From: Phycicoccus sp. Soil802
GTDB taxonomy: Bacteria; Actinomycetota; Actinomycetes; Actinomycetales; Dermatophilaceae
DNA: 64,000 bases
Direction of reading: 5' to 3'
Assembly (NCBI RefSeq): GCF_001429605.1
Contig: NZ_LMSS01000004.1
Location: 372,001-436,000 of the forward strand
The position numbers and the translations under genes are program-made. This document shows positions 1-64,000 of the stretch, in pieces; positions within the stretch are counted from its first letter, which is position 1, and each line of letters begins with the position of its first letter. Below the pieces are notes generated by a model. The model saw only the letters and a list, made by a program, of their open reading frames with translations, was not told the origin of the DNA and ran no database searches.

Positions 1-1
1 G

Positions 2-295
2 CTCGTGGAGATGGACCGGGCCGACGTCCGCCGCGGCGTCGACGGCGAGACGCTGGCCGAGGTCGGCAGTCGTGCGGGGGAGTCCTTGCGCGAGGTGCTG
101 GACGACCTCGGCGACGACGAGTGCGTCGTCATCGTGGCGCACGGGGTCTCGAGCCGGGCCGCCATCGCCCACCTGCTCGGGATCGACCAGCACCTGGCCA
201 CCCATGCGCTGGCGACCATGGGCAACTGCCACTGGGCGGAGCTCAGGCAGAGCCGGATCGGGTGGCAGCTGAGCGCGTGGAACGCGCACGCCTGA
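2..295 (+). CDS. Histidine phosphatase family protein (C-terminal part)
   Basis: C-terminal end of a histidine-phosphatase (phosphoglycerate-mutase fold) protein. The frame is already open at the first bases, so the start and the N-terminal RHG catalytic motif lie outside the window. The stretch VVIVAHGVSSRAAIAHLLG contains the second catalytic His of the family, in a strand-AHG-helix context. The gene ends about 100 bases before tRNA-Ala; in many actinobacteria a phosphatase of this family follows rsfS/nadD and precedes this tRNA, so the neighbourhood looks ancestral. The substrate cannot be told from this fragment. Confidence 0.85.
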   Translation, partial: LVEMDRADVRRGVDGETLAEVGSRAGESLREVLDDLGDDECVVIVAHGVSSRAAIAHLLGIDQHLATHALATMGNCHWAELRQSRIGWQLSAWNAHA

Positions 296-298
296 CGC

Positions 299-316
299 GG
301 TGGACCCCGGTCCACC
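299..316 (+). terminator. Hairpin after the histidine phosphatase gene
   Basis: Perfect inverted repeat GGTGGACC-CC-GGTCCACC directly after the stop codon. There is no U-tract. It probably ends the upstream transcript before the tRNA. Confidence 0.45.
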
Positions 317-394
317 CGCCGATTTGGAGATTGGGTGGGGGTACTGGGTAAACTTCCGCAGTCCCCTCCGGGGGACATCCCCCTCGGGAGATCC

Positions 395-467
395 GGGGCT
401 GTGGCGCAGTTGGTAGCGCACTTCCATGGCATGGAAGGGGTCAGGGGTTCGAATCCCCTCAGCTCCA
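395..467 (+). tRNA. tRNA-Ala (anticodon GGC)
   Basis: All cloverleaf elements can be folded: acceptor GGGGCTG pairs with CAGCTCC (one G-T), D-stem GCGC/GCGC, anticodon stem CTTCC/GGAAG with loop ATGGCAT (anticodon GGC), T-stem AGGGG/CCCCT with loop TTCGAAT, discriminator A. CCA is not encoded. The 3' part from base 425 is duplicated exactly 4.5 kb downstream, so this gene is the apparent attachment site of an inserted cassette. Confidence 0.96.
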
Positions 468-468
468 C
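425..468 (+). repeat. Left attachment-site direct repeat (3' part of tRNA-Ala)
   Basis: These 44 bases, from the anticodon arm to just past the discriminator base, recur without mismatch at 4933-4976. The flanking bases differ on both sides (424 C versus 4932 G; 469 A versus 4977 C). A perfect duplication of a tRNA 3' end in direct orientation is the usual footprint of tyrosine-recombinase integration. Confidence 0.85.
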
Positions 469-478
469 AAATACGGAA

Positions 479-518
479 CGGCGCCTGACCTGCGAAATCG
501 CAGGTCAGGCGCCGTTTT
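479..518 (+). terminator. Rho-independent terminator of tRNA-Ala
   Basis: Perfect 16-bp stem (479-494 with 499-514, loop AAAT) followed by TTTT. This is the only terminator in the window with a clean T-run. If the att interpretation is right, it came with the inserted cassette. Confidence 0.9.
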
Positions 519-563
519 CGCTGGCCGTCGCCAGTTACTAGTTCCTGCGCCGGAAGCGCGATG

Positions 564-581
564 CTTGACTGACTGCTTGAC
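564..581 (+). repeat. Left copy of CTTGACNNACTGCTTGAC
   Basis: CTTGACTGACTGCTTGAC, matched 16 of 18 by CTTGACCAACTGCTTGAC at 4819-4836 in the same orientation. Each itself contains two CTTGAC units. The copy begins 96 bases inside the left att repeat. It may be an arm-type recombinase or excisionase site (inference). Confidence 0.5.
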
Positions 582-773
582 TTACACGTCCCGGGAGGGC
601 GCGTTTCGCCAGTCTCCACGGTCCCTGGGGGTCCCCTCACGTGCTTGGACGTCCGAAGTTCTCGCTGTCACTTCCCATGCCGGGAAGATGTCGGTCTGCG
701 GCACCAGGGCGTCCGTCTCTAGGCCGAACTCGCTTTGCCTCGCCCGGCATACCGCGCCCCATCAGGGACGACG

Positions 774-1466
774 TCACTGGAAGCCCACCGACGAGTCGTG
801 GCGCAGCAGTGCTCGCCCGACCACTGCCATGCCCACGGCGGTGAGGGACCACGCCACGAAGTCGACCTGAGGGCTTCCCAGGATGACCGTGGCCACGAAG
901 TGCAGCGGCTGCGAGACCGCGGTCACCCAGCCGGCCCACGCGGGGATCCGTCCAGAGCGCACGAGCGCGATCCCGAGCAGGACCGTCCCCGGGACGTGGC
1001 CCATGACGAAGATGCCGATCGCGATGTCGATGGTCGGATGTGCGGCCAGGAAGAGCGCAGTGGCCTGAGTGGTAGACAGGTCGGCTTCCTGCGCGCTCCA
1101 CAGGACCTGGTCAGAGGCCAGCATGATCCCTAGCGCGAGATAGCCGGGAACGGCGAGGCCCAGGGCCCACGTGGTGAGGCGAGGCGACGCGGCGCGACAG
1201 AGGCCGGCCGCTGTCATCACGCCTGGCACCAGGGTGAACACTGCGATGAACCCGAGCCACAGGACCGCGGACTGTGCACCGGGGTGGCGCCCGACCTCGG
1301 CGACGGTCTCCTCGGGTGATCCTGCGGTGTAGTAGGGAAGGATCAGGCGCAGCACGGCCACGGCCGCCGGTCCGAGCGGCAGGAGCAGCGCCGTCGCCCA
1401 GGTGCTGAAGGCTGGGGACGAGCGGCGGACAGGTGCGGCAGCGACGTCCGACGTGCGGGTGCTCAT
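774..1466 (-). CDS. Polytopic membrane protein of unknown function
   Basis: A 230-residue protein not matched here to a named family. After a short Ala/Arg/Ser N-terminus there are about six hydrophobic segments, including a first helix near residues 22-45, pairs around 65-85 and 95-115, and C-terminal helices around 150-215; the cytoplasmic-looking tail is short. The ATG overlaps the stop of the upstream membrane gene by four bases (1463-1466), so the two are coupled. It lies inside the tRNA-Ala cassette, divergent from a histidine kinase, and may be a target or accessory of that system (inference from position only). Confidence 0.7.
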   Translation of the reverse strand: MSTRTSDVAAAPVRRSSPAFSTWATALLLPLGPAAVAVLRLILPYYTAGSPEETVAEVGRHPGAQSAVLWLGFIAVFTLVPGVMTAAGLCRAASPRLTTWALGLAVPGYLALGIMLASDQVLWSAQEADLSTTQATALFLAAHPTIDIAIGIFVMGHVPGTVLLGIALVRSGRIPAWAGWVTAVSQPLHFVATVILGSPQVDFVAWSLTAVGMAVVGRALLRHDSSVGFQ

Positions 1467-1825
1467 GACGTCACGATCCGGGCGTCGGTACGACCGATGA
1501 GCAAGATGCCCATGACGGTCAGCACCACCGTGGCGGCGGCAGCGGCCTGCGCCGTTGCGGGTACGTCGTCGACCAAGAACGCAGGCAGGGCGGCGACGGC
1601 GGAGAGCGCCCGCAGGCCCACGAGGAGACGGATCGGGCGGCTGCCGTCTCGGAAGGCCCGGATCACGAGCGCCAGGCTGATCAGGCCCAGCGCTGTAACC
1701 AGGGCGGCGACGGAGTAGGGCGGGGTGTTGCCGTCAGTGAGCAGGAGCATCGAGCAGTCGGCCAGCGACAGCAGGCCGAGGATGCCTAGTCCCGCGCGAC
1801 GGCTGGTGGCGGTCGAGGAATGCAT
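1463..1825 (-). CDS. Small membrane protein of unknown function
   Basis: A 120-residue protein with four predicted hydrophobic helices (about residues 12-30, 38-57, 66-84 and 92-112) and a short polar C-terminus. No known family recognised. It is first in a two-gene leftward operon with the next membrane gene (ATGA overlap). Just upstream, on the other side of a perfect 25-bp palindrome, a histidine kinase gene starts in the opposite direction, so both transcription units may share one operator. Confidence 0.65.
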   Translation of the reverse strand: MHSSTATSRRAGLGILGLLSLADCSMLLLTDGNTPPYSVAALVTALGLISLALVIRAFRDGSRPIRLLVGLRALSAVAALPAFLVDDVPATAQAAAAATVVLTVMGILLIGRTDARIVTS

Positions 1826-1924
1826 GGTGGTTCCTTTCGAGAGAGGTGGTGCTCTCGACGATCCGCCGACGGCCTACCCGTCCAGAAGGGCAGCCGTGCC
1901 CCCGTGACCGGGTGATTGCCCGGA

Positions 1925-1949
1925 CAGGTCGGGAAGATTTCCCGACCTG
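1925..1949. promoter_or_regulatory. 25-bp perfect palindrome between divergent genes (candidate operator)
   Basis: CAGGTCGGGAA-GAT-TTCCCGACCTG: perfect 11-bp arms around a 3-base centre, between a leftward gene starting at 1825 and a rightward kinase gene starting at 2001. The genes diverge here, so it is not a terminator. Symmetry and size fit a dimeric LuxR-type response regulator or repressor site; the cognate candidate is the response regulator at 3932-4591. Confidence 0.6.
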
Positions 1950-2000
1950 CCTGGATGGTCACTCGGTATCGTCGTTCACGGCGCGAGCGAGGAGATGCCG

Positions 2001-3935
2001 ATGGGCGTGCGATGGCTCGGGGCGGGGCTTGGAGCGGGGGCTGTCCTGGCGTCCGCCGGGGCCGTCGTTGCGACGACGGCAGCGCACTGGTCGTTCGCCC
2101 AGGCCCTCGATGCGTTCGTGGTCAGCAACGTGGTCATCGGGGTGAGCTTCGCCCTCTGTGGTGCGCTGATCGCGTGGCACCGTCCGCGCCTGTTGCTCGG
2201 GTGGCTCTACGTCGTGGGTGGCTCCTGCCAGGTGCTGTCCGGCCTCGCCGCACCGCTCGGTCAGGTTCTCCACGATCAGGGCGCGCCGGTCTGGATCGTG
2301 CGCCTGGACATGACGGTGTTCAACTGGGCCTGGCCGGTCAACATCGGACTGGCCATCCCGCTGTCGTTGTTCCTGCTGCCGGATGGGCGGCTGAGGTCGG
2401 GGCGCTGGTTCCAGGTCGCCGCGGCTGTCGCGGTCACCTCGCCGCTGTTCCTGCTGGAGGTGGGGCTGGGAACGGAAACACCACCGGGTATGCCGCCTGC
2501 TTACCTCGCATTGGCGCGGTACGACGAACTTGCCTGGCTCTGGACGGTGAGCGAGGTGCGCTGGGTGCTGTCGGTGTTGATTGGCTTGGGCTGCATGGTG
2601 TTCCGCTATCGCAGGGGAGACGAGGTGGTTCGTCGTCAACTGCTCTGGCTGGTCCTCGCGGCCGCCGTGATCGTCGTGGCAGTGACGCCGTGGGCGCTGG
2701 TCGCCGGGACGCCGCTCCTCGTCCTCTTCACGATCCCGCTGCTCCCAGCGGCGGTGGCAGTCGCCGTGCTGCGCCACGGACTGCTCGACATCAAGCTCGT
2801 CGTCAGCCGCGTCGTCACCTACGCGCTGCTCTCCGGCCTTGTGCTGGCAGCCTACGCCGGGCTCGTCGTGGTGCTCTCGGGAGTCGCGTCGGCGCTGCTG
2901 GTGGCACTGCTCGCACTGCCCGTCCGCGCCACGCTCCAGGCCGCGATCGACAGGCTGCTCTACGGCGAGCGCGGCAACCCGGTCCGCGTGGCGTCCCGCG
3001 TCGGCCAGTCACTCTCCGGTGGCCTGTCCGAGACCCTAGAAGAGGTTCGCGCCGCATTGCGGCTGCCCTACGTCGCGGTGGTGGTCGGCGATGAGATCCG
3101 CGCGGCAGGCGGCACGCCCGGTGGGTCAACGGCGACACTGCCACTCGAGGGTGGTGTGTTGGTCGTTGGCCTGCGCGGCGGGGAGCGCCGACTCTCCGCC
3201 GCCGACGCGAACATCCTCCGGATGCTCTCCGGTCCGCTGTCGACCGCACTCCACGCCACCGACCTGCTGCGCGAGCTCAAGATCTCACGGGAACGGCTGG
3301 TCCTGGCCGAGGAGGAGGAGCGGCGGCGCCTGAGACGAGAGCTGCACGATGGTCTTGGGCCGTTGCTCACCGGGGTCGCGCTGTCCGCCGACATGGCCCA
3401 CAACCTGGCCACCGCCACGGCGAGCCCCAGCGCCGATGCCGACGGGCGGCTGTTGGAGCGTCTCGACGCAGTGCGCAGCGACTCCCGGACTGCGATCCGG
3501 GAGGTGCGGCGCATCGTCGACAACCTGGGGTCCCCGGCGCTGGACGAGCTCGGCCTCGCCGAAGCGCTGCGGATCCGTGCGGCGCGGACGACCCGGCGGG
3601 CCGACGGCTCCGACCTGCTCGTGCAGGTCGAGATCCCTGCGGACCTGCCGCGGATGCCGGCGGCGGTCGAGCTCGCGGTGTACCGCATTGCCACGGAGGC
3701 GCTGACCAACGTGGTCCGCCACTCGAGCGCGTCAACCGTCCGTCTGCGGCTGGTCTGGGACGGGGAGCTGCGCTGCGAGGTGCTCGACGACGGCGCCGTC
3801 AACGGCAGCTGGCGTTCCGGGGTGGGCATCAGCTCGATGCGCGAACGGGCGGCGGAGCTCGGGGGACGCTGCGACGTGGGTTCGGGTCCCGATGGTGGAC
3901 ACGTACGGATCTCGGTACCCGTGGCGGCCCGATGA
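2001..3935 (+). CDS. Membrane sensor histidine kinase (HisKA_3 family)
   Basis: Sensor kinase of a NarL-type two-component system. The first 290 or so residues contain about eight hydrophobic helices. A soluble region with the actinobacterial motif DRLLYGERGNP follows, then a GAF-like stretch, then the HisKA_3 dimerisation box with phospho-acceptor His449 in ELHDGLG. The C-terminal HATPase has the N-box EALTNVVRHS and the G-box GVGISSMRERA. I chose ATG 2001 over ATG 1995: GAGGAG at 1989-1994 abuts the earlier codon but lies six bases from 2001. The stop overlaps the response regulator start (ATGA). The ligand is unknown. Confidence 0.93.
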   Translation: MGVRWLGAGLGAGAVLASAGAVVATTAAHWSFAQALDAFVVSNVVIGVSFALCGALIAWHRPRLLLGWLYVVGGSCQVLSGLAAPLGQVLHDQGAPVWIVRLDMTVFNWAWPVNIGLAIPLSLFLLPDGRLRSGRWFQVAAAVAVTSPLFLLEVGLGTETPPGMPPAYLALARYDELAWLWTVSEVRWVLSVLIGLGCMVFRYRRGDEVVRRQLLWLVLAAAVIVVAVTPWALVAGTPLLVLFTIPLLPAAVAVAVLRHGLLDIKLVVSRVVTYALLSGLVLAAYAGLVVVLSGVASALLVALLALPVRATLQAAIDRLLYGERGNPVRVASRVGQSLSGGLSETLEEVRAALRLPYVAVVVGDEIRAAGGTPGGSTATLPLEGGVLVVGLRGGERRLSAADANILRMLSGPLSTALHATDLLRELKISRERLVLAEEEERRRLRRELHDGLGPLLTGVALSADMAHNLATATASPSADADGRLLERLDAVRSDSRTAIREVRRIVDNLGSPALDELGLAEALRIRAARTTRRADGSDLLVQVEIPADLPRMPAAVELAVYRIATEALTNVVRHSSASTVRLRLVWDGELRCEVLDDGAVNGSWRSGVGISSMRERAAELGGRCDVGSGPDGGHVRISVPVAAR

Positions 3936-4591
3936 TCAGCGTCCTGGTCGTCGACGACCACCCCGTCGTGCGCTCCGGGCTGTCCGGAGTGCTGTCGACC
4001 CTGGCCGGTTTCGAGGTCGTGGGGGTTGCCGGCGACGGAGCCGAGGCGGTGCGCGAAACCGTGCTGCACCGACCCGACGTGGTCCTGATGGACCTGCAGA
4101 TGCCGGGGATGGACGGACTGGCCGCCATTCGCGAAATCGCCCGCTTCGCACCGACAACGCGGGTCTGCGTGCTGACCATGTTCGACGACGACGACTCGCT
4201 CTTCGCCGCGATGCGCGCTGGCGCCCATGGCTACCTGCTGAAGGGTGCCGAGCAGGAAGAGATCGCCCGCGCTGTGCGTGCGATCGCGGCCGGTGAGGTG
4301 ATCTTCGGGCCCGGAGTCGCCGAGCGCGTCCTGCACCAGATCAACACGCCCGCTGCTCGCACGTCTGCTCCGTTCCCCTCGCTGACTGCCCGCGAGCTGG
4401 AGGTGCTGGAGCTGCTCGCGGCGGCGCTCCCGACCAGCACCATCGCGGACCGGCTGCAGCTCGCGCCCAAGACGGTGAGCAACCACGTCTCGAACATCCT
4501 CACCAAGCTGCAGGTCGTCGACCGGACCCAGGCGGCAGTCCTGGCTCGCGACGCCGGACTCGGATACGACCCGGGCAACCACCCTCGATGA
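3932..4591 (+). CDS. NarL/FixJ-family response regulator
   Basis: A 219-residue DNA-binding response regulator. The receiver domain (1-120) shows the acidic pair in VLVVDDHPVVRSGL, phospho-acceptor Asp54 in VLMDLQMPGMDG, and Lys in GYLLKG. The LuxR-type helix-turn-helix lies near residues 150-210 (LTARELEVLELLAA, then TVSNHVSNILTKL). It overlaps the kinase gene by four bases, so it is the kinase's partner. The 25-bp palindrome upstream of the kinase is a plausible autoregulatory site. It is the last gene of the tRNA-Ala cassette. Confidence 0.95.
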   Translation: MISVLVVDDHPVVRSGLSGVLSTLAGFEVVGVAGDGAEAVRETVLHRPDVVLMDLQMPGMDGLAAIREIARFAPTTRVCVLTMFDDDDSLFAAMRAGAHGYLLKGAEQEEIARAVRAIAAGEVIFGPGVAERVLHQINTPAARTSAPFPSLTARELEVLELLAAALPTSTIADRLQLAPKTVSNHVSNILTKLQVVDRTQAAVLARDAGLGYDPGNHPR

Positions 4592-4932
4592 GGCCAGCGT
4601 TCGCGAAGGATGAGCGACGCCGTCCGGACTGAGGGTGGGCGCGTCGACGAGGAGTGTTGACGACACCTGGCCGACGCCATGAGGCCCGGCCAGCCACCCG
4701 GCATACGACCCGGTGTGGTCCTAGGGCCTATTCGATGCACCGTGCGACATCGCGCGCACTTTATCCCCGCTGGTGTCTGCCCCCGCACTCCATGGGGCGC
4801 GGGTGGCCCAAACGGATACTTGACCAACTGCTTGACAACGGCGGCGGGTTTCGGCGCATTTTGGGGGACGTTGGGGGAATGCGTCGTGCTCAGGGTGGAC
4901 GGTCTGGGACACCGGTGGACGTGCCGGAGGTG
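4592..4932. other. Gene-free right end of the cassette
   Basis: No convincing gene in either strand. It contains one CGGCATAC octamer (4699), the right CTTGAC-type repeat and then the tRNA fragment. Frames running through the tRNA fragment give the familiar false peptides read from tRNA genes. No integrase remnant could be recognised. Confidence 0.6.
4819..4836 (+). repeat. Right copy of CTTGACNNACTGCTTGAC
   Basis: CTTGACCAACTGCTTGAC, the same orientation as the copy at 564-581 and 96 bases before the right att repeat. The near-equal offsets from both att sites suggest a recombination function rather than chance. Confidence 0.5.
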
Positions 4933-4977
<45 letters not shown>

Positions 4978-4982
4978 GGACA

Positions 4983-5028
4983 CGAGATGGCCCCTGGCCA
5001 GCGGAAACGCTGGTCAGGGGCCATCTCG
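4983..5028 (+). terminator. Long hairpin after the tRNA fragment
   Basis: A 21-bp stem (4983-5003 with 5008-5028) with one G-T wobble and loop GAAA, without a T-run. It sits where the ancestral tRNA-Ala terminator would be and also faces the end of the leftward TetR operon, so it may act in both directions. Confidence 0.7.
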
Positions 5029-5098
5029 CTTGCCACCGCTCATGAGATCCGACAGGAGCACGCGCAAAGCGAGCGATTCGGTGCTGACTGCCGACGCA

Positions 5099-5701
5099 TC
5101 ACGCGCGTAGCAGGACCCGGACCTGATCTCGTATCTCGTGCACGAGGTCGTCGGCGGGGTTGGCGATGTTGATGGTCGCGGCCATGCTGACGAACATGAT
5201 CGCGGAGACGATGTGCGCGAGGGTGGCGGCCTCGTCGGAGTGGATGCGATCGTCCCGTTGCAGCACGTCGGCGATCGCCTTTTCGGTCTGCACGGTCAGG
5301 TTGAGCGCGTCGCGGTGGTGCGGTTCCTCGGGGTCGCCGAAGACGATCTCCCGGAGGTAGGTCCGTCCGTTGTCGACCTGTTTGCGGTTGCACTCCACGA
5401 CCGGGCGGACGATCGCCATCACCGCGTCGAGCAGGTCGGGGGTGGTCTCGGCCGCCGTCCTGCCCTGGGTCAGCGCATCGGCGTAGGCCGAGTTCTGCAC
5501 GAGCAGCAGGAGCTCGCCCTTGTTCTTGGCGTAGAGGAACAACGTGCCCGCACCGATGTCGGCCTTGTCGGCGATCTCCTGGGCGGTGACCTCGTCGACT
5601 CCGCGCTCGGCGAAGAGTTCCCGTGCGGCGGCGGTGATGCGGTCGAGCTTCTGCTGTTTGTTCCGCTCACGCCGTCCGACGGATTGGGAGGTGAGTGGCA
5701 T
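5099..5701 (-). CDS. TetR/AcrR-family transcriptional regulator
   Basis: A 200-residue TetR-type repressor. The N-terminal helix-turn-helix covers about residues 20-60 (ITAAARELFAERGVDEVTAQ, then IGAGTLFLYAKNKGEL). The C-terminal ligand and dimer domain is divergent. It is the third gene of a leftward run with an alpha/beta hydrolase and an MDR oxidoreductase, and may repress that operon: an inverted TGAG-N4-CTCA repeat sits right after the -10 of the promoter near 7790. The inducer is unknown. Confidence 0.9.
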   Translation of the reverse strand: MPLTSQSVGRRERNKQQKLDRITAAARELFAERGVDEVTAQEIADKADIGAGTLFLYAKNKGELLLLVQNSAYADALTQGRTAAETTPDLLDAVMAIVRPVVECNRKQVDNGRTYLREIVFGDPEEPHHRDALNLTVQTEKAIADVLQRDDRIHSDEAATLAHIVSAIMFVSMAATINIANPADDLVHEIRDQVRVLLRA

Positions 5702-5851
5702 GGCTGCCGCCCTTCTCTGCGGTGTGGGCTCCTGGGGGTGGGCTCGAATGTGCCGGCGCTCATTCTTCCACGGCGGTGAGAGGAGCCCTCATGTCGCGGA
5801 GCTCCGGGTAGAGCGCGCCGACCGGTCCGGCGAGCTTGGTCGCCCGGATGG

Positions 5852-6718
5852 TCAGCGGGCGAGGAACTCGAGGGCGACCGGGACGAATCTGTCGTGGAAC
5901 TGGAAGATGCCACCGTGGCCGGAGTCGGGGTAGATGACCAGCTCGGAGCCCTTGATGCGCCGGTGCAGGTCTTCGGAGAGCACCGAGGGCACCATCCGGT
6001 CGTGGTCCCCGTTGGCGATCAGGGTGGGCTGGCTGATCTTCGACAGGTCGGCGGCGGGCGAGCGTCCCCACTTCTTGATCGCCTTGAGCTGGGTCTGGAA
6101 CGCCTTGACCGCGACCGGCTTGTCACGGTCAGTGGTGCGCTCCTTGAGGCGCTGCACGAACGCGCGGGCGGCGGGCTTGCCCGTGGCGTTGCGGTTGAAG
6201 AAGAGGAACTCCTTCGGGTCCGACCGGGTCACGGCGGCCCGGAGGATGTCGTAGTAGGTGACGCCGGCGACCTTGTCCATGTCCTTGCCGCCAGCGGGAC
6301 CGGTGCCGGTGAGGATGAGCTTGCGGACGAGGCCGGGGTGCTTCACCACCAGGGCTTGGGCGACCATGCCGCCGAGGGAGAAGGAGAAGATGTCGACCTG
6401 GTCGAAGCCGAGCGCCTTGATGAAGGTCACCGCGTCGTCGGCCATCGCCTCGATGCTGTCGGGAACGGTGCCGGTCGAGGCTCCGACGCCGCGGTTGTCG
6501 AAGGTGATGACGTGGTGCTGGGCGGCGATCGGGTCGATGATCCGGGGGTCCCAGTTGTCGAGGTTCGCGGCGAGGTGGACGAAGAAGACGACGGGGATCC
6601 CGCCCTTCGGCCCCAGCTCGCGGTAGGCGTAGGTCACGCCGCCGGCGTGGATGGTCTGGGCGGGCGCGTCCTTGTAGGTCGTGATGACGTCGTCCTGTGC
6701 GTGGTTGTTCGTGCTCAT
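5852..6718 (-). CDS. Alpha/beta hydrolase
   Basis: A 288-residue alpha/beta-hydrolase fold protein. The nucleophile elbow reads FSFSLGG, with Ser in place of the usual first Gly of GxSxG; the oxyanion strand is VVFFVHLAANLDNWD. The acid is probably in NGDHDRMVP and the catalytic His in DSGHGG near the C-terminus. The family includes non-haem chloroperoxidase-like and lactone hydrolases; the substrate is not predictable. GGAG lies six bases before the ATG. It is 40 bases downstream of the oxidoreductase gene, so the two are one operon, ending with tetR. Confidence 0.88.
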   Translation of the reverse strand: MSTNNHAQDDVITTYKDAPAQTIHAGGVTYAYRELGPKGGIPVVFFVHLAANLDNWDPRIIDPIAAQHHVITFDNRGVGASTGTVPDSIEAMADDAVTFIKALGFDQVDIFSFSLGGMVAQALVVKHPGLVRKLILTGTGPAGGKDMDKVAGVTYYDILRAAVTRSDPKEFLFFNRNATGKPAARAFVQRLKERTTDRDKPVAVKAFQTQLKAIKKWGRSPAADLSKISQPTLIANGDHDRMVPSVLSEDLHRRIKGSELVIYPDSGHGGIFQFHDRFVPVALEFLAR

Positions 6719-6757
6719 GATGTTCTCCGGTGTCCTGGTGGGTGATGAGATGGCTTG

Positions 6758-7753
6758 TCAGGCCCTGCTGATGACGGCCTTGCCGCGGATGCCGCCCTTG
6801 TCGAGCGACTGAACTGCCTGCACGGTCTGGTCGAAGTCGAAGACCCGTCCGACGACGGGCCGCAGCGCGCCGGCATCGACGACGTCGGTGATGTGGCGAA
6901 GCTGGTCGCCGCTGGCGCGCATGAAGAGGAACTCGTACGTGACGCCCAGGCCCCTCGCCTGGCGGCGGATGCGGCTGCTGAGGGCAGTCGTCGCCAGCCG
7001 GAGGATCGGGTTCGCGCCGAGCTCGCGGGCAAACGCCGCGTCGGGTGGCCCGGCGATCCCGATCGCCTTGCCGCCGGGACGCAGCACGCGGAGCGACTTC
7101 TCGAGGTTCTTCCCGCCGAGGCTGTCCAGCACGAGGTCGTACCCGTCGAGAAGCTGTTCGAAGTCCTGGCTGCGGTAGTCGACGACCACGTCCGCCCCGA
7201 GCGCGCGCACGAAGTCGACGTTGCCGGTGCTGACCGTGGTGGCGACCGTGGCACCGAGGTGCTTGGCGAGCTGGATCGCGATCGTCCCCACTCCGCCGGC
7301 GCCGCCGTGGATGAGGACCCGTTGCCCCGGTTGCAGGTTGCCTCGCTCGACGAGGGCCTGCCAAGCAGTCAAGGCGACCAGCGGTAGCGAGGCCGCTTCC
7401 TCGAAGCTGAGGGACGCCGGCTTGAGCGCCAGATCGGCCTCGGCCACCGCGATGCGTTCCGCGAAGGCTCCGATGCGGTCCTTGTCGGGGCGGGCGTACA
7501 CCTCGTCGCCGAGCCTGAAGCCCTGCACCTTCGCGCCGACGCCGATCACCGTTCCCGCGACGTCGTTGCCCAGGATCTGCGGCAGCTGGTACGGGAGGAT
7601 CTGCTTGAACTCGCCCGTCCGGATCTTCTCGTCGAGCATGTTGAGCCCGGCAGCCCGGACCTGGACGAGCACGTCGTGCTCTCCGACCATGGGCTCGGGG
7701 ACATCCGCCTCCTGCAACGGACCCTGGTACTGCGTGATGACGAACGCTCGCAT
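6758..7753 (-). CDS. NADP-dependent quinone-oxidoreductase-like enzyme (MDR family)
   Basis: A 331-residue medium-chain reductase. The GroES-like N-terminal half contains ILGNDVAGTVIGVG; the Rossmann half has the nucleotide loop HGGAGGVGTIAIQLAKHLGA. The zinc ligands of classical alcohol dehydrogenases are missing, which places it with quinone oxidoreductase/enoyl-reductase types. It heads the leftward operon with the hydrolase and TetR genes. AGGAG lies six bases before the ATG. Regulation by the TetR protein of the operon is likely but inferred. Confidence 0.92.
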   Translation of the reverse strand: MRAFVITQYQGPLQEADVPEPMVGEHDVLVQVRAAGLNMLDEKIRTGEFKQILPYQLPQILGNDVAGTVIGVGAKVQGFRLGDEVYARPDKDRIGAFAERIAVAEADLALKPASLSFEEAASLPLVALTAWQALVERGNLQPGQRVLIHGGAGGVGTIAIQLAKHLGATVATTVSTGNVDFVRALGADVVVDYRSQDFEQLLDGYDLVLDSLGGKNLEKSLRVLRPGGKAIGIAGPPDAAFARELGANPILRLATTALSSRIRRQARGLGVTYEFLFMRASGDQLRHITDVVDAGALRPVVGRVFDFDQTVQAVQSLDKGGIRGKAVISRA

Positions 7754-7777
7754 GCTGACTCCTGGACAACGATAATA

Positions 7778-7818
7778 TGAGTAGCCTCAATAATGAACAC
7801 ACTCAGGTTTGTTGTCAA
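7778..7818 (-). promoter_or_regulatory. Promoter and candidate TetR operator of the oxidoreductase operon
   Basis: On the minus strand a consensus -35 TTGACA (7818-7813) is 17 bases from CATTAT (7795-7790). Immediately downstream, covering the likely start of transcription, is an A/T-rich inverted repeat centred on TGAG-TAGC-CTCA (7778-7789). Unusually A/T-rich for this genome. The position fits a repressor site. Confidence 0.6.
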
Positions 7819-8018
7819 GCGAAGGTCGTCCAGGTTGCTGCTCACCGGGGGGATGAGCTCGGAATTCGCCCATCGCCTCGCTGGCCTCTCGACGGGTATC
7901 CTCCGAAACGGAGGCTCATCCCAGACCCCGATGAGCAGGTTTGGCAACCCACCTCCGCTCGGTGTCCACCGAGGCAGCGCCTGCTCGTCACGGCAGTTCA
8001 ATGACGGTTGGAGGCACC

Positions 8019-8798
8019 ATGGACAGCTGGCCCCCCGAGAACCTGGTCAACCACCGTTCGTGGTCATCCGTGTGGCGTGCCGAGCATGCGATACCCGTGT
8101 TGGACTCGATCATTGACGTGGCGAGAGAACTGGTGCCGGGGACCCACGTCGGCATCTGCATCGCCGAGAGCACCGGTGCCCTCAGCACCCTGGCCGGCAC
8201 GGATCAGCTCGTGTTCGAGCTCGATGACCTGCAGTACGCCATGGACGAAGGTCCGTCCCTCACCACGGTCAGGGACGGCCACACCGTCATCATCGACGAC
8301 GCCGAGAGCGAGCATCGGTGGCCCAGGTTCATCCCGCACGCTGTCAACCTGGGCCTCCGGTCGCAGCTGAGTGTGCCCATCGAGGTCGAGGAGCAGACCG
8401 TCGGCGGGCTGACCTTCTACTCGACGACGCACACCCACCTCGACACCGACCGCTTGGCGCACGCGAGACTGTTTGCTGCGCAGGCCTCCCTGGCCGTGAC
8501 CCAGACCCGACGCGAGAGCCACCTTGCAGCGGCCCTCCAGTCGAGCCGGACGATCGGCAAGGCCACCGGGCTGATCATGGAGCGGTTCGATCTCGACGAC
8601 GAGGACGCCTTTGAGCGCCTGTCCCGTCTCTCGCAGATGTCCAACGTCAAGCTCCGTGACCTCGCGGCTCATCTCGTCAAGCAGTCCAACGACCTGCGAC
8701 ACGTGGCCGACGCGAGCACGGGCCACGTTCACCAACCCTCGGCCGGCCACGCAACTCGGGACCAGGACGAAGCCACCGACCTCGTGGTCCGTCTGTAG
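8019..8798 (+). CDS. GAF and ANTAR domain regulator
   Basis: A 259-residue protein with an N-terminal GAF-type sensory domain (about residues 20-165) and a C-terminal ANTAR domain (about 175-235: LQSSRTIGKATGLIMERFDL, then AFERLSRLSQ). ANTAR domains bind paired hexaloop RNA hairpins and prevent premature termination. ATG 8019 is preferred over TTG 7941 and ATG 8001 because GGAGG lies four bases upstream. It is a single-gene unit; the signal and RNA targets are unknown. A second GAF-ANTAR gene lies at 31572-32279. Confidence 0.9.
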   Translation: MDSWPPENLVNHRSWSSVWRAEHAIPVLDSIIDVARELVPGTHVGICIAESTGALSTLAGTDQLVFELDDLQYAMDEGPSLTTVRDGHTVIIDDAESEHRWPRFIPHAVNLGLRSQLSVPIEVEEQTVGGLTFYSTTHTHLDTDRLAHARLFAAQASLAVTQTRRESHLAAALQSSRTIGKATGLIMERFDLDDEDAFERLSRLSQMSNVKLRDLAAHLVKQSNDLRHVADASTGHVHQPSAGHATRDQDEATDLVVRL

Positions 8799-9089
8799 GT
8801 GCCGGCTTTTCCTGGCCTGTCGCCCGTGACGCCTTGAGGGTGCGTTCATGACGCGAGCCGGTGGCCAGCGGCTACCCGCCTCCCGCACACCGTGGGGTCC
8901 TCCTGAGCGTGATGGAGGCCCCGCATGTCCCTTTTCTCCTGTCACGTCGGCCGTGGATGGGTGTCTTCAGTAGTGCCACGACCCGGCGACAGCACCTGCA
9001 CGTGAAGTGAGCTGGCGAGCCGGACCGAGGTCGACATCGCAGGTCCATCAGCGGGCACCCCACAGGGCGCCCCGGAAGGAGAACTCGAC
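8799..9089. other. Intergenic region
   Basis: About 290 bases without a gene. Nothing recognised except a good ribosome-binding site (GAAGGAGAA) just before the secreted-protein start at 9090. Confidence 0.5.
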
Positions 9090-9746
9090 ATGTTGCACGC
9101 GAAGTCAGCAGGACACGGTGACGGCACGCCAGGCACGCTGCGCAAGACACTCAAGGCACGGGTCGTGGCCGTCGTCGCGGTAGCCACCGTCGCCACCACC
9201 GGTCCACTCCTCGTCGGCTCCGCGCAGGCCGCGTCGCCGCACAGTGGTGCGGCGAAGGCAGTCCACTCGTCCTCGAGCGCAGGCAAGGCCTGGAGCTACC
9301 AGGGGACGTGGACCGACAAGAAGGGCCGCACCGGCGCCGCCACGGTGGACATCGTGCCGCAGAAGTTCTGGAGCTCCGGCGACAAGCTGATGATGCGCAG
9401 CGCGGTCACCACCACCATGCAGGGCGCACGCGGCTCCGTGCCGCACACGAAGATGATGGACCTGCAGGTGAAGCAGGCGACCACCGGCGCCGTGGGCGCT
9501 GGGGTGACGGCCGCCAGCTGCGACATCCTCAACCTCGTGCTCGGGCCGCTGGACCTGAACCTGCTGGGACTCGAGGTCCACCTGAACCAGGTCGTGCTCG
9601 ACATCATCGCCACGACCGGGGCGGGCAACCTCCTGGGCAACCTCCTCTGCGCGGTCGCCGGCCTGCTCGACGGCGGCGGTCCGCTCGGCCAGATCGCCGG
9701 CCTGCTGAACCAGATCCTCGCCATCCTCAACGGACTGGGGGTCTGA
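9090..9746 (+). CDS. Secreted protein with actinobacterial CDILxLxLGPLxLxLLGL motif
   Basis: A 218-residue exported protein. A basic N-terminus (to about residue 24) precedes a hydrophobic core and an AQAA cleavage region near residue 48. The C-terminal third contains LVLGPLDLNLLGLEVHLNQ followed by GNLLGNLLCAVAGLL, a motif shared by many uncharacterised secreted actinobacterial proteins; its two cysteines probably pair. GGAAGGAGAA precedes the ATG. Function unknown. A shorter version of the motif (VRPLELDLMGLVVHVH) occurs in the protein encoded at 14188-14625. Confidence 0.8.
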   Translation: MLHAKSAGHGDGTPGTLRKTLKARVVAVVAVATVATTGPLLVGSAQAASPHSGAAKAVHSSSSAGKAWSYQGTWTDKKGRTGAATVDIVPQKFWSSGDKLMMRSAVTTTMQGARGSVPHTKMMDLQVKQATTGAVGAGVTAASCDILNLVLGPLDLNLLGLEVHLNQVVLDIIATTGAGNLLGNLLCAVAGLLDGGGPLGQIAGLLNQILAILNGLGV

Positions 9747-9768
9747 GCTCCCCAGCCTCGGACCACCG

Positions 9769-9812
9769 CTGACAGTGGCGCCGACGCGCGCGCCGCACGG
9801 CGCCACTGTCAG
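9769..9812 (+). terminator. Long-stem terminator after the secreted protein gene
   Basis: Perfect 15-bp inverted repeat (9769-9783 with 9798-9812; arm CTGACAGTGGCGCCG). There is no T-run. Confidence 0.75.
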
Positions 9813-9992
9813 GCGGGGCGAGACCCGGAGGACCGGCGGGGGCCACACTTCCTCCGGGTTTCGCCCGGCCTGAGAGCGGGCAAGTACCTCACGGCGGTAG
9901 ACCCCGTCCCAGGACCGGCCCGGAGCACTGGTGCACACAGCACCCATCCGGAGCCAAGCGGTCCTGACCAAGCCCTCACCAAGGAGGCACAC

Positions 9993-10868
9993 ATGAGCAC
10001 CACACACGAACCGGGACGCCCCGAGCACGACGAACGACGCGTCACCGACCGGGACCTGGACGCCAGCGATCGGCGTGGGGACAGGCCCGGCGAGCCGCTG
10101 GGTGACCACACTCGCGCTGACCGAACAGCTGGCGATCGGAGCGACGACCGGGACCGGGCTGACGATGGCGAGCGAGTCGACTACCGGGACCGGGCTGACG
10201 ATGGTGAGCGAGTCGACGACCGGGACCGGGCTGAGGATGGCGAGCGCGCGGCATACCGGGACCGCACGGAGGTGGTGGAGCGCGACCGTGTCGTCGACGG
10301 CGACCGGTTGGCCGCCGTCCAGGCGGACCGGTTCGGTGGGATGAAGCTCGGCTCGGCCTTCTTCGGGTGGCTCAGCGCCATGGGGATGGCCGTCATCCTC
10401 ATCGCGGTGCTGGCAGCCGCCGGGACGGCCGTGGGGCTGGGCACCGGGACGGACGCGGACGAGGCAGTGGATGCCGCGTCCGACAAGGTCGCCACCGTGG
10501 GTGTCGTGGGCGCCCTCGCCCTGGCGATCATCCTCTTCGTCAGCTACTTCTGCGGCGGCTACGTCGCGGGTCGGATGGCCCGCTTCAACGGCCCCAAGCA
10601 GGGTTTCGCCGTGTGGCTGTGGGCCCTGGTCGTCGCGGTGGTGGTGGCGGTCATCGGAGCCGTGGCGGGTAGCAAGTACGACGTGCTCGGCCAGCTGAAC
10701 AGCTTCCCGCGCCTGCCGGTCAAGACGTCTGAGCTGGACACCGCTGGTGTGGTGGCCCTGGTCCTGGCCGCCGTGACCAGCCTGCTCGGTGCGATCGCCG
10801 GTGGCGCCGCCGGCATGCGGTTCCACCGCCGGGTCGACCGGGTCGACCCCGTCGACGTCGCGGACTAG
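9993..10868 (+). CDS. Membrane protein with a charged repeat N-terminus
   Basis: A 291-residue protein. Residues 1-110 are very hydrophilic and include three and a half copies of a 12-residue Asp/Arg-rich unit (DRDRADDGERVD). Residues 115-280 contain four hydrophobic helices with an FCGGYVAGRMARFNG loop, resembling small YrzE/TIGR04086-like four-helix membrane proteins. AAGGAGGC lies eight bases upstream of the ATG. It converges on the stressosome operon across a hairpin. Function unknown; the repeat tail may be a flexible cytoplasmic linker. Confidence 0.8.
   Translation: MSTTHEPGRPEHDERRVTDRDLDASDRRGDRPGEPLGDHTRADRTAGDRSDDRDRADDGERVDYRDRADDGERVDDRDRAEDGERAAYRDRTEVVERDRVVDGDRLAAVQADRFGGMKLGSAFFGWLSAMGMAVILIAVLAAAGTAVGLGTGTDADEAVDAASDKVATVGVVGALALAIILFVSYFCGGYVAGRMARFNGPKQGFAVWLWALVVAVVVAVIGAVAGSKYDVLGQLNSFPRLPVKTSELDTAGVVALVLAAVTSLLGAIAGGAAGMRFHRRVDRVDPVDVAD
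10146..10265 (+). repeat. 36-bp in-frame tandem repeat
   Basis: Three full units and a partial one, beginning at 10146, 10182, 10218 and 10254, differing at only a few positions. They encode a 12-residue charged repeat. Copy number could vary by slippage without breaking the frame. Confidence 0.85.
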
Positions 10869-10876
10869 GCGAGCGA

Positions 10877-10927
10877 CACTGCCACGTCGAGGTCTCTGAC
10901 GACCATGGAGATCTCGGCGTGGCAGTG
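10877..10927. terminator. Bidirectional hairpin between convergent genes
   Basis: CACTGCCACG (10877-10886) pairs with CGTGGCAGTG (10918-10927), and an inner CGAGGTCTC/GAGATCTCG pair extends the stem with one mismatch. It lies between the membrane gene and the end of the stressosome operon. Confidence 0.7.
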
Positions 10928-10932
10928 CGCCG

Positions 10933-11226
10933 TCACTCGGATGACGTCCGCAGGCGTCGGTGGGCCATGTCGAAGGTCGCGAGCACCTCGAGGAGGAAGT
11001 CGCCGGCGGCGGCGGTGATCCGACCCACGTCCTCGCGGGGAGTGTCGGCCAGCACCTCGCCCAGGACGACGTGGTGCACGTGCACCAGGTCGAGCATGCT
11101 GACTCCTCGGACGATGGCCCGGCGGCCGAGGTCGTATCCGTCCGTGAGGGCGGCTTCGCTGCGTCGCGGGAGGTAGCGCTGGAACGCGACGCGGTAGTCG
11201 AGGGTGACGTCCTCCAGGTCACCCAC
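10933..11226 (-). CDS. Stand-alone RsbU N-terminal (RsbT-binding) domain protein
   Basis: A 97-residue all-helical protein that aligns by eye along its whole length with the N-terminal domain of Bacillus RsbU (RY...E.AL near the start, IVRGVSMLDLVHVHHVVLGE in the middle, FLLEVLATFDMA near the end). In RsbU this domain receives RsbT and activates an attached PP2C phosphatase. Here the phosphatase is absent and the gene ends after the domain. GTG start, overlapping rsbS by eight bases; fourth gene of the sigma-RsbT/RsbR/RsbS operon. Its likely partner is the RsbT module of the fusion protein (inference). Confidence 0.75.
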   Translation of the reverse strand: MGDLEDVTLDYRVAFQRYLPRRSEAALTDGYDLGRRAIVRGVSMLDLVHVHHVVLGEVLADTPREDVGRITAAAGDFLLEVLATFDMAHRRLRTSSE

Positions 11227-11611
11227 GGCGTCCGCCTGCCGCGCGGCCGTTGACCCGCGCCAGGTAGGCCAGCCCCTCTTCGAGGTCCAACGACGTCGGC
11301 ACGTCGCCCATGTCCATGCCCAGGCGCACCATCGAGAAGGCGACCTCCGGTTGGATCCCCACGATGACCGTCACGGCTCCCCGCAGGCGCGCGATGTCAG
11401 CGATCGACCGGAGGGTGCGCGAGGCGAAGCTGTCGATCACGTCGAGGGCAGCCACGTCGATGATCACCCCACGAGCACGGTGCTCACCGATCCGGCTGAC
11501 GAGGTCGTTCTGGAACCGGACCATCTCCGAGTCGTCCAGGGCAGTGTGGACCGACGCGACGAGGGTGTCACCCTGACGCAGGATGGAGACGAGAGCCGGT
11601 CCTGAGTTCAC
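11219..11611 (-). CDS. rsbS: RsbS-like STAS-domain stressosome protein
   Basis: A 130-residue single STAS domain. The segment VIIDVAALDVIDSFASR is the RsbS signature; Ser61 in DSF corresponds to the serine phosphorylated by RsbT in Bacillus. With RsbR such proteins build the stressosome core that sequesters RsbT. GTG start overlapping the RsbR stop (GTGA, 11608-11611); the next gene overlaps its end by eight bases. Confidence 0.9.
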   Translation of the reverse strand: MNSGPALVSILRQGDTLVASVHTALDDSEMVRFQNDLVSRIGEHRARGVIIDVAALDVIDSFASRTLRSIADIARLRGAVTVIVGIQPEVAFSMVRLGMDMGDVPTSLDLEEGLAYLARVNGRAAGGRRG

Positions 11612-12507
11612 GAGCCGTCCGTCACCGCCTTGCGGGTGACGGTGAAGCCGAGCAGTCGTTCGGCCTCCTCGAGGCCGCCCTGCAGGTCGCCGATGGTGTT
11701 CATCTTGCTGAGGTCGACGCCGATGGTGACCAGGGTCTGGGCGATGGTGGGGGACAGGCCGGTGATGATCACGCTGGCGCCCATCAGCCGGGACGCATCC
11801 ACGGTCTGGACCAGGTGGTTGGCGACCGTCTCGTCCACCTCCGGTGCGCCCGTGATGTCGATGACGACGACCTTGGCCCGGTGGGTGCGGATGCCGCTGA
11901 GGAGCTGTTCGGTGAGCTGTCGGGCCCGCTCGCCGTCCAGGACCCCGATGATCGGCAGGATGAGGAGCCGTTCGCGCACCGGGAGCACGGGCGTGGACAG
12001 CTCGCGGATGGCGTCCTGCTGCTGCCTGATGACGCGTTCGCGCTCGTCCACGAAGCTGACCGCGACGGTGTTGGCGATCCGGTTGGCAGCCGGCTCGTAG
12101 GCGTCGAGGATGCGGTTGAGGAGACCGAAGTCGCGCTGGTACTTCTCGAACAGCGAACGGGCCAGGACGTCGCGCAGGAGCAGCACGATGCCGACGACCT
12201 CGTGCGTCTCGACACCCCGCGGGATGATGCGTTCAGACAGGTCCCGTGCATAGTGCTGCAACGCCTCGACGCTGCCTGTCTCGAGCACCTCGACGTAGTT
12301 GTCGTAGACCGACGTGGTCTCAGCGGACATCTCCTGCGGGGTCATCGCCTCCAGCAGGTGGGCATCGCGGATGCGGGAAGCCCACTCGTCGCGGAGCTTC
12401 GCGCGGTGTTCCCGAAGGTGTGCCACCAGCTGGGGCAGCAGCTGGTCGCCACTCGACGACGCCTCGACCTGCTCCGAGCTCTCCTGCGTTTCGTCGTCCT
12501 GGCTCAT
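11608..12507 (-). CDS. rsbR: RsbR-like stressosome protein (RsbRD_N + STAS)
   Basis: A 299-residue protein. Residues 25-160 match the RsbRD-type N-terminal sensory domain (HLREHRAKLRDEWASRI at its start); residues 185-285 are a STAS domain with VVVIDITGAPEVDETVANHL, which includes a threonine in the place phosphorylated in RsbR proteins. ATG 12507 overlaps the stop of the sigma-RsbT fusion (ATGA). The signal is unknown; the N-terminal domain is not the globin-like one of Bacillus RsbRA. Confidence 0.9.
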   Translation of the reverse strand: MSQDDETQESSEQVEASSSGDQLLPQLVAHLREHRAKLRDEWASRIRDAHLLEAMTPQEMSAETTSVYDNYVEVLETGSVEALQHYARDLSERIIPRGVETHEVVGIVLLLRDVLARSLFEKYQRDFGLLNRILDAYEPAANRIANTVAVSFVDERERVIRQQQDAIRELSTPVLPVRERLLILPIIGVLDGERARQLTEQLLSGIRTHRAKVVVIDITGAPEVDETVANHLVQTVDASRLMGASVIITGLSPTIAQTLVTIGVDLSKMNTIGDLQGGLEEAERLLGFTVTRKAVTDGS

Positions 12508-13592
12508 GCTGTTCCCTTCTTGTCGAACCACTTGGTCATCGTCACGGTGGTGCCGTGTCCCGGCTCGGACACGATGTTGAACTCGTCCATGAGGCGTCGG
12601 GCTCCGGGCAGCCCGAGCCCCAGCCCGTCGTACGTGCTGAAACCGTCCTTGAGGGCGACCTCGACGTCGTCGATGCCGGGGCCGGTGTCGCGTGCCACCA
12701 CGTGGATCCCGGCCCGCGGCCCGTCCACGAGCTCGATGGTCACCTCGCCGCTCCTCGCGAACCGGACGATGTTCCGCGCCACCTCCGAGACTGCCGTCGC
12801 GAGCATGGTCAGGTCTGCACCTGAGAAGCCCGCGCGGATCGCCAGCTCCCGTGCCGCCTGGCGGGCGGCGACGATGTCTGGGTCTGCGCTGATCGCCACG
12901 TGGATCTCGTTGTCGCGCAGCGGTCCTCGGCCGAGGAGGGGCTGGCTGAGCTTGGCGCAGAGGTCGCACTCGAGCAGGTGCCTGCCCGCATCCACCTCGC
13001 GCTGGCGGCGCCGGTCGGCGCTCGACAGCGCCAGCAGCACCGGGCGGCACTCGTCGGTCGGGGGTTCGGTGTGCTCGAGGGCCAGGAGGTACTCCACCCG
13101 CAAGCGGGCCCGGGTCCGCTTCAGCTGGGCGGCGACCGCGCCGGCGGTGCTGCCCGAGTCCTCGGCCAGGCTCCGCGTCGCCTGCCCACTGATCTCGTGG
13201 GCCAGCAGGACCTCACGCTCCCGGTCGGTCAGCCGGCGGAGGGCCTCGTTGATGGCGGACTGCTCCTCGGACGCGACGACCACGTCCTCGGCCTCGTCCG
13301 GCACGCTGGGATCGAGGGCCCGGTGGCGGTTGCGCGACTCACTGTCCTTGCGGCGCCACATGGTCGCCATGACGTTGCGGGCCGTGGCGATCGCGTACGG
13401 CTCGATCATCCCCGGCTCGATGCGGTCCTCGGCCTCGAGCACGCGCACGAGGGTCTCCTGCACCAGGTCCTCGGCGGCAGGGTGCTCCCCGACCCGCGCA
13501 GCCACGATCCGCCGCAGCATGGGGATCAGGGCTGCGACGTCGACCGCCCCACCCGGCTGCGCCGGCTCGTCGGGTACCCGCGCCGTGCTCAC
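12504..13592 (-). CDS. Sigma factor - zinc finger - RsbT-type kinase fusion protein
   Basis: A 362-residue fusion. Residues 20-90 are sigma region 2 (HPAAEDLVQETLVRVLEAED, YAIATARNVMATMWRR); 112-165 are region 4 (LTDREREVLLAHEISGQATR). C182 and H205-x3-C209-x2-C212 have the spacing of a zinc-binding anti-sigma (ZAS, zf-HC2) fold. Residues 232-358 are an RsbT/GHKL ATPase with N-box VSEVARNIVRFARSG, DTGPGI and GLGLGLPGARRLMDEF. In Bacillus, RsbT is separate and reaches sigma-B through RsbU, RsbV and RsbW. GTG 13592 follows other sigma N-termini; the frame extends upstream but becomes Arg/Pro-rich shadow. First gene of the rsb operon. Confidence 0.9.
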   Translation of the reverse strand: MSTARVPDEPAQPGGAVDVAALIPMLRRIVAARVGEHPAAEDLVQETLVRVLEAEDRIEPGMIEPYAIATARNVMATMWRRKDSESRNRHRALDPSVPDEAEDVVVASEEQSAINEALRRLTDREREVLLAHEISGQATRSLAEDSGSTAGAVAAQLKRTRARLRVEYLLALEHTEPPTDECRPVLLALSSADRRRQREVDAGRHLLECDLCAKLSQPLLGRGPLRDNEIHVAISADPDIVAARQAARELAIRAGFSGADLTMLATAVSEVARNIVRFARSGEVTIELVDGPRAGIHVVARDTGPGIDDVEVALKDGFSTYDGLGLGLPGARRLMDEFNIVSEPGHGTTVTMTKWFDKKGTA

Positions 13593-13764
13593 GACTGCGA
13601 CACTACGCCCACAGCGCCTCTGACACGCCCCTGACCTGCACTGATGTATGCCGCCGCGGCGCCTTGGCCGCGTCCGAGCGGCACGGCTGGAGCCGGCGGC
13701 ACCGCGCGGCGCCGAGAGAGGTACCTCGTATCCCAGCGCCGCGCGGCCGCCCCACACACCCCCG

Positions 13765-13989
13765 TCAGGTCGACGTGTGAGGCCGCTCTCCAGCCGCTCC
13801 AGCGGGCTCGGCTCGCTCGGGTGCGCCGGGATCGCGGGCCCTGCCCTGGTCGACGCGGACCTCCTCGAGGACCCCTTCCAGCACCGGGCTCTCGTCGAGG
13901 GGGTCGACATAGCCGGGCGGTGGCGGCGGATCGCGGGGGATGGGTCCCGGGATCGAGTCCCCATCGGTGGGGCCTGTGGGTTCACCCAT
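13765..13989 (-). CDS. Small Pro/Asp/Glu-rich hypothetical protein
   Basis: A 74-residue acidic protein with a PRDPPPPPGYVDPLDE stretch; no domain recognised. It starts eight bases inside the preceding small membrane gene, and GGAGGGGG lies 12 bases before the ATG. The run of coupled starts with the two upstream genes supports it as real. Function unknown. Confidence 0.45.
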   Translation of the reverse strand: MGEPTGPTDGDSIPGPIPRDPPPPPGYVDPLDESPVLEGVLEEVRVDQGRARDPGAPERAEPAGAAGERPHTST

Positions 13990-14191
13990 GGTGCGATGCT
14001 TCCCCCTCCACGCGGCGCCGTGGCACCTCTGTTTGACGTATCGGCGCGGCTGCCCTCGACTCGCGGGGGCCGACTGCCTGGCGCCGCCTGACGGTGCGCT
14101 GGCTGGTGTCCGTCGCCCATACCTCCATGCGCTGGAGGACGGGCATCAGGGCGAGCACGACCACCGGCACCGCCAGGGCAACGCCCCTCAT
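13982..14191 (-). CDS. Small single-pass membrane protein
   Basis: A 69-residue protein with one N-terminal hydrophobic helix (about residues 3-21) and a basic tail. The ATG overlaps the upstream stop by four bases (ATGA, 14188-14191), and the next gene overlaps its end by eight. No family recognised; support comes from coupling and the clear membrane segment. Confidence 0.45.
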   Translation of the reverse strand: MRGVALAVPVVVLALMPVLQRMEVWATDTSQRTVRRRQAVGPRESRAAAPIRQTEVPRRRVEGEASHHG

Positions 14192-14625
14192 CGCAGCTCG
14201 CCGCCGCGTGCGCGCCCTGCCCCGGGACGAACATTCCGCCGCGCAGCACTGCGGGCTGAGGGAAAGACCTTGCCGGGCTCGATCGCGAAGGAGTGGACGT
14301 GCACCACCAGCCCCATGAGGTCCAGCTCGAGTGGCCGGACCACGGGGTGCAGGCCCAGCTCATCTCTGACCAGGTCCGCCGGGGCCGTCGTCCGCCTCGA
14401 CTCCCGGCCGACGACCGTCCCATCGGGCTCCCGGAGCTCACCCGTGAACACACCCGTCACAAAGGCTCCCCGGGGGGCCAGGACCAGTCGTTGCAGCCGG
14501 AGGTGGCCGGTCATCACCCCTTCGTCCCCTCGAGGGGAGCGGAACGTGCCGGTGAGCGGTATGCCGTCGCCCTCCGAGGTTGGCGCCTCAGGGTTGCGAC
14601 GGGGTCGGAAGGCGATCACGGTCAT
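14188..14625 (-). CDS. Hypothetical protein with a GPLxLxLxGL-type motif
   Basis: A 145-residue protein beginning MTVIAFRPRR. The central part is beta-rich (GVMTGHLRLQRLVLAPRGAF), followed by VRPLELDLMGLVVHVHSFAI, similar in pattern to the motif in the secreted protein at 9090-9746. No signal peptide seen. ATG 14625 has GGAG seven bases upstream, better than the earlier possible start at 14709. First of three overlapping small genes. Function unknown. Confidence 0.6.
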   Translation of the reverse strand: MTVIAFRPRRNPEAPTSEGDGIPLTGTFRSPRGDEGVMTGHLRLQRLVLAPRGAFVTGVFTGELREPDGTVVGRESRRTTAPADLVRDELGLHPVVRPLELDLMGLVVHVHSFAIEPGKVFPSARSAARRNVRPGAGRARGGELR

Positions 14626-14665
14626 CAGGGGGCTCCAGTCGTGGGATTCGGCCGATCCAGGTGGG

Positions 14666-14715
14666 CCGGCAGTGGCGCTCCACGGGTGAGGGGAACGGGA
14701 GGGCGCCACTGCCGG
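14666..14715. terminator. 13-bp inverted repeat upstream of the small-gene operon
   Basis: CCGGCAGTGGCGC (14666-14678) pairs perfectly with GCGCCACTGCCGG (14703-14715) around a 24-base loop. It may end transcription arriving from the right or act in the 5' leader of the operon starting at 14625. Confidence 0.5.
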
Positions 14716-14860
14716 GGTCTGTGGGTGATCGGCCCTTCACCAATGAAGACCCCTTCGAGCGTTCACGTGACGCGGCGCTCACGGCGCAACGGGGCTCCAG
14801 AGCGGCGTGGCGCGCCTCTGGGACCCCAACCGTCACACGCTCCTCGCGTCATGTCCTGGA

Positions 14861-14927
14861 CCTCAAGGCGTCAGAGCTCAAGGCGTGAGAGGACCTCCAG
14901 GCGTCAGAGGACCCAGGGCGTCAGACC
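14861..14927 (+). repeat. Four short tandem repeats around GGCGTCAGAG
   Basis: Units of 16-18 bases starting at 14861, 14877, 14894 and 14912, each with a GGCGTCAGA-like core. They lie in the 380-base gene-free stretch 14626-15005, which otherwise holds only the hairpin at 14666-14715. Confidence 0.6.
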
Positions 14928-15005
14928 CGCCGGGCCCCCGCAGAGCCCCCGCAGGGGTCCCGCACGAGGCCAGCCGCTGGTCGCGGCCACGGACCAGCTG
15001 AAGAG

Positions 15006-15197
15006 TCAGTCCTGCTGCGCCGCGGCGCTCGCACCGGGCTCGGCAGCCCTCAGCCCGAGCGCCGCATCGATCTCCGCCTGGCTCAGCGCTGGTCCGGCCG
15101 CGGTGGCCGCGGCGATCACCTCGCCGAGCAGCGCGATCTCGTCGGCGAGGGCCGTGTCGACCAGCGGTTCGTCGGGATCGGTGGGGACCATCAGCAT
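15006..15197 (-). CDS. Small hypothetical protein
   Basis: A 63-residue acidic protein with an Ala-rich helix (IALLGEVIAAATAAG) and an SQAEIDAALGL segment. GGGAGAGG lies just before the ATG; the third codon, also ATG, has better spacing. No homologue recognised. It follows the RsbA-like gene on the same strand after a 200-base gap with a small hairpin. Confidence 0.45.
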   Translation of the reverse strand: MLMVPTDPDEPLVDTALADEIALLGEVIAAATAAGPALSQAEIDAALGLRAAEPGASAAAQQD

Positions 15198-15330
15198 GGT
15201 CCTCTCCCAAGGCTTGGCAACCGGGACCGAGATCCCGGGTGACGCGTCCCCGCTCCACGTCCGTGGTTCGGTGCCACCGCCACCTGCGGGTCACAGGTGG
15301 CCAGTCGGCTTCGGGTGGGTGGCTTCTCGC

Positions 15331-15350
15331 CCTCACCTTCGATGGTGAGG
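15331..15350 (-). terminator. Short hairpin after the RsbA-like gene
   Basis: CCTCACC-TTCGAT-GGTGAGG, perfect 7-bp arms, 60 bases beyond the stop of the RsbA-like gene. There is no T-run. Confidence 0.4.
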
Positions 15351-15409
15351 TACCCCGTCGCCACACGCCATAGCCCATCCGTGTCATCTGTCGTCGACGA
15401 GCGCGTCGA

Positions 15410-16270
15410 CTAGAGCCAGGCGTGGATCCGCACCGTGGTGCCGACCTTGCCGGACCGGACCTGTACCAGGTCGCAGAGCTGGTTGGCCATCCACAGGCCG
15501 TGGCCGAGCTCGTCCGCCGACGAAGGTGGGAGCCTGCCTTCCATGGGGTTGACGATGCGGCCGACTCCGCGCACCTCGCAGACCAGTGCGTGGTGCTCCT
15601 CCCAGATCCGGAGCTCACTGGCCCCGCGACCGTGCCGCACGCTGTTGACGGCCACCTCGTGGACGCCGAGGACGAGGTCGTCGGTCCGCTCGGTGTCCAG
15701 CCCCACGGACGACGCGTGCGCCCGGACGTCGGCGCGGACGTCCGCGTAGTCGTCAGCGCCGAAGGACCGGTGCGAGACCACCACCTGTACCTGGGTCCGC
15801 GGCAGCTCGGCCTTGAACATCTTGCGCAGGTGGTGCACCCCGCCGTAGGTGGTGCTGCCCCGGTGGGTCTCGACGTCGACCACCACGGGGTGGGACCGGT
15901 GGGCCTCCGCGACCACGTCCGCCGGCAAGGTGGCGGTGTCGTAGGGGCAGAGCAGCCACAACGGGGTGTCCGTGTCGACTGCCATGTTGAGCAGTGCCTC
16001 GTGCATCTGGCACTCGGCGAGCTCAGCCATCCGCCGGCCGTGCCAGATCGGCTCGCCGATGCCGCGCACGGGGCGACCGGGGTGCTGGTCGGTGAAGGCG
16101 CGCCACGCCGGGATGATCCGCGCCGGGTTCGCGCCCAGGCGCTCCATGTCGACGAACCTGACCGCGCCCGCTTCGCCGTCCAGCGCGTCGCGCAGCACGT
16201 CGATCCGGCCCGGGGTGACCGCCACCATCACTGCCTGACCGGCCTCGAGACCTTCCCGGATGAACGGCAC
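15410..16270 (-). CDS. RsbA-like anti-sigma regulator (MEDS + HATPase)
   Basis: The coding similarity runs past the first usable start. An N-terminal MEDS (DcmR-type sensory) domain covers about residues 1-150; a GHKL-type ATPase with LGVHEVAVNSVRHG and DELGHGLWMANQLC follows. Such proteins act as anti-sigma kinases or switch proteins. GTG 16270 is the first canonical start, but conserved family sequence (RHEAFFWEGDDQFVAGT) is encoded in frame up to at least 16324 with no ATG, GTG or TTG before an in-frame stop near 16553. Either a rare start is used or a frameshift (biological or sequencing) separates the true N-terminus. Confidence 0.85.
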   Translation of the reverse strand: MPFIREGLEAGQAVMVAVTPGRIDVLRDALDGEAGAVRFVDMERLGANPARIIPAWRAFTDQHPGRPVRGIGEPIWHGRRMAELAECQMHEALLNMAVDTDTPLWLLCPYDTATLPADVVAEAHRSHPVVVDVETHRGSTTYGGVHHLRKMFKAELPRTQVQVVVSHRSFGADDYADVRADVRAHASSVGLDTERTDDLVLGVHEVAVNSVRHGRGASELRIWEEHHALVCEVRGVGRIVNPMEGRLPPSSADELGHGLWMANQLCDLVQVRSGKVGTTVRIHAWL

Positions 16271-16597
16271 GGTCCCGGCGACGAACTGGTCGTCCCCCTC
16301 CCAGAAGAACGCCTCGTGGCGATAGCCGTCGTGGGTGCGGTACCTGCCCGCGCCGGCCCCACCCGGCCCAGCAGTAGCGTCCCGCGCCCAAGCTGGAGCG
16401 GTGCCACCATTGGCTCTCTGGTGTGACGTGGGCGCCCCCCTTCGGAGAAGGTCACCGCGGCAGTGCGGTGAACCGGCGTGCCAGACGTCCTCACCCGAGG
16501 CTACGCCTGAAATGCGAGGTTGAACCCACCTGATCTCACGGAAAACTGCAGGTCACAGCCGAGAACTGCGATGAGCGCCCGCATCGGTCCCCGGGCG

Positions 16598-17032
16598 TCA
16601 GCGCTGCGGTTGCGGCCCGCGCAGCCCTGCCACACGACACACGGCGGACAGTCCCTCCGGGGTGCCGCGCCAGTGCCGCTCGAGGGCGCCCATCCCCGCG
16701 TGACGGACCACGGCGCGCAGCGCGACGGCGACGATGACGACGTCGTCGGCGTACCCGATCACCGGGATGAAGTCGGGCACCAGGTCGAACGGCATCGCCA
16801 GGTAGGCCAGCAGGAGCCAGAGCCGCACCCGGACCCCCCGAGGCAGGGTCGAGTCGGTGGCGAGGCGGCGGAGCAGGTGGATCACGTCGGGCAGGAGCCG
16901 CAGCGCGTCTCGCACGCCGAGCTCGTCGGGTCGGCCGGCCCACAGGGCGACCAACAGTCCGGCCCACACCAGGAGCAGCCCGCCGGCGAGGCCCACCGGC
17001 ATCGACCACCACGACCAGTCCATGCGCGTCAT
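16598..17032 (-). CDS. YkvA/DUF1232 family membrane protein
   Basis: A protein of about 144 residues with an N-terminal hydrophobic helix and the DUF1232 core LLLAYLAMPFDLVPDFIPVI followed by GYADDVVIVAVALRAV. The family is small, membrane-associated and of unknown function. Starts at 17032 or 17023 (GAGG lies nine bases before the latter) are both possible; the longer frame to 17080 adds an unlikely Pro-rich leader. It is divergent from the N-acetyltransferase gene. Confidence 0.85.
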   Translation of the reverse strand: MTRMDWSWWSMPVGLAGGLLLVWAGLLVALWAGRPDELGVRDALRLLPDVIHLLRRLATDSTLPRGVRVRLWLLLAYLAMPFDLVPDFIPVIGYADDVVIVAVALRAVVRHAGMGALERHWRGTPEGLSAVCRVAGLRGPQPQR

Positions 17033-17112
17033 CCTCGCATCCACGCCAGGCGGATGGCTGGGCGACGGGAGCCGTCCCATTCGTGCCGGGGTCGTCGTGC
17101 GACGATGCTGCG

Positions 17113-17148
17113 ATGAGCGTGGGGTTCGACGAGGAGGTCAGGTCGTGA
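17113..17148 (+). CDS. Possible 11-codon leader ORF overlapping the nat start
   Basis: ATG 17113 opens an 11-residue frame ending in TGA at 17146-17148, which overlaps the GTG start of the next gene (GTGA). The ribosome-binding site GAGGAGG of the downstream gene lies inside it. It may couple translation; no independent evidence. Confidence 0.25.
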   Translation: MSVGFDEEVRS

Positions 17149-17996
17149 CCGCGGGAGCATCCCCCGGGTCAGGGGTGGACGTCGAGGCATATCTCGCCAG
17201 GGTGGGCGCGAAGGTGGAGTCTCCCGACCTGGCCGGGCTGCAGCGGCTGCACGAGGCGCACGTCCGCACCTTCACGTTCGACAACATCGACGTCCTGCTC
17301 GACCAGCACCCCGGCGTCGAGCTGCCCGACGTGCAGGCCAAGTTCGTGGGCCGTGGGCGCGGTGGCTACTGCTTCGAGCACGCCACCCTCTTCGCCGCGG
17401 TGCTCGACGCGCTGGGCTACGACGTGGTGCGCATGCTCGCCCGGGTGGGTGACGTGACGGCGTCAGCCCGGACGCACTGCGTGGTGGCGGTGCGGCTCGA
17501 CGGTACGCGGTGGCTTTCCGACCCCGGTTTCGGGCTGAGCCTGATGCACCCGATCCGGCTCGAGGACGGCGCGCGGGAGGACCACGGCGGGTGGGCCTAC
17601 CGCATGGTCCGGGTCGACGGTGGCGCGAGCGGCCCCACCTGGGAGCTGCAGCGCCAGCGGGACGGCGCGTGGGAGCTGATGCACACCACCGACGAGCTGC
17701 CCGTGCAGCAGGCGGACGTGCGGTCCGGCCACCACTTCACGAGCACCTACCCCAGTTCCCACTTCCGGCACGGCCTGATGCTGACCCGCCACCTGCCCGA
17801 CCGGCACGTGGCGGTCACCCACGAGACGCTGACCGTGCGGCGACCGGGAGAGCCCACCGAGCACCGTGACCTGGCCGAGGGTGAGCTGGAGTCACTCCTC
17901 GACGAGCTCCGGGTCGGCCTGACCTCCGACGAGACCGAACGCCTGCTCGCCGTCGTGGGGCAGCTGCGAACCGGCCGGGACGCTCAGTCGCCGTAG
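17145..17996 (+). CDS. nat: Arylamine N-acetyltransferase
   Basis: A 283-residue acetyl-CoA-dependent N-acetyltransferase. The Cys-His-Asp triad is visible: Cys in GRGGYCFEHATLF, His in ARTHCVVAVRL, Asp in LSDPGFGLS. N-terminal DVEAYLARVG and LQRLHEAHVRTFTFDNID are also typical. GTG 17145 is preceded by GAGGAGG at seven bases. Enzymes of this family acetylate aromatic amines and hydrazines; the physiological substrate is unknown. Its end overlaps the convergent gene by 13 bases. Confidence 0.95.
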   Translation: MTAGASPGSGVDVEAYLARVGAKVESPDLAGLQRLHEAHVRTFTFDNIDVLLDQHPGVELPDVQAKFVGRGRGGYCFEHATLFAAVLDALGYDVVRMLARVGDVTASARTHCVVAVRLDGTRWLSDPGFGLSLMHPIRLEDGAREDHGGWAYRMVRVDGGASGPTWELQRQRDGAWELMHTTDELPVQQADVRSGHHFTSTYPSSHFRHGLMLTRHLPDRHVAVTHETLTVRRPGEPTEHRDLAEGELESLLDELRVGLTSDETERLLAVVGQLRTGRDAQSP

Positions 17997-18622
17997 GTCG
18001 CGCGCACCGTCGAGTCCCAGCGCCAGTGCCCTTCGCGGTTGTCCTCGGTGCGGTGCGTGGCGGCGAGGAAGTCGTGCCAGCCGTCGTCCGTGCGCGTGGC
18101 GCCGGGGAAGAGCCGGTTGAGGACGCGGTGGCAGAGGTCGCCGTCGATGCGGAACTCGAGGTCGTGCGCGGTCAGCACGTCCCAGGCGTGCGCCGCCCCC
18201 TCGACGATGCCCATGGCGGCGAAACCGGAGGCATCGGCGTTCCCGCACCCGTGGTAGCCGAGGTGGCCCGGGGGAGCGGTGGCGGTGACCGCGACGAGGA
18301 GACCTCCGGCCGCGTCGACGCAGCGGACGATGGCCAAAGTCCCCTTGGCCGGGTCCGGCCAGACCAGGTTCGGGGGAGTGGTGGGCTGCCACTGCGGCGG
18401 GTCGACGAACGGGGTGTAGCCGTCCACGTAGACCTCGCGCCCGGACAGGTTCATCGCGTAGGCGGCGAAGTCGTCGATGAGGTGCGCGGCCGTGTCGCGA
18501 CAGTCCCAGGTGAGGCCGTGGGCCGGGCGTGCCCAGCCGTCGTCCGGCACCTGCGCGAAGCCGGCCATGACGGCGTCGACCACGGTCCGGAGGTCTTCGG
18601 GGGTCGAGACGGGTGCGGTCAT
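17984..18622 (-). CDS. Maleylpyruvate isomerase N-terminal-like (DinB-fold) protein
   Basis: A 212-residue protein of the mycothiol-dependent isomerase/DinB-like group: N-terminal four-helix region with TWDCRDTAAHLIDDFAAYA, where the conserved His lies, and a C-terminal part with GAAHAWDVLTAHDLEF. Members use metal and sometimes mycothiol; the reaction here is unknown. Start ATG 18622 is chosen over 18715 because the earlier part is low complexity. The 3' end overlaps nat by 13 bases. Confidence 0.8.
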   Translation of the reverse strand: MTAPVSTPEDLRTVVDAVMAGFAQVPDDGWARPAHGLTWDCRDTAAHLIDDFAAYAMNLSGREVYVDGYTPFVDPPQWQPTTPPNLVWPDPAKGTLAIVRCVDAAGGLLVAVTATAPPGHLGYHGCGNADASGFAAMGIVEGAAHAWDVLTAHDLEFRIDGDLCHRVLNRLFPGATRTDDGWHDFLAATHRTEDNREGHWRWDSTVRATYGD

Positions 18623-18777
18623 GCCGGCGAGCCTAGGCGGCCGCCCCGACACCGGCGGTCCGCGCCTCAGGAAAGCGGCCAACTGCCCGGTTCCACGCGG
18701 CATACCCGCTCGCACGCACGGGAAAGCGGGCGATTGGCCGGGTCTTCCGGGCGACCACCTCAGCGGGCGACGGAATA

Positions 18778-18792
18778 TACCCCGAGGGGGTA
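18778..18792. promoter_or_regulatory. CsoR-like operator
   Basis: TACCCC-GAG-GGGGTA: perfect 6-bp arms with a 3-base spacer, extended on the left by TA to TATACCCC. This matches the G-tract palindromes bound by CsoR/RcnR-family metal repressors. It ends 15 bases before the ATG of the DUF4396 gene. Confidence 0.55.
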
Positions 18793-18807
18793 CGGGTTGG
18801 CCCCGTC

Positions 18808-19275
18808 ATGAGCACTCACCCGCACGGCCACCTGACCGAGTCCCTGTGGCGCCAGGCGATCAGCGCCACCCTCCACTGCCTCACCGGCTGCGCCATCGGC
18901 GAGGTGCTCGGCATGGTGATCGGCTCCGCGCTGGGGTGGGGCTCGGTCGCCACGGTGGTCCTGTCGGTCGCGCTCGCCTTCGTCTTCGGCTACTCCCTGA
19001 CGATGCGCCCCGTCCTGCGGGCCGGACTGCCCTTGGCCGCGGCCCTCGGGGTCGCGTTCGCGTCCGATACCGTGTCGATCTCGGTGATGGAGGTGGTCGA
19101 CAACGCGTTCGTCGTGGCCGTCCCCGGCGCGATGGAGGCCGGGCTGGCGAGCGGGCTGTTCTGGGGCACGCTGGCCGCGTCGCTGGCCATCGCGTTCGTC
19201 GTCACCGTGCCGGTGAACCGGTGGCTGATCGCCCGTGGTCGGGGTCACGCCGTGATGCACGACTACCACCGCTGA
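18808..19275 (+). CDS. DUF4396 family membrane protein
   Basis: A 155-residue protein with four hydrophobic helices. Family hallmarks: a Cys-containing first helix (LHCLTGCAIGEVLGMVIG), DTVSISVMEVVDN in the middle, and the C-terminal VNRWLIARGRGHAVMHDYHR-like end rich in His. DUF4396 proteins often occur near metal-handling genes but have no assigned role. A CsoR-like palindrome right upstream suggests copper- or metal-dependent expression. No clear ribosome-binding site close to the ATG. Confidence 0.88.
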   Translation: MSTHPHGHLTESLWRQAISATLHCLTGCAIGEVLGMVIGSALGWGSVATVVLSVALAFVFGYSLTMRPVLRAGLPLAAALGVAFASDTVSISVMEVVDNAFVVAVPGAMEAGLASGLFWGTLAASLAIAFVVTVPVNRWLIARGRGHAVMHDYHR

Positions 19276-19295
19276 CCGTCTGTCACGCTGGGGGC

Positions 19296-19958
19296 GTGTC
19301 CGCCGCCGCCCTCACCAGCCTCGCCGCCGTCGCGCTGGTCGCGCCGCTGAACTGGTGGTCCGTCGCCATCCGTGGCCGTCGCCGCGAGTGGGTGTCCAAG
19401 CCGCTTGTCCTGGTCCTCCTGGTCATCACCGCGTGGGTGGGCGGAGCGAGCGACTCGGCCGCCGGCTGGTGGCTGCTCGTGGCGCTGGGCCTGAGCCTGG
19501 CCGGTGACGTCGCCCTCCTGTCGGAGAGCCAGACCAGGTTCGTGGTCGGGCTCGCCAGCTTCCTGCTGGCCCACGTCGCCTTCGTGGTCGCCTTCGCCCA
19601 CCTCGGTATGCCGCGTTCCTCCCTCGCGCTCGTCGGGCTCGCCCTCGTCGTCGGGCTGGCTGCGGTAGTGGGACGTCGCGTCGTCCCGGCCGCCTGGCGC
19701 GAAGGGGGACCGGCGCTGGGAGGTGCCGTCACGGCATACATGGGCGTCATCGGGGTGATGGTGGTCTCGGCCTGGGCGACCGGGCACCTCCTGGTGGCGC
19801 TCGGGGCCACGGTCTTCATGGTCAGCGACGCGGTCCTCGCGATGGACCGGTTCGTGCGGGGGCGGCGGTTCGGGGCGCTCGCGGTGATGGTGACCTACCA
19901 CCTCGCCCAGGTGCTGCTGGTGGTCGGCGTCCTGCAGGCACTCGGGAACCTGACCTGA
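19296..19958 (+). CDS. Lysoplasmalogenase (YhhN/TMEM86 family)
   Basis: A 220-residue membrane protein with about eight helices. Family motifs include SKPLVLVLLVI, LGLSLAGDVALL, FVVGLASFLLAHVAFVVAF and VFMVSDAVLAMDRF. Members hydrolyse the vinyl-ether bond of lysoplasmalogens. GTG 19296 lies 21 bases after the DUF4396 stop, so co-transcription is likely. Actinobacterial copies are annotated by homology; the substrate here is unproven. Confidence 0.88.
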   Translation: MSAAALTSLAAVALVAPLNWWSVAIRGRRREWVSKPLVLVLLVITAWVGGASDSAAGWWLLVALGLSLAGDVALLSESQTRFVVGLASFLLAHVAFVVAFAHLGMPRSSLALVGLALVVGLAAVVGRRVVPAAWREGGPALGGAVTAYMGVIGVMVVSAWATGHLLVALGATVFMVSDAVLAMDRFVRGRRFGALAVMVTYHLAQVLLVVGVLQALGNLT

Positions 19959-20045
19959 CGGGCGAGGGGGTCGGACGGCGCCGGTCGTCGGTCGGTGACA
20001 GAGTGGTGACACCGCCCTGACCTGCAGCGAAAGGACCGAACGCCC

Positions 20046-21635
20046 GTGAGCAGTGTGGACGCCGTCGTCATCGGTGCAGGGCCCAACGGCCTGGTCGCCG
20101 CCAACGCCCTGGCCGATGCCGGCTGGGACGTCGTGCTCGTCGAGCGCAACGACGAGGTCGGCGGTGCCGTGCGCAGCGCCGAGGTGACGGCACCCGGCTA
20201 CGTCTCCGACCTGTTCAGTGCGTTCTACCCCCTGGCCGCCGCGAGCCCGATCATCCGCGACCTGCACCTCGAGGACCACGGCCTGGTCTGGCGCCGGGCC
20301 CCGCACGTGCTCGCCCACACGCTCGACGACGGCAGCGCCGCGCTGCTCTGCTCGCGCGCGGAGGACACGGCGGCCGGGCTCGAGGCCGAGGCGCCCGGTG
20401 ACGGTGACGCCTGGCTGGAGCTGGTGCGCGGCTGGGACCGGATCCGCGACCCCCTGCTCGACGCGTTGTTCACCCCGTTCCCGCCGGTCGCGTCCGCGAC
20501 CCGCATGGTGCGGCGGCTCGGCCTCGCCGATACCCTCGACTTCGCCAGGCTGGCCGTGACGCCGGTGCGTCGCCTGGCGCAGGAGCGCTTCCGGGGGCAG
20601 GGCGCCGGCCTGCTCCTCACCGGCAACGCCCTGCACAGCGACATCCCGCCCGACGCAGCGGGGAGCGGGATGTTCGGCTGGCTGCTGTGCATGCTGGGCC
20701 AGGACGTCGGTTTCCCGGTGCCCGAGGGCGGCGCCGGTGAGCTGGCGCACGCGCTGCGCCGGCGGGCCGAGAGCCGCGGCGTGCGCGTGCTGACCGGGAC
20801 CCCAGTCACGGCGGTGACGACCGGTGGGGGACGCGCCACCGGCGTCCGGCTTGCCGACGGCACCCTCCTGCGAGCGACCAGGGCCGTCCTCGCGGACGTG
20901 CCCGCCACGACGTTGTACCGGGACCTGCTCGCCGACCACCGGCTGCCGCCTCGGCTGGAGCGCGACCTCGACCGGTTCCAGTGGGACAACGGCACCATCA
21001 AGGTGAACTGGGCGCTCGACCGACCCGTGCCGTGGACGGCCGACGCCGCCCGTGGCGCGGGGACGGTGCACCTCGGCGTCGACCAGGACGGCTTCGTCGA
21101 CTTCGCCGCCGACCTGTCCGTGGGGCGGACGCCGGAGCGGCCGTTCCTCCTCTTCGGGCAGATGACGACGTCCGACCCGACCCGCTCGCCCGAGGGGACC
21201 GAGTCGGTGTGGGCCTACACCCACGTGCCGCACGACGAGTGGTCGGAGGATCGGCTCGCCGAGCACGTGGAGCGGATGGAGGTGGCGGTCGAGCGGGTGG
21301 CCCCGGGCTTCCGCGACAGCCAGGTCGCCCGGCACGTGCAGTCCCCGAGCGACCTCGAGTCGGAGAACCCCAACCTGGTCGGTGGAGCGATCAACGCCGG
21401 CACGGCAGGCCTGCACCAGCAGCTGGTGTTCCGACCCACCCCGGGCCTGGGGCGGCCCGAGACGCCGGTGCCGGGTCTCTACCTCGCAGGGGCGTCGGCG
21501 CATCCCGGGGGTGGGGTCCACGGCGCCTGCGGCTGGAACGCCGCCCGCGCGGCCCTCGGCGCGAACGGTCGCCTCACCGGCGGGGCCCGCAGGGTGCTCG
21601 CCCGCACGGCGTGGGACCGGCTGCTCAGGGGGTGA
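20046..21635 (+). CDS. FAD-dependent oxidoreductase (phytoene-desaturase-like)
   Basis: A 529-residue flavoprotein. The N-terminal dinucleotide fold VVIGAGPNGLVAANALADAG with the following DVVLVERNDEVGGAVRS is the FAD site; the C-terminal GLYLAGASAHPGGGVHGACG closes the FAD pocket as in carotenoid desaturases and related amine oxidases. No carotenoid genes are nearby, so the substrate is uncertain; related proteins are usually annotated only as NAD(P)/FAD-dependent oxidoreductases. GTG start; 11-base convergent overlap with the SRPBCC gene. Confidence 0.92.
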   Translation: MSSVDAVVIGAGPNGLVAANALADAGWDVVLVERNDEVGGAVRSAEVTAPGYVSDLFSAFYPLAAASPIIRDLHLEDHGLVWRRAPHVLAHTLDDGSAALLCSRAEDTAAGLEAEAPGDGDAWLELVRGWDRIRDPLLDALFTPFPPVASATRMVRRLGLADTLDFARLAVTPVRRLAQERFRGQGAGLLLTGNALHSDIPPDAAGSGMFGWLLCMLGQDVGFPVPEGGAGELAHALRRRAESRGVRVLTGTPVTAVTTGGGRATGVRLADGTLLRATRAVLADVPATTLYRDLLADHRLPPRLERDLDRFQWDNGTIKVNWALDRPVPWTADAARGAGTVHLGVDQDGFVDFAADLSVGRTPERPFLLFGQMTTSDPTRSPEGTESVWAYTHVPHDEWSEDRLAEHVERMEVAVERVAPGFRDSQVARHVQSPSDLESENPNLVGGAINAGTAGLHQQLVFRPTPGLGRPETPVPGLYLAGASAHPGGGVHGACGWNAARAALGANGRLTGGARRVLARTAWDRLLRG

Positions 21636-22101
21636 GGCCCTGCCGGTGCCGGCCCTCCGCCAGGTAGGCGAGGCGACGGAGCGCCTCGACGTTCCGCGGG
21701 CCGATGGCGAGCTGTCGCAGCGGTTGGGGCATGAGCGTGCCGGGGCCGGTGACCGCATCCTCCGCCATCGCGACGGTGCACGTGTCGTCGCCCGCCGGGG
21801 TGACCGTGATGACGACCTCGGCCTCGCCCGCCGGCCAACCCTTGGCCCTCAGGACGAGCTCGGTCGGCGGGACGCTGCGGAGCACGTGCGTGGTGTCGCT
21901 GACGACGGCTGGCCACACGCCGAACGAGTGGTGGATCCGGGTGCCCTCGGCAGGCCAGCCCTCGTCGACGCCTCGGACCCGGGACGCGCCGACGACCCAC
22001 GTGGCGTAGAACCAGCCGTCGGAGAGCACGTCCCACACCGCTTGGGCTGGGGCCTTGAACTCACGGGTGACGGTGACGACGCCCTTGTCGAGCTGCTCCA
22101 T
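21625..22101 (-). CDS. SRPBCC (START-like) family protein
   Basis: A 158-residue ligand-binding-fold protein: VTVTREFKAPAQAVWDVLSD at the start, a beta-rich centre and a C-terminal amphipathic helix (IGPRNVEALRRLAYLAE). Such proteins bind hydrophobic ligands. It starts one base after the stop of a 41-residue membrane peptide gene, whose 3' end supplies the ribosome-binding site GAGGACC, so it is the last gene of the leftward envelope operon. Confidence 0.85.
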   Translation of the reverse strand: MEQLDKGVVTVTREFKAPAQAVWDVLSDGWFYATWVVGASRVRGVDEGWPAEGTRIHHSFGVWPAVVSDTTHVLRSVPPTELVLRAKGWPAGEAEVVITVTPAGDDTCTVAMAEDAVTGPGTLMPQPLRQLAIGPRNVEALRRLAYLAEGRHRQGLTP

Positions 22102-22102
22102 G

Positions 22103-22228
22103 TCAGGTCCTCTTCCGTAGGGAGTGGGTGGCTGCGGCGGCCGCGGCGCCGACGCCGACCACGGCTGCGGGCCCCATCCAGTGTCGACCCCAGCGCCTGC
22201 GGGCCGCGTCGCCGGTCAGTGCCTTCAT
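22103..22228 (-). CDS. Small membrane peptide (41 residues)
   Basis: MKALTGDAARRRWGRHWMGP, then a short Ala/Val/Gly hydrophobic stretch (about residues 18-33) and a basic end. GGGGAAA lies six bases before the ATG, and the stop is one base from the SRPBCC start, so coupling supports a real gene. It follows a region with two mutually exclusive hairpins. No homologue recognised. Confidence 0.6.
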   Translation of the reverse strand: MKALTGDAARRRWGRHWMGPAAVVGVGAAAAAATHSLRKRT

Positions 22229-22262
22229 CCGTATTTCCCCTGTGTGCCTACAGCTGCAGAGA

Positions 22263-22318
22263 CGGCGAGGGGTGGGCTCCTGCACCCACCCCTCGCCGAG
22301 CCGGGTGGGTGCAGGAGC
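22263..22318 (-). promoter_or_regulatory. Two mutually exclusive hairpins (attenuator-like)
   Basis: On the minus strand a 16-bp perfect stem forms between 22318-22303 and 22291-22276. The second arm overlaps one arm of a 14-bp perfect stem between 22298-22285 and 22276-22263. Only one can form at a time. The first begins directly at the stop codon of the DUF3618 gene and the structure precedes the 41-residue gene. Confidence 0.6.
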
Positions 22319-22896
22319 TACTGCGTGGCGCGGACCGTGTCGGCGGAGTCCTGCGCCTGGGACTTGACGTCCTCGGCGGTGCTCTGGCTCTCCTGGACGA
22401 CGGTGTCCTTGGCGTCGGTCGCGGTCTCCTTGATGCTCTGGGCCGCCTGCTTGGCGGGCTCCTTGAGCTCCTGGGCGGTGTCCTGCGCCACGCTCTTGGC
22501 CTCGTCGACCAGCGGCTGCGCCTTGTCCTTCAGCGCGCTCGCCGCCTGCTTCTCCTTCTCGCTCGCGGGGAGCATGGAGCCGAGTAGCCACCCGGCGCCG
22601 AGGGCGACCAGGCCGGCGGCGAGGGGGTTCCCCCGCGTCTTGGTGCGCGCCTTCGTGGCCGCCGCACCGGGGGCGTGTCCCACGGCGGACGCCGCGTCGG
22701 AACCCGTGCCGCGCAGGTCGTCGGCGGTGCCCATGACGTGGTCCTTGACCGACGTCGCGACGCCGGCCACCTTGTCGGCCTGACGCCGTGCGACGTTGGA
22801 CGGGCTGACCGTCTCGGTGAGCGCGTTGACGTCGTCGCTCAGTCGGCCTCGGGTGTCCTCGATCTCACGACGGATCTCATCCGGGTTGTTCGTCAT
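22318..22896 (-). CDS. DUF3618 domain protein
   Basis: A 192-residue protein. The DUF3618 signature sits at the N-terminus (NPDEIRREIEDTRGRLSDDV, residues 3-22). A short hydrophobic helix (AAGLVALGAGWLLGSML) follows near residue 105, then a long Lys/Ala/Glu amphipathic tail resembling LEA/apolipoprotein-like helices. The ATG overlaps the holin-X gene by four bases (ATGA). The family is common in actinobacteria next to holin-X proteins; role unknown, possibly envelope-associated. Confidence 0.88.
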   Translation of the reverse strand: MTNNPDEIRREIEDTRGRLSDDVNALTETVSPSNVARRQADKVAGVATSVKDHVMGTADDLRGTGSDAASAVGHAPGAAATKARTKTRGNPLAAGLVALGAGWLLGSMLPASEKEKQAASALKDKAQPLVDEAKSVAQDTAQELKEPAKQAAQSIKETATDAKDTVVQESQSTAEDVKSQAQDSADTVRATQ

Positions 22897-23312
22897 CGCT
22901 TGTCCTCGTTCCCTCTGAGCGCGTCCGGGATCTCCCGGGCCGTCTCGGTCGTCTGTGGAATTCCCTTGACCTGCTTGATCTCTCGTCGGCCGATGCTGGT
23001 CAGCACGGCTGCGATGACGGCCCAGACGACCGCCACCACGAGGGCCGACCAGGCCCGGCCGATCTCGTTGCCGAGCCCCCACCAGAGGGTGATCGAGAGG
23101 AAGAGCAGGACGAAGTGGCCTGCCATTGCCGCGCCGCCGAGCATGCCCGCACCCTTGCCGGCCCTGGTGGCCGACTGGCGCAGCTCGGCCTTGGCCAGCT
23201 CGGTCTCCTGACGGATCAGGGTCGACAGGTCGCGGCTGATGTCGGCGAAGATGTCGCCCACATTGCTCAGCGACCGCGGCGGTGACTCGTCGAGCCGTGG
23301 GTCCTGGCTCAT
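22893..23312 (-). CDS. Holin-X family membrane protein
   Basis: A 139-residue protein with an amphipathic N-terminal helix (DISRDLSTLIRQETELAKAE) and two transmembrane helices (about 60-80 and 85-108). It belongs to the Actinobacterial Holin-X family (PF07332), found broadly in chromosomes and not evidence of a phage. It overlaps both neighbours by four bases (ATGA), placing it in the middle of a coupled membrane operon. Confidence 0.88.
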   Translation of the reverse strand: MSQDPRLDESPPRSLSNVGDIFADISRDLSTLIRQETELAKAELRQSATRAGKGAGMLGGAAMAGHFVLLFLSITLWWGLGNEIGRAWSALVVAVVWAVIAAVLTSIGRREIKQVKGIPQTTETAREIPDALRGNEDKR

Positions 23313-24172
23313 GCCGGGAAGGCGTCCGGGTCGGCGATGGCCGTCGGACGGGTGTCGGTGTGGGCGCTGGAAGTCCCGCCGGTGGTCCCGGTGGTCCCGG
23401 TGGTCCCGGTGGTCCCGGTCCCGGTGGTGGTCCCGGTGGTCCCGGTCCCCGTGGTCCCCGTGGTCCCGGTGTGGGTGCCGCTGTAGGCGGCCGCGTTCGC
23501 GACGTGCTGGTCGTCCTCCGCTGCCTGGTCGTGGTGGTCGGCCACGAGACCGCGGCTCAACCGCCCGCCGACGACGCCGATGAGGGCTGCCGCGGCCAGG
23601 AACGTGCCGGGTCGCTGGCGGGCGAACTGCTTGACCTCGGTCACGAGAGAGCCGGGGTCGCGCTGGTCGAGCCAGCCCGCCACATCACCCATGCGCTGGG
23701 AGGCCTGCTGGGCGAGGTCGCTCGCGACGCCCTGCTGTTCGCTGCTGGTGGCCATGCCGGAGAGCTCCCGGCTCAGGGACCGCAGTCCCTCCGCCACCCG
23801 CGTCTGCTGCTGTGCGCTCTGGTCGAGGAGCTCGCTGCGCGTCTGCTGCCACAGCTGCTTGGCCTGCTGGCCGGTCTCCTGCACCACCTTCTTGGCTTCG
23901 TCCTTGCCGACCTCGGCGACGTGCTGCGCGCCGTCCTTGGCCTGCTGGCCCGTGGCAAGAGCCTCGTCCTTGGCGACCTGCTTCGTGTCGCTGTTGCTCA
24001 GGTCGCTGGTGCTCGTGGGACTGGTGCTCGTGGGGCTGGAGCCGATGGGGCTGTCGGTGCCGTGGCTGTCGGTGCCATAGCTGTCGGTGCCCGACGCGGG
24101 GGAGACATCCACCGTGCCGAGCTCGCGGGTGGCGTCCTCAGGCGTGCTTGTCGTTCCGTAGATGTCGCTCAT
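23309..24172 (-). CDS. Membrane-associated protein with Gly-Thr repeat tail
   Basis: A protein of about 287 residues, first in the operon with holin-X and DUF3618. A Ser/Thr/Asp-rich head (1-65) precedes a long amphipathic helical region rich in Gln and Ala (70-190), one hydrophobic helix (FLAAAALIGVVGGRLSRG) and a low-complexity Gly-Thr tail encoded by GGTGGTCCC-type repeats (read on the plus strand, about 23380-23475). ATG 24172 is preferred to 24178: the AGGA abuts the first and is six bases from the second. Function unknown. Confidence 0.75.
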   Translation of the reverse strand: MSDIYGTTSTPEDATRELGTVDVSPASGTDSYGTDSHGTDSPIGSSPTSTSPTSTSDLSNSDTKQVAKDEALATGQQAKDGAQHVAEVGKDEAKKVVQETGQQAKQLWQQTRSELLDQSAQQQTRVAEGLRSLSRELSGMATSSEQQGVASDLAQQASQRMGDVAGWLDQRDPGSLVTEVKQFARQRPGTFLAAAALIGVVGGRLSRGLVADHHDQAAEDDQHVANAAAYSGTHTGTTGTTGTGTTGTTTGTGTTGTTGTTGTTGGTSSAHTDTRPTAIADPDAFPA

Positions 24173-24277
24173 GTCCATTCCTGTTCTGTCAACGAGTGCT
24201 GGACAGGCGGTCCTTCGCGACCGCCGGTAGAAGGGGGATGCCCGGTCCTGACCTGCGCAAACGTCGAAACGCCCGAT

Positions 24278-25162
24278 TTATCGGATGGTCTCGGAATCGG
24301 CCTGCAGGAGGCCGAGCAGCGCCTTGGCGTCATGCGGGGCGTACCCGCGCGCGTCGTTGTCGAAGTAGACGTGGACGTCGAGTCCCTGATCGGCCCACGC
24401 ACGGGTCCTGCTCGCCCAGGCCTCCAGCGAGGCCGGCGAGTAGCCGCTGCGATAGAGCTCGGTGTCTCCGTGGAGGCGCACGTAGACCAGGTCGGCGGTG
24501 ACGACGTCGAACGTTGGCCAGGTGCCGGCGCTGTCCGACAGGACCATGGCGATACCGTTGCGCTGCAACAGTTCTCGTGCTGGTGACGAGTGGAAGCTCT
24601 CGTGCCTGGGCTCGAGCGCGTGACGGATCGGAGCGTCGACGAGGGGAGCGGTCAGGGTGCGCGCCTCGTCGAGCTTGGCGTCGTGCGTCCTGGCGAGCGC
24701 ACCCGCGTCGTCGGTGGTTCGGGGGAGCAGCCGGAAGAAGTCGCTGAGGAGCTGCTCGTCGAAGGGCAGGCTCGCGGGCAGCTGCCACAGCACCGGGCCC
24801 AGCTTGGCGCCGAGGGCGAGCACGCCGGAGGCGAAGAAGTTGGCCAGGGCCGGCTGCACGTCGACGAGGCGGCGCATGTGGGTGATGAACCGGCCACCCT
24901 TGACCGCGAAGACGAAGTCGTCTGGCACCTGCTCGGCCCAGGCGGCGTAGCTGGTCGGTCGCTGCAGCGAGTAGAAGGAGCCGTTGATCTCGACCGCGTT
25001 GAGCTGGCTGGCCAGGTGGGCGAGCTCGTCACGCTGGCGCAGCCCCACCGGGTAGAAGTCACCCCGCCACGAGGGGTAGCGCCAGCCGGACGTGCCGATG
25101 CGGATCTCTCCGCGCCGTGACGCCTGCACAGCGGGAGCCCGATCGCCCTGCGGCCGAGCCAC
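24278..25162 (-). CDS. DUF72 domain protein
   Basis: A 294-residue TIM-barrel-like DUF72 protein. Family motifs: IGTSGWRYPSWRGDFYP at the start, LNAVEINGSFYSLQRPTSY, FVFAVKGGRFITH, HALEPRHESF and VYVRLHGDTELYRSGYS. DUF72 proteins have no settled activity. GTG 25162 is chosen because the longer frame to 25303 reads as an Arg/Ser-rich shadow; no strong ribosome-binding site is seen. It starts five bases after the DUF2795-like gene, so the two form one unit. Confidence 0.9.
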   Translation of the reverse strand: MARPQGDRAPAVQASRRGEIRIGTSGWRYPSWRGDFYPVGLRQRDELAHLASQLNAVEINGSFYSLQRPTSYAAWAEQVPDDFVFAVKGGRFITHMRRLVDVQPALANFFASGVLALGAKLGPVLWQLPASLPFDEQLLSDFFRLLPRTTDDAGALARTHDAKLDEARTLTAPLVDAPIRHALEPRHESFHSSPARELLQRNGIAMVLSDSAGTWPTFDVVTADLVYVRLHGDTELYRSGYSPASLEAWASRTRAWADQGLDVHVYFDNDARGYAPHDAKALLGLLQADSETIR

Positions 25163-25166
25163 TGGT

Positions 25167-25430
25167 TCAGGAGAGGGGTTCGATGCTGCCCAGCGACGGA
25201 CCGTGCCCGGACGCCTCCAGGTGTCCGACAAGGTCCTCGAGCGACTGGAAGTCCCGGGTCCTGGGAGCGACTGAGAGGCGCCACCAGAGGTGGCTGGGTG
25301 CATGTCGCTCGATCAGCGTCGCGGTCAGCCGGTCGTGCGTGGCGGGGAAGCATCCCGGACCCAGGTAGGTGGCCAGCTCGTCGGACCAGCTCGAGTCGGG
25401 GTGCGTGATGGAACCGGTCGCGGTGGTCAT
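25167..25430 (-). CDS. DUF2795-like small protein
   Basis: An 87-residue protein whose centre (YLGPGCFPATHDRLTATLIE, then FQSLEDLVGHLEAS) has the pattern of DUF2795 domains (FPA...L, then S..DL...L). ATG 25430 has GGAG six bases upstream. It is co-directional with and five bases from the DUF72 gene. The assignment is by pattern only. Confidence 0.6.
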   Translation of the reverse strand: MTTATGSITHPDSSWSDELATYLGPGCFPATHDRLTATLIERHAPSHLWWRLSVAPRTRDFQSLEDLVGHLEASGHGPSLGSIEPLS

Positions 25431-25752
25431 GCGCGTCTCCTCGGGTGGCGTCGCACCCGGCCTGCCCCATGGTGCTTCCTCCACCGATACCCGACCCGCC
25501 CGGATCCAAACGCGCACCACAGGTGGACGCGCCACCCGACCCGCGCTGTTGGAGCCGAGTGGCGCGCCTCAGGCAGCCCCTACCCCGGGGACGGCCGGGG
25601 AAACGGAGACGCGGCGGTGGGCGAGGTGGATCCAGCCCCCCCGGCGACCGCGCTGGTTTGTCGGGGAGCCGACCGGGTAGCAGGCAGGAAGACAGGCACA
25701 TCCACCGGACACGGGAGCGGCCCACGCGGCGCTCGCGAGGAGGGAGAGCTTC
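25431..25752. other. Divergent intergenic region
   Basis: About 320 bases between leftward and rightward units. It must hold both promoters, but no convincing -35/-10 pair, palindrome or RNA gene was recognised. Confidence 0.4.
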
Positions 25753-26511
25753 GTGCTCGACATGCAGCGACTCGGACCGGCCAGCCTGGTCCTGGTCCGT
25801 CACGCCGAGAGCATCGGCAACCTGGCGGACCGCGCGGCCCGGCAGGCCGGGTCCGCGCGGCTCGACCTGCAGGACCGTGACGCGGACGTCCCCCTCTCAG
25901 ACACGGGGCGCGAGCAGGCGGACGCCCTGGGCCGGCACCTCAGGGACCTGGACGCGACCGCGAGGCCCACTGCGGTCGTGAGCTCGCCGTACCGACGGAG
26001 TGCGGACACCGCAGAGCTGGCGCTCGCCAAGGCTGGGCTCGCCACCTCGGTGATGCGCGACGAACGGCTGCGCGAGCGCGAGCTGGGGCTGTTCGACGGT
26101 CTCACCGGCACCGGGATCCGTGCCGAGTACGGCGACGAGGCGCGCCGGCGCGAACACCTCGGGAAGTTCTACTACCGTCCGCCCGGCGGTGAGAGCTGGT
26201 GTGACGTCGCCCTGCGGGTGCGGTCGTTCCTGAGCGACGTCGGCACCCGGCCGGCCACCGACCGGCTGTGGATCTTCACCCACCAGGCCGTGATCACCTG
26301 TTTCCGCTACGTGCTGGAGGGGATGGACGAGACCGCGGTGCTGGAGCTCGACCGCACGGTGGACGTCCCCAACGCCTCGACCACCACGTACCGACGCGGG
26401 CCAGCCGGCGTCCCCGAGCTCGTCGAGTACGCGTCGTCCGCGGTGGTGCAGGCGCGAGGCGCGACGCCGACGAAGGAACCGGAGCACGCAGGGCGGGGCA
26501 GCGCGTCGTGA
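25753..26511 (+). CDS. Histidine phosphatase family protein
   Basis: A 252-residue enzyme of the phosphoglycerate-mutase-like fold: LVLVRHAESIGN (phospho-accepting His in RHA), VVSSPYRRSADTAELAL, LGLFDGLTG, and the second His in WIFTHQAVITCFRY. GTG 25753 has AGGGAGAG six bases upstream; ATG 25762 is an alternative. The stop overlaps the NAD(P)H-hydrate dehydratase start (GTGA), suggesting co-translation. The substrate is not predicted. Confidence 0.92.
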   Translation: MLDMQRLGPASLVLVRHAESIGNLADRAARQAGSARLDLQDRDADVPLSDTGREQADALGRHLRDLDATARPTAVVSSPYRRSADTAELALAKAGLATSVMRDERLRERELGLFDGLTGTGIRAEYGDEARRREHLGKFYYRPPGGESWCDVALRVRSFLSDVGTRPATDRLWIFTHQAVITCFRYVLEGMDETAVLELDRTVDVPNASTTTYRRGPAGVPELVEYASSAVVQARGATPTKEPEHAGRGSAS

Positions 26512-27398
26512 GCCGCACCGTCCGTGACCTCGACGCAGCGCAGCTCCGTGCGTGGCCGCTTCCGGAACCGGAGGGGGGCAAGGAGGGCCGCGGTCGGGTG
26601 GTCGTCGTGGGAGGTAGCCGGCGCACCCCCGGGGCGGTGCTCCTGGCGGCTGAGGCGGCGATGCGAGCCGGGGCGGGCAAGCCCCAGGTCGCCACCGCGG
26701 AGAGCGTGGCCGTCGCCGTGAGCGTCGCCCTCCCGGAGGCGCTGGTGACCGCCCTTCCGGAGAGGGGGGACGGTGAGATCGCCGCCACGTCGGTCGACCA
26801 GGTCGTCGACCTGGCCGCCGGGTGCGACGCCCTGTTGCTGGGGCCCGGGCTCCTGTCGCCGGACGCGGCCAACGAGCTGCTCGAGGCGCTGGTGCCGCGA
26901 CTGGACTGCCCGGTGGTGCTGGACGCGTTGGCCATGTCCTACCTGACCGAACATCCCGACGGGGTGACCCACCTCCACGGGAGGGTGGTCCTGACACCCA
27001 ACGACTCCGAGCTCGCCGAGACCCTTGGACTGGACGAGGCCGAGGTCGTGGACAGGGCAGCGGAGTGCTGCGCCGAGCTCGCGGACCGGTCCGGTGCCAC
27101 GGTCGTCGCGGGTGGTGAGACCACCTACGTTGCAGCACCGCGGTCAGAGGTCGTCTGGCGCCACCCGGGAGTGCCCGGACTGGGGGTGGCAGGGTCGGGC
27201 GACGTGAAGGCCGGCGTGGTCGCCGGCCTCCTCGCCCGTGGCGTCCCGGCCGAGGGTGCTGCTGCCTGGGGCGCGGCGCTCCACCTCAGGGCTGGCAGGG
27301 CGGTCAGCGAGCACGAGGCGCCCCTGGGCTTCCTCGCGCGGGACGTGCTGCCCTGGATCCCGCACCTGATGGCGCAGCTGTCGTCGCCCGCGCACTGA
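26508..27398 (+). CDS. nnrD: ADP-dependent NAD(P)H-hydrate dehydratase
   Basis: A 296-residue ribokinase-fold enzyme that dehydrates the S form of damaged NAD(P)H hydrate. Motifs: GGSRRTPGAVLLAAEAAMRA (glycine loop), LLLGPGLLSPDAA, VVLTPNDSELAETLG and the ATP-binding VAGSGDVKAGVVAGLLA (GSGDxxAG). The epimerase half (NnrE), often fused, is missing. GTG 26508 overlaps the upstream phosphatase by four bases. Confidence 0.9.
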   Translation: MSRTVRDLDAAQLRAWPLPEPEGGKEGRGRVVVVGGSRRTPGAVLLAAEAAMRAGAGKPQVATAESVAVAVSVALPEALVTALPERGDGEIAATSVDQVVDLAAGCDALLLGPGLLSPDAANELLEALVPRLDCPVVLDALAMSYLTEHPDGVTHLHGRVVLTPNDSELAETLGLDEAEVVDRAAECCAELADRSGATVVAGGETTYVAAPRSEVVWRHPGVPGLGVAGSGDVKAGVVAGLLARGVPAEGAAAWGAALHLRAGRAVSEHEAPLGFLARDVLPWIPHLMAQLSSPAH

Positions 27399-27428
27399 CG
27401 CACTCGTGCCGGGCGGCAACCGGTGGCG

Positions 27429-28274
27429 TCAGGTCTTGACGCGCCAGTGACCGGTGGCCGGGTCCAGCTCGGCGAGGTGGCGCGCCTCGAACTCGGCCAG
27501 CCAGCCCTCCATCGGGAACCAGCCCCAACGGTCCCGGAACACGTTGGCGTTGCGCACGATCGAGTGCAGGTGACGGACCGGCGGCACCTCGCTGCCGTGG
27601 TGTTGGTGGTATGCCGCGGCGCCGCCGACCCAGAGCAGCTCACCGTGGGCGGCCGCGAGCCGCTGGCCGAAGTCGGTGTCCTCCGCCCCGTAGCCGGAGA
27701 AGGCCTCGTCGAAACCTCCCAGCGCCCGCCAATCCGGAGTCCGCACGGCGAACGACAGCGACCAGAACAACCTGACGTCCGCTCCCGCCAGGACGGCGTC
27801 GCGCACCGGAGCAGGACGGCTCGGGTGCGGCTCGGCACGCTCGGCCAGCCCGGGGAGGCGGTAGTCGCGCGGGTGCGCCACCGCTGGCAGGTAGCGCACC
27901 TCGCCGCAGGCCACCACAGGCGCTGACGCGAGGTCGGAAGCCAGCACGGCGGCATACCGCTCCACCGTCGTCGGCTCGGGGATGCAGTCGACGTCGAGGA
28001 AGACCAGCACCTCCGCCCCCGCCGCGACGGCGGCCTCGGCGCCGGCGTTGCGGGCGCGGGCCAGGGGCAGGTCGGCGGGGTCCGCCGGCAGCTCGACCAC
28101 GAGGGCGTCCGGGTGCTGCTCGTGTGCCACGTCGGCGATGTCGGGGTCGCCCATGGCGACGACGACGTAGTCGTCGGGTTGCTGGGTCTGCTGGAGCAGA
28201 CCCCAGCCCTGTCCGCGCAGGTGCTCGTGGCGACCGTGCGCGATGGTCACCACCGCGGTGCGTGGGCGGCTCAT
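27429..28274 (-). CDS. Family 2 glycosyltransferase (galactosyltransferase-like)
   Basis: A 281-residue GT-A enzyme. VVTIAHGRHEHLRGQ opens the nucleotide-binding fold; VLVFLDVDCIPEP carries the metal-binding DxD; GGFDEAFSGYGAEDTDFGQR is the Glyco_transf_7C acceptor/donor motif with ED. No signal peptide. It is the last of four overlapping glycosyltransferase genes on this strand; ATG 28274 overlaps the stop of the upstream gene (ATGA). The product glycan is unknown. Confidence 0.9.
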   Translation of the reverse strand: MSRPRTAVVTIAHGRHEHLRGQGWGLLQQTQQPDDYVVVAMGDPDIADVAHEQHPDALVVELPADPADLPLARARNAGAEAAVAAGAEVLVFLDVDCIPEPTTVERYAAVLASDLASAPVVACGEVRYLPAVAHPRDYRLPGLAERAEPHPSRPAPVRDAVLAGADVRLFWSLSFAVRTPDWRALGGFDEAFSGYGAEDTDFGQRLAAAHGELLWVGGAAAYHQHHGSEVPPVRHLHSIVRNANVFRDRWGWFPMEGWLAEFEARHLAELDPATGHWRVKT

Positions 28275-29293
28275 CCGCGCACCGGGACGGGGAGGCCGAC
28301 GGTGCTCAGCCGGGTGGCCGCGTCTGCGGCGCCGTGGCCGGTCGACCACCGCGCCCACCCCGCTCCGCCGCGCGACAGCGCGAGCCGCAGCAGCCCCGGC
28401 CAGGCGGCGGCGGGCGGCCAGGCGTCACAGCCCACCGCGATCCCGTGTGCCTCGACCTGGCGGGCGGTGGCGCCCTGCTCGTCGAAGGGCCGTGGCTGCG
28501 CGACGACGACCGCCGGACGCCGGGCGGCGGCCACCTCCGCCACGGCGTTCTGACCGGCGTGCGTGACGACCACGTCCGCCTGCTGGAGCTGCTCCCAGAG
28601 GGGCGTGTCGGAGGGGACGCCGGGGGAGCGCTCGACCCAGGTCCAGGACGGCGTCGCCGCCCTGGCTGCCTCGAGGTCTGCGGCCGTGGTCGTCCGACCG
28701 CCGGCGCCCCAGAGCACCAGCACCGTGCCACCATCGACGGGAGCACGTGGGGGAGGCGGTGACGGCCGGAGGTGGTCGAACCGAGAGATGCCGCCGACGA
28801 ACCAGGCCTTCATGGCCCACTCGCTCGGCCACGAGGTGTCATGAGTCCCCTTGGGCCACGGGGCGAGCAGCGCGTCGGCGGTGTCGTAGGCGAGGCGGTG
28901 GGCGCGGTCGCGGCGTTCGCCCGGCATGGCGACGACGACCGTCGGCACGCCACAGAGCCGCACGAGCAGCGCGACCTCGACGGAGACGTCCACGACGACT
29001 GCCCGGGGCTGGTGCTCGACGACCCAGGCCGTGATCTGGGCCGAGCGCCGCGCCAGCCCGGCATCTCCGCGGGGCACCCAGTGGAGGACCCCGTGCGCGC
29101 TCGGGTCGCCGTGCCGGGCAACGACGTCCGGGTCCTGGTCGTCGTCACGCGCGAGCTGGGTCCAGCCCGAGCTCCAGCCCTCTGGTGCCGGCGCGGAGCT
29201 GAGACCCCAGACCGGTTCGTCCAGCGCGGCGGCGACGCACTGCAGACGGGTCAGGTGGCCCACGCCCTGGTGGTGGGCGTAGTAGCCGATCAC
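28271..29293 (-). CDS. GT-B glycosyltransferase (MurG/family 28-like)
   Basis: A 340-residue protein starting MIGYYAHHQGVGHLTRLQCV, with HHQGVGH typical of MurG/RhlB-like enzymes. The C-terminal half contains DVVVTHAGQNAVAEVAAARR and VVAQPRPFDEQGATA, the nucleotide-sugar-binding region of family 28. Four-base overlaps with both neighbours. Confidence 0.88.
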   Translation of the reverse strand: MIGYYAHHQGVGHLTRLQCVAAALDEPVWGLSSAPAPEGWSSGWTQLARDDDQDPDVVARHGDPSAHGVLHWVPRGDAGLARRSAQITAWVVEHQPRAVVVDVSVEVALLVRLCGVPTVVVAMPGERRDRAHRLAYDTADALLAPWPKGTHDTSWPSEWAMKAWFVGGISRFDHLRPSPPPPRAPVDGGTVLVLWGAGGRTTTAADLEAARAATPSWTWVERSPGVPSDTPLWEQLQQADVVVTHAGQNAVAEVAAARRPAVVVAQPRPFDEQGATARQVEAHGIAVGCDAWPPAAAWPGLLRLALSRGGAGWARWSTGHGAADAATRLSTVGLPVPVRG

Positions 29294-30357
29294 GCCGCCC
29301 GGCCGATGGTCGAGGTCAGCCGCACGTAGTGGGCGAGGTAGGCGTCCACCATGGCGTCCAGGGAACAGTCGCTCTCGGCGTGCTCCCGGCAGCGCGATCG
29401 GTCCAGGCTGCAGACCCCGTCGACAGCCGCCGCGGCCGCGTCCACGTCGCCCGGCTCGACCAGCACCCCGCAGTGCGGAGCGACGAACTCGGGCAGCCCG
29501 CCCCGCCGGTAGCCCACCACGGGCGTCCCGCAGGCCAGCGACTCAGCGGCGACCAGCCCGTACGGCTCGTCCCATTCCGGCGTGACGACGAGGGCAGCGC
29601 TGGAGCCGACCAGGTCTCGCAGCGCCAGCACGTCCAGGTGCCCCAGGTAGTCGACCGTCGGTCCGAGCAGCGGCTCGACCTTCGACCGGAAGTAGTCCGC
29701 GTCGCCGACCGGGCCGGCGAGGCGCAGGTGGCGGCCGCTGGCCAGCGCGATGCGGATCGCCTCGTGCGGCGCCTTCTCGGGCACGATGCGGCCGACCCAG
29801 ACGAGGGCGTCGCCGCCGGGTCCGGGAGCCCAGACCGACGTGTCGACACCGTTGTGCACGACGGCGGCCGAGGTCACGTGCGCCCACTGCCGTGCGGTGT
29901 GGTGGCTCACGGCCACGAAGCGGCTGCGGCCCTGGTCCATCAGGCCGATGGTGGGCTCCAGCCAGGGCGTCGGGGGCGTGTGCAGCGTCGTGAGCATCGG
30001 GGCAGCGCAGGACTGGGCCAGGGCGAGGGGCAGGAAGTGCAGGCTGTTGTTGTGGATCACGTCGACGTCCGAGCGGTCGCGCAGCTCGAGCATCACCTGG
30101 AGGTAGGCGTGGTGTTCGCGCAGCCACGCCTCGGGAGGCATCGACACGTCGGAGCGGGCGAGCTCGCTGAGCTCGAGCGGACGCACGGTGAGCTCGCGGG
30201 CCCCAAGGGCCGGGTCGCTCCCCGGGCCGGCGAAGAGCGTCACGTCGACACCTCGCTCGCGCAGGCCCCGGACGAGCGCCCAGGTGAGCGACTCGAGCCC
30301 GCCGGCGAACGGCTGGCGGAGCGGGTGCCTCGCGGCGGCCAGGATCACGACGTGCAT
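29290..30357 (-). CDS. Family 4 glycosyltransferase
   Basis: A 355-residue GT-B enzyme. The N-terminus (PFAGGLESLTWALVRGLRER) and LTTLHTPPTPWLEP are the acceptor side; WVGRIVPEKAPHEAIRIALA and TPEWDEPYGLVAAESLACGTPVV (here split for length) form the donor site with the EPYGLVAAE motif of GT4. ATG 30357 lies 13 bases inside the upstream gene. Overlap with the next gene is four bases. Confidence 0.92.
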   Translation of the reverse strand: MHVVILAAARHPLRQPFAGGLESLTWALVRGLRERGVDVTLFAGPGSDPALGARELTVRPLELSELARSDVSMPPEAWLREHHAYLQVMLELRDRSDVDVIHNNSLHFLPLALAQSCAAPMLTTLHTPPTPWLEPTIGLMDQGRSRFVAVSHHTARQWAHVTSAAVVHNGVDTSVWAPGPGGDALVWVGRIVPEKAPHEAIRIALASGRHLRLAGPVGDADYFRSKVEPLLGPTVDYLGHLDVLALRDLVGSSAALVVTPEWDEPYGLVAAESLACGTPVVGYRRGGLPEFVAPHCGVLVEPGDVDAAAAAVDGVCSLDRSRCREHAESDCSLDAMVDAYLAHYVRLTSTIGRAA

Positions 30358-31463
30358 GCGAGCCTCCGAGCCAGTGCGGCCGCATAGACCTGCTCGTGCG
30401 CGCGGGCGACGTGGCGGCGTTCGGTGTGCCGCGTGGCCACCGACGCGCGCGGTGCGGTCCCGCCGGCCAGCCAGTTGGAGTGGGCCGTGCGCACGGCAGT
30501 GACGAGGGAGGTGGTGCGCTCGGGGCCGTCTGCGGCATAGCTCAGGCAGGGACGCTGCTCGGCGTAGAAGCCGCAGTCCGGAGCGGCGACCCAGGTGCCC
30601 AGGTCGTGTCCCGCCTCCAGCCAGCCCGAGTGGGTGCCGAACTGGTAGGGGAGCACGGAGACGTCGAGGCCCTGGAGGTAGCCCCAGAGCTCGTCGTCGC
30701 TGAAGTAGTCGTGCACCTTCAGCTCCAGCGCGCCACGCTCGGCCAGAGCGGTGAGCCGCGAAGCGAACACCGGCTCGTGGCGCGGGAAACCGGCTGTGAT
30801 GACGTCGGTGTGGGCGTCCACGCGGAGGCGGGCACCCGGCATACCCGGCATCGCCTGGACCAGCGCCTCGACGAGGGGCAGGGGGTCCATGTTGGCGCGC
30901 AGGCTCTTGGCGTGGAGCCCGACCACGAACGCCTCGCGCGGCGCGCGCGGACGGCGGAGCCACTCGTCAGGCACGACCTGGGGGTGGGGGAGGACGGTCG
31001 CGTCGCGACCCCACCGGGCCCGGATCGTCGCAGCCGCCCCGGGGGTGAGCGTGATCAGGGCGTCGGCTGCCGCCACGAGCACCCCCAGCTGCGCGTCGTG
31101 GAGCTCCGCAGCCTCGTGGTGGGGGTTGCGCAGGTCGTGCACAGTGAGGACGAGCGGCTTGTCGTGGCGGTGCAGGGCGTCGACGACGTCGCGCAGGTCG
31201 TCCGGCGACAGCGCGTCGAAGCCGAAGTGGACGTGCATCAGGTCGAAGTCGGCCGCGTGCTCGTCGACCCAAGCGCTCGTGAGCATGCGCGGCGGCCACC
31301 ACGGCGAGTCGGGGGAGCTGTCTGCGGGCGGGTCGGGCAGACGCACCACGCGGGTGCGGTCGGGTGCGGGCGGCGACAGGTGCCGCACGTAGACGTGACC
31401 TGAGGGGACAGAGGCGACGACGAGGCTCAAGGCTGACCTTCGGAAAGGGGCGTCGAGCGCCAT
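30345..31463 (-). CDS. Glycosyltransferase-like protein, first of cluster
   Basis: A GT-B-type protein of about 361-372 residues. LMHVHFGFDALSPDD and LVLTVHDLRNPHH resemble family 4 acceptor domains; the C-terminal part (LDVSVLPYQFGTHSGWLEAG, then DLGTWVAAPDCGFYAEQ) replaces the usual E(x7)E region, so it is divergent. A TTG at 31430, with GAAGG six bases upstream, may be the true start; ATG 31463 lacks a ribosome-binding site. It begins the four-gene glycosyltransferase operon. Confidence 0.82.
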   Translation of the reverse strand: MALDAPFRRSALSLVVASVPSGHVYVRHLSPPAPDRTRVVRLPDPPADSSPDSPWWPPRMLTSAWVDEHAADFDLMHVHFGFDALSPDDLRDVVDALHRHDKPLVLTVHDLRNPHHEAAELHDAQLGVLVAAADALITLTPGAAATIRARWGRDATVLPHPQVVPDEWLRRPRAPREAFVVGLHAKSLRANMDPLPLVEALVQAMPGMPGARLRVDAHTDVITAGFPRHEPVFASRLTALAERGALELKVHDYFSDDELWGYLQGLDVSVLPYQFGTHSGWLEAGHDLGTWVAAPDCGFYAEQRPCLSYAADGPERTTSLVTAVRTAHSNWLAGGTAPRASVATRHTERRHVARAHEQVYAAALARRLACTS

Positions 31464-31571
31464 GGGCGACCCGACTGGGGCAGCAGGCGCATGGCTTGAC
31501 CGGCTCTGGACTTCTCAGGTCAACGTAACCCGTCACGCCGACAATGGCGACCCCCTGTCGCCCCGGGTCGC

Positions 31572-32279
31572 TCAGGACAAGGTGGCGCGGTGGCTCTCGT
31601 TGATCTTCTCGGCCAGGGCAGCGAGCTTGGTGTTGGTGCGGCTCGAGGCGCTCCGGAGGATCTCGAAGGCCTCGGTGTCGCTGACCTGGTGGGCTGCCAT
31701 CAGCAGACCGATCGCCTTTCCGATCTCGCGGTTGCTCTCAAGGCCCTTGCGGAGGTTCTCCGCAGTGGTCTGCCGCTCGGACGCCGCGAGCGACACGGAG
31801 GTGAAGGCGGCGAGGACGGCCCCGACGTCGACCGACTCCTTGGTGAGGGCGCCGGGGGTGTCGGAGAAGACGTTGAACGCGGCCCGGCTGCCGAGTCCGT
31901 CCATGAGCTGGTAGCCGATCATGCCGCGGACCGGGGTGCGCGCCAGGGTCAGCTCGGCCAGCCGCGGCCACTTCGAACCGGAGCTGATGTCGGAGTCGTG
32001 CTGGACGGAGTCCTCCACGATCGCATCCACACACGGTCCCTCATGTGCCTCGGACTCCAGTCGGTCCATCTGCCGTGCCACGTCGTCGGAGGCGGCGCGG
32101 GTCCGCAGCTGCTCGTTGGCGTCGAGGGTCGAGATGCACGCGTGGTCGGCCCCGGGGATGACGTCCACGGCCGTCTGGCAGATCGCTGTCAGGATCTCGT
32201 CAGAGCCTGACCCCGCGTACACGAGCTCGGCGAGGGCGGCGAAGGCCTCAGTGGCCTCGTGGGGGATGCGTGTCTCCAT
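31572..32279 (-). CDS. GAF and ANTAR domain regulator
   Basis: A 235-residue protein with a GAF domain (about residues 20-150) and C-terminal ANTAR (about 165-225: GLESNREIGKAIGLLMAAHQ, then AFEILRSASSRTNTKLAALA). It is predicted to bind RNA hairpins and prevent termination. ATG 32279 gives the usual N-terminus, but ATG 32363 overlaps the DUF1989 stop (ATGA) and would add 28 residues and couple translation. The neighbouring GntA/DUF1989 genes on the same strand are possible partners. Confidence 0.88.
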   Translation of the reverse strand: METRIPHEATEAFAALAELVYAGSGSDEILTAICQTAVDVIPGADHACISTLDANEQLRTRAASDDVARQMDRLESEAHEGPCVDAIVEDSVQHDSDISSGSKWPRLAELTLARTPVRGMIGYQLMDGLGSRAAFNVFSDTPGALTKESVDVGAVLAAFTSVSLAASERQTTAENLRKGLESNREIGKAIGLLMAAHQVSDTEAFEILRSASSRTNTKLAALAEKINESHRATLS

Positions 32280-32359
32280 GGGGTCAGTATCACCCGAACC
32301 GCGCCCACCGGGTACAGCGTCCTCCACGAGCCCCACCTGCGGCGTGGGCAGGTCGCCGG

Positions 32360-33004
32360 TCATGCGCCGGCCTGCGCTGACGCTGGGGCTGCCCCGACCC
32401 CCGTCTCGCGCTCCCGCGTCAGGGAGAACTCGATGGGCTTGCACACGCCGCCGTTGGACTTCTCGGCAGAGCAGGCCGTCAGCCCGACGTGCAGATCCAT
32501 CTCGGCGCGCACCACGAACCGGTCTCCCGCGACGGACGTAGGAGGGTCGATGTGCAGCTCACCACCGGGCTCGGGCCACACGTTCATGAAGATGTTGAGG
32601 GTCGTCCCGATCTCGTCCGGTCGGACCCCGAAGGGCGCCAGTCCCGTCGACAGGTTCTCCAGGCAGCTCGGGTGGTAGGCGCCGTCGAACTCCGGGTAGA
32701 GCAGGTCGAAGGTGTCCTGGCTGCACGGTGTGAGCAGGAAGTCGTGCCGGCCGCAGGTGTCCTCGACCACCGTCAGCATCGGGCGGCTCCGGTTGCTGTA
32801 GAGGGTGTGACCCGTCGTGAGGAAGATCGTGTTGGCGTAGTCGATCGTCCGGCCGCTCGACAGCTTCTCGTCGTGGTCGTCTGCGGCGAAGCAGAACAGG
32901 TCGCTGACCTGTCCGCCCTGCGGATCGACGACAGTCAGCAGCTCGCCCGCCCGGAGGAGGAAACCGGTGCCGGTCTGCGGTGCCAAGGTCGTCGTCTCAC
33001 TCAT
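32360..33004 (-). CDS. DUF1989 family protein
   Basis: A 214-residue protein of the DUF1989 (urea-carboxylase-associated) family: LTVVDPQGGQVSDLFCFAAD near the start, HTLYSNRSRPMLTVVEDTCG, then HDFLLTPCSQ and TLNIFMNVWPEPGG. Conserved Cys residues suggest metal binding. The start overlaps the GntA-like gene by four bases. Families with this domain take part in guanidine and urea-related metabolism, but the reaction here is unproven. Confidence 0.9.
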   Translation of the reverse strand: MSETTTLAPQTGTGFLLRAGELLTVVDPQGGQVSDLFCFAADDHDEKLSSGRTIDYANTIFLTTGHTLYSNRSRPMLTVVEDTCGRHDFLLTPCSQDTFDLLYPEFDGAYHPSCLENLSTGLAPFGVRPDEIGTTLNIFMNVWPEPGGELHIDPPTSVAGDRFVVRAEMDLHVGLTACSAEKSNGGVCKPIEFSLTRERETGVGAAPASAQAGA

Positions 33005-33735
33005 GGGGTCTCCTCGTCATCGAAGCTGGCCGGCGCCGCCCAGTCCTCGGGCACGGACCGCCCGGAGTACTGCCTGGCCTCGGAGCTCCGTCCGTGGTCG
33101 GCGACCATCGGGTTCAGAGACCCTTGGAGCTCTGCGTCGCGGCGCCTGATGGTGTCACGCATCCGCCCGAACCGGTCCGAGGCGCGAAGCTCCTCGAACT
33201 GCTCGTGCAGGTTGAAGACCAAGGTGGGCAGGGGAGTCCTCCGGGCGATGCGGGACGACTGCGGGTGCAGACCGACGACGAAGAAGGCCGTTCCTCCGAC
33301 GCTGAAGGCGAAGTGGGGGTTGTCGGGGTCGTCGGAGACCCGCGGGTCCCACGGCTGGCTGTCGGCTTCGTACAGCAGCTCCAGCTGGCGCCACAGGAGC
33401 GCCTCGAACTCGGGCTCGCCCGAGACCTCGGACGCCCGGAACACGGCGACGAGCGACGCGAAGCCGGCCGCGCAGTCGGTCTCCCGACCGAAGTCCGTCA
33501 GGGCGCGGAGCAGGGTCTGCGTGCTGGCCTCGGTGGCCAGCCGCTCGAGGACGACGACGGTGGCCCGGTCCCGGTTGAAGACCGAGCGGGCCCCCAGGCA
33601 CGGGTAGTCGGGGTGGAGCACCATCGACTCCAGGGCCTCTGCGATCTCCTCGGGAGGGCTGGCGGCGTCGTGCGCGAGGGCAAGCTGGTCGAGCAGGTCC
33701 GGGAGATCCGGACCCTGGTGGGCGGGTTGGGCCAC
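33001..33735 (-). CDS. GntA-like haem-dependent N-hydroxylase (YqcI/YcgG family)
   Basis: A 244-residue protein of the YqcI/YcgG family, whose characterised member GntA hydroxylates a guanidine nitrogen in guanitoxin biosynthesis. Motifs: YPCLGARSVF, HFAFSVGGTAFFVVGLHPQ, SRIARRTPLPTLVFN, IRRRDAELQGSLNPM and SEARQYSGRSVPEDW. The Cys/His pair near the YPCLGARS loop and GLHP may ligate haem. The overlap with the DUF1989 gene argues for a joint pathway; the substrate is unknown and no toxin genes are present. Confidence 0.88.
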   Translation of the reverse strand: MAQPAHQGPDLPDLLDQLALAHDAASPPEEIAEALESMVLHPDYPCLGARSVFNRDRATVVVLERLATEASTQTLLRALTDFGRETDCAAGFASLVAVFRASEVSGEPEFEALLWRQLELLYEADSQPWDPRVSDDPDNPHFAFSVGGTAFFVVGLHPQSSRIARRTPLPTLVFNLHEQFEELRASDRFGRMRDTIRRRDAELQGSLNPMVADHGRSSEARQYSGRSVPEDWAAPASFDDEETP

Positions 33736-33738
33736 GTC

Positions 33739-34236
33739 TCAGGACACCACCGCGTCGACGGCCTTCGCGAGCGCGCTGGGCTGGGCGGGGGAACGAGGTG
33801 CCTTGCGCTTCGCCTCGAGCAGCTGGGCGCCGAGGTCACGGAGCTGGTTGCGCCCCAGTCCGTCGCGGACCTTCGGGAACCAGTCCTGCTCCTCCTCGTC
33901 CATGTGGTGCCGGACGTTCTCGATGAGCACGGTGGTCTTCGCCTCGAACCGCTCGTCGCCGGGCTTCAGAGCCGCGAGCTCCATCACGAGGACATCGGCG
34001 ACGTGGTGCTCCTCGTACGACTCGAGCACGTCGTCCTCGAGCTGGGGCAGCAGGCGGCGCACCTCGGGGTACATCACCTCGTTCTCGATGTACGTGTGGA
34101 CGGTCAGCAGCTCGATGACCTTCTTGACGATGGTCCCCTTGCGGGCCTTCGTGGTCGTGGACTTCTCGAACTCGCGGAAGAGGGCGCGGACCTCTTTGTG
34201 GTCGTCCTTGAGGATGACGATGGCGTCGCTGGACAT
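33739..34236 (-). CDS. Hemerythrin HHE domain protein
   Basis: A 165-residue four-helix protein with the di-iron ligand pattern: HKEVRALF, HTYIENEVMYPEV, EEHHVADVLVMEL and HHMDEEEQDWFPKV. HHE proteins bind O2, NO or iron. It ends three bases before the GntA-like gene, so it is probably the first gene of the hemerythrin-GntA-DUF1989(-ANTAR) unit. Confidence 0.92.
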   Translation of the reverse strand: MSSDAIVILKDDHKEVRALFREFEKSTTTKARKGTIVKKVIELLTVHTYIENEVMYPEVRRLLPQLEDDVLESYEEHHVADVLVMELAALKPGDERFEAKTTVLIENVRHHMDEEEQDWFPKVRDGLGRNQLRDLGAQLLEAKRKAPRSPAQPSALAKAVDAVVS

Positions 34237-34332
34237 GGGGACTCCTGAAGTGAATGGGGGCGGGGCGCAAGGCGGTTCGCGTCCCGAGCCTGTGCCCTAC
34301 CCCGCGACCCCGCCGCCCAAACCTCACCGGGG

Positions 34333-34887
34333 TCAGGCGCCTCCGACGTGGCGGGGCTCCCCGAGGTGACCGTCCGGGTCGTGCTCCAGGAGGAGCAGGT
34401 CGACCAACGCGGCTGCGACACCGACCAGCGCGGCACCCATCACGGCCTTGGACACCAGGCCCAGGTCGGCGTGGCTGCGGTCGAAGCCGGACGAGTAGTA
34501 GACCGTCCAGAGGAGCGCGAGGCCGCTGGCCGCCAGGAGCGCCCCCGGCGCACGGGGATGGACCTTCGAGCGGGCGATGGAGATCCCGAGGAGGACGAAT
34601 CCGAAGCACACGGCAGGGGGCGAGTACAGCAGACCCTGGAGCAACACCGTGAAGCCCGCCCAGCCGACCCAGGAGCCGGTGTCGAGTCCCTCGGCCAGCA
34701 GGTAGCCGAGGACGGCGGTGCCGAGGAGCAGGAAGGTCGCCACATCCAGCAGTGCGCCGGCGAGGGGTTGGAGGGTGACCTCGCGGGCCCGCACGGACCA
34801 GTAACCGAAGAAGACCAGACCGCCCACGGCCCCCGACACCGGTGCGACGCGTCGCAGCCAGGCCGCCGGGCCACGGGTGCTGTCCAT
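34333..34887 (-). CDS. Membrane protein of unknown function
   Basis: A 184-residue protein with about five hydrophobic helices and a short acidic/His C-terminus (HDPDGHLGEPRHVG). No family recognised. ATG 34887 is the most sensible start (MDSTRGPAAWLRRV); the frame runs further upstream but without hydrophobic or domain character. It is separated from the hemerythrin gene by 96 bases. Confidence 0.65.
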   Translation of the reverse strand: MDSTRGPAAWLRRVAPVSGAVGGLVFFGYWSVRAREVTLQPLAGALLDVATFLLLGTAVLGYLLAEGLDTGSWVGWAGFTVLLQGLLYSPPAVCFGFVLLGISIARSKVHPRAPGALLAASGLALLWTVYYSSGFDRSHADLGLVSKAVMGAALVGVAAALVDLLLLEHDPDGHLGEPRHVGGA

Positions 34888-35003
34888 GGCCCGAACGTAC
34901 GACCTCGCATCGTCCACGGCATCGTCCGATCTGCGTAGCCCGAGGAGGACTGGCGGCCTCGTCGCGGGCAGTGGGCACGTGGCTGCTCCCGCGCTCGCTG
35001 CGG

Positions 35004-35009
35004 TAGCCT
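35004..35009 (+). promoter_or_regulatory. -10 element of the leuS leader transcript
   Basis: TAGCCT, ending six bases before the ATG of the Leu leader peptide, so transcription would begin at or next to that ATG. No clear -35 is seen. Confidence 0.45.
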
Positions 35010-35015
35010 GAGCGC

Positions 35016-35051
35016 ATGGCACGGTCGCTGCTTCTTCCCGAGCCGCGTTGA
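35016..35051 (+). CDS. leuS leader peptide (MARSLLLPEPR)
   Basis: An 11-codon frame with three consecutive Leu codons (CTG CTT CTT), 125 bases upstream of leuS. TAGCCT six bases before the ATG suggests a leaderless start. A run of the cognate amino acid in a short leader, followed by competing hairpins, is the classical sign of ribosome-mediated attenuation. Confidence 0.65.
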   Translation: MARSLLLPEPR

Positions 35052-35106
35052 CGCTTCGGACCACAGGTCCACGTCACCGCGGCCAACCCCTCCTGCGTGA
35101 GGGGTT
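35044..35106 (+). promoter_or_regulatory. Attenuator-like hairpins before leuS
   Basis: CGCGTTGACG (35044-35053, overlapping the leader stop codon) pairs 9 of 10 with CGTCACCGCG (35072-35081); a small GGACC/GGTCC hairpin lies inside. A second stem AACCCCTC/GAGGGGTT (35085-35092 with 35099-35106) followed by GTTCTGT is terminator-like. A ribosome stalled at the Leu codons would block the first stem. No T-box features are present. Confidence 0.5.
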
Positions 35107-35175
35107 GTTCTGTGTCAGGGGTCAGGTGGGCACCCGACACGACAGGGGAAAGCGACCAACAGACGTGAGGATGAG

Positions 35176-38073
35176 ATGAGCGAGACGCCGCACCGCTACA
35201 CCGCCGAGCTGGCCCAGCAGATCGAGCTGGCCTGGCAGGACCGCTGGCAGGAGGAGGGCACCTTCCACGCGCCCAACCCCGCCGGCCCGTGGGCCGAGCC
35301 GGAGAAGGTCGCCGGCCGCGAGAAGCTGCTCGTGCTCGACATGTTCCCCTACCCCAGCGGCGCGGGGCTGCACGTCGGCCACCCGCTGGGCTACATCGCG
35401 ACCGACGTCTTCGCGCGCTACCACCGGATGACCGGCAAGAACGTCCTGCACTGCCTGGGCTACGACGCCTTCGGCCTGCCGGCCGAGCAGTATGCCGTGC
35501 AGACGGGTCAGCACCCTCGCAAGACGACCGAGGACAACATGGTCGTGATGAAGCGCCAGCTGCGCAGGCTGGGGTTGGGTCATGACGACCGGCGCACCAT
35601 CGCGACGATCGACCCCGGCTACTACAAGTGGACGCAGTGGATCTTCACCCAGATCTACGACGCGTGGTACGACCCCGAGGCCGTGCGGCCCGACGGCGGC
35701 ACGGGGCGGGCCCGCCCGATCACCGAGCTGGTGGAGCAGTTCGAGTCCGGTGACCGCCCGACCCCGGGTGGTCAGCGCTGGTCCGAGCTGTCACCGGCTG
35801 AGCGGTCCGAGGTCCTCGACGACTTCCGGCTGGCCTACACCTCGCAGGCGCCGGTCAACTGGGCCCCCGGGCTGGGCACCGTGCTGTCCAACGAGGAGGT
35901 CACCAACGACGGGCGCTCCGAGCGGGGCAACTTCCCGGTCTTCAAGACCAACCTGCGCCAGTGGATGATGCGGATCACCTCGTATGCCGACCGGCTGGCC
36001 GACGACCTCGACCGCGTCGACTGGCCGGACAAGGTCAAGGCCATGCAGCGCAACTGGATCGGGCGCAGCCAGGGCGCGCGCGTCGCCTTCCCCGTCGTGG
36101 GCCGCGATGCCTCGATCGAGGTCTTCACCACCCGACCCGACACGCTGTTCGGGGCCACCTTCATGGTGCTGGCGCCGGAGCACCCCCTGGTCGACGAGAT
36201 CGTCCCGCAGGGCGAGTGGGCGGCCGACACCAACCCGGCGTGGACCGGTGGCGAGGCGACGCCGGAAGCCGCCGTCGCGGCATACCGGCTGGCTGCCTCG
36301 CGCAAGAGCGAGGTGGAGCGGCAGACCGAAGGCAAGGACAAGACCGGTGTCTTCACCGGAGCCTTCGCGACGAATCCCGTGAACGGGCAACAGATCCCGG
36401 TCTTCATGGCCGACTACGTGCTGATGGGCTACGGCACGGGAGCGATCATGGCGGTGCCCGGTCAGGACCACCGCGACTGGGAGTTCGCCGAGCAGTTCGG
36501 GCTGCCGATCATCCGCACCGTGCAGCCGTCGGAGGGCCACCCGGACGACGAGCCGTTCACTGGCGAGGGCCCGGCGGTCAACTCGGCCAACGACGAGGTG
36601 TCGCTCGACGGGCTGGGCGTCGCCGAGGCCAAGGCGGCGATCATCGAGTGGCTGGCGGCCAAGGGATCCGGGCAGCCGACGGTGAGCTACAAGCTGCGCG
36701 ACTGGCTGTTCAGCCGCCAGCGCTACTGGGGCGAGCCGTTCCCCATCGTGTTCGACGAGGACGGCGTCAGCCACGCGGTCCCCGACTGGATGCTGCCGGT
36801 CGAGCTGCCCGACGTGCCCGACTACTCGCCCAAGACCTTCGAGCCGGAGGATGCCAGCAGCCAGCCCGAGCCGCCGCTGGGACGCGTCGAGGACTGGGTC
36901 AACGTCGAGCTCGACCTGGGTGACGGCAGGGGCGTGCGCAAGTACCGCCGCGAGACCAACACGATGCCCAACTGGGCCGGATCCTGTTGGTACTACCTGC
37001 GTTACCTGGACCCCGCGAACGACGAGGCGTTCGTCGACCCCGCGAACGAGGCGTACTGGATGGGCCCGCGAGCGACTCCGGTCGCGACGGCGCCCGCGGG
37101 TGCCACCGACCCCGGTGGCGTCGACCTGTACATCGGTGGCGTCGAGCACGCGGTGCTGCACCTGCTCTACGCCCGCTTCTGGCACAAGGTGCTGTACGAC
37201 CTGGGCCACGTGACGAGCGACGAGCCGTTCCGCAAGTACTTCTCGCAGGGCTACATCCAGGCGGCGGCCTACCGCGACGACCGCGGCCAGCCGGTCGAGT
37301 CGTCAGAGGTCGTCGAGGCGACCGACCCGGACAGCGGCGAGGTGAGGTACACGTGGAACGGCCAGTCGGTCGCGCGCGAGTACGGCAAGATCGGCAAGTC
37401 GCTGAAGAACGTCGTCAGCCCGGACGAGATGTTCGAGCAGTACGGCGCCGACACCCTGCGCGTCTACGAGATGTCGATGGGTCCGCTGGAGCTGAGCAAG
37501 CCCTGGGAGACGCGTGCCGTCGTCGGGGCGCAGCGGTTCCTGCAGCGGTTGTGGCGCAACGTCATCGACGAGGAGACCGGCGAGGTGCGGGTCGTCGACG
37601 CGCCCCTGGACGACGCGACGGCCAGGGCGCTGCACCGCACCATCGACGCGGTCTCGAAGGACTTCCCGACGCTGGGCTTCAACACCGCGATCGCGCGGCT
37701 GATCGAGCTGAACAACGCGCTGACCAAGCTCGACGCGGTGCCGCGGGAGGCCGCCGAGAAGCTGGTCGTCATGGTCGCGCCGCTGGCCCCGCACATCGCC
37801 GAGGAGCTGTGGCAGCGACTGGGCCACGACGAGTCGATCACCTTCGGGACCTTCCCGGTGGCCGACCCGGCGCTGCTGGTGGAGGACACCGTCACCTGCG
37901 TGGTGCAGATCAAGGGCAAGGTGCGCGACCGCCTGGAGGTGCCCGCCGACATCACCGAGGACGCGCTGCGCGAGCAGGTGCTGGCGCTGCCCAAGGTCGT
38001 CGCCGCCACCGAGGCAGGCATCCGCACCGTCATCGTGCGGGCGCCCAAGCTGGTCAACGTCGTCCCCGCCTGA
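35176..38073 (+). CDS. leuS: Leucyl-tRNA synthetase
   Basis: A 965-residue class Ia synthetase that charges tRNA-Leu in the cytoplasm. The HIGH equivalent is [10 protein letters not shown] near residue 75; the editing (CP1) domain contains [14 protein letters not shown]; the KMSKS equivalent is [14 protein letters not shown]; the C-terminal anticodon-binding part ends with [14 protein letters not shown]. Length and motifs are complete. GTGAGGATGAG precedes the ATG. A Leu-rich leader peptide and hairpins upstream suggest attenuation. A strong hairpin follows the stop. Confidence 0.98.
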
Positions 38074-38114
38074 CCTTTCGCCCCACCTGCCCCAGCTTTA
38101 TCGGGTCTAGGGAC

Positions 38115-38161
38115 AAGGTTGACCTTCACCACGGAACGGTTCCGGGGTGAAGGTCAACCTT
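38115..38161. terminator. Very strong hairpin after leuS
   Basis: 16-bp perfect outer stem (AAGGTTGACCTTCACC, 38115-38130, with 38146-38161), and the intervening bases hold CGGAAC-G-GTTCCG. The whole 47-base element is a palindrome with one mismatched pair. There is no T-run. Confidence 0.8.
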
Positions 38162-38247
38162 CTGGGGTGAAGCCGACGTGAGGCCGGACCTCGTGGTGAG
38201 CGAGGTGTGCGCCCGCGGTATGCCGCCCGCACCGATAGCCTGCGCAG

Positions 38248-39111
38248 GTGAGCGTCGCGATCGTCACTGACTCCACGGCATACCTGCCGGACTCGGTCGT
38301 CGACGCGCACTCGATCCAGGTCGTGCCGCTGCACGTCATCGTCGGCGGCACGGAGTTCAGCGAGGGAGTGGACATCACCACCGCGGAGGTCGCGGCGGCG
38401 CTGCGCTCCTTCAAGCCGGTGTCGACCTCGCGACCGTCGCCGCAGTCCTTCCTCGACGCCTACGAGAAGGCGGCGGCCGGGGGAGCGGAGGGCATCGTGT
38501 CGGTGCACATCTCCGCCGACATGTCCTCGACCGTCGAGTCCGCCCATCTCGCCGCACAGCAGTCGCCCGTGCCGGTCACGGTCGTCGACTCCCGTTCCCT
38601 GGGCATGGCGATGGGGTATGCCGTGATGTCGGCCGCCCAGCTGGCCGAGCAGGGTGGGTCGTTGGAAGACGTGGCAGCACAGGCGCGTTCGCGCGCCGAG
38701 GCCTCGACCGTGGTGTTCTACGTGGACACGCTCGAGCACCTGCGCAGAGGTGGTCGGATCGGCTCCGCCTCGGCCTTCCTCGGGTCCGCCCTGGCCATCA
38801 AGCCCATCCTCGGACTCGTCGACGGGCACATCCGCCCGCTGGAGAAGGTGCGCACGTCGTCGCGCGCCCTGGCCCGGCTCGAGGAGCTCGCGGTGTCGGC
38901 CGTCGAGAAGTCCGAGACCGGAGTCGACATCGCGGTCCACCACCTCGACTCACAGTCCCGGGCCGACGACCTGGCCGCGCGGCTGACCGCTCGCCTCGAG
39001 GAGCTCCCGGACGACGGAGACGTGCGGGTCGTCGAGCTCGGCGCGGTGGTCGGGGCCCACGTGGGGCCGGGCACCATCGCCGTCGCGGTGTCGCCCCGGC
39101 CTGCGCCATGA
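38248..39111 (+). CDS. DegV family fatty-acid-binding protein
   Basis: A 287-residue DegV/FakB-type protein. VAIVTDSTAYLPDSVV opens the fold; TSRPSPQSFLDAYEKA, VVDSRSLGMAMGYAV, VDTLEHLRRGGRIGSA and a C-terminal GAVVGAHVGPGTIAVA are family signatures. These proteins bind fatty acids and present them to the FakA kinase. GTG start; the end overlaps plsY by four bases (ATGA), linking it to phospholipid synthesis. Confidence 0.95.
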   Translation: MSVAIVTDSTAYLPDSVVDAHSIQVVPLHVIVGGTEFSEGVDITTAEVAAALRSFKPVSTSRPSPQSFLDAYEKAAAGGAEGIVSVHISADMSSTVESAHLAAQQSPVPVTVVDSRSLGMAMGYAVMSAAQLAEQGGSLEDVAAQARSRAEASTVVFYVDTLEHLRRGGRIGSASAFLGSALAIKPILGLVDGHIRPLEKVRTSSRALARLEELAVSAVEKSETGVDIAVHHLDSQSRADDLAARLTARLEELPDDGDVRVVELGAVVGAHVGPGTIAVAVSPRPAP

Positions 39112-39743
39112 CCGCAGTCGCGGACGTGTCGACGGGGGAGCTGGTCGAGGCCGTGGTGGCGTCGCTGGCGGCCTTCGTCGTCGGTGCGGTCAACCCCGCG
39201 ACGATCCTCGCCAAGCTCCTCGGCAAGGACCTGCGGCACTCCGGGTCGGGCAACCCCGGCGCCACCAACGCGGGTCGGGTGCTCGGCGCCCGCTGGGGCG
39301 TCGTCGTGGGGGTGCTCGACGTCCTCAAGGGCCTCGTCCCCGTGCTCGTGGCGCAGCAGCTGCTCGGCACCGTCACCGCCCTCTTCGTCGGACTGGCGGT
39401 GGTGCTCGGCCACATCTGGTCACCCTTCCTGCGGGGGCAGGGCGGCAAGGGCGTGGCGACCTCGCTCGGGGCGATCCTGGCCGTCCAGCCGTGGTTCGGG
39501 CTGGGGATGGTGGTGGTCTTCGGGCTGCTCGTCTGGCGGATGCGGTGGGTGGCCGGGGCGTCGGTGTCCGCGTGCCTGTTGCTGCTCCTGCTCGGGCTGC
39601 TGACCTGGTTCCGGTGGGTGCCGTTCGGGACGCGCGAGACCGGGGCCTGGTGCGTGCTCCTCGCGCTGGTCGTCATCTACCGGCACCGCCGCAACATCGA
39701 GCTGTGGATCTCGGCGCGACGCGACGCCTCGTCCACAGGCTGA
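39108..39743 (+). CDS. plsY: Glycerol-3-phosphate acyltransferase PlsY-like
   Basis: A 211-residue membrane protein with about five helices. The signature loops are GKDLRHSGSGNPGATNAGRV and LGHIWSPFLRGQGGKGVATS. PlsY acylates glycerol-3-phosphate from acyl-phosphate at the inner membrane, and pairs logically with the fatty-acid-binding DegV protein encoded just upstream (ATGA overlap). The C-terminal half is slightly longer than in Bacillus. Confidence 0.93.
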   Translation: MTAVADVSTGELVEAVVASLAAFVVGAVNPATILAKLLGKDLRHSGSGNPGATNAGRVLGARWGVVVGVLDVLKGLVPVLVAQQLLGTVTALFVGLAVVLGHIWSPFLRGQGGKGVATSLGAILAVQPWFGLGMVVVFGLLVWRMRWVAGASVSACLLLLLLGLLTWFRWVPFGTRETGAWCVLLALVVIYRHRRNIELWISARRDASSTG

Positions 39744-39810
39744 GGTTCGCCGCCCAGTCGTCCACAGGTCGCTGACGGCGCGCTGTCGCGGTGCGGTTGG
39801 GCTTCCTACC

Positions 39811-40935
39811 GTGCCGGTATGCCGTCCCGTCGCCGACCGTCCGAGCCCTCCGCCCGCGTCCGGGCCCTGTTGGAGTCGACCGACCGACGGGCCGTTGCGC
39901 TCGACGCCGGCCGTCCGGTGGGCGAAGGGCTGCCGTGGCTTCCCGAGCGCAGCTGGGTCGAGACACCCGCTGCGGCGAGCGGGGGTCCGTTCGCCGCATC
40001 CGACGCGACGAAAACTGCTGTCCCGCGGCTCCGGAGGGGACTGGCGTTACGGGGAGGTCGCGCCCGCTGCGGTCGAGCCACCGAGAGCCGCGCACGGCGC
40101 TGACCGCTCGGGCCGCCCGGCGCAGCCTGCCCGACCGGGCCGGCACCGACGGCCCGTTCCGCAGGGGCCGCGGTTCCTGACGATCCCCGCGTCGCTTCGT
40201 GGGGCCCGCCTCAGCGGACCCCGCGCTGCCGCGGCGGGTCTGCTCCTGGTGGTGCTGGTGGCCGCGGTGGCCTTCGGGGTGCGGGTTGCCTGGGCCAAGG
40301 CGGCCAGCACTCCCCAGGTCGTGGCTCCCTCAGCGTCAGGATCGGCGCTCGGTGACCAGCACGCGAGCGGGAGTGTGTTCGCGTCGTCGAGCACTGCGTC
40401 GGGGGGTGGCGGACCTCCTGCCGTCGGGACGGTGACCGTGCACGTCGTCGGACAGGTGAAGCGACCTGGGGTGTTCACGATGCCTGTGGGGTCGCGGGTC
40501 GCCGACGTCGTGGCCAAGGCCGGCGTGCGCGGGGGAGCCGACCTGGCCGCCATCAACCTCGCTCGCCCGCTGGTCGACGGAGAGCAGATCCACGTGCCCA
40601 GGCCCGGGGAGGTGCTCGCCGGCGCTGCAGGGGGAGGCGCTGGTGCGGGTTCCGGCCCGGCCGGGTCGGGTGCCGGTGGGGCTGGTGCCTCCGGCAGCGG
40701 GGGATCCGGAGCCGGAGCCGCGGGTTCAGCCTCCGGGGGCGCCGGCCGGGTGAACCTCAACACTGCCTCGGCCGCCGAGCTCGAGGAGCTGCCGGGGGTC
40801 GGGCCCGTGCTGGCGCAACGGATCATCGACTGGCGCACCGAGCACGGCCGGTTCGCCTCGGTCGACGAGCTGGGCGAGGTCAGCGGCATCGGGGAGAAGA
40901 TCTTCGCCGCGCTGCAGCCCAAGGTGACGGTGTGA
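39811..40935 (+). CDS. comEA: ComEA family DNA-binding protein (N-terminal frame uncertain)
   Basis: DNA-receptor component of the competence uptake machinery. Seen in one frame: a transmembrane helix (GLLLVVLVAAVAFGVRVAWA), a SLBB-type domain (VTVHVVGQVKRPGVFTMPVG), a Gly/Ala/Ser linker, and the helix-hairpin-helix pair (NLNTASAAELEELPGVGPVL). The first 65 or so residues of this frame look like shadow, while ATG 39819 in another frame gives a natural start (SARVRALLESTDRRAVALDA) that runs into a stop at 40101-40103. A frameshift near 40000-40045, biological or sequencing, is likely. GTGA overlap with comEC. Confidence 0.85.
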   Translation: MPVCRPVADRPSPPPASGPCWSRPTDGPLRSTPAVRWAKGCRGFPSAAGSRHPLRRAGVRSPHPTRRKLLSRGSGGDWRYGEVAPAAVEPPRAAHGADRSGRPAQPARPGRHRRPVPQGPRFLTIPASLRGARLSGPRAAAAGLLLVVLVAAVAFGVRVAWAKAASTPQVVAPSASGSALGDQHASGSVFASSSTASGGGGPPAVGTVTVHVVGQVKRPGVFTMPVGSRVADVVAKAGVRGGADLAAINLARPLVDGEQIHVPRPGEVLAGAAGGGAGAGSGPAGSGAGGAGASGSGGSGAGAAGSASGGAGRVNLNTASAAELEELPGVGPVLAQRIIDWRTEHGRFASVDELGEVSGIGEKIFAALQPKVTV

Positions 40936-43286
40936 CCCGGCGTCCGGTAGCCGGTGCCGCCGAGGACCTCACGCGTGACCTGGACCTGAGGCTGCTGGTC
41001 CCCGCGCTCGCGGCGTGGGCGGTCAGCGCCGGCACTCTCGCCCTGCACCCCGCAGTCCTGGTGGGACTCGCCGCCGCGTGCCTCGTCACGGCCGCGCTCG
41101 TGCTCCGATGGGCGCGGGTGTCCCTGCCGCTCGCGGCGATCGCCCTCGTCCTGGCTTCGACCGCCGGTCATGCGGCTGCGCGAGAGGCCGGGCCGGTGCG
41201 AGAGCTGGCCCGCGAGCACGCCATGGTCGAGCTCACCGGGGTGGTGGCCAAGGACCCCGTGGTCGTCGGCGGCCGGCGGTTGGACGGTGCCACCGTGCGC
41301 CTGGTCCTGCGGGTCGACGAGGTGAGCGGTCGGGGGAGGCGATCCAGCGTGGCGACTCCCGTGCTCGTCATGGGAGACGCCAGCTGGCAGCGAGTGCACT
41401 GGCACGAGCGGATCGCGGTCAAGGGCACCCTGCTCGAGTCCGAGCCGGGCGACGACGTCGTCGCGGTGTTGCGGCCCCGTGGTGAGCCGCGGTCGCTGTC
41501 CCGACCCGGTGCGGTCGCCAGGGTGGCGGAGCACCTGCGCGCGGGTCTGCGCGACGCAGCGGCACCCCTGCCGCCGGATGCCCGGGGCTTGCTCCCGGCC
41601 CTCGTGATCGGCGACACCAGCCACACCCCGCCCGACCTGACCGACGCCATGCTCGCCACCGGGATGACCCATCTGTCAGCCGTGTCGGGCAGCAACGTCG
41701 CGGTGATCCTGGCGTTCGCGCTGGGTGGGGCTTCTCTCGTCGGGGTGCGGCGTCGCTGGCGGCCCTGGGTCGCAGCGACGGCCCTCGCCGGCTTCGTCGT
41801 CCTCGCCCGACCGGAGCCGAGCGTCGTGCGAGCCGCCGCGATGGGCGCCATCGGCCTGATCGGGCTGAGCCGCTCGCGGCGAGCGGCCGGCCTGCCGGTC
41901 CTCTCCGCCGCGGTCGTCGTGCTGCTCGTGGTCGACCCGTGGCTGAGCCGGTCCTACGGCTTCGCGCTGTCCACCCTCGCCACGCTGGGTCTGCTGCTCT
42001 TCACCCGCACCTGGGGTGAGGCGATCGGTCGGCGACTGCCACGGCGGATCCGGTCATCGGGGCCGGCGATCGCGATTCCCGTTGCGGCACAGGCGATGTG
42101 TGCGCCCGTCGTCGTGCTCCTGCAGGGCTCGGTGTCGGTCGTGGGCATCCTGGCCAACCTGCTCGCCGCGCCCCTCGTGGCACCCGCCACCATCGCCGGT
42201 GTGGCCGCGGCGGCCATGGCGCCACTCTGGCCGTTCGGCGCCCGGCTGCTCTGCTGGGTCGGGGCCCTGCCCACGCTCGGCATCGCCAAGGTGGCCCGCA
42301 CCTGCGCGACCATCCCGGGCGGCACCCTGCCGTGGCCGGACGGTGCGGCCGGTGCGCTGCTGCTGACCGGGGTCACCCTTCTCCTGCTCCTCAGCGGCCG
42401 GTGGTGGGCGCACCGCGCCGGGGGCCACCCGGTGCTCGCCGCCGGCGTGATCGTCCTCGTCCTTGCCGGAGCGGCTCCCACCTCCGCCGTCACCTGGCCG
42501 CCGGAGGGCTGGCGTTTCGTGGCCTGCGACGTGGGGCAGGGCGATGCGTTGGTGCTGGCGACGACGCCGGGTCATGCCGTGCTGGTCGACGCCGGCCCCG
42601 ACCCGACGACGGTCAACGCCTGCCTGCGGCGGCTCCACGTTCGAGTGCTCGACTCGGTGGTGCTCAGTCACTTCCACGCCGACCACGTCGATGGCCTGCC
42701 GGGCGCCCTCGCCGGCCGCGAGGTGCGCGAGATCCTGGCCACTCCCGTCCGCGAACCCGCCTACCAGTGGTCGCAGGTGCAGGCCCTGGCCCGGTCCCGC
42801 GGCATACCCATCCGCGACGTCGTCGCCGGTGACCACCTGAGCTGGGCCGGGGTGACGGGCGACGCCTGGTGGCCCGCCCGGCGGATCGCCGCCGGCTCGG
42901 TGCCGAACAACGCGAGCGTCGTGCTGGCGGTGCACTCGGGCCCGGTCGACCTGCTGCTCCTCGGCGACGTCGAACGCGAGGCGGCCCACGCCCTGCTGCT
43001 CCAGCTGCGTCGTGACCCGGCGATGACGGCCGAGGCGGCCGGCTTCGACGTGGTCAAGGTGGCGCACCACGGCTCGGGGAACCTCGACGAGGGCCTGATG
43101 GCGGAGGTGCGCGCGCCGCTCGCGGTGGTCAGCGTCGGCAAGGACAACGACTACGGGCATCCCTCACCCAAGGCGCTGGAGGTGTTGCGCCGCAACGGGT
43201 ATGCCGTCCTGCGCACTGACCAGCGCGGCGACGTGGCCGTCGTCGCCGTCGATGACGACGTCGGAGTCACGTGGCGTCGCCGCTAG
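40932..43286 (+). CDS. comEC: ComEC/Rec2 DNA-uptake channel
   Basis: A 784-residue protein. An N-terminal membrane part and OB-like DUF4131 region (to about residue 210) precede the Competence domain (THLSAVSGSNVAVILAFALG and following helices, to about 500). A C-terminal metallo-beta-lactamase domain shows DVGQGDALVLATTPGHAVLV and SHFHADHVDG (HxHxDH). It imports single-stranded DNA, with the nuclease-like domain possibly degrading the other strand. GTG start overlapping comEA. The DNA polymerase delta gene (holA) that often follows in actinobacteria is absent. Confidence 0.95.
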   Translation: MTRRPVAGAAEDLTRDLDLRLLVPALAAWAVSAGTLALHPAVLVGLAAACLVTAALVLRWARVSLPLAAIALVLASTAGHAAAREAGPVRELAREHAMVELTGVVAKDPVVVGGRRLDGATVRLVLRVDEVSGRGRRSSVATPVLVMGDASWQRVHWHERIAVKGTLLESEPGDDVVAVLRPRGEPRSLSRPGAVARVAEHLRAGLRDAAAPLPPDARGLLPALVIGDTSHTPPDLTDAMLATGMTHLSAVSGSNVAVILAFALGGASLVGVRRRWRPWVAATALAGFVVLARPEPSVVRAAAMGAIGLIGLSRSRRAAGLPVLSAAVVVLLVVDPWLSRSYGFALSTLATLGLLLFTRTWGEAIGRRLPRRIRSSGPAIAIPVAAQAMCAPVVVLLQGSVSVVGILANLLAAPLVAPATIAGVAAAAMAPLWPFGARLLCWVGALPTLGIAKVARTCATIPGGTLPWPDGAAGALLLTGVTLLLLLSGRWWAHRAGGHPVLAAGVIVLVLAGAAPTSAVTWPPEGWRFVACDVGQGDALVLATTPGHAVLVDAGPDPTTVNACLRRLHVRVLDSVVLSHFHADHVDGLPGALAGREVREILATPVREPAYQWSQVQALARSRGIPIRDVVAGDHLSWAGVTGDAWWPARRIAAGSVPNNASVVLAVHSGPVDLLLLGDVEREAAHALLLQLRRDPAMTAEAAGFDVVKVAHHGSGNLDEGLMAEVRAPLAVVSVGKDNDYGHPSPKALEVLRRNGYAVLRTDQRGDVAVVAVDDDVGVTWRRR

Positions 43287-43302
43287 GCGAGAGGTGGCTC
43301 GG

Positions 43303-44232
43303 TCAGGTGCTGGCGAGGACGCGGGGCTTGGCCTTCGCGGCCTCGACGAGCGCGTCGATGGTGGCCTGGACGGCCGGCACGCGCTGGAGGTCAGCGGTGG
43401 TGACGACGCTGACGGACCGTCGCGATGCGGGGTTGATCGGCAGCGTGACGACGTCGTGGTGGTGGGCGGTCCGGAGGATGAGGTCGGGGATGAGGGCGAC
43501 GCCCAGGCCTTCGGCGACCAGGCCCAGCACGGCGACGTAGTCCTCGGTCTCGAACCCGACGTGGGGGGAGAAGCCGGCGTTCGCGCACATCTGCAGGAGG
43601 TGGCCCCGACACCGCGGACACCCGGCGATCCAGTTCTCCTGCGCCAGGGCGGACAGCTCGACCATGTCCGCGGTCGCGAGCGGGTGGGCGCGGGGGAGGG
43701 CGAGGCGCACCTCGTCGTCGAGCAGCTTGTGGGTGACGAACAGGTCCATGTCCTCCTCCCCGCGACCCACGTCGGTGCCCTCGTAGGCGAACGCGACGGC
43801 CAGGTCGCACTCGCCCGCCTTGAGCGCGGCGAGCGACTCCGGGGGCTCGGCCTCGGTGAAGGTGACCTGCACGTCGGGAAAACGCTGCTTGACCAGGGCC
43901 AGGGCTCGCGGGACGAGGGTGGCCGAGCTCGACGGGAACGCCATCAGCCGCACTCGTCCGGCGCGCAGGCCGGCGATCGCCGCGACCTCCTCCTCGGCGG
44001 CGTCCAGGGCGGACAGCACGGCGACGGCGTGCCGCGCCAGCACCTGTCCGGCCTCGGTGAGGCGGACGTTGCGACCGATCCGCTCGACGAGCACGGTGCC
44101 GGTGCGCTGCTCGAGCCGCCGGACCATCTGCGAGATCGCGGGCTGGGAGTAGCCCAGCGCGAGGGCGGCACCGGTGAAGCTGCCCTCGTCGGAGATGGCC
44201 TTCATGACACGGAGACCTGCGGCGTCGATCAT
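43303..44232 (-). CDS. LysR-family transcriptional regulator
   Basis: A 309-residue LTTR. N-terminal winged helix (GSFTGAALALGYSQPAISQM, residues 20-40) followed by the linker helix and a periplasmic-binding-like effector domain (from about 90). ATG 44232 is preferred to the TTG at 44238. The -10-like TATGCT (44244-44239) lies six bases before the ATG, so the mRNA may be leaderless. A perfect ATAAC-N5-GTTAT site overlaps this promoter and suggests autoregulation. Targets are unknown; the patatin gene lies divergent. Confidence 0.93.
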   Translation of the reverse strand: MIDAAGLRVMKAISDEGSFTGAALALGYSQPAISQMVRRLEQRTGTVLVERIGRNVRLTEAGQVLARHAVAVLSALDAAEEEVAAIAGLRAGRVRLMAFPSSSATLVPRALALVKQRFPDVQVTFTEAEPPESLAALKAGECDLAVAFAYEGTDVGRGEEDMDLFVTHKLLDDEVRLALPRAHPLATADMVELSALAQENWIAGCPRCRGHLLQMCANAGFSPHVGFETEDYVAVLGLVAEGLGVALIPDLILRTAHHHDVVTLPINPASRRSVSVVTTADLQRVPAVQATIDALVEAAKAKPRVLAST

Positions 44233-44241
44233 GGACAAAGC

Positions 44242-44256
44242 ATAACTGCTCGTTAT
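44242..44256. promoter_or_regulatory. LysR-type operator ATAAC-N5-GTTAT
   Basis: Perfect 5-bp A/T-rich arms around TGCTC, overlapping the -10 of the LysR gene and 115 bases upstream of the patatin start. Size and T-N11-A spacing fit an LTTR recognition site. Confidence 0.6.
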
Positions 44257-44370
44257 CCAGATGGTTAGTTGTTGAGTGCGTCGTGATGGATCCGGCCTCG
44301 ACCCGGGCGGTCAGGCGCCCGCTCCGCCGACGGGCAGGTGTCACCCGCCTCTGCTTTCATCGGGAGCACG

Positions 44371-45663
44371 ATGAAGCCCGAGCCGACCTCCACCACCCAC
44401 GCCACCGAGGGCGACACCCTCGGCCCCGACGACCTTGCGGCTGACGACCTTGCCCCTGACGACCACGGGCACCACGCCCCGGCGACGAGTCGGCACGGGA
44501 CCGCCCTGTGCCTCTCCGGTGGGGGCTACCGGGCCGCCCTGTTCCACCTCGGAGCCCTGCGACGGCTCAACGAGCTCGGCGTGCTGGCCCGGCTCGCGAC
44601 CGTGAGCGGGGTCTCCGGAGGGTCCATCGTGGCCAACCTCCTGGCCGACCCCAGGCTCGAGTTCCCCCTGGGCGGCGGGGTCGTGGGTGGGTTCGAGGAC
44701 TTCGTCGCCGAGCCGCTGGCCCAGCTGACCTCGCGCAACATCCGCACGCCGGCCCTGCTGGCCAAGGTCAGGCCGTGGAACTGGACGGCCCGCGACGCCG
44801 CCATCCGGGCGCTGGCCGATGAGCTGGCCGACGCAGTGACCTGGTGGTCGACGCCGTTGCGCGACAACGCCGGCGCGGGTCCGGCGGTGGTCACCTGCGC
44901 GACCGAGATCGGCTACGGCGTCGACTGGGTCTTCGAGGACGCGACCGCCCACCGTCCCCACGGGCGGGTCGGCGACTACCGCCTCGGGTATGCCGCGCCG
45001 CCGGCCGACCTGCGGCTGGCCGACGTCGTGGCGGCGTCCTGCGCCTTCCCCCCGTTCTTCGCCCCGATGGTCCTCGACGGGGTGGCCATGCACCTCACCG
45101 GCGGGAAGAAGGGCCTCGAGTCCGACGACGAGCGCGCCGCGATCCTGCGCCGCGTCCGGCTCACCGACGGCGGCGTCTACGACAACCTGGGCCTCGAGCC
45201 GGTCTGGAAGCGCCACGCCACCGTCCTGGTCAGCGACGGGGGTGGGGTGTTCCGAGCCCGCACCGAACGCACGGTCGTCGGCCGCACGCTGCGCATCCTC
45301 GGGATCGCCACCAACGGCGGCCAGTCGGTCCGCAGCCGCTGGCTCCACGCCGGCTACGCCCGTGGTGCGCTGCACGGCACGTCGTGGGCGCTCGACACCG
45401 TCGTCGACGGGTCCTACCCGCGCGGGACGACCGAGCTGGTCAACGCGGTCCGCACCGACCTCGACGTCTTCAGCAGCCAGGAGCAACACGTCCTGGAGCG
45501 CCACGGCTACCTCATCGCCGACGCCCAGGTCAGGGCACACTGCCCAGAGCTGGTCACCGAAGAAGCCCCGGCGGTCCCGCCCCACGACGACGTCGCCGAC
45601 CCCGCGGTGGCGTCGGCCGCGCTCGTCGACTCGGCCAAGCGCCGGCTGCTCGGTCGGTCCTGA
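44371..45663 (+). CDS. Patatin-like phospholipase
   Basis: A 430-residue protein of the patatin fold. Oxyanion loop LCLSGGGYRAALFHLGAL, nucleophile Ser in VSGVSGGSIVANLL (GxSxG), and catalytic Asp in RVRLTDGGVYDNLGLE (DGG). An acidic, His-containing leader of about 45 residues precedes the domain. ATG 44371 is preferred because GGGAG lies five bases upstream. Enzymes of this kind hydrolyse acyl lipids; the target is unknown. Confidence 0.93.
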   Translation: MKPEPTSTTHATEGDTLGPDDLAADDLAPDDHGHHAPATSRHGTALCLSGGGYRAALFHLGALRRLNELGVLARLATVSGVSGGSIVANLLADPRLEFPLGGGVVGGFEDFVAEPLAQLTSRNIRTPALLAKVRPWNWTARDAAIRALADELADAVTWWSTPLRDNAGAGPAVVTCATEIGYGVDWVFEDATAHRPHGRVGDYRLGYAAPPADLRLADVVAASCAFPPFFAPMVLDGVAMHLTGGKKGLESDDERAAILRRVRLTDGGVYDNLGLEPVWKRHATVLVSDGGGVFRARTERTVVGRTLRILGIATNGGQSVRSRWLHAGYARGALHGTSWALDTVVDGSYPRGTTELVNAVRTDLDVFSSQEQHVLERHGYLIADAQVRAHCPELVTEEAPAVPPHDDVADPAVASAALVDSAKRRLLGRS

Positions 45664-45694
45664 CCTCCGCGACAGCTCGACGTACCCTTTCCCC

Positions 45695-46537
45695 GTGACC
45701 ACGACCGCCGCCGCGAGCACCCAGCTGGACGCCGTCGCGGCGCTCCTCGAGCGCGGCGACGTGCTCGTCCTCACCGGTGCGGGCATCTCCACTGACTCGG
45801 GCATCCCCGACTACCGGGGCCCGGACGGCACCCGTCGGGTCACGCCCATGCAGTACGCCGAGTTCCTCGGGTCGTCGCAGGCGCGCCAGCGCTACTGGGC
45901 CCGCAGCTACGTCGGGTGGCAGCGGTTCAACCTGGCCAGGCCGAACTCCGGGCACGAGGCGGTGGCCCGCCTCCAGCGCTGCGGGCTGGTCGGACCCGTC
46001 ATCACCCAGAACGTCGACGGGCTCCACCAGCAGGCCGGTGCCACCGACGTCGAGGAGCTGCACGGCTCCCTCGCCCGGGTGGTCTGCCTGACCTGCGGCG
46101 ACCGCTCCTCCCGGTGGGACCTCGACGACCGGATGCGCGAAGCCAACCCGACTTTCACGGTGACCAGCGACGAGATCAGGCCGGACGGCGACATCGTCCT
46201 CAACGAGCTCGATGTCGACGCGTTCCGCACCCCGCTGTGCCTCGTCTGCGGTCACGACACCCTCAAGCCGGATGTCGTGTTCTTCGGGGAGTCGGTGCCG
46301 AAACCGTTGGTGGAGAAGTGTTTCCGGCACACCGAGGAGGCCAGTGCCCTCGTCGTGCTGGGATCGAGCCTCAAGGTCATGAGCGGCTACCGCTTCGTGC
46401 GCCGAGCCGCTGCGCTCGACATCCCCGTCGCGATCATCACCCGCGGGCCCACGAGGGGTGACGAGCAGGCCTCGGTGCAGGTCGACGCGCCCCTTGGCCC
46501 GACCCTCGCCGCCCTGCTCGACCGCGTGGCCGCCTAG
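45695..46537 (+). CDS. SIR2-family NAD-dependent protein deacetylase
   Basis: A 280-residue sirtuin. NAD-binding LTGAGISTDSGIPDYRG, ITQNVDGLHQQAG, catalytic His in ELHGSLARVVCL, and a four-Cys zinc site (VCLTCGD and PLCLVCGHD). It removes acyl groups from lysines using NAD. GTG 45695 is preceded at six bases by TACCCT, so the mRNA may be leaderless. The zinc-ribbon insert is longer than in short bacterial sirtuins. Confidence 0.95.
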   Translation: MTTTAAASTQLDAVAALLERGDVLVLTGAGISTDSGIPDYRGPDGTRRVTPMQYAEFLGSSQARQRYWARSYVGWQRFNLARPNSGHEAVARLQRCGLVGPVITQNVDGLHQQAGATDVEELHGSLARVVCLTCGDRSSRWDLDDRMREANPTFTVTSDEIRPDGDIVLNELDVDAFRTPLCLVCGHDTLKPDVVFFGESVPKPLVEKCFRHTEEASALVVLGSSLKVMSGYRFVRRAAALDIPVAIITRGPTRGDEQASVQVDAPLGPTLAALLDRVAA

Positions 46538-46540
46538 CCC

Positions 46541-46630
46541 GAGCGACCGTCCCGGCCCTGGCCCAGCCCATGCCGGGCCCAGCCCATGCCCGGCTCAGGC
46601 CCGCCCGGGCTCAGCCCGGCCCGGCCCGGA
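46541..46630. repeat. GC-only low-complexity tract with CCCAGCCCATGCC repeats
   Basis: Imperfect repetition of CCCAGCCCATGCCCGG-like units between the sirtuin stop and the end of the convergent lipase gene. It may fold into a terminator-like structure. Confidence 0.5.
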
Positions 46631-47536
46631 TCAGCCCAGGCCCATGGCCTTGGCCACCGACGGCCAGATCGCCGCCGCCCACTCCCGATGCCCGAGCACG
46701 GAGGGGTGACCGAGGTCGTTGCCCAGCTCCTCCAGCCGTTCGGCGTGGTGGCGGGCCAGGGCGCCGCCGTCGGTGTGGCACTGGGGAATCCCCGCACAGG
46801 CCCGGCCGAGCTCCGCCTCGTACGCCTCCATGATCGACGTCAGCCGCTTCACCTCGGCGGTGTTGATCTTCTTGTTGGCGGAGAACATCGCGCACGGCTC
46901 GTGCCCCACGAGGTCCACCGGCGTGGTGGGGAGGGTGGCCATCGCCTTGGCGTAGTCGGCCGGGCGACCTGCTCCGGTCGCCAGCACGACCGTCACCTTG
47001 GGGGAGGCCTCCACGATGGACTGGACGGCAGACCGGACCTGGGCCCGGAACTCCGGGAGGTGTGCGGAATCGGTTCCGTCGCACCGGATGTCGTTGTCCA
47101 TGATCATGATCAGTGCCAGCGAAGGTGTCGGGACGATCGCCAGCGCGGACGGCACCTGGAACTCCAGCCCGTCGGCCTTCTCCCCGTTGCGCGACACGTT
47201 GGCCACCAGGCCCCGCGTCTTGGGACGGACCGCGACCAGCCGCTCGTAGACGCTGTTGACCTCGGGGTTGGTGCCCGTGGCCCACGAGTTGTCGACGACG
47301 TTCTCACCGGGGTGTTCGGGATCGGACTGGAAGCCGGTCATCCCCGAGTGGCCCAGGGCGATGACCCCCTCGGGGTGGTCCGCGTCCACGCCGGAAGGGG
47401 CGCCGGTCGCCGAGGTGGTGGTCGTCGTCACCGAGTGATCGACACTCGCCCCTGACGGAGTGGCCCCACCGCTGCACGAGCAGAGCGCGAGGGCTGCCGC
47501 CACCGCCGCCGCTGAGGATGACGATCGCAGGTGCAT
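46631..47536 (-). CDS. SGNH-hydrolase-like lipoprotein
   Basis: A 301-residue exported protein. A signal peptide ends at a Cys-containing lipobox-like ALALCSCSGG (the -2 Cys is unusual). Block I reads IALGHSGMTGF with GHS replacing GDS; MDNDIRCDG is the putative Asn block; HPSVLGHREWAAAIW carries the C-terminal His. AGGAGG lies six bases before ATG 47536. An exported esterase or lipase-like enzyme is likely; the replaced Asp in GDS makes activity less certain. Confidence 0.78.
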   Translation of the reverse strand: MHLRSSSSAAAVAAALALCSCSGGATPSGASVDHSVTTTTTSATGAPSGVDADHPEGVIALGHSGMTGFQSDPEHPGENVVDNSWATGTNPEVNSVYERLVAVRPKTRGLVANVSRNGEKADGLEFQVPSALAIVPTPSLALIMIMDNDIRCDGTDSAHLPEFRAQVRSAVQSIVEASPKVTVVLATGAGRPADYAKAMATLPTTPVDLVGHEPCAMFSANKKINTAEVKRLTSIMEAYEAELGRACAGIPQCHTDGGALARHHAERLEELGNDLGHPSVLGHREWAAAIWPSVAKAMGLG

Positions 47537-47656
47537 GGATCCCTCCTCGAGGACGACCCTGCGTTCCACGGTAGGACCGTGTCACGCGGCAGCCCTCCCG
47601 CACCTGGCGTAGATCTGCGCCGTGTGACCTCCCCGCCGCTGACTGGTGGGCGGCGG

Positions 47657-48319
47657 TCAGGCCGGCCGTCGGGCGACCAGCACCACGTCGATCGCGTCGC
47701 CGTGCTCGGTCGGGCGCAGGTACTCCTCGCAGCGCTCGATGGCCAGGTCGCCCGCGGCCGCGCGCAGCTGCTCGGGGGAGTGCAGGAGGGCGGGGTCGGA
47801 CGGGCCGCCGACGCCCTCGGTGAGGTTGCGCAGGCCGTGCCCGACCACGACCAGCGCACCACCGGGCGCCAGCCAGCTGCGGGTGCGCGACACGACGTCG
47901 GAGGGCAGGTGCAGGTAGGAGACCAGCACCAGGTCGTAGAGGACGTGCGGTGCAGGGTGCCACGAGCGGGCGTCCGCGACGACCCAGTCGATCCGGTGGC
48001 CCAGGCGCGACGCCTCCTTCTCGCCCTTGGCCAGCCCGACCGACGAGAAGTCGACAGCCGTCACCCGCCAGCCGAGCGAGGCGAGCCACACGGAGTGGCG
48101 ACCCTCGCCGGCCCCGAGGTCGAGCGCCCGACCCGGCCGCCACCCGCCCACGATCCGCTCGACCTCGGCGTTGGGGGTCGCGCTCCAGACGTGCTCGTGC
48201 GCGGCATACCGCTCGTCCCAGAGCGCCTGACGGGTGGTGGGAGTGCCGCGGTCGGGGTCGGGCAGGTCCCCTCCACCGGTCGAGCCGTGCCTGTCGGAGT
48301 GCTGGTGCCCGTCGCTCAT
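47657..48319 (-). CDS. SAM-dependent methyltransferase (TehB-like)
   Basis: A 220-residue class I methyltransferase. Motif I ALDLGAGEGRHSVWLASLG, then VTAVDFSSVGLAKGEKEA, DLVLVSYLHL and APGGALVVVGHG. The HHxH-rich N-terminal tail is short. Similar proteins are annotated as tellurite-resistance or thiopurine methyltransferase-like; substrate unknown. ATG 48319 is only 18 bases from the divergent GNAT start. Confidence 0.9.
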   Translation of the reverse strand: MSDGHQHSDRHGSTGGGDLPDPDRGTPTTRQALWDERYAAHEHVWSATPNAEVERIVGGWRPGRALDLGAGEGRHSVWLASLGWRVTAVDFSSVGLAKGEKEASRLGHRIDWVVADARSWHPAPHVLYDLVLVSYLHLPSDVVSRTRSWLAPGGALVVVGHGLRNLTEGVGGPSDPALLHSPEQLRAAAGDLAIERCEEYLRPTEHGDAIDVVLVARRPA

Positions 48320-48337
48320 CCCCCTAGCATCGCCGAT
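48320..48337. promoter_or_regulatory. Overlapping divergent -10 elements
   Basis: In the 18 bases between divergent starts, TAGCAT (48325-48330) reads as a -10 for the rightward gene, seven bases before its ATG, and GATGCT (48331-48326, minus strand) as a -10 for the leftward gene, six bases before its ATG. Both mRNAs would be leaderless. Confidence 0.45.
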
Positions 48338-48871
48338 ATGAGCAGCATCGTCCCCGCGGGAGACCCGGCGATCGTGGTCCGCGACGCCACCCCGGCCGAC
48401 CTGCCGGCGATGGCGGCGGTCTACGACGACCAGGTGCGCACCTCGCTGGCGACCTTCGACACCGAGCCGCGCGGCGCGGCATACCTGGGCGAGAAGCTCG
48501 CCGCCGCCGACGAGGGCAACGTGGTCCTGGTCGCCTGCACGCCGCAGGACGAGCTCCTCGGCTACGCCTTCTCCGGACCGTTCCGTCCGCGCCCCGCCTA
48601 CGCGGGCACCAAGGAGGTCTCGGTCTACCTCGCCGAGACCGCGCGCGGTCGCGGTCTCGGCCGCACCCTGTATGCCGCGTTGCTGGCGCGGCTCGACGCC
48701 GCACCGGGCGTGCACACCCAGGTGGCCGTGGTCGCCCTCCCCAACGACGCGAGCGTGGCGTTGCACCTGGCGGCCGGCTTCGAACGGGTGGGGGTCCTGC
48801 GGGAGGTGGGGCACAAGTTCGGTCGTTACGTCGACACCGCGTGGTACCAACGGATGAGCCCGACGGATTAG
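48338..48871 (+). CDS. GNAT N-acetyltransferase (phosphinothricin-type)
   Basis: A 177-residue acetyltransferase. VVRDATPADLPAMAAVYDDQV is the start typical of Pat-like enzymes; the acetyl-CoA loop is YLAETARGRGLGRTLYAALL; NDASVALHLAAGFERVGVL and HKFGRYVDTAWYQR follow. Such enzymes acetylate amino groups of small molecules, including phosphinothricin-like compounds. ATG 48338 appears leaderless. Confidence 0.92.
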   Translation: MSSIVPAGDPAIVVRDATPADLPAMAAVYDDQVRTSLATFDTEPRGAAYLGEKLAAADEGNVVLVACTPQDELLGYAFSGPFRPRPAYAGTKEVSVYLAETARGRGLGRTLYAALLARLDAAPGVHTQVAVVALPNDASVALHLAAGFERVGVLREVGHKFGRYVDTAWYQRMSPTD

Positions 48872-48943
48872 GGCTGGCGTGTCGCGCCCGCGCGCGGCAC
48901 TCTCGGAAGCGAACCCGTAGTTGCAGGCTGTGGAGGTTTCGAG

Positions 48944-49357
48944 ATGGGCGCCATCGGAGCTGGGCCGTTCGAGAACGACGACGCACTAGACTTCCTCGAC
49001 GAGCTCGAGGAGTCGGAGCAGGACGTGCGCCGCCGCAAGGTGGAGACCGCCCTCGCCCGGGTGGTCCGCGCGTCCGGCTACATCGAGGCGCCCACCATGT
49101 CGGAGGCCGTGGCGGCGGCGGCGGTGGTGGCAGCGTGCGACGACTTCGAGGCCGTGATCGGGGAGCGGAACGTGCCGCGCTGGATCGACGAGGACCCGAT
49201 CGAGGTCGACGAGCGGCTCGAGGAGCTCGCGACGCAGGCCCTGCACCGCGCGCTGAAGTCCGACGACAACGAGCTCTGGGAGCTGTGGGCCGACGGCGAC
49301 GGTGGCGAGCGGTTCGCGACCAAGGTCACTCACCTGCTCGACGCGCTGGGCGACTGA
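48944..49357 (+). CDS. DUF4259 family protein
   Basis: A 137-residue acidic protein matching DUF4259: MGAIGAGPFENDDALDFLDE at the start, APTMSEAVAAAAVVAA in the middle and LATQALHRALKSDDNELWEL near the end. Function unknown. GGAGG lies eight bases before the ATG. It converges on lexA across a double hairpin. Confidence 0.88.
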   Translation: MGAIGAGPFENDDALDFLDELEESEQDVRRRKVETALARVVRASGYIEAPTMSEAVAAAAVVAACDDFEAVIGERNVPRWIDEDPIEVDERLEELATQALHRALKSDDNELWELWADGDGGERFATKVTHLLDALGD

Positions 49358-49376
49358 CCGCCCCTCCTACGCACAA

Positions 49377-49428
49377 CGGCAGTTGCGTCGCCTAGCCGGC
49401 AACTGCCGGGTTGACGACGCAACTGCCG
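49377..49428. terminator. Bidirectional hairpin between DUF4259 gene and lexA
   Basis: 14-bp stem CGGCAGTTGCGTCG (49377-49390) with 49415-49428. A third copy of the right-arm core, GCAACTGCCG (49399-49408), sits in the loop and is itself part of a small CCGGCA/TGCCGG palindrome, so two alternative folds exist. It serves both convergent genes. Confidence 0.75.
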
Positions 49429-49453
49429 TAGGGCGCGCGCCTGAGGGTCGAGG

Positions 49454-50179
49454 TCAGATGCGGCGCAGCACCGCGGTGACCTTGCCGAGGATGGTGGCGT
49501 GGTCTCCGTCGATGGGGTCGAACGCGGCGTTGTGCGGCATCAGCCACACCTTGCCGTCCTTGCGCTTGAAGGTCTTGACCGTGGCCTCGTTGTCGAGCAT
49601 CGCGGCCACGATGTCGCCGTTGTCGGCGCTGGGCTGCTGCCGCACGACGACCCAGTCGCCGTCGCAGATCGCGGCCTCGATCATCGAGTCACCGACGACC
49701 TGGAGCAGGAAGAGCTGGCCCTCGCCCACGATCTGGCGGGGGAGCGGGAAGACGTCCTCGACGGTCTCCTCGGCCAGGATCGGCACCCCGGCGGCGATCC
49801 GACCGAGCACCGGGACGTAGGTCGCCTCGGGCCGCTGGTCGTTGACCCCGGTCTCGTCGTAGGTGGCGGTCTCGTCCTCGATGCTGGCGCCGCCGCGGTA
49901 GCCGCGCATGTCGGCGGGCGAGTCGGGCGAGACCACCTCGATGGCGCGCGGCCGGTTGGGGTCGCGACGCAGGAAGCCCTTGCGCTCGAGCGTCGAGAGC
50001 TGGTGGGCCACCGAGCTGGGGGAGGTGAGCCCCACGGCCTCGCCGATCTCGCGCAGGCTCGGCGGGTAGCCACGCCGGTCGACCGAGTTGCGGATCACCT
50101 CGAGCACCCGCCGCTGCCGGACGGTGAGCCCGTCGCCGCGATCGCGGTCGGGCAGTTCCTTGACGTTGTCGTCGCTCAT
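49454..50179 (-). CDS. lexA: LexA repressor
   Basis: A 241-residue SOS repressor. The N-terminal wHTH ([20 protein letters not shown]) binds SOS boxes; the self-cleavage site is Ala-Gly in RIAAGVPI; catalytic Ser is in [11 protein letters not shown] and Lys in [11 protein letters not shown]. It is divergent from a LysM gene across a cluster of SOS-box-like sites, as in Mycobacterium (lexA/Rv2719c). Confidence 0.98.
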
Positions 50180-50351
50180 GCCGCTTCCTCACTTGAGCAG
50201 TTCCGGGTGCTGGTGCTTGTCCACGTGCTGGTGCAGGTCAGGTGTCGTGCGCCGGGCGTCCAGAGGTGATCTGTGACAGGTGCGCCTGCTGTTCAGGAAG
50301 CGTTGTCAGTGGCCTCTGATGTGCTTGGGGCATGAACACAGCGTATGGCCT

Positions 50352-50413
50352 TCGAACGTCTGTGCCAAACATGTGTTCGACGCGTGTCTTGATTGGTTCG
50401 AACATGCGTGCTA
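50352..50413. promoter_or_regulatory. lexA: Cluster of three SOS (LexA) box-like sites
   Basis: Compared with the actinobacterial consensus TCGAACATATGTTCGA: 50352-50367 matches 12 of 16, 50365-50380 (CCAAACATGTGTTCGA) 13 of 16, and 50398-50413 12 of 16. The first two overlap by three bases. They lie between lexA and the LysM gene and should control both. Confidence 0.75.
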
Positions 50414-50496
50414 GAAATCACCCAGGCAGTTCTTCGCACATCCGTTCGATGGACGCAACCACGAGCCCCCGGCTCACCGCCCCGATGGAGGACCAG

Positions 50497-50895
50497 ATGA
50501 GTGCAGCAGTCGCTTGGGACGTCGCCCCCGCACCAGTGCGGGTCCCCGTTCGCCCGGCTCGCCCGCAGCTGGTCTCCCTGCCCACCGGGACGGCCGTGCC
50601 CGAGGTGCCGGCCACGCCGCTACGGATCACCCGGGCCGGTCGGTTGGCGCTCACCCTCTCCGTCGTCGTGGCGGCGGTCGCCCTGGCGGTCGCGCTGTTC
50701 TCCGGCGGCGCCTCGGCCACCGTCATCGACCACTCCACCACGGTGGGCACCGGCCAGACGCTCTCCGAGATCGCCACACAGCAGCTCCCGCAGCTGCCGA
50801 TGGCCGAGGCCGTGGCCCAGCTCCAGATCGCCAACGACCTGACCGGCAGCGACATCCACGCGGGTCAGACGCTGCTCATCCCGCGGGTCGGCTGA
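50497..50895 (+). CDS. LysM domain protein, candidate SOS cell-division inhibitor
   Basis: A 132-residue membrane-anchored protein: a Pro-rich cytoplasmic N-terminus, one transmembrane helix (LALTLSVVVAAVALAVALFS, about residues 51-70) and a C-terminal LysM domain (TVGTGQTLSEIATQQLPQLP, then IHAGQTLLIPRVG). Location and design match SOS-induced division inhibitors beside lexA (YneA, DivS, Rv2719c/ChiZ). ATG 50497 has GGAGG five bases upstream; SOS-box-like sites lie just before. Confidence 0.88.
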   Translation: MSAAVAWDVAPAPVRVPVRPARPQLVSLPTGTAVPEVPATPLRITRAGRLALTLSVVVAAVALAVALFSGGASATVIDHSTTVGTGQTLSEIATQQLPQLPMAEAVAQLQIANDLTGSDIHAGQTLLIPRVG

Positions 50896-50926
50896 GGTCG
50901 CTGACCAGTCGGTAGGTCCGACGTTG

Positions 50927-52171
50927 TCAGTTGGCCTTGGCCAGGTGCGTCCAGCGGATCGCCGAGGTGTCACCGGCCTTCGCAATGGCGACCTGGTCGA
51001 CGCCGACGGCCGAGGCCGTCGTGGTGGTCCGGATCGGCACGCCGGCGGTGACCTGGTAGGACGCCGTCCCCGGCAGCGCCTTGATGAGGGTGCCGTCCTT
51101 GGGGTGGAAGCGCAGGTGGTTGAACTTCACGCCTGACCCGGCCTGGTCGACCGCCAGCTGGTCGACGTAGATGGGCGTCTTGTACCCACCGACGTTGGCC
51201 CAGGAGCTGATCGCGATCGGCGCCCCGCCGCTCATCCGGTAGGCCTCCAGCCGCTGTCCGGTCTTGATGAAGGTCCCGTCGGCGGGCACCGCGTTGAGGT
51301 GGTTCCACACCCCGCCGGTGCCGGCCTTGTCGATCGCGTTCTGGTCGACCACGACGGTCGGCTTGGTGCCGCCGAAGACCGCCCACGAGGTCACGATGAC
51401 CGGAGCGCCGCCGGCGATGCGGTAGGCCTCCTTGCGCTGGGCGCCCTTGATGAAGGTGCCCTCGGCCGGTCGCACCGGCAGCGTGGCCAGCGAGGTGCTG
51501 GAGATCAGGTGGGTCGGCTGGGTGCCGCCGAAGGCCGCCCAGGTGGAGACATAGACGGGGGCCTTGCCGACCAGGCGGAAGGCCTGCGAGGTCTCGCGCA
51601 CCTTGATGAAGCTTCCCGAGGGCGGGGGCTGGTAGGCCTTGTCCTTGAAGTGGATGAAGTTCGTGGGCCAGTTGCGGTCACCACGGGGCACCCGCCAGCG
51701 CGAGGAGTAGCCGCCGCCGTAGGACGAGTCGGAGATGACGATGTAGCCGGACGTCACCTCCTCCACGTAGCCGACGTGGCCGTAGCTGGGGGCGTAGGCG
51801 CTGCCGTAGCCCCACTGGGCCACCGAGCCGACGGTGGCGGTCTTGTCGACCTTGAAGCCGCGCTTGGTGGCGTTGGCCGCCCAGCTGCCGCCGTCGCCCA
51901 TCGCGCTCTGCTGCGCGACGCCGTTGCGGGAGAGTCGGTAGGCCACGTAGTTGACGCAGTTGTTGCCCGAGGTGCTGACCGGGTAGCCCCAGATCGGCTT
52001 CCCGGCATACCCGGAGAAGGCGATGCACGAGACGTTCGACGCCTTGCACTCCCGGACCATCGTCTCGGCGTGCGCCGGCGCTGCCACGGTGCCGGTGAGG
52101 GCCACTGCTGCGCTGGCGGTGAGGGCGAGCGCGGCGAGGCGTGCGGCAGCGCGGCGGAGGTGACGTCGCAT
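50927..52171 (-). CDS. Secreted CHAP-domain protein with C-terminal repeats
   Basis: A 414-residue exported protein. Signal peptide to about residue 36 (AHA); CHAP domain about 45-165 with catalytic Cys in SGNNCVNYVAYRL and His in PSYGHVGYVEEV; then four repeats of about 55-60 residues (DGTFIKTGQRLEAYRMSGGA, SWAxxGGxxP, VDQxAxxxAG, NHL). Such CHAP proteins cleave peptidoglycan; the repeats probably bind the cell surface. Convergent with the LysM gene. Confidence 0.9.
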   Translation of the reverse strand: MRRHLRRAAARLAALALTASAAVALTGTVAAPAHAETMVRECKASNVSCIAFSGYAGKPIWGYPVSTSGNNCVNYVAYRLSRNGVAQQSAMGDGGSWAANATKRGFKVDKTATVGSVAQWGYGSAYAPSYGHVGYVEEVTSGYIVISDSSYGGGYSSRWRVPRGDRNWPTNFIHFKDKAYQPPPSGSFIKVRETSQAFRLVGKAPVYVSTWAAFGGTQPTHLISSTSLATLPVRPAEGTFIKGAQRKEAYRIAGGAPVIVTSWAVFGGTKPTVVVDQNAIDKAGTGGVWNHLNAVPADGTFIKTGQRLEAYRMSGGAPIAISSWANVGGYKTPIYVDQLAVDQAGSGVKFNHLRFHPKDGTLIKALPGTASYQVTAGVPIRTTTTASAVGVDQVAIAKAGDTSAIRWTHLAKAN

Positions 52172-52393
52172 GACTTCCCGGGGGTAGGGGGGACCGGGCG
52201 GGGGTGCCGGATGGTGCTCGGCGCCAAGGGGCCCGGTCGGGGCCTTGGACAGGGTGCCCTACCTCGGATCGTCTTGTCCCATTTGCCCGGAGAACACCGC
52301 CGGTGTAATTCGACGGCTCGTGCTCAGGAGGGCCGGACCGCATCGGCCGAACGGGCTAGGCGGCTGGAGCGGTGGTTGTCCGACCTGGTTGGC

Positions 52394-53545
52394 TCAGCGG
52401 TCTGCCCTGCGCGGTCGCCGAGCCGGGTGCCCCAGCTCACCGCCCCACAGGTGCGGGGTGCCCTCGTTCTCGACGTAGGAGAGGTCGCGCCCCACGAAGT
52501 GCGCGAGCCGTTGGGCTGCCACGCGCACCTGCGTGCGGCCGTCCTTGGTGACCCCCGGAGCCAGCCGCACCTCCACCTCGACCACGTCGGGGCGCACGGT
52601 CCGCTTCCACAGGCCGACGTTCACCGAGTCGAGCACGACCCACGCCCAGAACGGGTCGTTGTGCTCGGCGTACGGATGGTCGGGGAGCGACGGGAAGTTC
52701 ACCTGCGGATAGCTGAGCACCACCTCGTCATAGGTGGGGAAGAGGTATGCCGCGGGGGCGGCTGGGCTGCGCCGGCGCACCTGGGTGGGATCGAACCAGT
52801 GCGGGAGACCGTCGACCTCGACCTCCTCGAGGTCGTCGCCGATCTCGGCCAGGGCCGCCTTGGTGTCGCTGATCGTCAGGGTCGCCCAGCGGGTGAAGTC
52901 CTTGATGGTGGTCGGGCCGTGCCCGGCGACGTAGCGCCGGACCAGCTCGACCATGGCCTCTTCGCGGGTGCGCGGGGGAGTGGGCGGCACGACCTCGTCG
53001 ACGAGGCCGTAGGAGTGGTGCACGCCCTTCATCGGCCCCGAGCAGACCAGGCCCTGCAGCTCGGCGACGAGCAGCAAGTGGCCGAGCTGCTCGCCCGGCT
53101 TGATGGGCGACCTGCGGTTGGTGAACTCGTCATTGAGCTCGGGGCGGGTGCGAAAGGTCTTGTCCTGCAACAGCTTGCACAGCAGGTCGAGGCCGTCGGA
53201 GATGCGACGCGGGTCGTCGAGCCCGAGCTGGCGGTGCCGCGCGGCCATGCTCGACAGCACCCGGGGAGAGGTGAGCTCGAGGATCCACCGCAGGTCCTCG
53301 GGCGCGACGAAGTGCCACGTCGGCCGCAGGATGTGCGTGCGCAGGAAGGCGCCGGAGTCGAACTCACGCTGCAGCGCGGCATACGTGTCCTTGCGCGAGC
53401 GCAGGCCGAGCGAGAAGAAGGCGTGGTCGCGCTCCTGGCTCTGCACGCAGGTGAGCAGCCGCACGACGTCGGCCGCCTTGGCGGCGGGCGCCGACGACAG
53501 CCGTTGCGTGGCGAGGCGCTGGGCGAGGACGCGGGAGGAGTCCAT
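52394..53545 (-). CDS. AlkZ/YcaQ-like DNA glycosylase (HTH_42)
   Basis: A 383-residue protein of the HTH_42 superfamily (winged helix DNA-binding). LLTCVQSQERDHAFFSLGLR carries the QxQ catalytic motif of AlkZ-type glycosylases; LRPTWHFVAPEDLRWILEL and TRPELNDEF are family segments; FDPTQVRRRSPAAPAAYLFP follows. Characterised members remove bulky or crosslinked adducts, often for self-protection in antibiotic producers; no such cluster is adjacent. Confidence 0.88.
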   Translation of the reverse strand: MDSSRVLAQRLATQRLSSAPAAKAADVVRLLTCVQSQERDHAFFSLGLRSRKDTYAALQREFDSGAFLRTHILRPTWHFVAPEDLRWILELTSPRVLSSMAARHRQLGLDDPRRISDGLDLLCKLLQDKTFRTRPELNDEFTNRRSPIKPGEQLGHLLLVAELQGLVCSGPMKGVHHSYGLVDEVVPPTPPRTREEAMVELVRRYVAGHGPTTIKDFTRWATLTISDTKAALAEIGDDLEEVEVDGLPHWFDPTQVRRRSPAAPAAYLFPTYDEVVLSYPQVNFPSLPDHPYAEHNDPFWAWVVLDSVNVGLWKRTVRPDVVEVEVRLAPGVTKDGRTQVRVAAQRLAHFVGRDLSYVENEGTPHLWGGELGHPARRPRRADR

Positions 53546-53592
53546 GGCGCCATCCTCTCGAAGACCGCCGACAGGTGCGCGACCATGGGGTG

Positions 53593-54018
53593 ATGGAGCA
53601 GAGCACGACCATCGAGATCGCCGCACCGCCCGAGCGCGTCTGGGAGGTGATGGTCGACGTCGAGCGCTGGTCGGACTGGACCGACACAGTCACCTGGGTG
53701 CGCCGGCTCGACGATGGTCCGCTGCGCCCCGGGTCGCGGGCCAAGATCAACCAGCCGAAGGTCCCGGAGACCGAGTACGTCGTGACCGAGCTCGAGCCGG
53801 GGCGGTCGTTCACGTGGGTGGCCACCGGTCCGGGCGTGCTGACTACCGCTCGGCACACCATCGAGCCGCTCTCCGGCGGCGGCTCGCGGGTGCGGCTGTC
53901 CGTCGAGCAGGCGGGCTGGCTCGGGTCGTTCATGGGGCGGTTCTACCGGGGGCTGACCGACCGTTACCTCGCGACCGAGGCGGCCGGTCTGAAGGCCCGG
54001 TGCGAAGGGCACCGATGA
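53593..54018 (+). CDS. SRPBCC family protein
   Basis: A 141-residue START-like protein: TTIEIAAPPERVWEVMVDVE, RWSDWTDTVTWVRRLDDGPL, FTWVATGPGVLTTARHTIEP and GRFYRGLTDRYLATEA. It probably binds a lipid or other hydrophobic molecule. ATG 53593 is chosen over GTG 53575. It is divergent from the AlkZ-like gene. Confidence 0.88.
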   Translation: MEQSTTIEIAAPPERVWEVMVDVERWSDWTDTVTWVRRLDDGPLRPGSRAKINQPKVPETEYVVTELEPGRSFTWVATGPGVLTTARHTIEPLSGGGSRVRLSVEQAGWLGSFMGRFYRGLTDRYLATEAAGLKARCEGHR

Positions 54019-54096
54019 GTTCGGGCGGTCGCGTGGGTCGGTACGTCTGACAGCACCTGGCGGCGACACCACGTCCCACGACAGCAGGAGGCAGAC

Positions 54097-54711
54097 ATGA
54101 CCAAGGTGTGCGCGAGCATCACGACCTCGGTGGACGGCTACGTCACCGGGCCCGACGACGGCCCCGGCAGGGGGCTGGGGGAGGGCGGCGAGCGGCTGCA
54201 CTACTGGGTGTTCGGCGGGCCGTGGTCCTACGACGCCGAGCCCGCAGGGGCACCGGGCGACGGTCTGGGCGGGGTCGAGAAGGAGTACCTGGATGCCGCC
54301 TTCGCACGGCTCGGGGCCTCGGTCGCCGGCCGGAACATGTACGAGGCGTCGGGGCACTGGGGCGACCAGAACCCTTGGGGCGTCCCGACTTTCATCGTCA
54401 CGCACCGTCCGGAGGAGCAGCCCGAAGGCGACGCCTTCATCTTCGTCGACGGAGTGGAGGAGGCCATCGAGCGGGCCAAGGCCGCCGCCGGCGACAAGGA
54501 CGTGAGTCTCAGTGGGGGAGCGGACGTCATCCGCCAGGCCCTCGCCGCCGGCCTGGTGGACGAGCTCAGCATCATCGTGGCGCCGGTGATCCTCGGCCGC
54601 GGCAAGCTCCTGTTCGAGGGCTTCGACCACGACATCGAGCTCACGCCGAAGGGCGTCCGGCAGTCACCGCTGGCGACCTTCATCGACTACGAGGTCGTCA
54701 CCAAGCGCTGA
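54097..54711 (+). CDS. Dihydrofolate-reductase-like (RibD C-terminal) family protein
   Basis: A 204-residue protein of the RibD_C/DHFR family: ITTSVDGYVTGPDDG, GRNMYEASGHWGDQNPWGVP, VSLSGGADVIRQALAAGLVD and ELSIIVAPVILGRGKLLFEG. Most such actinobacterial proteins are NADPH-dependent reductases without a known substrate; not a true folate enzyme. GGAGG lies seven bases before the ATG. Confidence 0.9.
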   Translation: MTKVCASITTSVDGYVTGPDDGPGRGLGEGGERLHYWVFGGPWSYDAEPAGAPGDGLGGVEKEYLDAAFARLGASVAGRNMYEASGHWGDQNPWGVPTFIVTHRPEEQPEGDAFIFVDGVEEAIERAKAAAGDKDVSLSGGADVIRQALAAGLVDELSIIVAPVILGRGKLLFEGFDHDIELTPKGVRQSPLATFIDYEVVTKR

Positions 54712-54729
54712 CCCGGCCACCCCTCCCCG

Positions 54730-54798
54730 ACTTCTGGCCACCGGTGTGGCAGGGGACCCCCGGAACGGGGCTGACACCGAGCACAGGTGGCCAGAAGT
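54730..54798. terminator. Nested hairpin between convergent genes
   Basis: Outer 13-bp stem ACTTCTGGCCACC (54730-54742) with 54786-54798; inner GGTGT/ACACC and a CCCC...GGGG hairpin lie within. It serves the reductase gene and the convergent secreted-protein gene. Confidence 0.7.
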
Positions 54799-54810
54799 GC
54801 CGAGTCGGCG

Positions 54811-55491
54811 CTAGCCGACCTTCGCGGCGTAGCGGCAGGTGGCCCACGGGTTCATCGCGGCCAGCACCCCGTCGGGGTTGTTCTTCCAGACCCAGGCGTG
54901 CAGGGCGTAGAACGCGGGCAGGTCGTAGCGGTTCGGCGCCGCGACGTACATGAACGTCTGGCCGAAGAGCTGCGGTGCCGGGCGGGTGCCGTGGGCGCCC
55001 CAGTCGGCCTCGAAGACCACGTACTCGAGCGCGACCAGCTCGAGCTGCCCGTTGCGCTTCGGCTCGTAGACCAGCACCTCGGGCTTGCTGACGTCGACGG
55101 TGCCGTCGAGCAGCGCGCCGTTGACCCAGTGGATGCCCATCGCGGGCTTGTCGTCCTGGTCGTCGAGGTCGACGTCCGCGTCGATGCACTCGTGCAACGG
55201 CGCGGGCGCGGGCAGGCGGGAGTAGCCGGCGGCCTCGGCGGTGCCCACGCCGTGGAACTGCGCGGTGGCGGCTCGGGCGGCGGACAGCCCGCGGAACTGG
55301 CCGTGGCCGTGGCTGTGGCTCGCGTGGTCGTCCCCCACCGCAGCCGAGGTCCGGTGGGTCACCGAACCCTGGTCAGGCGTGAGGGCGGCCGCCCCCGCGA
55401 CGGTTCCCACGGCCGGGAGGAGGGCCGTCGCTCCCAGGGCCACCGCGGCGGCGGCCCTCATGACGCTTCTTCGCTCAGCTGGTCTGGGCAT
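54811..55491 (-). CDS. Secreted protein of unknown function
   Basis: A 226-residue exported protein. Signal peptide with a hydrophobic stretch (residues 12-35); a His-rich segment (HASHSHGHG) may bind metal; the mature part contains GIHWVNGALLDGTVDVSKPE and LVYEPKRNGQLELVALEYVV. Known only as a conserved hypothetical. The start may be at the second Met (MRAAAAVALG). Confidence 0.78.
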   Translation of the reverse strand: MPRPAERRSVMRAAAAVALGATALLPAVGTVAGAAALTPDQGSVTHRTSAAVGDDHASHSHGHGQFRGLSAARAATAQFHGVGTAEAAGYSRLPAPAPLHECIDADVDLDDQDDKPAMGIHWVNGALLDGTVDVSKPEVLVYEPKRNGQLELVALEYVVFEADWGAHGTRPAPQLFGQTFMYVAAPNRYDLPAFYALHAWVWKNNPDGVLAAMNPWATCRYAAKVG

Positions 55492-55683
55492 GTCGTGCTC
55501 CTCTGCGGGTGCGCACTGGTGTCAGTGCAGTTGGCTGATGCCAGAACGCTAGGAACGCCGGTGCCCCCGGACATCGGCAGCGACTGCCCATGTTGGCGTG
55601 GGTCGATCTGCCCATCCCGCCCGCCGCAGGGATGGGCGGTTCGCCCGACGCGGGCGACCCGCCTCGGTTCCTAGCGTCGAGGC

Positions 55684-56793
55684 ATGAACACTCACCTCGA
55701 AACCATCGTGATCGGCGCCGGGCAGGCTGGGCTCGCCACGGCATACCAGCTGAAGCAGTCGGGGCACGACTGCCTGGTCCTCGATGCCGGCGCCCGCGTG
55801 GGCGACGGCTGGCGGCGCCAGTGGGACTCGCTTCGGCTCTACAGTCCAGCGAAGCACGACTCGCTGCCCGGCATGGCCTTCCCCGCAGACCCGTGGCACT
55901 TCCCGGGCAAGGACGAGGTGGCCGACTACCTGGAGACCTACTCGCGCGAGTTCGCCCTGCCGGTGCGGTTGGACACTCGGGTGAGCCGGCTGGCTGCGGC
56001 GTCGACGGGCGGGTTCCGCGTCGAGACCGACCGCGGCGACTACCTGGCCGACCACGTCGTCGTCGCCACGGGCACCTTCGGGCGCAAGCCGCACGTGCCC
56101 GACTTCGCCGGCGAGCTCGACCCGGGGATCCTCCAGCTGCACTCCAGCGCGTACCGACGTCCGTCGCAGCTGCCGGACGGACCCGTGCTCGTCGTCGGCG
56201 CCTCCCACTCCGGCTTCGACGTCGCCTACGAGGTGGCGCCCGACCACCCGACGATCCTCGCCGGCATGGGGCACGGGGAGATCCCCGTGCCGCACGGCTC
56301 GCGTCGGTTCCGGATGGCCATGCCGGTGCTGTGGTTCGTCTGGGGCCACGTCATCAACCGGCGAACCCCGGTGGGGCGCAAGGAGATGCAGGAGATCCGG
56401 TTCCACGGTGGGCCGGCCCTGCGGGTCAAGGTGGCCGACCTCGAAGGGCGCGGCGTGGAACGCGTGGAGGAGCGCGTGACCGGCGTCGAGGGTGGCCGTC
56501 CGGTGCTCGCCAGCGGTCGAGTCGTCGACGTGGCGACCGTCGTGTGGGCGACCGGGTTCACCCAGGACTTCGGCTGGATCGACGTCCCGGGCGTGATCGG
56601 CGAGGACGGCTGGCCGCGCGAGCTGCGGGGTGTGGTGCAGGACGCGCCCGGCCTGTACTTCTGCGGGCTGTCGATGCAGAGCTCGTTCCGCTCGATGTTG
56701 ATCGGCGGCGTGGGAGCGGACGCGGCCTTCGTCGCCCAGGAGATCGCGGCACGGTCGGCTCGGGGGCTGCGGCCCGCGCGGGCCGCGGCGTGA
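55684..56793 (+). CDS. FAD/NAD(P)-binding monooxygenase-like protein
   Basis: A 369-residue flavin monooxygenase-type enzyme: VIGAGQAGLATAYQLKQSGH (FAD), RVGDGWRRQWDSLRLYSP, VVVATGTFGRKPHVPDFAGE, VLVVGASHSGFDVAYEVAPD (NADP) and WATGFTQDFGWI near the end. Probably oxidises a small organic substrate. It is followed after 14 bases by the DUF998 gene, so an operon is likely. Confidence 0.92.
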   Translation: MNTHLETIVIGAGQAGLATAYQLKQSGHDCLVLDAGARVGDGWRRQWDSLRLYSPAKHDSLPGMAFPADPWHFPGKDEVADYLETYSREFALPVRLDTRVSRLAAASTGGFRVETDRGDYLADHVVVATGTFGRKPHVPDFAGELDPGILQLHSSAYRRPSQLPDGPVLVVGASHSGFDVAYEVAPDHPTILAGMGHGEIPVPHGSRRFRMAMPVLWFVWGHVINRRTPVGRKEMQEIRFHGGPALRVKVADLEGRGVERVEERVTGVEGGRPVLASGRVVDVATVVWATGFTQDFGWIDVPGVIGEDGWPRELRGVVQDAPGLYFCGLSMQSSFRSMLIGGVGADAAFVAQEIAARSARGLRPARAAA

Positions 56794-56806
56794 GTGGGGG
56801 CGTGCG

Positions 56807-57493
56807 ATGAACACCACGAGCACCACGGCGCCGGCCCCGACCTCGACGGCCCGCAGCGACGGGTCCCTGCGCTGGCTGGCCCGGGCCGGCATGGCCGGCC
56901 CGGTCCTGTTCACCGTCACCTTCGTGGCCCAGCAATGGCTCCGGCGCGACACCTACGACTGGGTCGGCGAGCCGGTCAGCAACCTGGAAGCAGGACCGCA
57001 GGGCTGGGTCCAGCAGGCGAACTTCGTGGTCTTCGGACTGCTCATGGCCGCCTTCGCGGTGGGCATGGCGCGCGAGGTGTCCGGGCGCCGGCTCGGCCGG
57101 TCCGGCCCGGCGTTCCTGGCACTGTCCAGTGCCGGGCTGTTCCTCGCCGCGGTCTTTCCTCTGGAGCAGGACGCGCAGGGTGTTGCCTACGACCCTGGCC
57201 TGCACTTCGTGGCCGGGGTGACCTTCTTCCTCAGCTCCGGGCTGGCACTGCTCGCACTGTCGCGCAGCTTGGCCGGGGACGCCCGGTGGGGCCGGCTCCC
57301 GGCCTACGCGCTGGTCGCCGGGTTGCTCGCCTTCGCCGGGTTCGTGGTCATGGGAACGCTCGTGATCCCCGACGGGGCGGCCTTGCACCCGTATGCCGGA
57401 CTGGCCCAGCGCGTGGTCATCGTCGGCGTCACGTTCCCGTGCCTGGTCCTGCTCGCGGCGCGGCTGCACCGCCTGGCTGACGCGGGCGGCTGA
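56807..57493 (+). CDS. DUF998 family membrane protein
   Basis: A 228-residue protein with six hydrophobic helices and DUF998 features (FTVTFVAQQWLRRDTYDWVG, VSNLEAGPQGWVQQANFVVF, LHFVAGVTFFLSS). Function unknown. Its 3' end, stop codon included, is duplicated in tandem at 57505-57547. Confidence 0.9.
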   Translation: MNTTSTTAPAPTSTARSDGSLRWLARAGMAGPVLFTVTFVAQQWLRRDTYDWVGEPVSNLEAGPQGWVQQANFVVFGLLMAAFAVGMAREVSGRRLGRSGPAFLALSSAGLFLAAVFPLEQDAQGVAYDPGLHFVAGVTFFLSSGLALLALSRSLAGDARWGRLPAYALVAGLLAFAGFVVMGTLVIPDGAALHPYAGLAQRVVIVGVTFPCLVLLAARLHRLADAGG

Positions 57494-57547
57494 CGAACCG
57501 GGCCCGGCTGCACCGAGTCGCTGACGCGGGCGGCTGACGAAACCGGG
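57461..57547 (+). repeat. Tandem duplication of the DUF998 3' end
   Basis: A 44-base unit beginning CGGCTGCACCG at 57461 is repeated from 57505 with a few changes, including the sequence CTGACGCGGGCGGCTGACGA. The second copy is non-coding. Confidence 0.75.
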
Positions 57548-57619
57548 TCCCGGGCGTCGTCCGACAGGCTGATCCGCGGTCGACCCGTCGCGCGTATCCT
57601 CCGAGATGGAGGTACCGCG

Positions 57620-59245
57620 ATGGGCGTCGTGGATGAGCTGGTCCGGGCGCGGGAGACCTACGAGCGCGGCGACTGGGTCGCCGCGTTCCAGACCTGGTCC
57701 GACGTCGAACCCGAGGCGCTCGACGCTGCCGACCAGACCCGGTTGGCCTACACCGCCTACCTGCTCGGGCGCCGCGGGGACTGCGTGGCCGCGCTGCAGC
57801 GGGCGTTCAAGACGCACCTGGACGCGGGCGACTCAGCGGCAGCGGCCCACTCGGCCCTTTGGCTGGCGATGGTGCACGCGCGGGCGGGGGAGTTGTCGGT
57901 CGGCGGCGGGTGGGCGATGCGGGCGCAGGGCCTGCTCGCCGAGGCGGGTGACGTGGTGGAGCGCGGCTACCTGGCCAACCTCCAGATGCACCGCCACATC
58001 GAGCAGCACGAGTGGCCGCAGGCGCTGGCCTGCGCGCAGGAGACGACCGCCGTCGGGCGCCGGTTCGGCGATGCCGACCTCATCGCGCTGGGGCTGTCCG
58101 CGCAGGGCCGGCTCACGCTCATGTCGGGCGCCGTGCCGCAGGGGCTGGTGCTGTTCGACGAGGCGATGACCGGGGTGGCGTCGGGTGAGGTGTCGCCGGT
58201 GTGGGCGGGTGACATCTACTGCCTGATGATCGAGGGCTGCCAGGAGGTGTCCGACTTCGGGCGGGCCGCGGAGTGGACCGATGCGCTCACCCTGTGGTGC
58301 GACCGCCAGCCCGGGCTCGTGCCGTGGGCCGGCCAGTGCGCCGTGCACCGTGGCCAGATCATGGCGCTGCGCGGGGCGTGGACCGAAGCCCTGGAGGAGC
58401 TCGAGCTGGCGCTGCAGCGCTACGTGCGTGCCGAGGCGACCGAGGCGAGCGGGTTGGCGCTCGCCGAGCGCGGCGACGTGCTGCGACTGCAGGGGGAGTA
58501 TGCCGCCGCTGACGCCGCCTACACCGAGGCCGGCACCTTCGGCTTCGAGCCGCAGCCCGGGCTGGCGCTGTTGTGGTTGGCCCAGGGTCGCCAGGAGGTG
58601 GCGCATGCTGCGGTGGCGCGGCTGCTCGCCGAGACGGAGGGGCCGGTCGGGAGGGCGAGGTTGTTGCCGGCAGCGGTGCAGGTGCTGCTCGCGGTGGGCG
58701 AGGTCGACCGTGCCCTCGAGTGCGCCACGGAGCTGGCAGCGATCGCGCAGGGCTTCGGCTGCGCCGCTGTCACGGCGGAGTCGCGGGACGCAGTCGGCTT
58801 GCTGCGCCTCGCCGTGGGCGACCCCGCAGGTGCGCTGCCCCACCTGCGGGCGGCCCGCAGCGGGTGGTCGCAGCTGGGCTGCCCCTACCGAGCCGCCCGC
58901 ACCCAGGGGCAGCTCGGCCGGTGTCTCGCCGAGCTCGGCGACGCCGAGTCCGCGACCCGCGAGCTCCGGGCCGCGCTGTCGACGCTGACCGGTCTGGGCG
59001 CCGGGCCCGACGCGGAGTCGGTGCGTCGGCTTATGGCGCCGTCGCAGCTGCCCGGTGGGCTCACCGAGCGCGAGGCGCAGGTGCTGCGGTTGCTCGCCTC
59101 GGGTCGCAGCAACGCCGAGATCGCCGCCGAGCTGGTGCTCAGCCACAAGACCGTGGCCAGGCACCTGAGCAACATCTACACCAAGCTCGACGTGACCACT
59201 CGGACCGCTGCTGCGGCCTACGCGTTCGAGCACGAGCTGGCCTGA
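57620..59245 (+). CDS. TPR-containing LuxR-family transcriptional regulator
   Basis: A 541-residue regulator. The N-terminal 450 residues are tetratricopeptide-like helical repeats, without an AAA or receiver domain. The C-terminal LuxR helix-turn-helix (about 470-530) reads GGLTEREAQVLRLLASGRSN and LSHKTVARHLSNIYTKLDV. GGAGG precedes the ATG. Regulated genes are unknown; the adjacent small transport-like gene lies downstream. Confidence 0.92.
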   Translation: MGVVDELVRARETYERGDWVAAFQTWSDVEPEALDAADQTRLAYTAYLLGRRGDCVAALQRAFKTHLDAGDSAAAAHSALWLAMVHARAGELSVGGGWAMRAQGLLAEAGDVVERGYLANLQMHRHIEQHEWPQALACAQETTAVGRRFGDADLIALGLSAQGRLTLMSGAVPQGLVLFDEAMTGVASGEVSPVWAGDIYCLMIEGCQEVSDFGRAAEWTDALTLWCDRQPGLVPWAGQCAVHRGQIMALRGAWTEALEELELALQRYVRAEATEASGLALAERGDVLRLQGEYAAADAAYTEAGTFGFEPQPGLALLWLAQGRQEVAHAAVARLLAETEGPVGRARLLPAAVQVLLAVGEVDRALECATELAAIAQGFGCAAVTAESRDAVGLLRLAVGDPAGALPHLRAARSGWSQLGCPYRAARTQGQLGRCLAELGDAESATRELRAALSTLTGLGAGPDAESVRRLMAPSQLPGGLTEREAQVLRLLASGRSNAEIAAELVLSHKTVARHLSNIYTKLDVTTRTAAAAYAFEHELA

Positions 59246-59398
59246 GGCCGCCACCGGTCACCGCGCACGCTCACGGCGCTCGCTCGACGGCGACGCGGTC
59301 GGCCCACGTCGCTGGGTAGAACGACCCACGGCTCCGTCACACAGGATGGGCCGACGCACCGATGAGGTCTCGCGACCCGCGCACCTACCGTCGATGGC

Positions 59399-59821
59399 AT
59401 GCACACCACGCTGCCACTGCTCGCGGGAATGGTCTCGACGACCATCTTCGCCGGCAGCGTGCTGCCCATGCTGGTCAAGGCGGTTCGCAGCCGCGACCTC
59501 TCGTCCTACAGCCTGGGCAACCTCGCGCTCGCCAACGTCGGCAACGTCGTCCACTCGGTCTACGTCTTCAGCCTGCCTGCCGGCCCGCTCTGGGTGCTGC
59601 ACTCCTTCTACCTGCTGAGCACCGGCCTGATGCTCGGGTGGTACCTGCGCTGGGGTCGCGGGGCAGGGCGCTCGCCGAACCCTCAGGACGTGAGGTCGCG
59701 ACGCATCACCAGTCGGGGCAGCTTGCTGGCCACCGCAGCGGTCGTCCCCACCACCGAGAACCCGTTCCGCTCGAACATCGCCCTGGTCCCCACGAACGCC
59801 ATGGTGAGGTCCATCCGCTGA
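59399..59821 (+). CDS. PQ-loop (SemiSWEET-like) membrane protein with odd C-terminus
   Basis: Residues 1-90 are a three-helix PQ-loop-like unit (GSVLPMLVKAVRSRDLSSYS, LGNLALANVGNVVHSVYVF, SFYLLSTGLMLGWYLRWGRG). The last 45 residues are read antisense through the convergent GNAT gene and look unnatural; a one-base shift would stop at TGA near 59690. Either a 139-base convergent overlap or a 3' frameshift. Sugar-transport activity is only a family guess. Confidence 0.65.
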   Translation: MHTTLPLLAGMVSTTIFAGSVLPMLVKAVRSRDLSSYSLGNLALANVGNVVHSVYVFSLPAGPLWVLHSFYLLSTGLMLGWYLRWGRGAGRSPNPQDVRSRRITSRGSLLATAAVVPTTENPFRSNIALVPTNAMVRSIR

Positions 59822-60288
59822 TCACCGGGGTCGACTGGGTGGGCCTCGACGGCGGGCGCGCCGTGGGCGGCGGCATACTCCAGCGCACCCTCGATGAGGT
59901 GGGCGGTGACGCCGCGCCTGCGGAAGCCGGACCGCACCACGACGCAGACGATGCTCCAGACCGGCACGTCGTCGACGGGCAGCATCAGCTTCGACTGCGC
60001 GAGCCGGGGGATCTCCGCGCGCGGGCCGATGTTGCACCAGCCGACCGGCTCGCCGTCGAGGTAGGTGACGACGCCGGGCGGGTGCTCGCGCTCGCAGAGG
60101 GCCCGCATCGCCTTCTCCCGGGCGTCCTTGCCGGTGCCGCCGAGCTCGGTGATCTCCTTGGTCTGGATGCGGTGCGACAGGCACCAGCAGTGAGTGGGGC
60201 GACGGTTCTTGTTGATGACGTCGGCGAAGTCCTCGAACCGGTCGGGCGTCACCGGGTGCGTCTCCCAGCTCGGCTCAGTCACGCTCAT
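59683..60288 (-). CDS. GNAT N-acetyltransferase
   Basis: A 201-residue GNAT protein: RPTHCWCLSHRIQTKEITEL, GEPVGWCNIGPRAEIPRL, VPVWSIVCVVVRSGFRRRGV (acetyl-CoA loop) and GFSVVGTTAAVASKLPRLVM. The substrate is unknown. The first residues MSVTEPSWE follow a modest ribosome-binding site. Its 3' end is overlapped by the convergent PQ-loop gene. Confidence 0.88.
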   Translation of the reverse strand: MSVTEPSWETHPVTPDRFEDFADVINKNRRPTHCWCLSHRIQTKEITELGGTGKDAREKAMRALCEREHPPGVVTYLDGEPVGWCNIGPRAEIPRLAQSKLMLPVDDVPVWSIVCVVVRSGFRRRGVTAHLIEGALEYAAAHGAPAVEAHPVDPGDQRMDLTMAFVGTRAMFERNGFSVVGTTAAVASKLPRLVMRRDLTS

Positions 60289-60359
60289 GCCCCCACCTTG
60301 GCAGCCCTTCCGGACACCCGCTGTCCGGTATGCCGCGCGGCGGCACTGCTACTGGCCGT

Positions 60360-60415
60360 CGAGTGAGCGCCAACCCACTCTCAGACCCCCGCGAAGATCG
60401 GTTGGCGCTCACTCG
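60360..60415. terminator. Hairpin overlapping the stop of the peptidase gene
   Basis: Perfect 16-bp stem CGAGTGAGCGCCAACC (60360-60375) with 60400-60415. The right arm contains the stop codon of the leftward peptidase gene. Confidence 0.7.
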
Positions 60416-62391
60416 GCCATGGCGGAATCGGCCGGTTCGGTGGCAGCCGGCTGGGAGTCGACTACCGGGACGGCGGGCACTGCCTTGCGACGCTTGCGGC
60501 GCCGGACCACCAGCGCCACACCCGCGCCGGCGAGGAGCACGACGAGGAGGATGGCGGCTCCGGCCCGGGTCGACCACGAGCTGCGCGACAAGGCCGTCTC
60601 GAGCGCCCGGTCGGCAGCCTTCGTGTCGCCCTTGACGACGGCTGTGCGGGCGTCCGCGAGCGGCTCGGCGGGGCGCAGGACCAGCGCCCCCAAGCGAGCG
60701 AGCGGGTTGGGGGAGTCGGTGTCTGCGCGCAGCTTGGCGTAGCGGCCGGCCTGGCTGGTGAAGGCGGTCAGCTGGGCGGCGACCACCTTGTAGTCGTCCA
60801 CATCAGCCGCGACCTCGTAGGCGTGCCGAACTCCGGTGACAGGGAGTCCGGACCGCGTGGCTGCCTGTTGCGCCGCAACGGCTTTCGCGGCGAGCTCTCC
60901 GGTCCGCGCCAGCTCCCGCTTGGCGTCGGCAAAGCTCCAGTCGTACATCGCGGACCGCACCCCGCGCGGAGGTGCCCACTCGCCATCGGCACGGTCGCGC
61001 GCGGCATACGCGGTGCGGGTGGTGCCGCGCAGCGCGATGGCGGAGGCGTCGCCCTTGCCCAACACCCACGTGGTCATGGACGCCTTGGTCGCGCGGTTGC
61101 CGCCCTCGACCTCGAAGGCGTCGTAGGCCTGCTTCCAGCTGCTCGCGTGGGTCGCCACGCTGCGGTCGCCCGCGGCGTCGTAGACGGAGTGGCTGGAGGT
61201 GAGCATCCGGACGACGTCCGGTCGCTGGGCGGCCGGGACGCCGGCCATCAGCTCGTGGACCGCTCGCCAGGACGCGGGGTAGCCGTAGGACTCGGCGGCG
61301 GTCGCGGAGGACGAGTCCCAGGCCCAGTCGTTGAGCGCGAAGGCGCCCTTCTGGGTCGGGCGGACGGTGGGGCGCGGGGAGTCCTTGGCCTTGAGCGCCT
61401 TGGTGGTCTGGGTGGCCAGCTCCTGGGCGAGGCCCTCGAGCAGCCAGCGCTCGTCGAGGTGCTCGGTGTCGACCCAGGCGTGCGCCAGCTCGTGGGCCAG
61501 CAGGGCGTGGTCGAGGGTCTCGTTGACGGTGATGCCGGTGGTGGTGAACTGGCCGTCCCAGCCGTAGACCTGGGCGCTGTAGTCCTCGGTGATGATCGTC
61601 CGGGCCTGCGGCCACTTCTGTCCGGTGAGCTTCTCGAGGGTGGTGACGGTGGTGGGCAGCCGGTCGGCGACGAAGGTCTGCCAGGCCCGGTCGCCGGGGA
61701 AGGCCTGGACGGTGAAGGTCGCCTTGCCGACGGTGACCTTGCGGGACGTCGACTGGGAGATGTCGCGCATCGAGACGGCGGACATCAGCCCGCCGGTGCC
61801 GCCGCCGGTGATGGTGGCGACGCGGGTGTCGCCGTTGGTCACCTCGGTGAACTTCTCGCTCACGTCGAGGGTCAGCCACCGCGGCGACTCGAGGTCGATG
61901 GTGGCCTGACCGGCGTCGCCCGGGGCGTAGGTGTCGATGGCGACGAAGCCGGGTCCGACCCGACCGGAGGCCTTGGAGCGGGGAGGGGCGCCCTTGACGC
62001 TGTAGGTCACCGTGATCGTGCGGCTCTGGCCGTAGAGCAGCTGGCTGGGGAAGTCGATCTCCGCGAACGTGAGACCACGCCGGGTCGCGACCTTGGCCGG
62101 CAGGGTGCTTCCCCGCGAGAGCGCCTTGAGCCCGGTCGCGCCGTTCGGGAGCCACAGCGCGTAGCCGGTCCAGTAGGAGTAGCGGCCACCGGACGGCGGC
62201 ACCTGGTTGGTCACCGTCACGGTCGTCGTCACCCGGACGGGAGTGCCCTTGTCGGAGACGACGTAGCGGCTGTGCCCCTTCTCGCCCAGACCGTTGTCGG
62301 CCGCGGCCGGCGTGGCGGTGGCCAGGACTGCGGCGCAGCCCAGGGCCGTGGATGTGAGCACAGCGGCATGGAGCCGTCCCCCCGTTTTCAT
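60409..62391 (-). CDS. Membrane-anchored M1-type (HExxH) peptidase-like protein
   Basis: A 660-residue exported protein. Signal peptide to about residue 32 (AAA-DN); zinc site LAHELAHAWVDTEHLDERWL with Glu 18-20 residues later in LLEGLAQELATQ (gluzincin); a single C-terminal transmembrane helix (AGAAILLVVLLAGAGVALVV) and a RRRKRRK stop-transfer tail put the catalytic part outside. ATG 62391 is the first with a signal peptide; the longer frame is shadow. Cell-surface aminopeptidase-like activity is inferred. Confidence 0.85.
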   Translation of the reverse strand: MKTGGRLHAAVLTSTALGCAAVLATATPAAADNGLGEKGHSRYVVSDKGTPVRVTTTVTVTNQVPPSGGRYSYWTGYALWLPNGATGLKALSRGSTLPAKVATRRGLTFAEIDFPSQLLYGQSRTITVTYSVKGAPPRSKASGRVGPGFVAIDTYAPGDAGQATIDLESPRWLTLDVSEKFTEVTNGDTRVATITGGGTGGLMSAVSMRDISQSTSRKVTVGKATFTVQAFPGDRAWQTFVADRLPTTVTTLEKLTGQKWPQARTIITEDYSAQVYGWDGQFTTTGITVNETLDHALLAHELAHAWVDTEHLDERWLLEGLAQELATQTTKALKAKDSPRPTVRPTQKGAFALNDWAWDSSSATAAESYGYPASWRAVHELMAGVPAAQRPDVVRMLTSSHSVYDAAGDRSVATHASSWKQAYDAFEVEGGNRATKASMTTWVLGKGDASAIALRGTTRTAYAARDRADGEWAPPRGVRSAMYDWSFADAKRELARTGELAAKAVAAQQAATRSGLPVTGVRHAYEVAADVDDYKVVAAQLTAFTSQAGRYAKLRADTDSPNPLARLGALVLRPAEPLADARTAVVKGDTKAADRALETALSRSSWSTRAGAAILLVVLLAGAGVALVVRRRKRRKAVPAVPVVDSQPAATEPADSAMAE

Positions 62392-62687
62392 GCCGTGCAG
62401 TATTCCTGTGAGGGCCGACAGGTGCGTGCGGAACCGGGCGAAACGTCCGGGAAAACTGCCGGTTCGCGCCTCGTCCGGCGTCCACACCACATGTGGGGGA
62501 GGCAACGTTGGACAAACCCCAGATGTTGATGCCTCTGACGTCACATCAGTCACAGCAGCACCAGTTTGAACGTCACTGCGGCGTGTCGCGCCGCGCCCTC
62601 ACAGGCCGCTGACCTGCGGCGATGCAGACTCAGCCAGCAGTTTCGGTGAACCGCTTGCGTCCTAGGTCACAGCGAGGCAGACTATCC
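62392..62687. other. Intergenic region upstream of the peptidase gene
   Basis: Part of the 447-base gap between the peptidase start and nrdR. It must hold the peptidase promoter; nothing distinctive was recognised here. The right half holds the NrdR and DnaA-like boxes listed separately. Confidence 0.4.
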
Positions 62688-62731
62688 CTACATCTAGTGG
62701 TTACACCGCTGTAGTTCGTCCACATGTAGTG
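62688..62731. promoter_or_regulatory. nrdR: Pair of NrdR boxes
   Basis: CTACATCTAGTG (62688-62699) and CCACATGTAGTG (62720-62731) match the core CWATATATWGTG 10 and 9 of 12. Their starts are 32 bases apart, three helical turns, the spacing usual for cooperative NrdR binding. They should repress nrdR-nrdJ when dATP is high. Confidence 0.72.
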
Positions 62732-62790
62732 CACAGGGCGAGGCGGGTTACCCACACGTTGTCCCCAGATCGTCCACACCGCAGTCCACA
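62716..62790 (+). promoter_or_regulatory. Cluster of DnaA-box-like sites
   Basis: Compared with TTGTCCACA: TCGTCCACA at 62716-62724 and 62770-62778 and TTGTCCCCA at 62759-62767 each differ at one base, CAGTCCACA at 62782-62790 at two. All four have the same orientation, within 75 bases upstream of nrdR. Confidence 0.4.
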
Positions 62791-62838
62791 AGCACGGCGT
62801 CCCCAGCACGGGAAAACGCACGAGGGAGGAGAGCCAGC

Positions 62839-63363
62839 ATGCACTGTCCGTTCTGCCGGCACACCGACTCCCGCGTGATGGACTCGCGCACCACTGACGA
62901 CGGCAGCTCGATCCGCCGGCGTCGCCAGTGCCCCGAGTGCGGGCGCCGCTTCACCACCATCGAGACGGCCAGCCTGACGGTCACCAAGCGCTCCGGCGCG
63001 AGCGAGCCGTTCAGCCGCAGCAAGGTCCTCGTCGGGGTCCGCAAGGCCTGCCAGGGCCGCCCGGTCACCGAGGACGACCTCGCCCTCCTGGCCCAGCGGG
63101 TCGAGGAGTGCATCCGCCAGCAGGGACAGGCCGAGGTCGACGCCCACGAGGTCGGGCTCGCCATCCTCGGGCCGCTGCGGGAGCTCGACGAGGTGGCCTA
63201 CCTGCGCTTCGCGAGCGTCTACCAGGCGTTCGAGAGCCTCGAGGACTTCGAGGGCGCCATCACCCTGCTCCGCGCCGAGCGCGAAGCCACCGGCACCGAG
63301 CCTGAACCGCGGCCCGACCATTCTTCTGAATCACATACCAGCGCCGGTATGCCGCCGGGCTGA
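62839..63363 (+). CDS. nrdR: Transcriptional regulator NrdR
   Basis: A 174-residue repressor of ribonucleotide reductase genes. Zinc ribbon with Cys3/Cys6 (MHCPFC) and Cys31/Cys34 (QCPECG), [20 protein letters not shown] linker, then an ATP-cone domain ([20 protein letters not shown] and [20 protein letters not shown]) that senses dATP/ATP. GGAGGAGAG lies nine bases before the ATG. Paired NrdR boxes upstream indicate autoregulation. It is followed by nrdJ. Confidence 0.97.
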
Positions 63364-63456
63364 GCCCGCGGCATACCCCACCGTCCGCATCGCCCGCGTC
63401 CGCAGCCCGATGCCGAGGACCACAGCACCACCACAGCGGGGATCACGAGCAGCACC

Positions 63457-63475
63457 GCGGCACTGTCAGTGCCGC
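63457..63475 (+). terminator. Hairpin between nrdR and nrdJ
   Basis: GCGGCACTG-T-CAGTGCCGC, perfect 9-bp arms, 50 bases before the nrdJ start. It may attenuate transcription from the shared promoter or end the nrdR message. No T-run. Confidence 0.55.
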
Positions 63476-63525
63476 ACGAGACAATCATCAAGAAGAAACA
63501 CCAGGGGCTAGGGAGGCCACCAGAA

Positions 63526-64000
63526 ATGACTGAAACCGCAGGGGCACGTGCAGGTGCCCGGAAGACGTCCGGCAAGGGCGTCAAGGTAGAGCGGATCTAC
63601 ACCACCCCTGGTGTGCACCCGTACGACGAGGTGACGTGGGAGAAGCGCGACGTCGTCCAGCAGAACTGGAAGACCGGCGAGACGATCTTCGAGCAGCGCG
63701 GGGTGGAGTTCCCCGACTTCTGGAGCGTCAACGCCTCCACGATCGTCACCACGAAGTACTTCCGCGGCGCGCTCGGCACCGACAAGCGCGAGACCGGGCT
63801 CAAGCAGCTCATCGACCGCGTCGTGCTGACCTACGTCAAGGCGGGCAAGGACCACGGCTACTTCGCCAACGCGGAGGACGCCGAGGTCTTCGAGCACGAG
63901 CTGACCTACGCCCTGCTGCACCAGGTGTTCAGCTTCAACTCGCCCGTGTGGTTCAACGTCGGCACGCAGAGCCCGCAGCAGGTCAGCGCCTGCTTCATCC
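63526..64000 (+). CDS. nrdJ: Adenosylcobalamin-dependent ribonucleotide reductase (partial)
   Basis: The first 158 residues of a class II RNR: MTETAGARAGARKTSGKGVK start, then IYTTPGVHPYDEVTWEKRDV, FWSVNASTIVTTKYFRGALG and SPVWFNVGTQSPQQVSACFI where the window ends. It reduces ribonucleoside diphosphates to deoxy forms using coenzyme B12. GGGAGG lies nine bases before the ATG. It is the natural partner of the NrdR repressor upstream. Confidence 0.95.
   Translation, partial: MTETAGARAGARKTSGKGVKVERIYTTPGVHPYDEVTWEKRDVVQQNWKTGETIFEQRGVEFPDFWSVNASTIVTTKYFRGALGTDKRETGLKQLIDRVVLTYVKAGKDHGYFANAEDAEVFEHELTYALLHQVFSFNSPVWFNVGTQSPQQVSACFI

Follow-up and report, generated by a model that had tools for sequence, protein, structure and literature searches.

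A sigma factor-RsbT fusion in some actinobacteria suggests a shortcut from stress sensing to gene activation

In the 64,000-nucleotide stretch of Phycicoccus sp. Soil802 DNA analyzed here (the window), an ECF sigma factor, a zinc-finger-like cluster, and the stressosome kinase RsbT are encoded as a single chain, with RsbR, RsbS, and an isolated RsbU_N domain encoded directly after it (Table 1). This four-gene architecture is near certain. From it, we consider it probable that a sigma factor controlling a small local regulon is set free directly when the stressosome releases RsbT. The fuller reading is an even call: the switch kinase would itself be the sigma factor, giving a one-step path from a megadalton sensor to promoters with no phosphatase, anti-sigma, or anti-anti-sigma factor, with the damping phosphosite gone, and with RsbU_N as a direct activator of sigma.

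Table 1. Features of the fusion operon and its flanks, in window coordinates
Feature	Coordinates	Strand	Description
Weaker motif copy	8938..8977	+	Upstream of c0
c0, candidate target	9090..9746	+	Signal-peptide-like start (by eye)
Membrane protein (by eye)	10272..10868	+	Adjoins operon; weak candidate target
Bare RsbU_N	10933-11226	-	97 residues; RsbU_N E 5e-16 (Pfam); no linker, no phosphatase
RsbS	11219..11611	-	Single STAS domain (Pfam); Ser59-type site kept, IDSF
RsbR	11608..12507	-	N-terminal RsbR-type domain (RsbRD_N exactly at Pfam cut-off) and STAS
Fusion gene	12504..13592	-	362 residues, one frame; sigma regions 2 and 4, zinc-finger-like cluster, RsbT ATPase
RsbT ATPase	12531-12887	-	HATPase_c_2, residues 236-354, E 1e-14 (Pfam)
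CHCC zinc-finger-like cluster	12957-13049	-	C182/H205/C209/C212, between sigma and ATPase parts
ECF sigma region 4	13101-13256	-	Sigma70_r4_2, residues 113-164, E 5e-6, barely above cut-off (Pfam)
ECF sigma region 2	13344-13535	-	Sigma70_r2, residues 20-83, E 1e-11 (Pfam)
TAGTGT, -10-like box	13600..13605	-	7 bases before fusion GTG
c10, small proline-rich ORF	13765..13989	-	Next upstream of fusion
c4, small protein	14188..14625	-	Upstream of fusion
Promoter-like motif	14736..14774	-	CGCGTCAC-N17-TCTTCA; upstream of c4, c10, and fusion

The four minus-strand genes at 10933-13592 overlap by ATGA, GTGA, and 8 bases, and the coordinates, strand, and gene order of the original prediction were correct. 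Among the genes listed near the operon, fewer than half of them covered by a domain search, neither rsbV nor rsbW was recognized; a MEDS-HATPase gene of the RsbA type is located at 15410-16270, and no RsbX-like gene was recognized in the operon. The sigma part of the fusion is of the ECF type, with regions 2 and 4 only. Pfam zinc-finger models gave no match to the fusion protein, so the CHCC call is based on the residues themselves and on the invariance of the four ligands in 28/28 fused proteins. ZAS domains are marked by HxxxCxxC plus one upstream ligand, and the cluster spacing fits this pattern in all 28, zinc binding being predicted only. The ATP-site residues E270, N274, D302, G304, G306, G323/325/327, and T348/349 are equally invariant; their assignment to the ATP site follows the roles generally ascribed to the ATP-binding motifs of RsbT. 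Pfam and residue conservation thus bear out the claim, made before any database search, that one gene joins sigma regions 2 and 4, the cysteine-histidine cluster, and a complete RsbT ATPase, and the catalytic residues that might have proved missing in an alignment are all present.

In the family of the window genome, 27 of 186 genomes matched the fusion, 26 of them over its full length and one (G139) in the RsbT part only. An order-level draw of 396 genomes yielded no full fusion outside this family. A phylum-level draw of the same size added two full fusions, G809 and G748, both from another class, and 66 genomes of that class contained no further one. The chain that the original prediction described, lying beside RsbR/RsbS and a phosphatase-less RsbU_N, occurs in 26/186 family genomes and in two elsewhere. 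The 28 distinct fused proteins represent 33 loci minus 5 second copies from the same genomes; five loci carry names, including Pedococcus bigeumensis and two Phycicoccus strains. RsbR and RsbS always sit beside the fusion, and RsbR was found in 26 of the 186 family genomes, exactly those with the full fusion. In a tree built on the joined RsbR-STAS, RsbS, and RsbT sequences, the 28 fused rows fell on one side of a branch (support 100/99) and 22 unfused rows on the other; the fused loci form one clade. Carriage on plasmids was considered and rejected: among 40 matching records, none covered 80% of the query, and the ten matches listed hit the RsbT part.

RsbR of the window aligns with the Listeria RsbR chain across both of its domains (E 5e-36). 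The Ser59-type residue of RsbS is kept in 28/28 fused and 22/22 unfused loci. The T205-type site of RsbR (T209 in Listeria), located with the Listeria mutant chains in the PDB and the residue numbers of PMC12154155 (in part), is Ser or Thr in none of the 28 fused loci versus 18 of the 22 unfused ones (Fisher 4e-10, relatedness ignored). The fused proteins carry Glu (16), Gln (6), Val (3), Ala (2), or His (1) at this position, which is Glu226 in the window. Ser or Thr occupies the T171-type site in 22/28 fused and 20/22 unfused proteins; in the window this priming residue is Gly192, which counts against the mechanism proposed below. T205 is said to inhibit signaling under extreme stress and to be dephosphorylated by RsbX (PMC3944199, in part). 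The lost T205-type site was absent from the original prediction.

The anatomy and the known roles of each domain lead us to propose the following mechanism. In unstressed cells, the RsbT domain would dock on the RsbR/RsbS core and thereby tether the sigma factor to it, and the zinc-finger-like domain would help to keep sigma shut. Under stress, the RsbT domain would phosphorylate the Ser59-type residue of RsbS, and the activating step would be the departure of the entire sigma-RsbT chain from the core. Capture of the released RsbT domain by the bare RsbU_N would hold sigma open and working, and the freed sigma factor would use CGCGTCAY-N18-TCTTCA promoters to transcribe c4, c0, and the region of its own operon. 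A short circuit of this kind was the central idea of the original prediction and is partly supported. The observed features fit it: the conserved fusion in its single clade, the ATP-site residues, the RsbS phosphosite, the constant RsbR/RsbS partners, the phosphatase-less RsbU_N, and the motif associated with the operon. Docking, phosphorylation, release, the role of RsbU_N, and reading of the motif by sigma are the steps that we infer.

The CGCGTCAY-N18-TCTTCA motif is common to the relatives' regions upstream of c0, whose product matched no family in Pfam or NCBIfam. This gene occurs in 23 of the 26 fused family genomes, always within ~4 kb of the sigma start, and in 4 of the 160 others. A matrix was built from 21 sites with the window left out. 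It detected the motif before c0 in 23/23 fused genomes with c0 (scores of at least 11.7) versus 0/4 unfused ones (at most 2.6); 17 of the 23 sites had trained the matrix, leaving six independent (lowest 11.7). The two best scores in the window were 32.0 at 14774 (-), before c4-c10-fusion, and 11.7 at 8938 (+), before c0; the latter site is weak, given a next-best score of 10.4 and a reversed-window peak of 7.1. Across the 28 fused loci, 47 matches scored above 12, training sites counted, versus 0 in reversed sequence, and 10 of the 47 fall within RsbR coding sequence. Upstream of the fusion, c4 (found there in 8 other loci) looks related to c0 by alignment at 21-24% identity, low identity holding for both c0/c4 alignments and for the c4 start; c10 resembles ORFs of loci L038 and L039 by eye only, tblastn giving no match. 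None of these candidate targets figured in the original prediction. One genus-mate retains the RsbT part only, next to the motif, as a deletion scar.

A wider regulon was not borne out. Exact matches with N17 or N18 occur in 75/186 family genomes and are mostly background, and the scans show merely a small excess in fused genomes: 7 exact N18 copies away from the operon in the 26 fused genomes versus 14 in the 160 others, 4 of the 7 coming from two sister genomes, and 122 one-mismatch matches in the 26 fused versus 87 in 26 other genomes. In the sister genomes G036 and G037, a GAF-ANTAR gene has motif copies ~430 and ~620 bases ahead of it. Another copy in G036 heads a cluster encoding a mechanosensitive-helix protein, a PRC-DUF2382 protein, and a relative of the 10272..10868 membrane protein, and one in G037 precedes a low-molecular-weight phosphatase gene. 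The motif might instead belong to another regulator, the fusion having a different regulon; the small excess elsewhere in the genomes points that way, as do the fused loci of G809 and G748, which lack any motif match. The four genomes with c0 and no fusion do not have the motif ahead of c0, which argues against a separate regulator, and we regard a separate regulator as a possibility worth keeping in mind, if a doubtful one.

The operon copy is the only RsbU_N in the whole window genome, and its three SpoIIE-type PP2C genes all lie away from the operon, so the ordinary step from RsbT to an RsbU phosphatase is not available. As originally claimed, the last gene encodes the RsbT-binding domain of RsbU and no PP2C phosphatase. 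The domain stands alone in 28/28 fused genomes (29 loci, since one genome contributes two), where the protein ends 0-25 residues past the match; in the two loci of the other class, it was matched using one of them as the query, in proteins of 127 and 138 residues. By comparison, the RsbU_N protein continues for at least 150 residues in 16/16 unfused loci, 15 of which run off the available locus DNA; these 16 are the loci where the first search found RsbU_N, which was not seen in the DNA examined of the remaining unfused loci. In the five unfused actinobacterial relatives examined, the available locus DNA encodes HisKA_3, GGDEF, PAS, or GAF after RsbU_N. Because the domain is alone in every fused genome and continues in every one of the 16 unfused loci, the stressosome output appears to have been transferred from RsbU_N to RsbT.

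How RsbU_N would act on the fusion is less clear-cut. Both arginines of the RsbT domain that match B. subtilis R19 and R23 are invariant in 28/28 fused proteins (27/27 without the window), and the position matching N24 is not kept, all three being placed by the B. subtilis RsbT sequence. Residues R19, R23, and N24 have been implicated in RsbU binding, and B. subtilis RsbT grips the RsbU N-domain plus its linker (PMC12143880, in part); that linker is gone from the operon RsbU_N. With neither linker nor effector in 28/28 fused genomes, RsbU_N may only bind, and it could be a sink or brake that catches the released fusion and keeps it inactive, sigma working only in a transient free state. Known systems place RsbU_N on the activating side (PMC12143880 and PMC9237108, both in part), and such a brake appears rather unlikely.

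A further rival concerns the ATPase domain of the fusion. Among solved structures, SpoIIAB anti-sigma factors come closest to this domain and RsbW appears further down the matches, and the domain is tethered to a sigma factor; it could thus act in cis like RsbW or SpoIIAB, clamping its own sigma until RsbS, as an anti-anti-sigma factor, pulled it off. Against this, the domain is ~45-63% identical to stand-alone RsbT-like proteins, mostly encoded beside RsbR and RsbS genes, and six of the ten further HATPase_c_2 genes above the cut-off in its own genome did not match it well (best E 0.085). The operon also retains RsbU_N, which an RsbW-like role would not need. A cis-acting anti-sigma domain is therefore unlikely, and less likely than release of the sigma-RsbT chain.

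The other half of the fusion has relatives of a different kind. In nine loci, the match is confined to the sigma and zinc-finger part, after which the protein continues with a hydrophobic helix and 107-202 additional residues, and two more loci of this membrane type were also found; all 11 are 41-51% identical to the fusion over the shared part. A hydropathy scan found no transmembrane helix after the zinc finger of the window fusion, where the best 19-residue value was 1.20 versus 1.63-2.35 in the nine relatives. A layout of sigma factor, zinc finger, and transmembrane extension has been described for ECF48, ECF52, and ECF53 (PMC8999054, in part). Together with the stand-alone RsbT matches, these relatives make the fusion look like an anchor-swapped membrane sigma factor, and it likely arose by RsbT replacing the membrane anchor of an ECF sigma. 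The sigma-part tree agrees weakly, placing fused and membrane types on two sides of a branch (support 88/84, not starred), and the groups fell apart when distant sigma factors from the window's own genome were added. The original prediction had missed the likeness to membrane-anchored sigma factors. That the same pair occurs without RsbT in these relatives, and that all four ligands are invariant, would also suit a scheme in which the zinc-finger domain is the real switch, responding to redox state or zinc, and RsbT docking merely places or doses sigma. With RsbR never missing from the 26 family genomes that have the fusion and all ATP-site residues kept, this scheme is improbable.

The reading frame itself is well supported. 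The sigma factor, the cluster, and RsbT lie within a single open frame in 28/28 distinct fused loci, and the six full-length matches in which genome searches flagged one TGA nevertheless have all three parts in one open frame. Every domain of the fusion, compared with five relatives, gave dN of 0.09-0.24 versus dS of 0.57-2.47, with dN < dS throughout. The joining of two genes at 12504-13592 by sequencing error, which the original prediction had considered, or by chance is therefore ruled out, and an assembly or gene-decay artefact, which the deletion scar of the genus-mate might have hinted at, has a negligible chance of explaining the fusion. The GTG start at 13592 is preceded by TAGTGT with 7 bases between, and a TANNNT box stands 5-8 bases before an in-frame start in 21/28 fused loci versus 1% in shuffles; this placement supports the GTG as the start and suggests that the transcript is leaderless.

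Among the matches listed in the open-access literature, mostly judged by titles and abstract openings, no published report of a sigma-RsbT fusion was found. Its presence in some actinobacteria suggests a shortcut from stress sensing to gene activation, and that stressosome output can shift from the RsbU_N partner to RsbT. If the output is movable in this way, the particle could control transcription directly. The protein that leaves the particle would also be its output, so that transcription could report release in a single step. What triggers release, and whether phosphorylation does so, is disputed (PMC3944199, in part), and a single-chain output could make this question easier to test. The system also offers a four-gene kit for sigma control with a candidate promoter. 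As in the RsbRST stressosome of B. subtilis and Listeria, RsbR, the Ser59-type site of RsbS, the RsbT ATP-site residues, and an RsbU_N domain are present, but RsbT is here one chain with an ECF sigma factor instead of a separate protein, and no fused locus has Ser or Thr at the T205-type site of RsbR. Unlike the RsbU-RsbV-RsbW-SigB cascade, the operon has an RsbU_N without a PP2C phosphatase and a sigma factor of ECF type. With ECF48, ECF52, and ECF53, the fusion has in common both sigma regions and a CHCC zinc-finger-like domain, but RsbT takes the place of their membrane helix and outer domain; the likeness is one of layout and assigns no ECF group. Stressosome modules with other outputs carry RsbU_N on GGDEF proteins or histidine kinases (PMC12143880 and PMC9237108, in part); the sensing core is the same and the effector different, but the effector hangs on RsbU_N there and on RsbT here.

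The RsbT part of the sigma-RsbT fusion also occurs without its sigma part. The genus-mate genome G139 (L118:7310-7790) retains the promoter-like motif of the type found before the candidate target gene c0, with the RsbT part alone close behind it; the sigma part is missing from this locus, and a search of the genome returned no match to RsbR. The G139 locus is a deletion scar. A second genome, G175, carries an orphan RsbT-like gene (L119:6446-6865; 57%) besides its fusion, and neither RsbR nor RsbS was detected beside this orphan.

At five loci (L122, L133, L135, L140, and L141), a motif copy lies just upstream of the fusion gene and is oriented away from it, so a divergent gene may be co-controlled. 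In the sister genomes G036 and G037, a motif copy is followed by a GAF-ANTAR gene, ~430 and ~620 bases on, respectively. A GAF-ANTAR gene and an RsbA-type gene also lie near the operon in the window; a search of the 27 other fused loci turned up no counterpart of the latter close to the operon.

Genes near the operon in the window
Gene	Position	Location	Match
RsbA-type (MEDS sensor + HATPase)	15410-16270	upstream of operon	NF041045, E 9e-91
GAF-ANTAR	8019-8798	near operon	

At L193:3-242 and L194:6631-6996, membrane-type sigma genes adjoin a gene that resembles, by eye, the mechanosensitive-helix gene of the motif-headed cluster in G036. Within the locus parts covered, unfused actinobacterial stressosome loci (L055, L059, L061, L066, and L069) have RsbU_N joined to HisKA_3, GGDEF, PAS, or GAF.
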